From Priapulus caudatus (lineage: Eukaryota > Priapulida > Priapulimorpha > Priapulimorphida > Priapulidae), in assembly GCF_000485595.1 (NCBI RefSeq), contig NW_014577673.1:111256-148419 (forward strand): a DNA stretch of 37,164 nt, read 5' to 3'. This document shows, in pieces, positions 1 to 37,164 of this stretch; position 1 is the stretch's first letter, and each line of letters opens with the position of its first letter. Position numbers and translations under genes: made by a program. A model generated the notes under the pieces. The model worked only from the letters and a program-made list of their open reading frames with translations, had not been told where the DNA came from and made no database searches.

Positions 1-600
1 GCTCTTGGCGGTCGGGGAACAACGCATCTTTTGCGCAACGCCATCTTGAACCCGGTCTCTTGGAAGTATATATACCCTACACTGTCACTAACAGTAGTAC
101 TACTACTAGTAGTACTGACTACTGTTACTGTTAGTGTCAGTGGCAGTGGTAGTGCACACTGCAGTGTGGAGCAGTGACTGGCAGTGCCAGTGTTAACTTG
201 ACGTGTTGTTGAGTTTTACCTTCACGAATTTCGGTTTTCTTCGAAGAAGCACCTAACAGCAACAGGCTTTCCTCTCTAACCCCTTCGTTATCATCTGCTT
301 GGATTGAGGTAGACATAACACAATGGTAATGCAAAAGTTCGGCTAACGCGAACGATATTTACAATAAAACACAGTAAACATATATCAGCATCAGGGCGCA
401 GCCATTACCCCATCGTCACATGATTTCCGTGTCAGGCGTGTGTAAGAAGCGGATAGTGCATACCGTCTTTGATAGAATGATGTCTTGTTTGACATTTAAT
501 TTGATCTACCTCTATTTATTTAATTTATCTATAAGAAAATTGTATGTTAGATTATTTCTTATTATATAATTTCAAGAAAAAGTGAGACATCGTTTCACAT
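1..600. other. Upstream intergenic DNA of ZNRF gene
   Basis: No gene is recognisable. Positions about 85-195 are an irregular mix of short AGTACT/CAGTG palindromes and near-repeats (for example CAGTAGTACTACTACTAGTA), probably a decayed simple repeat. The rest is AT-rich and unremarkable. Confidence 0.5.
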
Positions 601-604
601 GACC

Positions 605-616
605 GATGACGTCATC
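605..616. promoter_or_regulatory. CRE-like palindrome upstream of ZNRF
   Basis: GATGACGTCATC contains the perfect CREB/ATF palindrome TGACGTCA (607-614), about 175 bases before the ZNRF start codon. A cAMP or stress-responsive bZIP site in the proximal promoter is plausible from position alone. A weak TATA-like CATAAAG lies near 734-740. The transcription start itself cannot be placed. Confidence 0.4.
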
Positions 617-788
617 ATTCACAGGTCAACAAGATGATTTCCAAAACAGTGATAAAAATCTGTATAATTCCCACGCGGACAGATTGGAAATGCGACGACA
701 GTATGTGTTGTTGTGGACAAATTGCAGTGGTCGCATAAAGGTATAATCTGGCGCCAGGATTCATAGGCAGTCAGCGTAAATCGTAATA

Positions 789-1275
789 ATGGGTGCTAAG
801 TCTAGCGTCAGTGCGTCCACTAGCCAAAGCAGAGAGATAAGTTTTTCAGAGTCTCACTCAAACAGCGGTGCCAATGGCAATGGTTTAGTGGTGGCGGGTG
901 CCAGTGGTGGAGGCGTCGACAGTTACTCCAGTTCCAGCTCGAGTCCATTAGACGTGAGTGCAAACAGTTTAGCAGTGGGTTCTTCAGTGCATCAACGATC
1001 GAACAGTGCTTCTGAACCAGGCGAGAGGACGCCTCTACGAACATTCTGTGTGCGACCTCGTGCCCACACACATTACCCAAGAGTGCATCATAGAAGCCAT
1101 CATGCTGCAAGCCTTGGGTTGTTCTCGGCTGTTCAGGGTGCTGCTTACCGTGCGGGTCTAGTTGACTCCGATAGTAGTCCCGATGAGGACGAGGCGTCTG
1201 GACTCAACAGGTTTTTTCAAACGCACGGTCACGGCATGTCACAGTCCTTGCCCGTGCACCTGTTTTCACTAACTG
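789..1275 (+). CDS. ZNRF1/2: ZNRF exon 1 (myristoylated Ser-rich N-terminus)
   Basis: This exon codes for residues 1-162 plus the first base of codon 163. The start is the first ATG and gives Gly at position 2, as N-myristoylation needs. It ends at G|GTGAGA inside ...SLPVHLFSLT, the conserved segment just before the zinc finger. Reading past the donor gives a non-conserved frame ending at a TAA at 1314-1316, so splicing here is favoured. It holds an acidic patch (DSDSSPDEDE) near residues 126-135. Confidence 0.94.
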
Positions 1276-4200
1276 GTGAGACATGTCGATGTGAATATAG
1301 ACCACCCTTCATATAATTTGTAAATGATTATCCCACATTGGCTATGGTTTCCCCCTTCCTTTACATTTGGGGGTCACTGCTGTTTCTAGTATATGTGATG
1401 TGCCTATATGCTGTGAAATTAGTATTCATAGTATTACTATTACTATTAGTATAATAACAAGAGCTGCAGAGCGTCTGGGCTCATCTGAGGTCTGTTGCTA
1501 CGGTTATAAACGTAACATTTAAGTCGTGCGTAGTGACACCTTTGTTAGGTGCAGATATGCAGATACGCAGTTGCGTACACATCATTTCAGCAACCTGCTT
1601 ACCTCCCAAATCCCATTGGTTGATACAAATCGCGTGCCTGAAACTTCTGTTTTATGGTGCATTGTGACCCTAACCCTAACCCTATTAAAAAAAACGAATT
1701 AATTGTTGTAAAAATTATTTGTTGTTATTAAATGGTTGTAAATAAATCATGTTAATATTTGCATTAATTGGAAAAAAATAGTTAAATGGATAAAGATAGA
1801 AAAATACAGAAAACAGGTAAATAATAAAAAATCTGATGGGATTCGATCCAAGGACCTTAGAGTTAGAGCCATAATCCTCTGCTGTACCTGTTGAGCTATC
1901 AGGGCATGTTGGTTTTCTAGATTATGGATGTGCCATAAATGAGAACACTGACATCATTGAGGCAGTTCATGAATCCATGTTTAACCCTCCTCTTGAGGGT
2001 CAAAAGGTTATCAGACACTTACTCTTCGCACGTCAGTGGAAAGCACATTTCATGGTCCTTTCAATAAAGTGATAAAAATGGTAGGTCAGCGCTGAAACAA
2101 AAGAGTTGTTCACTCTGTCCATTAGGCCATGTCCTCAGAAAATGTCTGATATCTGACCTTTCCCCCACTGCCCTTTGACCTGTGATCTCCAATTTCGCAC
2201 TGGTGATGGGTTTCCTGCCCATCACACTATACACCGAATATTAAGAGCATAGGTCGAGCCGTTACGATTTGTGCCGCAATTCCGTATTTCCTCATACCTT
2301 AAGTTAAGGGGGAAATATTCCTCCTCCGTTTACACATCTTGACCTTTGACCCTTGACCCCCAAATTTGTCATCCCGAGTCCTTTTCACGATCTCCCCCGA
2401 CGTCCCGAATATCGTGACCGTACGTCGAGCGGTTAAGATTTGTGCCCAACTGTTGACGGACGCACGGACGGACGGAAGGACGGACAATCATGCGATTCTA
2501 CAAGGCTAGCTGCACTTGACTACGTCAGATGAGCTAAAAATCCACTGAAAGCAATAGTGAAATATGTATTACTATTGGCGTAAATTAGCTCTAGAACTTC
2601 AACTATAGCCCTTCGCTCCTGTGGTGGAGCGAAGGGCTATCTAGAGCTAGGCGTAAATACGCTGCTCAGTCGTGTAATGTAGATAGTACTGTTTTCAGAT
2701 TTAAAGTGTCCAGTTTGCAACAAGATGATGCCGTCGGACGACATAGAGTGTCATCTTGTCATGTGCCTCACAAAACCTAGGATCAACTACAATGGTACAT
2801 TCATTAATCACAACTAAATTCTCATGCCTTTTCCAATGGTATTATTTATAAATACAGTACACAATCTATTATCCAAAATTCTGAAAACCGAAAAGCGCCG
2901 AAAACCGAAAGTGTTTTCGTGGAGTTCGCCGGACACCAAAGCTCGCGTTTGGCTGCACAAGGTTCATTGCAGAAATATTAATGTGTTTGCCATTACTCGT
3001 ACATATTGTACTGTACCGGTACAGCACTTGGCATCTTGAAAACTTGGGTTTTAGTACTGGCTGGTGGCAGGATATGTGGTATGTATATCTGTACTGTACT
3101 AGCATTCCGAAATCTGGAAAATGCCGAATTCCGAAACGTGTCTGGTCCCAAGGGTTTCGGATAATAGATTGTGTACTGTAGAAATAGTCCCTTTCCAATT
3201 TCCATATGGTTTGATTGACAGGCAGAACATCTGGCTAATCATTGTTGTGGTGGTATGCTGTAGAATGAATGCTTGGCAAGAAAGTGCTGCTGCCAAGCTA
3301 ACATATTGGCATGTATGCAGAAAAAACACACATAAAATAATCTACCTGGACCTGTCTAACAACAGTGTCCAATTAAGGCACATGGGTTATCTTGCTCATA
3401 TGGTTAACTCGGTTAGCATTTATATTTACCGAAAACTTTTAATTGTTATTGTGTCAAGCTTCTATGCAATAATCTATAACACATGATGTAATTGTATATA
3501 TGCAAGCTAATGTTATCAGAACATCATCAATAACAAAGTTATCACACTTTCTTATTGAAGATGAAGAAAGAATATATGCATGCAGTACATAGTAAGTCCA
3601 TATTCCTTCTCATTTTATTGTCTCGATGGCATTTGTATTTTATAATTAATTTCAAACTTAAATGCATTTCAGTTGATTCACTACAGTTAGATAGTGGAGA
3701 ATGTGTCATATGCTTGGATGATCTAACCTCTGGACAGACGATAGCTAGGTTACCCTGCCTCTGTATATATCATAAACAGTAAGTTCTCTGTGTGACCAAG
3801 TTATAATATTATTGATCATTTCAGACTTATTTTTCTTGTCTTCAAATCAGAAAGGCATACCTGTGCTTAAATTTAGTGAACTAAAATGAGCTTTAAACGT
3901 GCACGTACATACATGCACGCGTGCACACACACCCACGCATACATACGCACGCATACATACGCACGCCTGCATACATACGCACGCCTGCATACATACGCAC
4001 GCCTGCATACACATTACATATGCATACATATGCATACATACGCACGCACGCCTGCATACATACACACGCCTGCATACACATTACATACGCATACATACGC
4101 ACGCACATGTATTGATACATCAGGCAGATCGAGAATTAAATGCTTTTGTTTAGATTTAAAGTAGAGCAGATCCAGCAATGACCCTTGGGGGGGGGGTCAG

Positions 4201-5109
4201 TCACGCGCATGGATACAACATATCGTGGTTATATGTGGAACGTGCTGCAGGCAGTGTTGCAATGTTATGTGAGCCATTGGTTTGTGTGTGACACATTTAT
4301 TGCCATCCATTCAGTATTGTACCACACAGACTTCGTGGCCTGCCTGTACTGTTCTACTAGGCTACTAGCAACCTATATATACATGCAAGAGTAGATAATA
4401 ACACAAGAGTGCGGCACGAGTTCGGCATTTTTAACCGATTTTTCTCATCAAAATTTGCCACCAATAAAGAAGGAAGTGTATACGTTCCTCAGCTTATTAT
4501 GACCACTAATGTGTTATTATCTACTCTTGATACATGCCAGTGCATTGGCTGTCTAGCGTTAGCTCAGTCTGGATGGCATTGATTTGTTGGTAGAACAAAC
4601 AGTGCTAATTTGTATCTGTATGCTCCAATGTCCACGTACTTGCCATGTAGAGCAAGGATAGTGCCTCTGACCTTGTGGCTAGGTTGTGCTCCATGTATGA
4701 TGTATATCATTGTATAACTTATCACTCTACATTGTACTGCTATTTTTACATTGTTAGTTGTAGCCAATTATCTTCTTTTATGAATTTTCTTACCCACGCA
4801 ACCAGAGACGTTTTCGTTCCTCTTCCAGTCCTTCCACCTTTACAAAATCACCCCCCCCCTCCCCGATGTAAAGCATCTGTTGAGCATGCCTTAAACACAC
4901 CACTCCTTCATGGTGTGCGGAACCCATCCCTTCCTCTGTAACCCATCTGCCCATTCCGTTCCGTAGAGCGTTCACTCCTCCTGTGTGTCGGATTCTGGCG
5001 ATGATCGCGGCTTCGCCTGTTAACCGTCCGATGCTTTGTTTTCCTTTACAGCTGCATCGACGAGTGGTTTCAAGTGAATCGGTCGTGTCCCGAGCATCCG
5101 TCCGACTAG
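789..5109 (+). CDS. ZNRF1/2: ZNRF1/ZNRF2-type E3 ubiquitin ligase, four exons
   Basis: The gene model is join(789-1275, 2699-2794, 3673-3778, 5052-5109): 747 nt, 248 residues plus stop, close to vertebrate ZNRF1/2 in length. All introns are GT-AG, with phases 1, 1 and 2. The N-terminus MGAKSS has Gly2 and Ser5/6 of an N-myristoylation signal, the known membrane anchor of this family on endosomes, lysosomes and plasma membrane. Residues 8-80 are Ser/Gly-rich and probably disordered. Residues 166-185 form the C2HC finger CPVC...HLVMC (C166, C169, H181, C185). Residues 205-245 form the family's unusual RING: C205, C208, C223, C225, H228, C231, C242 and H245, with Cys replacing the usual first His and His replacing the last Cys. 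The tail is CPEHPSD, as in the family. The role known from relatives is transfer of ubiquitin with E2 partners such as Ubc13. No key residue is missing. I infer a single ancestral ZNRF1/2 gene; the assignment to one paralog is open. Confidence 0.96.
1668..1684. repeat. Short telomere-type CCCTAA run
   Basis: CCCTAACCCTAACCCTA is just under three units of the animal telomere repeat TTAGGG (reverse strand). It is far too short to be a telomere and is an interstitial relic or chance. It is weakly informative: it fits a TTAGGG rather than an insect-type TTAGG species. Confidence 0.6.
1831..1905 (-). pseudogene. Degenerate tRNA-like sequence (tRNA pseudogene or SINE head)
   Basis: Read on the - strand it is 75 nt long. 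It has an acceptor start GCCCTGA, an A-box-like TAGCTCAACAGGTACAGC and a B-box-like GGATCGAATCC. The D stem keeps three of four pairs. The anticodon stem and T stem have several mismatches, and only TCAG of the 3' acceptor pairs. The anticodon position would read ATG, but the fold is too broken for a working tRNA. A tRNA-derived SINE head is equally possible; no second copy is seen here. Confidence 0.55.
2140..2545. repeat. TGACC-rich tandem repeat with GACGG tail
   Basis: Two diverged units about 165-170 bases apart share GACCTTTGACC..., a GAATAT segment, and TCGAGCSGTTAMGATTTGTGCC (about 2252 and 2421). The second runs into GTTGACGGACG...GACGGACGG (about 2450-2485) and then a GAGCTAAAAA end (2531-2540). 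The same tail design closes the repeat at 20.39-20.46 kb, so the two loci belong to one non-autonomous repeat superfamily. Confidence 0.6.
2577..2658. mobile_element. 64-bp hairpin MITE with 9-bp target duplications
   Basis: The element (2586-2649) has 9-bp ends TAGCTCTAG/CTAGAGCTA. Inside is a perfect 15-bp stem ATAGCCCTTCGCTCC (2605-2619) pairing with 2626-2640 across a 6-base loop. It is flanked by the direct repeat GGCGTAAAT (2577-2585 and 2650-2658), a 9-bp target duplication of the kind Mutator-like transposases make. The superfamily is an inference from the duplication length only. Confidence 0.7.
2699..2794 (+). CDS. ZNRF1/2: ZNRF exon 2 (C2HC zinc finger)
   Basis: The exon follows TTTTCAG and ends at G|GTACAT. 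Together with the last base of exon 1 it codes for residues 163-194, DLKCPVCNKMM...RINYN. It contains the whole C2HC zinc finger (C166, C169, H181, C185) and the conserved MCLTKPR segment. There is no in-frame Met start, so it is visible only as a spliced exon. Confidence 0.95.
2853..3180. mobile_element. Pogo/Tigger-like MITE in ZNRF intron 2
   Basis: The element is 2855-3178 (324 bases). Its ends CAGTACACAATCTATTATCC and the reverse complement at 3159-3178 match over at least 20 bases. It is flanked by TA on both sides (2853-2854, 3179-3180). A TA target duplication with termini starting CAGT is typical of pogo/Tigger non-autonomous elements. It has no transposase. Internal runs of CCGAAAANC are subterminal repeats. 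Confidence 0.85.
3673..3778 (+). CDS. ZNRF1/2: ZNRF exon 3 (first part of RING)
   Basis: The acceptor is ATTTCAG|TT and the donor is CA|GTAAGT, a perfect consensus. The exon codes for residues 195-229 (VDSLQLDSGECVICLDDL...CLCIYHK) plus two bases of codon 230. It carries RING ligands C205, C208, C223, C225 and H228. Reading on past the donor gives Q and then a stop, so the exon must be spliced to reach the rest of the RING. Confidence 0.96.
3899..4104. repeat. CATACATACGCACGCCTG minisatellite
   Basis: Tandem copies of CATACATACGCACGCCTG and shorter CATA/CGCA variants, about 200 bases. Several overlapping open frames (His/Thr/Ala-rich) arise from it and are artefacts. Confidence 0.9.
4379..4536. 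mobile_element. 144-bp terminal-inverted-repeat element in ZNRF intron 3
   Basis: Ends CAAGAGTAGATAATAACAC (4386-4404) and the exact reverse complement at 4511-4529 form perfect 19-bp inverted repeats. They are flanked by ATACATG on both sides (4379-4385 and 4530-4536), a 7-bp direct repeat. It has no coding capacity. The superfamily is unclear from a 7-bp duplication (hAT normally gives 8). Confidence 0.8.
5052..5109 (+). CDS. ZNRF1/2: ZNRF exon 4 (end of RING, stop)
   Basis: The acceptor TTTCCTTTACAG has a good pyrimidine tract. With CA from exon 3 the exon completes His230, then CIDEWFQVNRSCPEHPSD and TAG (5107-5109). It supplies RING ligands C231, C242 and H245. Confidence 0.95.
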
Positions 5110-5664
5110 TACATATATACAGCAAGATGCCTCCTTCACCCTCCCGTACGTGCATTCATGCTGATGGCTATTGGTAGAAACAAGGCTCAGTGCTTACATA
5201 TTATGTCCTGTATTTGTTTCTTGTATCTCGTTTCTGAGATTCATGTGCAAATAATGTAGTAGTTATTGTTTCCTATTGATTGAATGGGGGAAAGGGGGGT
5301 CAGCGATGCCTGGGTAAGGAGCGAGGAATTTGTTTGGGTGTTAGAGCACGAGAGTTACCTTGTCAGGCATCCATTTGGTACATTTTGCACTGCACAAAGT
5401 AAGGGGAACAAGTTTTTGGTAGTTGTATAACACACCCACAGACACTACTTGCATGCGAGCACGCAGGCACACAGAACATACGCTCACAGCCTCATGGGGT
5501 GCATGCACCCACAGTCAAAGTCTTGCGTTCATCCGCTGGTCAATGTTTTGCTTTAGGGGTTGTGTTTCGCAAGCCCGCTGATTTGCAGCAGTGCACTGCG
5601 CTGTCCCACTTACTGTATAGTATCATGAACTTGTGTATATATGCATTGATTCATGATATTATAT

Positions 5665-5704
<40 letters not shown>

Positions 5705-6540
5705 TGTGTGTGCGTGCGTGCGTGCGCGCGCGCATGCGTGCGTGCATGTGTGTCTACTGTGCCTACAAGGCAACAACAGGTTACTTCCACCCCTACCTAC
5801 CCTTTCTGATTCGATCAACTTTTCCATGCTATTGCTGCTGTGTCAAAATACATGTCAGTTACATTGGTACAGTAATACTTACAGCCTCTAGTTAAACGCA
5901 GTGTCAGAGTGCATGGCACAAAAATGTGCAACGCATGTTTTAGTTTCAGTTTGCAATAAGTTTTTCTCTGCCGTGCGGTTTCAGTGGTCTACTCTAGTAA
6001 TATTTTGCCATGCTTACTTGACTAATTGCTTGTCTCTATAACAAAATGATTCATCTATCCTATAATCACCGTAACTCATAATTTCATGCTAAATACACAT
6101 CACAGCCACAGACAGCTACGGTGAATTTTCAGCAATAATATAACTCTATAAATTGTTCCGTAGGCCGCCCGCCACTTTCATATTTAGATGCGTTGTTTCT
6201 TATCAAGCACATAAGGGACAGAGCATCTCTATGCAAACGCACGGTGCTAAAAGTCACATCCGGGTTGAAAGTAAAGTGAGATATCACATTGGTCAAATTC
6301 CAGTCAGTGAAGACGAATAATGATGGATAGTAGAGTCTAGGATTTTACTGCATACAACTGTACTTACTGTTTTACTGTATAACAAATCGTCTATACCCAC
6401 ACGTATTTGTTACCAGATACCAGATAATTTAATTGTTATAATTAATTACACATCAACGCTATGAAATTTGAACAGCGCCATGACACCCGCGACCGTGCTG
6501 CCACCCCGAAAAAGTTGCGTATTTGACCATTTATTTTGCA
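5110..6540 (+). other. ZNRF 3' flank, probably including its 3' UTR
   Basis: No coding signal is seen after the ZNRF stop. No clear AATAAA follows closely; the first candidate I noticed lies near 6680, so the transcript end is uncertain. A (TG)n tract interrupts it. Confidence 0.4.
5667..5752. repeat. (TG)n / (TGCG)n microsatellite
   Basis: About 85 bases of alternating TG grading into TGCG and CGCGCG. It makes spurious Cys/Val-rich open frames. Confidence 0.95.
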
Positions 6541-6543
6541 CGT

Positions 6544-6711
6544 TACAGACCGAGGGCTATAATCACAAAAGTGCAATTATATTTATACCTAAATGCTATT
6601 TAACCGAACGATATTCATTTTAGGGCAAATTTATATAACTATATGTCGTTTATAAGATATTACAATCCTTTTGCTTTTAAATTAATAAATAAGAAACACC
6701 CTCGGTCTGTA
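6544..6711. repeat. Inverted-repeat pair, possible decayed MITE
   Basis: TACAGACCGAGGG (6544-6556) is exactly inverted at 6699-6711, 168 bases end to end, around an AT-rich interior. No target duplication is visible, so a transposon origin is only a guess. Confidence 0.4.
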
Positions 6712-7370
6712 GCCCTTGGCTGAAAAGTGGTTTTGCGCAACTCATCAGATCGTGCGCTTTGAGTGGCGCCACCGTCGTTGCGATCAAACTGTAGTCGTTA
6801 GTGTTAAAACATTTTTTAATAATATTTCTAATGGTGATTGAACGATGAAACTTTTTATGTAGCGTAATTTTAACCTAAATTAACTGAAAATAACCCTAGA
6901 ACCTAGAGTAAACGATCCCTTTAAAAAAGTGACCAATAGCTGTGTGTTATATGAACCATTTTGTGTAGCTTGGCTTGGAACGTGATAAAGAGCGTTTGGC
7001 CTTATTGTGTGAAGTACGCATTGCAGAATATTATAAGACTCCAGTGGAGTAGTAAAGTATTTAAATTCTATCGAAACAAACATGTATTTCGGCTAAAACA
7101 AGTTTTCATATTTCAGCAGTGGACGCTATGATATTAATAGGCGTTTGACGTTGTTGCTGTGTGCTTGGTTGTGCATGTGTTCCTTTGTGTGCGGTTGTGC
7201 GTTGCACAGTGCATAAATGAGTGCATGGCCATGTGTGTCTGTGCATCTGTGTTTACACGTGTGGCTGCGTGTACGCGTGTGGGTACGCGCATGTGTCGTC
7301 TTGGCACTGTGAAAATGTTATCAGTATTTTATTGCTCTACGCGGTTGGCCTTGCCTGTATGTACTACTAG

Positions 7371-7406
7371 ATACTGATACTGATACTGATACTGATACTG
7401 ATACTG
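7371..7406. repeat. Hexanucleotide repeat (ATACTG)6
   Basis: Six perfect tandem copies of ATACTG. Confidence 0.95.
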
Positions 7407-10400
7407 TGCACCAGCATGCACATTGTAATAGCTTGAGCGTTGGCGAGCAGATTATTTAGCATATATTCAATATGTCAAGTGCTGAATTTCACACTTTATA
7501 GAGTTGTATAAATTTGTGTAAAGATAAACTATATTTTAGATGGCAAGCTTGGATTTATAACCAAGGATTTGTATTTTTTTAGATTAGTAGACATTGATTA
7601 CTGATGTTTTTTAGTACCTGTAACAAGCTATAGCTGCTAATTCTAATACATGAAATTTCACGGGGGCCATATTTTTTTCTGGACCAGAATTTTCATCGTT
7701 TTTAACGTGATCGTGGGTGCTATTTTATAGACTAAGTTCCATTGGAAATTAAACTATTATTTTTATATAGTTGCAGAGCATGAAGTAAGTGTCATTTATG
7801 AAAGAGAAGTGCACATGACTTGTACGTTTGTGTGCTTTAAACCGGATTAGTTAACCTTGTACATCTACAAATTTTATCATAAATAGACCTAAGCATTACC
7901 TTTTAAAGAGCACGCAACATAATCTAAATAACAGGCCCATAGTATGTAGTTCAACATTTAATGCTAACGTTTGCTGAACTATGTCGTGCTATGTTGCTTA
8001 TTGCATTGTGCAAGAAGCAAGGCAACAAGTTTAACGATAAGCAGAAAATATAGACATGCTCTAATATTCTACGCAACAACTTGAGCGACATTACAGATCC
8101 TATTTGAGCACGTTATTATGTGATTATGGGATTGAAGCAACAGTCAAAACATCGTTAGAATGATTTTGACTGTTGCTTCAATAAGTTGTTTACAGGCAGA
8201 AAAAAACAAGATCTTTTGCAACGTTAGCATCAAATGTCGAATCTCAGTTCTTGGGCTTCACTGGAATTCTGTATGCATACACTTTGCTGTATAGCACATG
8301 TATCCTTCTGTCTGATTATTGTTACTTGGCAAACGGTATGCTCATGCTCTATCATTCGAATGCATGCACAAAGACTGCGTTCTTCATAAACGGGCATTTT
8401 GGGAACAAACTTAACTTTGTTAATTGACTTTCATACATACAGCAAGGGAGAATGAATTTGGGACCACAAAAACACATTAATTTAGTACAATGCGTTCATT
8501 GAAAAGGAGGTACTTGCTGAACGTTAATTTTTAGATTATCTCTTGTGAACTATTACTGTCAGTGAGTGCCTGTTTGCAACAAAACTAGATAATGAATGTC
8601 TGAAATCAATTGCCCTGGAAATGGTAGCAATGAGAACAGCAATGTTGGATGTTTGCTATTAGAACGAAAATTTTGTGGATGTAATATAAGCGTCAACGAG
8701 CTGTAATGTGGGAATTTCTACTATTTAACATATCAATATTGACTTGATCCATTACCTTGTTATGCTGAGCTAGACCATTTTCAAATGTGTTTCGTTGCTC
8801 TTAATTCTCCGTATTACGTTATGTACGTTGGTTTAAAAAAATACAAGAACGCAGACTTGTGCACTTAGGATGCATTTAATTCGCTCGATATAGGAATATA
8901 ACGAGGACTATATATGGGAATGTATAGGATAACAGTGAATAACGCATATTAGCGCCTGAACCATGAATGCCATGATCACGTGAAGCTAGTGCCAGACCAC
9001 GTGGTGCGTCACGTTACCTTACAGCCAGACGCTCACTTAGCTAATTCACGATGTGGAACATGAGATCAAAAGAAAATTGTCTCAACGTAGGCAATACTGC
9101 ATAAATACAATTTAAATACTTTGCAGCTTGTTTATACAGCATGTGATATTTCACTTAGAACTTGCGCATGTAAATACCCCCTGAAATGGGCGAGTTCTTA
9201 TAAGCATATTTGCCATACTAGCTCATGTACAAATGTATAATAACCCACTGCTAGATTGTGGAAAATGATAAGATGCAAACGTGATTCCCAACAGAAGTAT
9301 TTGTAATTGTGTGCATGCCATATAAATAGATATTGTGTTGATTATGTGGATGTTTGTATATAAATGCAACACATCGTACACTTAGGCATTGTGATATTTG
9401 GTGGTAAATTGCTAGTCAGCCGTGTTACGATTGCAGATGAGGCAGAGGCAAATAGGCTAATTGCTAAAACGTCAGAATTTTTTTACTCTGTAGCAATCGC
9501 GTGCATTCAGTGTTTACATGCTTTCCTCTTAGCCCTTTTCACCCCGACATTTGCTGACCAATCATGGTTTCTGTAGAGTTATCTGCGAGTGGCCAGGATG
9601 TGTACCAAGAGTGCCTAACATAATCATGTTGATTCTGGAAGTTGGGTGACTGAACTGCGAGATGTAAACAGTGTAGACCGTCTGTAGTGTCTGTCAATGC
9701 CTTGATGATTTTAATAGTCAACCGACTCTCTGAAATTACGAACGTTTTATGAAAAAACCCCGAGTCTCGGTGAAAAGGGCTATTTCCGGTGTCCAGTATG
9801 TGAATGTCAAAGTGGCGCATCGTTAGTTGTAAATAGATATCAGATGCGGTGTTTAAAGCGGCCATGCTTCTGTTCTGTGTATGAAATGATATTTTAGAGA
9901 CGCAGTCTTAACTTACACCTGCTGATGCATACTAGGTCTCCCGCCATACCAGGTGATAATTAAGTACATCTTTTGCATTGAGGAAGTCCCCAGAATTCAT
10001 CACTTGTTTCTTATATTAGTTAGAACTAAGAAATAATAAAATAAATAGCCTTGATACTGAACTTTTAAGCCTGAGTGTACGCATATCGGATGTTCCAAAC
10101 GCGGTGGTTCCCTGTACGATGATAATGCATGTCCCAACGCCTACATGCACTATATCAGAACTACCATGTTTTTACGTTTAGATCTCGTATAAACAGAATA
10201 TACGAATGGCTCTCATTGAATGGATACTTTCTCATTAACGCCATCAAAAATATATCACAGACACCTCCCACAGGCACAACTCCCACACCAGTTTGTTACG
10301 ATGAAGACTGGGTTGTCCAAGGTTGAGAGCTGCACCATCCGCGTGGATTTCAAAGCGTTTTACGAACTGGAAACTTCTGAAATGGACGAATTTTAATGGT

Positions 10401-11519
10401 ATAAACGTTGTGAATTTCAATTAATATATTTTGATTATTTGGTGCCATATACAGGTTAATAATAACATCTCGTAATCTGCACGTGAGTCTTGTTGGAACT
10501 AATATGTTTATTGTTCTAGGAGCTCTCACCTAGCTGAAACACAATTTCTTAGTGACAAATGCCAAACACCAAATGCTGTATGTTGATATTGATTGAAGTT
10601 ACATCTTATGAAAACGAGACCATGTTAAAGTGACATTTTTAAATTGTCATTTGACTTTCCTTGTCAATAAAATAAATGCTAAAGTAATTTGGCATTTCCC
10701 TCAATGTATCCATGTTGTGTTATGTACCCTGTGTGTACATCAACAGTTCTGGCTACATAGCAGAATCAGATGAAATAGCACATTGGAAATCTGTTATAAA
10801 GTTCATTAACGCCTTGGAAAACTCGCAGCTTGGAACCTAACAACTAACACCTTGGAAAAGGCAAATTGGGCCTGCTTCCAACCCTCTACAACCTTTTCCC
10901 CTAATTAATTGGTCAATCCAAGGGTCACACTGCCAAACAATTAAAATGTGCTCCTACGCACCAAAGTGCAAAAAAACTGCTGACAGACAGTGAATGCATA
11001 AATTATATTCAAATAATGACATACTCAAAATTCTATGTTTAGGGGGCAATGTTTGACAGAATCGGGCAGTATTTCAAAATTGTGTTTCACGTCATCAGAT
11101 GGCGCCACGTGTTATATAAGAAGACCAAGGTCTTGAACACTGGCACGAGCAGGTCATGTTCTCTACTCGTACAACAATAATAGACACACAAACTACCGCA
11201 GGCGGCACTATCTCTGTACAATTTCATGTACGTGATCTCTACTATAACATAAATTCTAAACCAAATGACCATTGAAACTATTAATTGACTATTAATTGAA
11301 GCTGGAAATATGAAACGTATCATTTATTGTTTGATGCAACATGATCACTTCTATACCAATAATAGGTTCACGTGGGAATTTCAAGCCACCCCTGTGTCGC
11401 ACCACACATTCTATATCATCCCCACAAGTGAAAGACATCACTGTAATTGACTAGCTAACCAAAACAATTTCCTTGAAAGATAATACTCTAGCTATGTTTA
11501 AGCCGTGCTTGTTTCACAC
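7407..11519. other. Gene-poor AT-rich stretch
   Basis: No gene, RNA or mobile element recognised over about 4.1 kb apart from the hairpin at 8131-8182. Open frames are short, without domains, and match AT-rich background. Confidence 0.5.
8131..8182. repeat. Perfect 19-bp inverted repeat (stem-loop)
   Basis: ATTGAAGCAACAGTCAAAA (8131-8149) pairs perfectly with 8164-8182 across a 14-base loop. No flanking duplication is seen. It could be a short MITE remnant or a small-RNA hairpin; a perfect stem is less typical of an animal microRNA precursor, which usually has mismatches. Confidence 0.75.
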
Positions 11520-11635
11520 AGTAAGTGCAGGGCCATAGCCAGAGGTAAATTTTGTAGGAGGCAAATGTTTGGGGAAATTTTGTAGGAGGCATTTGCCTCC
11601 TGTTGTCTAATGGTAGCTACAGCCCTGAGTAAGTG
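11520..11635. mobile_element. 100-bp hAT-type MITE with 8-bp target duplication
   Basis: The element 11528-11627 begins CAGGGCCATAGCCA and ends TAGCTACAGCCCTG, near-perfect inverted termini of hAT type (CAGGGCYRTAGC). It is flanked by the perfect 8-bp direct repeat AGTAAGTG (11520-11527, 11628-11635), the hAT signature. The interior repeats TTTGTAGGAGGCA. It has no coding capacity. Confidence 0.9.
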
Positions 11636-11980
11636 TGGAAAGAGGGCGGATACTCATTATATAAGCACAACTATTTTAAAACAATGCAAGATGAAAGTTG
11701 TCACCTATTAAAAACATAAAACAGGAATTGTCACTCAACAACAAAATTGGTATGGAGGATAATTGAAAAACCCATTTGAACAGAAGATAGTGACAGTTTG
11801 AGGTTGATAAAGTGGCATGTGGAGCTCAGTGTAGTGAAACATATAGACTACTACAAGAACGAACTCCGTCCGTGTGACTGCTATGCATTCCGCCGTTTAT
11901 TGGTTTAAGATGCCTTAAATTGCCACACTGTTAGCCTATTAGGTGATCACCAGGAGGGGTACCTAAGCACATTTAAAAGG

Positions 11981-12010
11981 ACTAGCTGGAACCCGCGCTA
12001 GGCGCGGGCT
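11981..12010. repeat. ACTAGC...CCCGCGC hairpin motif, copy 1
   Basis: ACTAGCTGGAACCCG is followed by a perfect 7-bp stem CCCGCGC/GCGCGGG (11992-11998, 12002-12008) with loop TAG. The same design recurs at 17507-17533. Such GC hairpins close to an ACTAGC end look like a transposon terminus, but I cannot name the family. Confidence 0.5.
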
Positions 12011-12158
12011 TAGTGACTGTGATGCATGTGGTACCAACTGTTCAATACCCAGAGAGATAAGAGAAGAGAAGAGATTGACCTTGACATTGACATTTAACTT
12101 CATTATTACATGCTTATTTCTACTTACATTATTGGGCTTACAAAAATGTCTGTGCATG

Positions 12159-12251
12159 CAGCACAACGTTGACAGACGGCGAAATATTACAGCACAACGT
12201 TGACAGACGGCGAAATATTACAGCACAACGTTCACAGACGGCGAAATATTA
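12159..12251. repeat. 31-bp tandem repeat, three copies
   Basis: Three adjacent units beginning CAGCACAACGTTGACAGACG and ending GCGAAATATTA. Copies 1 and 2 are identical and copy 3 has one change (GTTCAC for GTTGAC). Confidence 0.95.
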
Positions 12252-12423
12252 GCAAGGCAAAGATATAGCGACCCCTATTTTCAGGCAAATCTTTACCATT
12301 TTCTTTGTCTTTTTTAAGCCCTTTTTACCGTTTTCAACCGAGTTAGAACCCATCCCGTGTATTCATCGATCTCTTCTGTCAATTTGGCGCTATTTGGATC
12401 AAAACTGACGGAGCCTTTCATTT

Positions 12424-12447
12424 ACATACATACATACATACATACAA
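12424..12447. repeat. (CATA)n microsatellite
   Basis: Six tandem CATA/ACAT units. Confidence 0.9.
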
Positions 12448-12811
12448 CATTCGCCAAATTATAGTAAGATACGCTAAAAACTCCGTAGAATTAAGTAAAT
12501 ACATGTGTCAAAATTTCCTCTACACGTTGTTCCTGAGCGGTACCTAAGCTAGTTCAGTTGACACGGCTTTGACAAGCCAGACTAATTACAACAAACATGA
12601 AGCCATTATGGGTGGCATAACAAAGATCGCGAATCATTTCTATATTTATATAGCAAAATAATCCCACTTGGAACATGGGAAATCCGTTTAGAATATTATG
12701 GGAAACACAAATAAATTAAAACTGTGTGTAATAATCAGCCAATTGAGAACTTGTCTAACTGGTGGTGAGGCTTGATAGTAATGTCCCATGCACTGGAGAT
12801 GAATTGCTATG

Positions 12812-12884
12812 GGATGCACTCATCAAAGCTGGCTGTGATATGAAACCAAAAAACAACACATCAAAGCCACTTTGATGGAAGCAA
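12812..12884 (-). ncRNA. mir-2: microRNA precursor, miR-2 family, copy 4 in transcript order
   Basis: On the - strand the 3' arm (12819-12840) reads TATCACAGCCAGCTTTGATG then AG, the canonical miR-2 mature sequence with seed AUCACAG. The 5' arm (about 12857-12877) reads CATCAAAGTGGCTTTGATGT and pairs with it across an A/T-rich loop. The mature product on the 3' arm is as known for miR-2. It is the distal member of the cluster. miR-2 acts in RISC, mainly as a repressor of neural and cell-death genes in studied protostomes. Confidence 0.93.
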
Positions 12885-13094
12885 CCCTCTGTGGTCCAAC
12901 AACACCTTCTGTGATTACCTTCGACTGGTTATTGCTAGACACTGTACTGTCAATATTTCTCGCTCTCAAGACAAAATGGTTAAACATTTCTAAATAACCT
13001 CCTTATACATTTTACTATTACTTCGTTGAAACTAAAGCTTGGATGCCAAACTTGCTGCGACGATGTAGCAGTGAGGTTCTGATGATGACAGAGA

Positions 13095-13167
13095 AAGCCA
13101 ACTCATCAAAGCTGGCTGTGATATGCATCTTAACACACCATGTCACAACCACTTTGACTGGCTGGCC
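13095..13167 (-). ncRNA. mir-2: microRNA precursor, miR-2 family, copy 3 in transcript order
   Basis: The 3' arm (13102-13123) is identical to the first 22 nt of the copy at 12819-12840. The 5' arm (13139-13161, - strand CCAGTCAAAGTGGTTGTGAC...) differs but keeps pairing, including a G:U exchange. Changed 5' arm and loop with an unchanged mature arm is the pattern of a selected microRNA. Confidence 0.93.
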
Positions 13168-13270
13168 TGCAAGCGATCGCATTCATCCCACATCCTGGTG
13201 ATGTCTCGTGGCGGTGCTCTGAAACCCATGGATGTCGGTTATAATGGTGGGTTCAAGGCGAACATTCGGG

Positions 13271-13340
13271 CCACAGTCTCATCAAAGCTGGCTGTGATAT
13301 GATAGCTCAAACACATCACAGACACTTTAACGAATCTGCT
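13271..13340 (-). ncRNA. mir-2: microRNA precursor, miR-2 family, copy 2 in transcript order
   Basis: The 3' arm (13278-13299) has the same 22-nt miR-2 sequence as the two downstream copies. The 5' arm (13312-13332, - strand CGTTAAAGTGTCTGTGATGT) pairs with mismatches near the middle. The loop is short, about 12 nt. Confidence 0.92.
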
Positions 13341-13454
13341 ACCACGCAATAGTGCCACCGTGTGTACTCAGCTGTTAGAGAAAGTCCTGCCAGTCTCTCG
13401 GTGTCATCCTACACATTGTACAATTACAATAACTCATAGTAATCGGTGACCACG

Positions 13455-13494
13455 GCACTCTTGCCTCCTCACCATCTGCCGCAGGCAAGAGTGC
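13455..13494 (-). ncRNA. Candidate extra hairpin within the miRNA cluster
   Basis: GCACTCTTGCCT (13455-13466) and AGGCAAGAGTGC (13483-13494) form a perfect 12-bp stem with a 16-base loop, between the first and second miR-2 copies. The lower stem is weak: CCAC/GTGG can pair only across an asymmetric internal loop. On either strand the 3' arm begins AGGCAAGA, which resembles the miR-31 seed, although known miR-31 matures from the 5' arm. Strand is assigned by the cluster. It may be a lineage-specific microRNA or an unrelated structure. Confidence 0.35.
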
Positions 13495-13545
13495 TCTGCC
13501 AGTGGCGAGTCCACAGCACCACCACTGTATGTCGCACAGACGGGG

Positions 13546-13618
13546 CCTCAGTTTCATCAAGGCTGGCTGTGATAGACCCTGTCATAAACTATGACATGCC
13601 AGCTTTGACGCACTGAAA
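13546..13618 (-). ncRNA. mir-2: microRNA precursor, miR-2 family, copy 1 in transcript order
   Basis: The 3' arm (13553-13574) reads TATCACAGCCAGCCTTGATG then AA. It keeps the full seed and differs from the other copies at nt 14 (C for U) and at the 3' end. The 5' arm (13591-13610, - strand CGTCAAAGCTGGCATGTCAT) is its partner. This is the copy next to miR-71, about 240 bases downstream of it, and the most diverged of the four. Confidence 0.92.
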
Positions 13619-13817
13619 CGTTCTGTTCCGTCATCAAATGACAGACGCTCGAGATTGGCGGGGGAAAATTCAGTTAGCACGCATTACGGCTGTGGAGAAT
13701 GCCACAGGAACTTTGCAGCTGTGAAGTTTGCCTCTTGTAGGCGAGGAACTTCATAGGGATTCAACAAAATATAGAGTATGGCGCATTGCTGAGGGTCTTC
13801 TTTGTCGAGGCCAAATT

Positions 13818-13892
13818 CACATTTTTGACAGACAAAGTAGTGAGATGGTTTGTACAAAGTACATCTCACTACCCATGTCTTTCACAACATGA
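13818..13892 (-). ncRNA. mir-71: microRNA precursor miR-71, head of the miR-71/miR-2 cluster
   Basis: On the - strand the 5' arm (13862-13884) reads TGAAAGACATGGGTAGTGAG then ATG, the full canonical miR-71 sequence. The 3' arm (13826-13848) reads CCATCTCACTACTTTGTCTG then TCA and pairs along the whole length, with a loop around TACTTTGTACAAA. miR-71 is an ancient bilaterian microRNA lost in vertebrates, linked to stress response and lifespan in nematodes. It comes first in transcription order, ahead of four miR-2 genes within about 1.1 kb, as in other protostomes. Confidence 0.97.
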
Positions 13893-14199
13893 ATACGATT
13901 ACTCCGTGACCAACCTTTACCGCTATAGCACCAGTAACATAACTGCAGATATCCTACCTGAAATCCGATTGAGTTTTGGTGTTGATGTTCGTGGTTTGCT
14001 AATTAAATTCGATTCATACAAATGGTATTTCATACAATCAGAAACTAATTACTTCATCACATGCTATCCCAGTAGCAGAGTAACTCAAGCTTATCACCTA
14101 GTTATTATATGGGCGTTTGCTGTCATTGATCTTATATTAAAAATCCATGCTAACTGCATCAACAGTTTTAGCAGCAAATAATTGAGAAAAATATTTTTT

Positions 14200-15012
14200 T
14201 AAATTGTCACGCCATCACTACAAGCAATGCACGAAATCCTAATACGAAAATCGAAAATCATAGGCTAGTGACGTCCAGCAAAAAATGGAGTATTAGAGCG
14301 GAACCGCAGCGACTGACCTATCTACATTCTTCACGAATAACTTTGAACCACTGGCCCTTCAAGTATTCTGTAAAATGTACATGCCCGAATGACATTCCAC
14401 TTGCCCATATATTCTGCAGGAATATTTTTGTAATATAGCGTAAAGAAGTGTACACCAGACAACTTCTAGATGCCATTCATTTCCGTTGTTAACATATCGT
14501 TATTTTTAATTAGCTAATGGCCAGCTGTATTTTAATTTATGCATTTTTAGAGCAGGAGCCCGTCGGGCACGTGAGCTTGCAATGTTTACATGCCCGCCGA
14601 GATTTCTACACGTCTCGGGTGTCGGACGCCCGGCTAAATTCGAAGACTATGTCCGTCTGAGCAAGATAGCCATGCCCGTTTGATAGCTCCCAGGATGGTC
14701 AGACCAGACCAGGTTGCAGCTGCTATTCACGCACGCCAAATTGTAAACTTTGCGGCACTTCGTTGCTAACCGGCATCTCAAGTATGCCGCTGTCGCTATG
14801 CTAATTGGCTGGAGGTACCTGTCGATCACTATACACAGATAAGACGATTCCAAATTATTTGATTGCCAGATATGAGACTCTCCAAGCTGTTGTCATGCAT
14901 GCGAAGCACCACTACCAACCGTTGCCCAATCCTGATACATCAAAAGCACAGACTGATAGTGACAAAGCAGGCTGCGCAACTGGCCAAAACCTTGACACCT
15001 TTGAAGAATAAC
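14200..15012. other. Region upstream of the miRNA cluster (- strand sense)
   Basis: No gene is recognised. A GC-richer patch at about 14,555-14,640 (AGCCCGTCGGGCACGTGAGC...) contains a palindromic CACGTG E-box and lies about 700 bases upstream of miR-71, a position where a pri-miRNA promoter could sit. This is position-based inference only. Confidence 0.25.
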
Positions 15013-15352
15013 AATCATTAGCTCAACCCTGATGCATCAGACGTTTAGTGACCACTGCTTAAAACCGTGATGCATCAAACCTTTAGTGACCACTGCTCAA
15101 CCCTGGTGCATCAAACCTTTAGTGACCACTGCTCAACCCTGGTGCATCAAACCTTTAGTGACCACATTTAGTGACCACTGCTCAACCCTGGTGCATCAAA
15201 CCTTTAGTGACCACTGCTCAACCCTGGTGCATCAAACCTTTAGTGACCACTGCTCAACCCTTGTGCATCAAACCATTAGTGACCACTGCCTATTTCTAAC
15301 ACATCAGAAGCATCTTGACCACTGCCTAACCCATGTTACAGTTAGTGAAGTT
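15013..15352 (+). repeat. 36-bp tandem array, about eight copies
   Basis: The unit is TCAACCCTGGTGCATCAAAC followed by CTTTAGTGACCACTGC. Central copies are nearly identical, and one carries a small internal duplication of TTTAGTGACCAC (about 15,155-15,175). Outer copies decay on both sides. Because 36 is a multiple of three, a frame through it stays open (repeating HCSTLVHQTFSD), but no start, domain or flanking exon supports translation. Confidence 0.9.
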
Positions 15353-17159
15353 TAGTAACAATAGTTACAAGAACAAGAAATAAATTTTTTGTCTAGAGAG
15401 ATAGAGGGCTGTCGCAAAAGGCGGGCCTGATAGCTCCTGCTGCATGATGCACAGCTAAAATAATTACGCGGCAACTAATGCGTACACTCTCTTACTGTAC
15501 GTACAATAAACCCTGCTAGAAACCATTCCTCAACGTAACACTCTACCCTAACCCTGGCACAGTTTTCACTCTAACCGGCATCAGCGGGGGTTTTGACGCC
15601 ACGCTTCTAGAGCTGCGATAAGATCATTATTCACGGTTGTTGAGAGCACGCGCAATGGAAACGTGCGCACGTCAACCACGCACGCACAACTCTAGCTGCA
15701 TGCTCCTACTGACATCTTGCAACCTGTGGCTTTTCATTCCAAGTTGGCCACCAATCTGGTGCTCCTGCAAATCCCAGTTACACAGCCTGCCGAGAAGCAC
15801 AGACAAGTTTTTCTGTGGCGGTTTTTTTTCGGTATTGGCATTATTGCATAATTTATCTATCAGGTCTTCATCAAGAGTGAATTTGATGATCGATAGTTGA
15901 AAGGGTGATGGGACATAGCAATCCGACTTATATCAGCATTGTACTTTCACAGTTCATTGCTGCGTGCATGCAGTGCATGAATGGCATTCATACATGCCTA
16001 TGGAAGGAAGCAGTTTTATCAAAGACGTATATGTAATGAAAAACTGCACACACGCCCAGACTAACTAGCTTATATTTTTAGAATACAAATGGGAAAATCT
16101 AATGTCCGCTACATAAGCCTAAAATATTTTCTGCTAATGAGATCTGTGCGTAATCTTAATCCTCACGACGGGAGTCTAGCTTCACGCAGTCAGAGACAGC
16201 CTAGTTATTACTAACAGCAAAATTCACGTACAGTAAGTAATATACGTGCTGGGTTGGCACACAAAAACCAGCACTGCCCAACATGGGTATTTTAAACTGT
16301 TTTAAAACTAATTGTATTATTGCTTTTTGTCCTTTAACACTAAACTATACTACTACACTAAAATTCTAAACACTGTTTTGCTCAACATCAGTTTTAACGA
16401 TCTTCAATCAACATCTTTATTAATAATGTATTATTAAGTTATATAGTTAGCTAGTAAACTATATCTGTTTGTTGTCGCAGCAGCCGGTGATAGCCGAAGT
16501 AGTGCTGGTGGTTACGACAGTGGTTGTGGTGATGGTATGATTGGTCATAGAGTCTGCAATTATCAGCACTATTCATGATGGGATGCCAATAAACGCAAGC
16601 AACTACATATAAAACATGGCAGGGTGTGTCTACAGCATTTTCCGCTGACTGTACTTCTCAGCTGTTCATACCCGCATTGCTATTATGCATGAATGCTAAA
16701 GGGTCCCATTCAACGTCAAACAGATCAAAGATTACGTAACAACAGTCGCAGAATCACAGCAGATGAGCATACTTACTATCAATGCCAATCAGAATACAAT
16801 GCCCGATGCCTGAGCAACGTACAATACAGCCGACAGACGCGTGTGCGTGCCCGCACCCAAATGTGTCAGAATGCATGCACCCATACGAAACCACCTTAAT
16901 CCACCCACTAGACTTTTTTCACTTGTTGTATTTCTAAATTTAAAGCTGCACAAAAGCAAGCAGACTCCAGGCATGTAAGTAATTTTATCGCCCACACAAA
17001 CTCGCGCACGCAGACATGCCTGTCAGCACGTGCCCGAACACAAAACACGCGCCAGGTGGCTTTCAATGCCATCCATTGGACAGGTAAAAATATTAATGAC
17101 GCCCTTTATGATTTAAATACACCGCCACCATTATGGGGCCATTTAATTTATGTAAAATA
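15353..17159. other. Gene-poor stretch
   Basis: No gene or known repeat recognised over about 1.8 kb. Short open frames here have no recognisable domains. Confidence 0.45.
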
Positions 17160-17419
17160 GCCGGGATCATTTTAAACGTGCTGAGCGAGTCGCAAGCGCC
17201 AGGGGCCCCACCGCTCGTGGAAACATTGTGCTGACTCGGAGCGGCACCAGGCCCGGCGTGTGCCTAGTACCGACCTTGACCTTGCACTCATTCTCCTCGC
17301 CGCATTTCAACGTGAAGCTGTTGATGGAATCAGATTGGCTGCGGCGGGCGCTGCGATGTAGAATTAGCTCCCGCAACATTCGGCTCGTTCCGGATCCCAA
17401 GTCCAACCAGATCAGCTAA
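17160..17419. other. GC-rich island with opposed open frames; possible exon
   Basis: About 260 bases of distinctly GC-rich, CpG-containing sequence in AT-rich surroundings. On the + strand a frame open from about 17,153 ends ...DWLRRALRCRISSRN...SNQIS and TAA (17417-17419), with strongly GC-ending codons. On the - strand 17167-17406 is also open (79 residues). I recognise neither protein. It may be a terminal exon, or a CpG-rich promoter lying 3.3 kb upstream of miR-71 on the - strand. Confidence 0.25.
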
Positions 17420-17506
17420 CGTTGAACCATCGTCTCATTCATCAAAACCTAGTAACAAAGACGGAAGTTATTATATATGCATCTAATATGTGTGTATATA
17501 TATATA

Positions 17507-17533
17507 CTAGCCTGGTACCCGACGTTGCTCGGG
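17507..17533. repeat. ACTAGC...CCCGA hairpin motif, copy 2
   Basis: ACTAGCCTGGTACCCG leads into a stem CCCGA/TCGGG (17518-17522, 17529-17533). It shares the ACTAGCYTGGWACCCG layout with 11981-12010, so the two are probably termini of one element family. Confidence 0.5.
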
Positions 17534-17743
17534 GGAAAACGCATAGGAACAACTTTTAAGAGCAAATTCAGCCACATATACTTACTTAATTCTAAAATAT
17601 TACTCCCCCCCCCCCATTCACCCATACGATCCCCATCAGGAAGGAAACAAACTTAATTCTTTATACCATGTTATACATTATATCCGAATGTATACACAGA
17701 CATATTACAATTTTAAAAATACAAATGAACGAAAATAAACCAC

Positions 17744-18620
17744 TAAAGCCTCGTCTACACGACGAACCTTAACTCGAGTTAAGCGTTAACTCGAGTTAGC
17801 GATTATGTAGCGTCTACACGACAACACCCGATAGCGATTATTACCGATTTATTATGCATGCGTGCGTGCGTGTGTGTGTATGTAAACGTGCGTGCGTGTG
17901 TGTGTGCGTGCGTGTGCACGTATACGTGCGTGCGTGCGTGCGTACGTGTGTACGCACACGTGCGTGCATGCGTGAGTGCGTACATGTGTGCGTGCGTGCG
18001 TGCGTGCGTCCGTGTGTGTGCACGTACACGTGCGTGCGGACGTGGGTGTGTGTGCAGATACACGTGCGTGCGTGCGTGCATGCATGTGCAGGTACATGTG
18101 CGTGCGTGCGTGTGCACGTACACGTCCGTGCGTGCGCATGTTCACGTGCGTGCATGAGTGTGTGCGTGCGTGTGCAAGTACACGTGCGTACGTGCGCGCA
18201 TGTGCATGTGCATGAGCATGTGCATGTGCATGTACACGTTCGTGCGTGCGTGCGTGCGCGCATGTACATGTGCACGTAGGCGTGCGGGCGTGCGTGCGTG
18301 CATGCATGTGCACGTACACGTGCGTGCGTGCGTGTGCACGTACACGTGCGTGCATGAGTGTGTGCGTGTGTGTGCAAGTACGCGTGCGTGCGTGTGTGTG
18401 TACGTACATCGTACTAGTGCTGCCGCCTATCGTGGAGGTTAAGCTAACTCGAGTTAAGCGTCTACACAGGGCCTTAACTCGAGTTAAGGTAACTCGAGTT
18501 AGCTTAACCTCGATCGACTGGCGAGGTTAAGCTAACTCGAGTTACCTTTACTTGAGTTAAGGCCCCGCCCCGTGTAGACGCTTAACTCGAGTTAAGGTTC
18601 GTCGTGTAGATGTAGCTTAA
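17744..18620. mobile_element. Inverted-repeat element built of TTAACTCGAGTTAA palindromes
   Basis: The ends are inverted copies over about 40 bases: TCGTCTACACGACGAACCTT then AACTCGAGTTAAGCG (17751-17785) against 18579-18620. The 14-bp palindrome TTAACTCGAGTTAA or its 12-bp core recurs twice on the left (17769, 17786) and about six times on the right. The right part is itself a long stem: 18471-18512 pairs with 18522-18564 around a 9-base spacer. The middle is a CG/TG minisatellite. No transposase and no certain target duplication are seen; it looks like a foldback-type non-autonomous element. Confidence 0.75.
17854..18410. repeat. Alternating purine-pyrimidine minisatellite core
   Basis: About 13 imperfect units of GTGCACGTACACGTGCGTGCG, 25-50 bases apart, inside the palindrome element. 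Nearly every step alternates purine and pyrimidine (TG, CG, CA), so it has strong Z-DNA potential, and GTGCACGTACACGTGC can also form small hairpins. Five or more frames on both strands remain open through it; these are artefacts. Confidence 0.9.
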
Positions 18621-18671
18621 AAGTGTGTGCCGTGCTGCTTTTAAGACTCAACTGACAACTGAGTGCATGAT

Positions 18672-19530
18672 AAATGAAAGTGTCAATGACACTATAGCTC
18701 ACCATTATATACAATATCTCCCATTATATACTCTTGATAATTATATATGCGTAATTTTTGATGCGAAAATAAATGTTTCAGATCTGAGTCTGAAATCTGG
18801 GCGAGAGATGGCGCTACGCCTGAATGATCGCCATTTTGGTTTTCGATTATCGCGCAAAGAAAAACAATAAAATATTCCAGTCAAATTACTGTACATAACC
18901 AAAAATCTAAAACACAATATTACACGTAGGTATGATTGTAGAGTTGTTAACCAGTTAGATTCAAATTTTTCTGTTATTTTGGTCAAAGGTACGAGAGGGT
19001 AGTACGCAACCACAAGTTTAATATCTTTCCGAATCTCGCATCTCGCCACCCCCCAAAAAAACTGTAGGTTGACAAGGACTCACAAGTAGGTTGACCTAAT
19101 CTACCTAATTTGCATAATTTCAAAAAAATATCAAAACCCGTGTGATATGTTTTGGGGCAAGTCCTTATTCATTCACATACCAAAAATGAAAGTGTCAATG
19201 ACACTGTAGCTCACCTTGGGTGTGATAGAAGAGGGAGGGGGATATATAAAGCAAGCATATATATGGGAGAACTAATGATATATGCATAAGTTTTGATGCG
19301 AAAATAAATGTTTCAGATATGAAAGACTGAAATCTTGACAAGAGATGGCGCTATGCCTAAATGATGGCCATTTTGGTTTTCGAATATCGCGCAAATAAAA
19401 ACAATAAAATATTTCAGTCAAATTACTGTAACGAAAAATCTAAAACACAATATTACACGTATATAAGTATGATTGTAGAGTTGTTGACCAGTTAGACGAA
19501 ATAAACGTAATAGGACGTTGTCATCTCTCC
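18672..19530. repeat. Duplicated 300-bp module (two copies, 522 bases apart)
   Basis: AAATGAAAGTGTCAATGACA... at 18672-18960 recurs at 19194-19497. Shared landmarks are the GTGTCAATGACAC hairpin, TAGCTCACC, GATGCGAAAATAAATGTTTC, AGATGGCGCTA and ATTACTGTA. Between the copies is a piece of the following repeat (CTACCTAATTTGCATAATTT at 19101). The duplicated unit is therefore larger than the module and was copied before the two diverged. Confidence 0.8.
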
Positions 19531-19539
19531 CATAAGAGT

Positions 19540-20460
19540 AACAACTGTTTTGGGGCTAGCCTTACACATTCACATACCAAAATTTAACAAAATCGAATGA
19601 ATTTAGATGGCCATTTTCATTTTTGCCAAAAAGTGGGCGTGGCTTGAAAGTAGGTCGACTGGCGTGCTCCAAAATAGGATGTTCAAATCTCTCCCATAGG
19701 AGTAACAACTGTATTCAATTTGAAACATGTGGGTCAAACGGTTCTTGAGTTATCGTTGACCGTAGGCAGACACTGAAATGCATAGTGAAATTGCCAAAAT
19801 CTACCTAATTTGCATAATTTAAAAAAAATATCAAAACCCGTGTGATATGTTTTGGGACCAGTCCTTATTCATTCACATACTAGAAATGAGCAAAATCCGT
19901 TGAACCTGAATTGACTTATGGCCATTTCCATTTTTGCCAAAAAGTGGATGTGGCTCGAAAGTAGGTCGACTGGCGTGCTCCAAAATAAGACGTTCAAACC
20001 TCTCCCATAGGAGTAACAACTGCATGCAATTTGAAACATGTGGGTCAAACGGTTCTTGAGTTATCGTTGACCGTAGGCAGACACTGAAATGCATAATAAA
20101 ATTGCCAAAATCTACCTAATTTGCATAATAAATAAAAAAATAAAAACCTGTGGGACCAGTCCTCATTCATTCACATACCAGAAATGAGCAAAATCCATTG
20201 AACCTGAACTGTCCTATGGCCATTTCCATTTTTGCCAAAAAGTGGACGTGGCTCGAATGTAGGTCGACTGGCGTGCTCCAAAATAGGACGTTAAAACCTC
20301 TCCCATAAGAGTAACAACTATATATATATATGCAATTTGAAACATGTGGGTCAAACGGTTCTTGAGTTATCGTTTACCATAGCCAAATGTTGACGGACGG
20401 ACGGACGGACGTACGACACACCATGGCAATAGCTCATCTTGACGATGTCAAGGCGAACTA
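19540..20460. repeat. About 300-bp tandem repeat, three units, with GACGG tail and terminal hairpin
   Basis: TAGGTCGACTGGCGTGCTCC occurs at 19651, 19962 and 20260, giving periods of 311 and 298 bases. The last unit runs into TGTTGACGGACGGACGGACG (from about 20,392) and TAGCTCATCTTGACGATGTC (from about 20,430), whose TTGACGATGTCAA forms a hairpin before GGCGAACTAAAAATG. Tandem units, a short-unit tail and a 3' hairpin resemble non-autonomous Helitron-like or related elements in marine invertebrates; that assignment is an inference. Confidence 0.75.
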
Positions 20461-20479
20461 AAAATGTATAAATTTGGCA

Positions 20480-23200
20480 TAGTTTAACCTGGTATATAAT
20501 TACCAAAGTTTTGGCTTTTGTCTGCTAGCTGGCTACATTCGCAGGAAAATCGGCTGTTACACTTTTCTGACATCACCCCACTGCTAGAATTATCGGCCAT
20601 ATTAAGGCCTATTTATCGTCATTATATCTATAAATATGAGTGGATTTGACAAATATGGATAAGCCCATGTTGGTGTCGGACACACGGGCTATACACTGAA
20701 GTTGGTGGCGTGGGCTTGATGTTCACCGCGGCAAAGATTACCGCGTCGGAAAATCGGCCTCTCGATCTTCTCTTATAATATAGATATATGTATATATCTA
20801 TATATGCATGTGCGCGCGTGTGTGTGTGCAACAACAATTTCCACATTGTACCACAATAATATTTCAATTACTGCGACAGTATCGGCAATAGTATTCAAAC
20901 TACCACAATATTATCGATCGTGAAATTGCACCAAATAGTCACTCATAATATCCTAATAGATTAAATATTTTATATAGTTGCGTGTGCGTGTGCGCGAGAT
21001 TTGCACTTTGTGAGATGGACTTCCCTGATATAAACACGGTTGATATCATATTTACCTGCTCAGACTAGACTGAATCAGCTGATCATAATAGTAATTATAG
21101 CCCCCAGTATACCTTTTTACTGCACCAAGAATATAGAATGATTGTGATACAAATGATCCTATGCTAATATAAAACTATGTTCAACAAGACAACAACTGTG
21201 GGTAACACCAACCAATTTCGACCATTGGCATTTCGATAGGTTAGCATCCCACGCAAGCATAAATACACCACGGCAGCAATATATGTCTGGCTGCGATCAA
21301 CTTTGAATACAATTTCGAATCCGGTGCTTCACAATTTTAATTTTTACCATTATTTATGCAGTATTCTTGTGATATATACATTGTTAAAATTCGACAAGGG
21401 AGTAAGCAAATGCATGTGATTCCATGAAACATGGACGGAGGAAATTTGAGTTGAGATAGAACCTGTACAGTATTGATTACTTTTACTGGTGTGTTCAGAC
21501 CTATTTCACTCTATACCAAAACTATAGAAAAATTGTATTTTTAACCTAAATTAAACAACTCGAGCTTAGGTGAGGAAAGTGTCTATTCACTTCACCATAA
21601 AGCCAAATACCCGTAACTAGGCTGCTAATAAATACTTTAGTTTTGCTCCACGCTGCAACGCGTTTACCTAAATAACATGTACAATACGAAAATACTGTAT
21701 CTTCGAACTAATAAATTGTCCTTGAATTGAAAGTAAGCATCAGGGAATATTCAATAATGTAGGTAAGGGATTTGGGGGGGGGTGTTAGAAGTAGTAGCTC
21801 GGATGCACGTCTTTGCACGTCGTATCTAGCTTAGATAGCTTTAGTATAGCATTTAGCTTTCGAGCGACAGAGACCACGGCGGGCACAATGAATATAACTG
21901 CAGCATGCAGTGCCAGCTGCGCGGCTGGTGGCACAACAAATAAGAGCAAGGTCGCTCTTCCGCCGCCGCAGCTTGTGTACATCCTAAGCGTGTAAATTGC
22001 ATGCCTTCGCGCTGCTCATCGGCAGAGTTTCTGGCGCTACGACCTCCGCGCTACTATTTTTACTCCATCGTGACACTGTTCATGCTGGAAAAATAGACCG
22101 AAATACACTTGCACGTGTGGTACTTTCCATCGTAGAGCGTGACGACAGGCAGGCAAACAGACGTACGAACCCATCCGGAGGGCAAATAAACTAGGAGCCT
22201 TTACAACTACTGGCACACGGCAAGCAACGGCGGCGGCGACATCACTTGACAGGCCCCGCACGCGCAAAGATGTGAATCGGAATTGCATGCCAACTCAATT
22301 CAATAAAAACGGAACTAGTTTACACCTGTGCCAAACCTAGAATATCATTACTCGGTTGAACACTACGTTACCACGTAGAGTTACTCATGGCCTGATCCGA
22401 GCGAACCACGAGGAGAACGTGTAACGATAAGACAAGCACCCATTCACATTGTAATGGTTTAAAAAAATTCCACCAGGAACTATCAGGCTATTTTTTGTTC
22501 AGCGGAGCTTTAGGTATTAAATTCAACACTATTATAGCATTTGCTACATTATTTTAATCAATGTAATTTCTTACAAGAGAAATGCAGAATGTAATTCTCA
22601 AAATCTGATGACATCTAAAAGGTTTGACACATCACCATAACATAAAAGCTAAATTATACAAAACAAAATAATGAATAGACACCAAGACTCACCGAAACTA
22701 GAACTAATTTCACCAATCTGTTCACGAAAATTTATATATTGTTATATTATATTATGTTAACTCTTGCCATTAGTGCATTTGCACTTTCGATTATATCTAT
22801 TTGTGAACGGTCGGAAAATGCCAGAGTGATATTTATAGTATATTTTTTAATATTGATTTTGTATGAAAATTCATATTTAAAAGACACTAGATAAGCTTCA
22901 GAGTATGGAAATTAACGTCATGTTCAATGTCCCTAGTCCAAGTCGAATTCACGGTACTTGCAAATTTCATCATTTGCAAGGGATTTCAGGCACTCATCAC
23001 TCGCGAAAGCTAATGGGCTTTCGTACCATAACTCGGATAACTGGCGACTTGAAAGCGAACAGCTTAGACCAGGAAAGGATGCCATTGACGTGCCTAGAGT
23101 GTACATGAAGCACACAGGAAGCCATACGAGAGACAACACTACGGGGCTCACAATTCACATTTGCGCACACATGTACTATATACTACACACGCGCGCACGC
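20480..23200. other. Gene-poor stretch
   Basis: No gene recognised. It contains short TATA and GTGCGCGCG simple repeats (about 20,778-20,830), a G-run at 21,774-21,781 and, at about 21,880-22,270, a GC-richer patch with short opposed open frames that I cannot assign. Confidence 0.4.
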
Positions 23201-23239
23201 AGCTCTGGACGCAGTGATGCTGCTGCTGCTGAGAACAAA

Positions 23240-23262
23240 ATGGCTGCCAAGATTGGTTTAAG
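23240..23262 (+). CDS. Possible short first exon (MAAKIGL)
   Basis: CAAAATGGCTGCCAAG is a YY1-like motif placed on an ATG. The frame ATGGCTGCCAAGATTGGTTT AAG runs to G|GTGAAT, a moderate splice donor, after 23 bases. Upstream sequence is CpG-rich with a CTG run. The - strand exon at 31.6 kb has the same design but a much better donor. No downstream exon is recognised, so this is weak. Confidence 0.15.
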
Positions 23263-23640
23263 GTGAATGACCTCCGATCATTCCTCCGCTAGCTAATTGA
23301 TCAGCGGTTACCAGCTGCCTATAAACAGCAACAAGTAGCTCAGTATACACAAATCTATTGCACGGCCTTGCTGCCGCTATCCCTGCGTGTGAACAGAAGG
23401 TGCCTGGGAGCCTGGCGAAGCAGCCTCAAGGCATTATTACACGGCTTTCCTTGAGCAAGACTCGTTTTTTCACACCTCTTTATACAGTATCGTGTGACGA
23501 CATACAACTTTATGCACGCGCGCGCAAAACTGCCTCAACCGCCATGTAAACACGCTCCCTTCAAGAGCGTAACACATGTAGAGATCATACACGGCGCATA
23601 TGCTTTTGTACTTCGTTGTTTAGATGCATACGTGCACAAC

Positions 23641-23641
23641 C

Positions 23642-23673
<32 letters not shown>

Positions 23674-23674
23674 G
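23641..23674. repeat. (CGCA)n microsatellite
   Basis: About eight tandem GCAC/CGCA units. Confidence 0.95.
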
Positions 23675-24134
23675 GCTTTCGGGGGGAGCATGTGCATTGT
23701 GCACGCGCGCACAAATGGGCATTAGTACGTGCGAGCCTACAGATTTTCACAAAAACTACTCTACGATGTTCCCAGGCAGGCCGATTATCTGATGCTGCCA
23801 GCAGAAGAAGCCGGGACGCGAGACACACACAAGACACACGCAGCTTCACATGCATGCACATCGCTAGTGTTCAAACACTATGCACATGCATTACAGGGTT
23901 GTGCGAAATGATATAATACAAGGCGGGAGGGTGCGAGAATAAAAGAGGTGCGGGGGGGGGGTAGTGTGGTGGGGATTATCAGGTGGGGAAGGGTTATAAA
24001 AATGATGGAGTGAGAGAAGACAGAGCCTGGGGAAAATAAAAATAACACAATATGGGGATTGGTAATATAAAAATGCACTATACAGCCTTACTCGCCTACA
24101 CAACCGAGGCCCGTTGTCAGAAACACTTCGAGGA

Positions 24135-24161
24135 GTTATGACATGTATAAAATGTCATAAC
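24135..24161. repeat. 10-bp stem-loop
   Basis: GTTATGACAT and ATGTCATAAC pair perfectly around the 7-base loop GTATAAA. Confidence 0.6.
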
Positions 24162-24414
24162 CTTTCTAGACTAGTGAAGCGTCATGTAATGGCCGTGATA
24201 TTTTAGACATGATTGTCAAAACTATTTGTAACGTTTATATAGCCATGGGGCATTGGTGAAGAGGATTGTCATAAGTGAAATCTTGTGTAACAACCCTCGT
24301 GTCCTATAAAAAACAGAAAAGTGCACTGCCTCAAAGGTTGTTCTGAAAGGGTCAGTAATACACTGGTACTGGTCAGTAATACACGGTCTTTGACTTGTGA
24401 CCAGAGGACAATGA

Positions 24415-24457
24415 CATCAAGAGCGTATTAAGAAGGCTTCTTTATACGCTCTTGATG
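24415..24457. repeat. 43-bp near-perfect palindrome
   Basis: CATCAAGAGCGTATTAAGAA G (24415-24435) is the reverse complement of 24437-24457 with one mismatch, and only one unpaired base at the centre. ATGACA occurs on both sides (24411-24416, 24455-24460). It may be a foldback footprint. The missing loop makes a microRNA precursor unlikely. Confidence 0.75.
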
Positions 24458-24533
24458 ACATGAAAAAGAGCTTCATGCTAGGACTTTGATTCATTTTTTA
24501 TGAATTTCAGAGACTAGAACAACATGCGCCCTC

Positions 24534-25350
24534 ATGCACACATGCTTGCCCGCATGCACGCACACACACGCACACACGCACGCACACACACACACTACCG
24601 AGGTGAGCTTAGTAACACAGATTAGTGTCAGTTGTTTCGTGCACTCTAAACATCCACTGCACATCCAGTTGCATCCAGTGCACTCAACGTCGCATGGCAT
24701 CCCAATCAGATGTACACGCCTACTAGTTATAACAGTGCATCCGAGTATGAAGCACGTGACTGCATTAATACATGCGCATCCAGCAGCATCTCGACTGATA
24801 GCAGCGTGGCCGCGAGCTGTCTCTCGTCCAATTGACACCGCGAAAATCTCGCTATTCCGGGGTAGATGTAAAACCGTAAACGTATATATATATATATATA
24901 TATATATTGCACTGAACATGCCGTCCGACGATCCTCCACGTGATTGCACTACGAACGACAGCCGTACGCGAAATATGATCGGCTTCACTACCTCGCAGCG
25001 CACAGACACGGTTTGCACACAGGCGCGCGCGCGCGTACGCGCACACACACGCGCACGCGCGCATAAACGGCGGCGGAAAGCAGTGAAAATAGAATACTGC
25101 CCGCGCAACGAACCACATGCAGCATGGAGCAGGGCGGCACGATGCACGCGCACACAGTTCCACGTTACCTCGCCGCCGCTTAGTTCGCGATCCGCGTACG
25201 TACACACGGGTAGGCTCGACGCGTGCGTGTGCGTGCGCGTGCGTGCGTGTGTGTGTGCGCGCGCGTGCGTGTGTGTGTGCGCGCGCGTGCGTGTGTGTGC
25301 GTGTGCATGCGTGTGCTTGTGCGCGCGTGTTCGAGCGTGAACATAAACTA
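24534..25350. repeat. CA/CG simple-repeat-rich, CpG-rich region
   Basis: Blocks of (CACG)n/(CA)n at 24,540-24,598, (TA)n at 24,883-24,907, (CGCG)n at 25,020-25,060 and long (TGCG)n at 25,220-25,335, in CpG-rich DNA. Long open frames on both strands (up to 370 residues) run through them. Their His/Thr/Arg or Cys/Val runs show that they are products of the repeats. Confidence 0.8.
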
Positions 25351-25679
25351 CACACACGCGCGCGAGATGAAGCCGCATCCAGGCTACTGCATCCAGAGCC
25401 GATCCAGACAGTAGCACAGCGAAAAGGGCTCTTTCCAGTGCGACTCCCGCAAACAGGCGAGCCGAGGTCATTGACACTTCTGGGCCACAGTATGAATGGC
25501 GTACAGATTGATCGGTTAGACCTATATATCGGCAAACGGTGTGTATCGCCGCTGCTGCATATAAGCGCACATACCAGCAGGGAGGCAGGCATTCTCGGAA
25601 CATTCGGTAATATTGCCGCTGTGCACATGCTTTCTACACGTAACCATAGTACTATGACGACACGCTCTTAGTCTGGACA

Positions 25680-27040
25680 CCACATGAGTGCAGAGTAATT
25701 TTTTTCCAAAACTCCTCTTACAAGGGAATGCGTAATGCAACATAAAATTAATGATACTTTCAAAGTTTTCATTTAATTAGATCACATGCTTTTGATCTCA
25801 GGCTAGCTGATCTCAATATGCGGTACATGCGATTTTGAATTACTTTAGTTTACTTCTATCTGAACTCTTAATAATTTGATACCCTGATCACATCAGCTTA
25901 TTGCAAAAGATTACGCATGTACAAGTACAACACCCCATGGTGCCCTTCACACTGTAAACAAACGAGTAAATTATTTTACCCGCGCAAGTGCGCGTGTATA
26001 TGTGTGAAGGCACTGCATCCCTGGCTTCACCCCTCAATATATGCGGTGAGCTTGCCAAGTTACTTCTGCTGCCCAGCGCTTACTGATACTCGAGAGTTCA
26101 ATTTCCACGGACAGCTGCCGAATTCTTGCAATCGTAGCAATCCACGCCGAGGAACCGGAACGACCCCGTTATGTGTGACGCTCCACGCAGCTACGTCACT
26201 TCCGCCCCACAAACTCAACGCTAAAGTGGTATGAAGTCGTTGATATTACTTCTAAACCACCTGTGAGTCCGGTCATATTAAGCAGGCAAGTTCAATTACT
26301 CACTTAAGAAAACATTCTTCTCTCATTTAAAGCATCATTCTAGATAACGCTGCTTTGGCAGAATTTCTTTAGCAATTCCGCGCTTTCGTTCCTGCGCTTA
26401 TTCAGTCACTTTTTCGATCAAGTTCATATGTATCGACATGACAAAAACCATGACGAAGCAGTTTCTGAATACGTAATTAAAATTGCGGCAGTAAATATAT
26501 CCAATACAATTTGGTGACTAGATTGACATGCTTGTATGTAATATACCGTACATAAGCCACGAGTCGCTCTCAATTGTTGCTATGTGTGAAATGAGTTTCT
26601 GGCGTGCTTGTCGACGACATCGCGAATAGCTAATTATGAAGTCTACACACAAACTTGATATATACACGGCGTTTGCAACGTGGTATTAAAAGTGGAATCA
26701 CAACTCAATGACAAATGTATTTATAATAGGTCATTTCAAATATTCGGAACTCCTGTGGCTTTGCCGACCAAACAATCAAAGGGGAGCATCTCCGGCCAAC
26801 CTGACTACCCTCTGATTACGTAGCTGCACGCACGCACGCGCACGCACGCACGCCTCGATAACTATTCTGACAGGCACCATGATGAACATCTTGGTAACGA
26901 GCTACTGCATGGCTATACATCTACTCTACATGCCGTGGTAGATTTGAAAGTTGGTTCATAAATTCATCTGTTACTTCCACAGCGCCCAGTAAAAATATCT
27001 TGCTAACCATTTTGTAATTTCGCAAACATAGCAGTAACAA
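25680..27040. other. Gene-poor stretch
   Basis: No gene or mobile element recognised; a short (CGCA)n run lies at about 26,826-26,851. Confidence 0.45.
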
Positions 27041-27048
27041 ACACATCC

Positions 27049-27765
27049 AATGTTAATGAGGGGTGCACCGGAAATTGGATTCGGCCGGATGATCCAAATC
27101 CCCAATTTTTCAGAGTTCCGGTTCTGGCCGGAACCCTTCAGAAACAGTTGGCCGGAAGCAGAACTTTTTCCTAATTTAATTTCTGCTACAAGCGTCATCA
27201 AAATCAAAAGATTAGTCACTGAATGTAGTTGAGAGTCGATAGAGTCAACTTGCTGACAATATACTATATAGTGTTAACAACTTCACACTTTTCTGCCCAA
27301 AAAACGCTTGCCACTTGAACATTGGCTAACTAGCTGAACTGAACCCAACTGATGTTAGGTGATTCACAAGATTTTCTTTCAAAATCAAATACTCTTTTAG
27401 AGCCACAGGATTCGCATCTGTTCGTTGGTTGAAAATATTATACTAAAACCAGGAATACTGCAACATGCAGGTTTTGCCACAGAATTCGCTCGTGAATAAG
27501 ATGCCAGAATTATGCAAATTATGCACTGTACAGTAAACAGCCGATTCATACACCTAACAGTAACAACCATCCTGTAATTAGAACTTTGAGCATTGTCCTA
27601 CTCGCCTAAGTGATGTGCCTGCTAATGATATTTCGTTAAGGCCGAGTGAGTTTGCGCAATACTGGGCCAAAACTGTCAAGTTTATTCCCAGCTAAAGTTC
27701 CGGTTCCGGCCAGGTAATTCCGACCGGAACTTAAAAAGTTGGATCCGGTGCACCCCTAATGTTAA
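27049..27765. mobile_element. 701-bp hAT-type non-autonomous element
   Basis: The element 27057-27757 has termini AGGGGTGCACCGG on the left (27059-27071) and CCGGTGCACCCCT on the right (27745-27757), flanked by the perfect 8-bp duplication AATGTTAA (27049-27056, 27758-27765). Subterminal GGCCGGAA/TTCCGGCC palindromes repeat near both ends, as in hAT elements. There is no transposase frame. The left end has two extra bases (TG) outside the inverted repeat. Confidence 0.88.
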
Positions 27766-28947
27766 TTCAAACCTTCATTGAAGGAATGTCGTACACCTAA
27801 TATGGTCTCCTCATACACGACCTAAATACGTCTATAACACACATGCAGATACTATATATATCACACACAAGGTGTACATACTCGCGATATCATTAGAATC
27901 ACACAAACTCACAGCAAGCACACAACTGTGCTCCATATTTTTGCGACTTGAAACCCTGTCTTTTATAGTTTTACAACAGAAACTACTAGAGATGCCTTAA
28001 CTTGGAACAACCATTCGATCAAAAAAAAACTTGAAACTACAACCAATCAACGATCCTGATGTAGACCACATGCACTGCTGGCAAGGGTGCACTTTTACTT
28101 TTAAAAATAAACTAAAAGTATAACACACATGCGGATACAGCTAACACTCCGCGGCGCAGCCCTAGATCTACCACTCCAGGCATAGCACTATAGATGGGAC
28201 AGGAAAGATCACATCAGATGAACAGTCGAGTATAACTGCCGTTCATATATTGCCCTATTTTACCATACATTAAATTTATCATGAATATGTCAATTTTTTT
28301 ATCATTGTCTTTTTGCTACGACTACTACAAAATTTAATATTTATATTTCGCGTTCTATTACGACATTTACCATCTTGCACACAGAAAAACAAACAAATTC
28401 GGTCAGGTAAGTAGTACTAGCCATTTAAAAAGATGACTTCTAGCTCTAGCCTAAACTATAGAAACATACAAGTACGTCAGGCGCACAGAAATTGCATAGG
28501 ATTATATCTATTCCAAGTTTTTTTTTGCTTTGAGTTTGAAGGCATAAATATCTGAATGAATATTATAAATATCTTTTCGTATTTGCTGCCCTTAGCAAGG
28601 ATGTGATTCATAAAAGGCATTAACTGTGCAGAAAAATAACGCATATAAACGCAGAGGCAGCCTTGGCCACCTCAGTAGAATTGAAAAGAATTGTCAACCC
28701 ATTGCTTCTTATTTATGATGGCTAAGAACAAAATATTATTATCTTTGTTAACACATAATCTCTCTTATCAAACGACAAGGGTGAAAAAGACGTTTGTAAA
28801 CCAGGCTACTAACTTTTATAGATTCCTAGGTTAAAATAGTTACCTCACCTTTTTACAAACCCTATTTGTACGGTAACCTCAAGGAAAATTTGAAAGCTTT
28901 TTTAAGCGATTTACCTTACTGATGTGCAACAAAACTACTCACTATTG

Positions 28948-28998
<51 letters not shown>

Positions 28999-31565
28999 TT
29001 GTTGACATCAAAACAAAGCAACAAAATATACCTACATGTATAATGCAACAATTATAAGTGATAACTGTATTTTCAATTTACTTTTTAGAACAAAAAGCTA
29101 ATACCATATAAGACAAGACAGTTGCTTAACAGGGTTCATAAACCCAAGGCAAAACTAATTTCCAGGATTTCCCATGTTTTCAATGACCTGTTCAACCCCT
29201 TCTTTTTAACATTCATTCACTTGTCGTTGAATTTAGTATTTACACAAGATTCATGGTGGTTTGTTACAAGTACGTTACATTAGTTAATATGGGGGAAGAG
29301 ATCTTTGAATAATTTATAATTTAGGTATGTAAATGAATTCATTGAAAAATTTAATAGCCATTGCTACAGACATCTAATGCAGGGTGGGGCTGCCCTGGCA
29401 GCAAGTGAGCTGAACTGCACAGCGTTTGAAGAGAGATTTAACACAGTAATGCTTGGCACAACAATGCTACACAATGATACTGAATCTTGCTTTTTGCCCC
29501 CCTGTTGCAACCTGCTCTAATAATAAAGTAATTCTACTATTGGTACTTGTCACCTTCTAAATTGCAAAACGTGATGACACCAGTCACAATTTAACTAAAC
29601 TAGCTGTCAAATAGCCTAGCTAGCAATAGCGTACATCAACATGGTTTTAAAAGGCATTTACAGTTCTGTATAGTATACAATGAACATTTTTACTCGTTTT
29701 ATTTGATATTTTTCATGATTTTAGTTTTTGAGTTGACGGATATTGTCATAACTTTGTTTCCAGTTTAAAAAAAACTATTTTGTAAAGAATAAAATGCAGT
29801 AGATTGCCTGCGTGTAGCCTGCTTCTTATCTACCGACAAGGCAACAACCACATTTCAACATAGTGATTCTTGCTTGTACAAGTGTAGTTGTATATATTCT
29901 CCACATAGAAAGTATGTACGAAACTCATCTGAAGTTTATTATACATTCACATATTAACATTCCACATGGCTAATTTACATTCTCCAAAACATATTTTGCA
30001 CACAGCCCCATCTGAAAACCCCCCTCTGGTGGTCAAATAGCTTTCCCAAAATTGTTCAAAGTATGTTTAAATGCATAAATTCAGGAGAATATATTTTTTT
30101 TTCAATGTGGTTAGGACTACCGATGCATGCAGGCCTAGCACTTGGGGCCATAATAAAAGTATTGTTTGTTTGTGATCTTTCCCATTCTTTTTTTTTTTAC
30201 AAATTGTATCACTGTACATTAATAAATCTGTAGGCAATACATTATATGTACCAAGCAAAGCAAACATTCAACATAAAAGGTATCTCCACAGTTGTTGTAA
30301 GCACACCCGAGCATGTAAACACCATGCTGAATTTGTAAAAAGACCCCCCTCAAAACAAAGAAGCGGACCTACCTACCCAAATTTTTCAGCCTGGGTCGGG
30401 TGAGGGCAAACAAATTTTTTTTAAATTGTGGCCTGGGAGGACAATAATTGTGCCCTATAAATTTTAATAATCGGACACTATTTTAGGGCTTTTAGCCTTC
30501 CATAGAGAAGTGGGAAATTATTGAAAAGTAACTTTTTAATTTTTTCTGGCAACGTGACAAAAAAAATCAAAGAAATCTATTCAAAAAAATCTGAACAATT
30601 CACTTTATTAACAGCTTACCTACACCACAAAACACCTGCCATGTATCATCAGTTTCTTAACTACCCTTTATCTTGTAAAAATTGTCCAAACTTTATCAGA
30701 ACAGAATTGTTAACTTGTACTTTTTTGTCTCATCTACTGTGTATCTATCAAACAATGAAATCATCACTGGCTATGCCTTGTGTTCAAGGCAAAGCTGCAA
30801 TCTCTGTTCTGACGAAGTTTGGAAAATTTGATGTCGTAATGCTTCTATCCAATAAAAAGTCCTTAAGAAGCTGATAATGCATCACAAGTGTTTTAAGATG
30901 TAGGTAAGATGTTAACAAGCGAGGCGTATATTTCTTTGAATTTTAATGTTACACAGTCAGAAACAGTAAAAAAGTTGTCTTACAAAAATGTGTCAATTAT
31001 TTTTATGAAAGGCTATGGGGCCCTAGAATAGCCACAGATTATGCAAATTTATAGGACATAATTTGGGCACAATCCTAGTTTAGCACCTCGGATTAGTTTA
31101 GCATATAAGTGAACTATATTATACCGAGGTCACAAACTAGAATTGAGCAGAATTTGTTAGTCAACGCGATTGCACTCGGACTCTGCACGATATGCATATC
31201 AAAAACTGAAATGGATTGGATGTTTGCATACATAACGTTTCAGTACGCATTACTCCTACTAGTAATAATATTAACTCCATCATGAAAAATTACCAAAACT
31301 GACAGTATTCTATGCGCGCTGTATTCGTGAGTGCCCGCGTTGTGAATGCGCTTGTGAAGTCAATGTGTTTCTGTTTGCGTTGAGAACAGATTTGACGCCA
31401 CCCGTTTGGGAAATTATACATCAAAGAACTAAAAATTCGTATAATTATACATCATACTTAGTTTAATTGTATCGACACAAATTCCTACCAAATATTCGTG
31501 AGTAGCATGATAGGATTTTAAGCGCTGCAATTAGTCACAGTTTTTATAAGAAATCGGCAAAATAT
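27766..31565. other. Gene-poor AT-rich stretch
   Basis: No gene recognised over 3.8 kb, except that it may be intron of the - strand gene starting at 31,603. It contains a (TA)n tract at 28,951-28,994. An AACAGGGTTCATAAACCCAA end at about 29,126 resembles a hAT terminus without a visible partner. Open frames here are A/T-rich and unassignable. Confidence 0.4.
28951..28994. repeat. (TA)n microsatellite
   Basis: About 22 perfect AT dinucleotides. Confidence 0.98.
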
Positions 31566-31573
31566 TTACTCAC

Positions 31574-31603
31574 ATTCAAAATGGTTTCCTCGCTGACCGC
31601 CAT
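31574..31603 (-). CDS. Putative first coding exon of an unidentified gene (MAVSEETILN...)
   Basis: On the - strand GACGAAGATGGCGGTCAGC overlays a YY1-type promoter motif (AAGATGGCGG) on a start codon. The frame ATGGCGGTCAGCGAGGAAAC CATTTTGAAT codes for ten residues and stops exactly at the perfect donor GTGAGT (31573-31568), phase 0. Upstream are CCAAT boxes. Short ATG-plus-YY1 first exons of this form are common in housekeeping genes. I could not find a downstream exon, so the gene is unnamed. The - strand continues towards the miR-71/miR-2 cluster 17.7 kb away. Confidence 0.4.
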
Positions 31604-31720
31604 CTTCGTCCCCAATGAAGAGGAAGCAGCCGTTTCATTGGTTGCTATTAGTGGATGTGCTAAATGAAAACCTATCGTGGTTGGCTGCTATTATAAAATA
31701 GGCGGGATTTCGCAGCCATA
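31604..31720 (-). promoter_or_regulatory. Putative promoter of the - strand gene
   Basis: Read on the - strand, the region before the ATG has AGCCAACCA (about 31,680), AACCAATGAAACGG (about 31,635) and CATTGG (about 31,613), that is CCAAT boxes in both orientations, then GACGAAGATGGCGGTC. The combination of CCAAT boxes and YY1 motif suggests a TATA-less core promoter. Confidence 0.4.
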
Positions 31721-32327
31721 AGGTTGAATGGACTTTTCTTAAAAAATAACAAAGAATAATTAACTCTTGTTTAGGATAGTCAACTGTGTACTATTTGTAA
31801 AATTTAGTATTGTCGTGGTTAATACGAGTCGCCAAATGCTGTTAAAGTGAACACCAAGTACATTGTGGGTCTTGCACGTTGTATTACCATAGTTGTGGAA
31901 GTACAGTGTTTTTTTTTGTAAATTCATTCATCACGTACACTACACTACACACTGGGATATAAGCATATACAGGCCAATACATTACTCATTAATGAATAAC
32001 AGAAGTACTACGACTAATAGTGACTAATACTGGAGGCACTACTTCTCAATATTATTATGCTAGAAGTTGCATGCAGGTTTTATTTTTTTCTAGAATGTCA
32101 ACTTTTGAGCAAACACAGGTATATTTAAAAAAAACTTCGGCACAGGTAATTAAGAATGTCGTGGGAATTTTGTCGCACGAATTGTTTGTTGAAAGTTTGG
32201 TTATTACAAATTCAACATATTTTCTTTGGTCACATTTATACGGATGAAATTCCTACACGCAAATTAATTACCAGAAAAATATGTCATATGTACGTGTTCC
32301 GTACGTGTTCCGTACGTGATATATAAC

Positions 32328-32379
32328 ATCAAGAGTACATAAGAGAGATTTGTATCTCTCTTAATATCATAATCTTGAT
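32328..32379. repeat. Bulged stem-loop
   Basis: AAGAGAGAT (32341-32349) pairs with ATCTCTCTT (32354-32362) over a TTGT loop. An outer ATCAAGA/TCTTGAT pair (32328-32334, 32373-32379) extends it across an internal loop. It is possibly a small foldback element. Confidence 0.5.
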
Positions 32380-32450
32380 ATATATGAATATAAAATAATA
32401 TATATTTAGTTTAATAATCATTTGTTTATATTATCTTCTGCTTTTATTCT

Positions 32451-32473
32451 CTCTCTCTCTCTCTCTCTCTCTC
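32451..32473. repeat. (CT)n microsatellite
   Basis: Eleven CT dinucleotides, followed by more CT-rich sequence to about 32,502. Confidence 0.95.
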
Positions 32474-32870
32474 GTCCATTCCCTCGTCTCTCCTCTCTCT
32501 CGCTTGTTAAACTCTGACTACGTCCAACAATTTCTCTAATGGCTAAAATTTGTAAAATTTTTGTTGCCATTTTTTTACATTAAAAGTAAGTACTAACGGG
32601 ACTAAACGTATCGTCAAATTCTTACCTGATAAGATTGTTTCTCACTAGCTAAACATCCAAAAAACTGGACGATTTTGATTTATGTTCCTGACATTAATTG
32701 CTTTCTATGGGCTTGTATGAGTCACGAGTGTATGTCACACAATCGAACAATATAGTAAAATAGGAAGTATAATGCAGCAATTTAACCATAAAAAGTGAAC
32801 AGAATTACTTATATTTTGTGAAAAAGTGGAAATGTATTTTTTATTTTTACTATTTACGGCGACAGCGCCC

Positions 32871-32890
32871 TCTACCGGGGCTGATATGGC
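32871..32890 (-). promoter_or_regulatory. CTCF-like motif
   Basis: The - strand reads CCCCGGTAGAGGGCGCTGTC, close to the bilaterian CTCF core CCASYAGRKGGCGC. It sits just before the minisatellite region. Single motifs of this length occur by chance, so binding is uncertain. Confidence 0.35.
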
Positions 32891-32964
32891 GTGATCACGT
32901 TATCTCTCAGTTACTCGTATCTTCGTGACGTGTTTTGCTCCCCTTCTGCAATTCTCGCCGTTGT

Positions 32965-34805
32965 CACGGTCTGAGATTACCCTTCTGATTACCCCAGTCT
33001 GAAATTACCCCCCAGCACCTCGTGCGCATGCGTGACGCATGCGCAGTAGCGCTGGATAATGAGACGGCCGCGCCACAGTCTGAAGTAGGCAGGGTAAATT
33101 CATGACTGGGGTAATTTCGTGTCAGACCGGTCTGAAATTGTTCGCGGCAAAGTATATATCTTAACCCGGGTGCCCATAGGCGGGTAAATTCAGACTGGGG
33201 TAATCTCCGACCGGTCTGGAATTGTTCCGCAGCAAATTTATATCTTAACCCGGGTGCCCATAAGGCGGGTAAATTCAGCACTGGGGTAATCTCAGACACC
33301 GGTCTGGAATTGTTTGCGCAAATTATATCTTAACCTGCTAGGTGCCCATGGGAGGGTAAATTCAGACTGGGGTAATCTCAGACCGGACTGGAAATGTTCG
33401 CGCAAATTATATCTTAACCTGGGGTGCCCATATATAGGAGTATAATGTCCAGACAGGGGTAATCTCAGAGACCGGGCTGGAATTGTTCCGCAATTATAGT
33501 GCTTAAAACCATGGGTGCCATATATAGGAGGGGTAAATTCAGACTCAGGGTAATCTCAGAACCGGCTGGAATTGTTTGCCGCAAATTAATATCTGGGTGC
33601 CGCAATAGAGAGGTAAATTCTCAGACTGGGGGTAATCTCAGACCGGGCTTGGAATTGTTCGCGGCATTATATCTTAAGAACCATGCAGGGTGCCCATAGG
33701 AGGGTAATATTCAGACTGGGGGTTAATCTCAGACCGGGCTGGAATTGTTCGCGCAAATTATATCCTTAACCTGCATGGGTGCCCATGGGAGGATTAGTTA
33801 TTAGACTGGGGTAAATCTCAGACCGGTTGGAATTGTTCGCCAGCAATTTATAGTCTTCTAAAACGCAGCTCCATATAGGAGGGTATTTTCAAACTGGGCT
33901 GGAATTGTTCGCGCAAAATTATATCTGGGTGCCCATAGGCAGGCGTAAGATTCAGACTGGGGTAATCTTCAGACGCGGGCTGGAATTGTTCGCGGAAATT
34001 ATAATCTTAAAACCATGCAGGGTGCCATTATGGAGGGTAAAAATTTCAACTGGCGGTAATCTCAGACGGGCTGGAATTGTTCCCGCGCAAATTTAATCTT
34101 TAACTGCTGGCTGCCATGAGGGTTAATTCAGACCGGGGTTATCTCAAACCCGGATCTGGAATTGTTCGCGCAGAATTATAATCGTTAAAACGCAGCTCCA
34201 TAAGGAGGCGTATTTTTCAAACTGGCCTGGAATTGTTCGCCGCAAATTATCATCTCCTAACCGTGGGTGCCCATAGGAGGTAAATTCAGACTGGGGTAAT
34301 CCTCAGGACCGGGCTGGGAATTGTGTTTGCGCAAATTAATATCTGGGTGCCCAATGGGCAGGGTATCGAATGTCAGACTTGGGGTAATCTCAGACGGACA
34401 TGGAAATGTTCGCGGCGACATTACTATCTTAACTGGGTGCCCAAGGAGGGTAAATGTCAGTACTGGGGGTAACTCAGACCGGGCGTGGGTGGATTTGTTC
34501 GCGCAAATTATATTTTAAAACCAATGCGGGTGCCCAGAGAGGGGTAAATTCCAGTCCTGGGGGTACATCTCCAGACCGGGCTGGAATTGTTTCGCGTCGA
34601 GCAAATTATTCCTTAACCATGGGTGCGCCCAAGAGGGTAGATTTCAGACTGGGGTAATCTCAGACCGGTCTGGAATTGTTCGCTGCCACGAATTATATGC
34701 TTAACCTGGTCCCGATCAGAAGGGTATAATTCTGACAGGGGTACATCGTCAGACCGGGCGGAATGTGGTTTCACTGCAAATTATAATCTAACGCTGAGTG
34801 CACAT
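32965..34805. repeat. About 80-90-bp minisatellite array, about 20 copies
   Basis: The unit runs GGGTGCCCATAGGAGGGTAA, ATTCAGACTGGGGTAATCTC, AGACCGGGCTGGAATTGTTC, GCGCAAATTATATCTTAACC. The array proper spans about 33,080-34,805. The segment at 32,965-33,010 is the same GGTCTGAGATTACCC/CAGTCTGAAATTACC sequence in inverted orientation. Copies carry many single-base insertions and deletions, mostly in homopolymers, so some variation may be long-read error. Short open frames within are meaningless. Confidence 0.92.
33024..33044. promoter_or_regulatory. Double NRF1-like palindrome
   Basis: GCGCATGCGT, G, ACGCATGCGC is a perfect 21-base palindrome whose halves each match the NRF1 motif GCGCAYGCG. 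It lies between the inverted repeat fragment at 32,965-33,010 and the minisatellite array. Confidence 0.4.
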
Positions 34806-35886
34806 AGGAGGGTTAGAGGAAGGAGGAGAAGAGGAGAAGGAGGAGAATGAGGATGGGGGAATGGGTGTTGGAGGTAAGGAAGAGAAGGGGAAGGCAGGGA
34901 AGTGAGGCAAGGAGGAGCGTAAAGAGCAGGAGAGGAGGGGAGCAGTTGATGGAGATCGATGAAGAAAGGTCGTGGAGGGAGGGGTAGGGGGCAGGAGGAG
35001 GAGGAGGCAGGAGGAGGAGGGAGAAGGTGTCTGGAGGAGGATGGGAAGGTGTGAGGAAGAGGGGAGAAGGTGTTGGAGTAGGAAGGAGGAGGAGGAGAGG
35101 AGGGGGAGGAAGGAGGGGGGAGGAGGAGGGCGGAGAAGGTGATGGAGATCGACTGAAGAACGGCTCATGGAGGACGGAGTTGGGGCAGGAGAGGAGGAGG
35201 AGGGGAGAAGGTGTTGGAGGACGATGGGAGGTGGAGGAGAGGCGGAGGAGGAGGGAGAAGGTGCTTGGAGTAGGAGGAGGTAGGAGGAGGAGGGGAGAAG
35301 GAGGGAGGAGGAGGAGAGCGAGGCAGGGGGAGAGGAGGGGGAGAGGAGGAGCGGAAGAAAGGTGATGAAGAATCGCAATTGAAGAGGTCTGCGAGAGGAG
35401 TAGGGGCAGGAGGAGGAGGAAGGAGAGGGGAGAACGGATGACTGGGAGTAGGGGGACAGAAAGGAGGAGGGGAGGCGAGGAGAAGGAGGAGGAGGGGAGA
35501 GGGGGAAGAGAGAGGACGGACAGGTGATGGAGGGTCGAAATGAAGAAGGGTTAAGAAGAAGGAAGAGTAGGGGCAGGAGGAGGAGAAGGAGGAGGCGGAG
35601 GAAGGAGAGAGGTGATAGAGTAGGAGGAGGAGAGAAAGGGGTAGAGGATGAGAGGGGAAGAGGGCGGGGGGGAGGGAAGGCGGAGGAGGTGAGATTTGGA
35701 GGAGGAAGGGGGCAGGGGTAGCGCAGGACAGAGGAAGAGAAGGAGCAGGAGGAGGAGGAGGCAACAACAGGAGAAGGTGATGGAGATCAGAATGAAGGAC
35801 ATGGAGGAGGAGTAGGGCAGGAGGAGGAGATGAGGAGCGAGGAGGAGGAGGATGAGGAGGGGAGGAGGAGAGAGGCAGGAGGAGCA
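34806..35886. repeat. GGA-rich purine tract with a higher-order repeat
   Basis: About 1.08 kb of GGAGGAGGA/GGAGAAGGTG sequence with almost all purines on the + strand. A motif GATGGAGATCGATGAAGAA and variants recurs near 34,951, 35,143, 35,361, 35,523 and 35,777, spacing about 160-250 bases. Such tracts can form triplex or G-rich structures. The long Ser/Pro-rich - strand and Gly/Arg/Glu-rich + strand frames are artefacts. Confidence 0.9.
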
Positions 35887-36950
35887 ATTTCCTAAATAAC
35901 AGCAGAAAATATTGGAAAGCCTGAAAGTGGGACTCGGTGCTGTAGAGTCAATGAATGCATGAATTGTAAAATCGTTATTGTCATTAAAACAAATGTATTG
36001 ATTAGGCTTAGTTATGACGATGGTCGGCATATTTAGACAAGCGTATCATTTGTGACAATTATCCTTGATATAGATGTAACTATCATGCAGTGTCAGGGTA
36101 TAGTGGTCAGATGGGTGTAAGTTGTTCAGAGGGATTAATTGTTGTAGATGATTCTAGACACATCATATACTTGATAGAGCTGTAGGCCGTAGTCATGGTC
36201 AACAGGAAATTATAATAGGCCGGAGAGCTAGGAGGGGTCCCACCGTCACCCCAACCCACAAAACCTCGAACCAATATTTTTCGAGCCCCATGACGCCCTG
36301 ATCACAGAAAATAAATGTACATTGCGTATTTGGAATGAAACTCCAGATTATGACGTCCCTAAGCATGGCCGCCATAGTGCAATTTACCCAAAATGTGAAA
36401 AATCATAAAATCGTTATTATTTTGATCAAATAAACAAATGAGGTATCAAAATGACAAGCAATAGAAATGAACAAACCACATCTAATTTTTTAACAAAACA
36501 AACTAATAATAAAAAGATTTATTGCCAAAAAAATGACCTTTAATATCGATTTTGAGTCAAACATTAAAAATTTTATCAAGTCCTCGAAGAAATTACTTAA
36601 CGAGTTTTTCAAAACAAAGCCGAGGTAAATAAAACGTGAATTTAACGGCAGCAGTAGTTCGGCCAATTTGACAGACCGTGACGTAAGCGAGTGAATCGCA
36701 CACGTGAGGTTATTTTGCTCAATGTTCTGGCAAACAAGTTCTGCCAGATATAAGAGTAAGAGTACGATTTGTGTAATGATTAGACTAATCAAATATCTAT
36801 GCTGTATACAATATAAGCGGCGTCATTTTTCGCGACACCGATATTATCCTAATATACGACTACTGTTTCGGCGATATACACAACAATAGCTTCTCACCTT
36901 GTTCTGATAACGCGATAGTAATTCCGATTATATCGATTATTTATTTTATT
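35887..36950. other. Gene-poor AT-rich stretch
   Basis: No gene or known repeat recognised. An AT-rich - strand frame at 36,490-36,792 (100 residues, Leu/Ile-rich) has no recognisable domain and is probably chance. Confidence 0.4.
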
Positions 36951-37164
36951 ATTATTATTATTATACATTAATATTAGTTATTGTTATTCCGAGAGGGGAG
37001 ATCGAGAGGAGAGCGAGATAGAGGAGGGTAGTGGATATAGTGCAGAGAGAGGAGCGCCAAGATAAGAAGAGTAGCATAAAGAGAGAGAGAAGCGCGAGAG
37101 AGGAAGGAAGGCGGGGGGGGATAAGAGGTAGAGAAGAAGAGAGAGAAGAGGAGAGAGAGAGAGA
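36940..37164. repeat. TTA microsatellite and GA-rich window end
   Basis: (TTA)n at about 36,945-36,964 is followed after 36,990 by GAGA-rich sequence with a G-run (37,112-37,119), ending in (GA)n. Confidence 0.85.

What the first reader, a model, noticed from the sequence alone, without database searches (positions are those of the whole stretch)
12812..13892. Complete miR-71/miR-2 cluster on the - strand
One miR-71 and four miR-2 hairpins lie within 1.1 kb in canonical order. Mature arms match the known families over essentially full length (TGAAAGACATGGGTAGTGAG...; TATCACAGCCAGC...), and each has a complementary opposite arm. Short open frames overlap it, so a protein-only annotation would miss it entirely. 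It fixes the organism as a protostome.
Basis: partly seen in the sequence, partly recalled or inferred. Interest (0 to 1): 0.85.

Follow-up and report, generated by a model that had tools for sequence, protein, structure and literature searches.

The report
Priapulid worm miR-71/miR-2 microRNA cluster

Summary
[quoted passage not shown] Rfam's curated cut-off is passed by 4 of the 5. The first mir-2 copy misses it (22.3 against 45.5 bits), but its mature arm differs by one base in 21 and it folds. All five have a CNNC motif 16-18 nt past the predicted 3p end. The cluster looks intergenic in the frames tested. It is real but ordinary.

Less ordinary, and outside the window: contig C390 has eight divergent mir-2-like hairpins in one PBDC1 intron and a ninth in the next, all sense. 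None of the nine passes Rfam's cut-off. Mature arms are more alike than star arms, loops and flanks. That makes 13 candidate loci with the miR-2 seed. I found no description in the held papers searched. No small-RNA reads were available, so processing is inferred.

The parts
13819..13890 (-). mir-71 precursor; predicted 5p 13862-13884 (TGAAAGACATGGGTAGTGAGATG), predicted 3p 13824-13845; CNNC at +17
   Evidence: Rfam RF00832 61.5 bits, cut-off 50; z -4.44, CNNC; only mir-71 match above the cut-off in the genome search, which scored 60 of 29,077 candidates
13548..13615 (-). mir-2 copy 1, the most divergent; predicted 3p 13552-13574 (TATCACAGCCAGCCTTGATGAAA), predicted 5p 13588-13611; CNNC at +18
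   Evidence: Rfam RF00047 22.3 bits, below cut-off 45.5; z -3.75, 0 of 300 shuffles
13273..13337 (-). mir-2 copy 2; predicted 3p 13277-13299, predicted 5p 13312-13333; CNNC at +17
   Evidence: Rfam RF00047 58.3 bits; z -4.26
13097..13164 (-). mir-2 copy 3; predicted 3p 13101-13123, 5p arm within 13134-13160; CNNC at +17
   Evidence: Rfam RF00047 57.5 bits; z -3.77
12814..12882 (-). mir-2 copy 4; predicted 3p 12818-12840, predicted 5p 12857-12878; CNNC at +17
   Evidence: Rfam RF00047 59.2 bits; z -2.35, 5 of 300 shuffles as stable
789..5109 (+). ZNRF2-like E3 ligase gene (coding starts at 789, stop codon 5107-5109); nearest identified gene, convergent with the cluster, about 7.7 kb away; context, not part of the cluster
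   Evidence: 98% identity over 99% of a 167-aa exon piece to Priapulus caudatus ZNRF2-like P0121; last exon CIDEWFQVNRSCPEHPSD at 5053

Best explanation
The window holds the Priapulus caudatus orthologue of the ancestral protostome miR-71/miR-2 cluster. A minus-strand, probably independent (intergenic) primary transcript would carry five hairpins, be cut by Drosha and then Dicer, and give one miR-71-5p and four miR-2-3p molecules loaded into Argonaute. The four miR-2 copies share the seed AUCACAG, so they would repress a common target set, differing mainly in dose and 3' pairing. Shown: sequence, order, strand, predicted hairpins, family matches, CNNC motifs, species. Inferred: transcription as one unit, cleavage sites, expression, targets.
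For: Rfam hits above curated cut-offs for 4 of 5. Mature arm identical over 22 nt in three mir-2 copies; 1 mismatch in the first 21 nt in the fourth. Folding z from -2.35 to -4.44. CNNC at +16 to +18 in 5 of 5, local background 17.2%. Identity across the four mir-2 copies falls from mature 0.90 to star 0.63, loop 0.42 and flanks 0.22-0.28, the pattern expected of miRNAs. Order as described for protostomes (PMC4244043, PMC3763532, passages read). No Pfam match in 144 flanking open frames or in 13 overlapping ones. Species.
Against: mir-2 copy 1 is far below Rfam's cut-off. Copy 4 folds only modestly better than its shuffles. No transcript, promoter or small-RNA data. An untranslated host transcript cannot be excluded. 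Four of the five also score on the plus strand, all below cut-off (39.3, 35.8, 35.2 and 29.2 bits), as palindromic hairpins do, so strand rests on the higher minus-strand scores and the known families.
Confidence: 0.96

Rival explanations
1. The cluster is partly decayed: mir-71 and three mir-2 copies are functional, while mir-2 copy 1 is a degenerating or re-specialised copy.
For: Copy 1 scores 22.3 bits against a cut-off of 45.5 and has the lowest identity to the other three (0.49-0.54).
Against: Its mature arm differs from the others by one base in 21, its fold is more stable than all 300 shuffles (z -3.75) and it keeps a CNNC at +18.
Confidence: 0.15
2. The cluster is expressed from a long host transcript or an unannotated gene on the minus strand rather than as its own unit.
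For: This genome's other mir-2-like set is intronic. The Pfam scans took 157 of the 214 frames kept, and genes without a Pfam domain would be missed.
Against: No Pfam match in those 157 frames. The minus-strand gene that I recognised by eye, SLC38-like in L008, lies left of the window, with the whole plus-strand ZNRF2 gene between its recognised exons and the cluster.
Confidence: 0.2
3. Chance or repeat-derived hairpins that merely resemble mir-71 and mir-2.
For: The window is rich in simple repeats that fold strongly.
Against: Rfam E-values of 7.4e-11 to 6.7e-9 for a 37-kb search; mature-arm conservation; the genome-wide mir-71 search found one locus above the cut-off.
Confidence: 0.01

Closest known systems
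Centipede (Strigamia maritima) mir-71/mir-2 cluster (PMC4244043, passages read)
   Same: mir-71 followed by several mir-2 copies in close proximity; described there as conserved across protostomes.
   Different: Five mir-2 copies there, four here; different phylum.
Chelicerate duplicated mir-71/mir-2 clusters (PMC4987109, passages read)
   Same: Spiders and a scorpion have one mir-71 plus three to six mir-2 in a cluster, generally in two clusters per genome.
   Different: In the clusters described there the second cluster generally has its own mir-71. In Priapulus the C390 set has none found (one above-cut-off mir-71 locus in the genome search), has diverged mature sequences and lies in PBDC1 introns.
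Flatworm miR-71/miR-2 clusters (PMC4405270, passages read)
   Same: mir-71 with its mature on the 5' arm, mir-2 mature on the 3' arm, clustered.
   Different: The C. sinensis miR-71a/2 cluster spans 441 nt and trematodes have two mir-71-bearing clusters; here about 1.1 kb with one mir-71.
Drosophila mir-2/mir-13 clusters (PMC3763532, passages read)
   Same: mir-2 copies by tandem duplication from an ancestral cluster founded next to mir-71.
   Different: Drosophila lost mir-71; Priapulus keeps it.

Membership tests
miR-71 family (Rfam RF00832) | Match to the family covariance model above the curated cut-off | tested here: met
   61.5 bits against 50
miR-2 family (Rfam RF00047), window copies 2-4 | Match to the family covariance model above the curated cut-off | tested here: met
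   Three of the four window copies: 59.2, 58.3, 57.5 against 45.5
miR-2 family (Rfam RF00047), copy 1 at 13548-13615 | Match to the family covariance model above the curated cut-off | tested here: not met
   22.3 bits; called mir-2-like by its mature arm, position and fold, not by Rfam
miR-2 family | 3' arm mature starting UAUCACAG with seed AUCACAG | tested here: met
   4 of 4 window copies by sequence; the 5' end of the mature is inferred, not read
miR-71/miR-2 cluster | mir-71 upstream of mir-2 copies on one strand within about 1 kb | tested here: met
   Coordinates
Genuine miRNA gene | Hairpin more stable than shuffled sequence | tested here: met
   z -2.35 to -4.44; copy 4 weakest, 5 of 300 shuffles as stable
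Genuine miRNA gene | CNNC motif about 16-18 nt past the 3p end (motif and its position recalled from the literature) | tested here: met
   5 of 5; background 13.8% window, 17.2% local
Genuine miRNA gene | Small-RNA reads with homogeneous 5' ends and 2-nt 3' overhangs | not testable with these tools
   No read data available
miR-2 family, second set on C390 (PBDC1 introns) | Match to RF00047 above the curated cut-off | tested here: not met
   0 of 9 pass: best 40.4 and 39.4 bits against 45.5; seven of the nine were listed at E <= 1, hairpins 6 and 7 not at all. Therefore called mir-2-like only

The most novel reading that the evidence does not exclude
Priapulus caudatus has evolved a second miR-2 subfamily in two sense introns of PBDC1: eight hairpins in one intron, with the seed unchanged but a new mature body (about TATCACAGRCCCTTTGGTGATGCA), grown by tandem duplication, and a ninth, perhaps separately derived, in the next intron. 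With no mir-71 beside them, their expression would be tied to PBDC1 transcription, uncoupling most miR-2-seed loci (9 of the 13 found) from the ancestral mir-71 transcript.
Probability: 0.65. Interest if true: 0.45.

Novelty: new member of a known kind. Interest (0 to 1): 0.32.

Why it matters
The window's cluster adds a conserved regulatory locus from Priapulida, an ecdysozoan phylum, that protein-only annotation would miss. The PBDC1-intron set matters more: if expressed, it shows a large seed-conserved miRNA expansion in a new host gene without its ancestral partner, and it makes testable whether miR-2 dose became coupled to another gene's promoter in priapulids.

Tried and rejected
Folding energy alone as proof: rejected, because simple repeats in the window fold more stably. 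Extra miRNA hairpins between the known ones: the segment 13430-13530 does fold well (-44 kcal/mol, z -3.51, 0 of 200 shuffles), but as separate stems, and its best single hairpin, 13445-13512, has a 12-bp perfect stem with poor extension, too short for a canonical precursor; left open as a candidate. 13715-13790 (z -0.73, 42 of 200) and 12900-13000 (z 0.47, 128 of 200) fold about as well as shuffles. Four two-mismatch pattern hits elsewhere in the genome (L020-L023, where the reversed control pattern gave 5 hits): none matches model R1 and none folds as a mir-2 hairpin. The weak mir-71 match on C381 (L012, 26.4 bits) is a near-perfect inverted repeat, not a mir-71. A scan of viral contigs for a 21-base miR-2 sequence found 0 exact matches. 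Rfam plant-miRNA and Thr-leader matches in L007 are below their cut-offs and look like inverted or simple repeats. The genome-wide Rfam searches scored 60 of 38,817 (mir-2) and 60 of 29,077 (mir-71) candidates, so further weak loci could be missed; sub-cut-off matches also rang in 1 of 14 (mir-2) and 4 of 14 (mir-71, at E <= 1) control genomes, none over the cut-off. Identifying the animal by 18S rRNA: the search never ran; species was settled by proteins instead. Model R1 was trained on the 13 hairpins, so its scores for them are not independent evidence; likewise the structure counted on alignment A2 was derived from the same sequences.

Full report
WHAT WAS CHECKED. [quoted passage not shown] The sequence contains TATCACAGCCAGC four times and TGAAAGACATGGGTAG once, all minus strand and nowhere else in the window. 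Rfam, at curated cut-offs over the whole window, returns exactly four matches: mir-71 at 13819-13890 and mir-2 at 12814-12882, 13097-13164 and 13273-13337. The fourth mir-2, 13548-13615, appears only at a relaxed threshold, 22.3 bits against 45.5.

HAIRPINS. In 113-nt segments the five fold with z -4.44 (mir-71), -3.75, -4.26, -3.77 and -2.35 (mir-2 copies 1-4 in transcript order); 0, 0, 0, 0 and 5 of 300 dinucleotide shuffles were as stable. Across the whole window energy is not discriminating, because simple repeats fold better (4,944 segments), but within 12,500-14,200 the five are the most stable single-loop folds with at least 20 pairs. A CNNC motif (its role in primary miRNA processing is recalled) lies 16-18 nt past the predicted 3p end in 5 of 5, against a background of 13.8% in the window and 17.2% locally; the mir-2 copies are paralogues, so these are not fully independent. 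Among the four mir-2 copies, mean pairwise identity is 0.90 in the mature arm, 0.63 in the star arm, 0.42 in the loop and 0.22-0.28 in the flanks.

CONTEXT. The 13 overlapping open frames scanned have no Pfam match at E <= 0.01, nor do 144 flanking frames at E <= 0.001. These 157 are part of 214 frames of at least 48 aa that passed a complexity filter out of 308; the other 57 were not in these two scans. One search scanned eight frames, several of them the same, and found a RING-like match in the ZNRF2 exon just under the Pfam cut-offs and one weak match (DUF3408, E 0.053). The identified gene nearby is a ZNRF2-like E3 ligase on the plus strand, coding from 789 to 5109, convergent with the cluster and about 7.7 kb from it. 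An SLC38-like transporter lies further left on the minus strand (L008; named by eye from its translation, no family search). I therefore read the cluster as intergenic with its own transcript, which is inference.

ORGANISM. The first exon of the ZNRF2-like gene matches one protein at E <= 0.001, from Priapulus caudatus, at 98% identity over 99% of the query, and the contig length given for that protein, 186,839, equals that of the window's contig C613. A spliced PBDC1 from contig C390 of the same assembly is 100% identical over 138 aa to the P. caudatus protein; the contig length listed for that record (263,402) differs from that of C390 (248,952), which I did not explain. Priapulus is an ecdysozoan, Scalidophora.

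THE SECOND SET. A genome search with the mir-2 family gave, besides three window copies, two sub-threshold matches on contig C390 (60 of 38,817 candidates scored). Reading that contig revealed eight hairpins within 33,673-34,894 and a ninth at 32,508-32,574 (contig coordinates), all minus strand. Mature arms of seven of the eight fit TATCACAGNCNNTTTGGTGATG, with arm 3 carrying one extra base; the ninth is CATCACAGTCGCTTTGGTGAGTG. A whole-genome pattern search with up to two mismatches found 7 exact matches, all here, and 4 with two mismatches elsewhere, none a hairpin of this kind; the reversed control pattern gave 5. None of the nine passes Rfam's mir-2 cut-off; the best score is 40.4 against 45.5, and hairpins 6 and 7 are not listed at E <= 1. 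The exons of PBDC1 bracket them: the intron from L006 9106 to 7378 holds hairpins 1-8 and the intron from 7265 to 6298 holds hairpin 9, with GT/AG borders, and the public protein agrees with this splicing. Folding z runs from -1.53 (hairpin 6, 19 of 300 shuffles) to -4.76; CNNC at 16-18 is present in 6 of 9 (background 10.6%), two have it at 14 and one lacks it. Hairpins 6 and 7 are 95% identical, a recent tandem duplication. In an unrooted quick tree the four window copies group together (support 0.90) and the ninth hairpin falls next to them (0.86), so it may have a separate origin from the eight. Across hairpins 1-8 identity is 0.92 mature, 0.76 star, 0.52 loop, 0.42 flanks. On an alignment of all 13 mir-2-like hairpins, 93.6% of paired cells form standard pairs (shuffles 87.3%, 0 of 500 as high) and 19 cells have changes on both sides, against a mean of 5.9 in shuffles and 1-4 in slid controls; the number of further pair types is not clearly above shuffles (17 against 15.0, 66 of 500 as high). 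This is consistent with descent from mir-2 and selection on the hairpin, with the caveat that the structure was derived from the same alignment.

MECHANISM. For the window cluster: transcription of a minus-strand primary RNA, Drosha and Dicer cleavage, Argonaute loading of miR-71-5p and miR-2-3p. For C390: release from PBDC1 introns. All 13 predicted miR-2-like products share AUCACAG at positions 2-8, so target overlap is expected. These steps follow from established knowledge of the families; none is shown here.

COMPARISON. A cluster of mir-71 and several mir-2 copies is described in centipede (PMC4244043), chelicerates (PMC4987109) and flatworms (PMC4405270), and its origin by birth of mir-2 in the mir-71 transcript is argued in PMC3763532 (passages read of each). 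The window's cluster is a further member. Chelicerates show that duplicate clusters exist, but those described generally keep mir-71. On the PBDC1-intron set: no held paper contained any of six sequence terms; PBDC1 had 0 occurrences in the ten papers shown of 6,932; no held paper has both Priapulus and MirGeneDB; 8 papers hold 'Priapulus caudatus' and 'miRNA', 7 were listed, and I read passages of one of them, the tardigrade paper PMC5531438, which says nothing on it there. One search is uninformative, since none of the 25 papers shown of 1,791 mentions Priapulus. Subscription papers, MirGeneDB and miRBase could not be consulted, so absence from print is not established.

VERDICT. The finding is correct and ordinary in kind. 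Its value is as an entry point to the larger, divergent, intronic mir-2-like set, whose expression is untested.

Noticed in passing
L006 (contig C390) 6509-8895, minus strand: Nine mir-2-like hairpins in two sense introns of PBDC1, sharing the miR-2 seed but with a different mature body; no mir-71 found there.
   Followed up: yes
L006 6509-6575, minus strand: The ninth hairpin begins CATCACAGTC, like insect miR-11 as recalled; the mir-11 model scores 29.2 bits against a cut-off of 45.
   Followed up: partly
window 13430-13530, minus strand: A stable fold (z -3.51) with a 12-bp perfect stem at its core between mir-2 copies 1 and 2; the hairpin is too short to call a miRNA precursor, but it is a candidate for a new hairpin in an existing transcript.
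   Followed up: partly
window 33091-35884: Long degenerate tandem arrays (about 86-332-bp units), then nearly 1 kb of GGA-rich repeats with strong strand skew.
   Followed up: no
window 12159-12251 and 15021-15336: Short tandem arrays with 31-bp and 36-bp units on either side of the cluster.
   Followed up: no
C1568:75493-76781, minus strand: A second, weaker COX1-like stretch with several stops, on another contig than the likely mitochondrial one (C2952); perhaps a nuclear copy of mitochondrial DNA.
   Followed up: no
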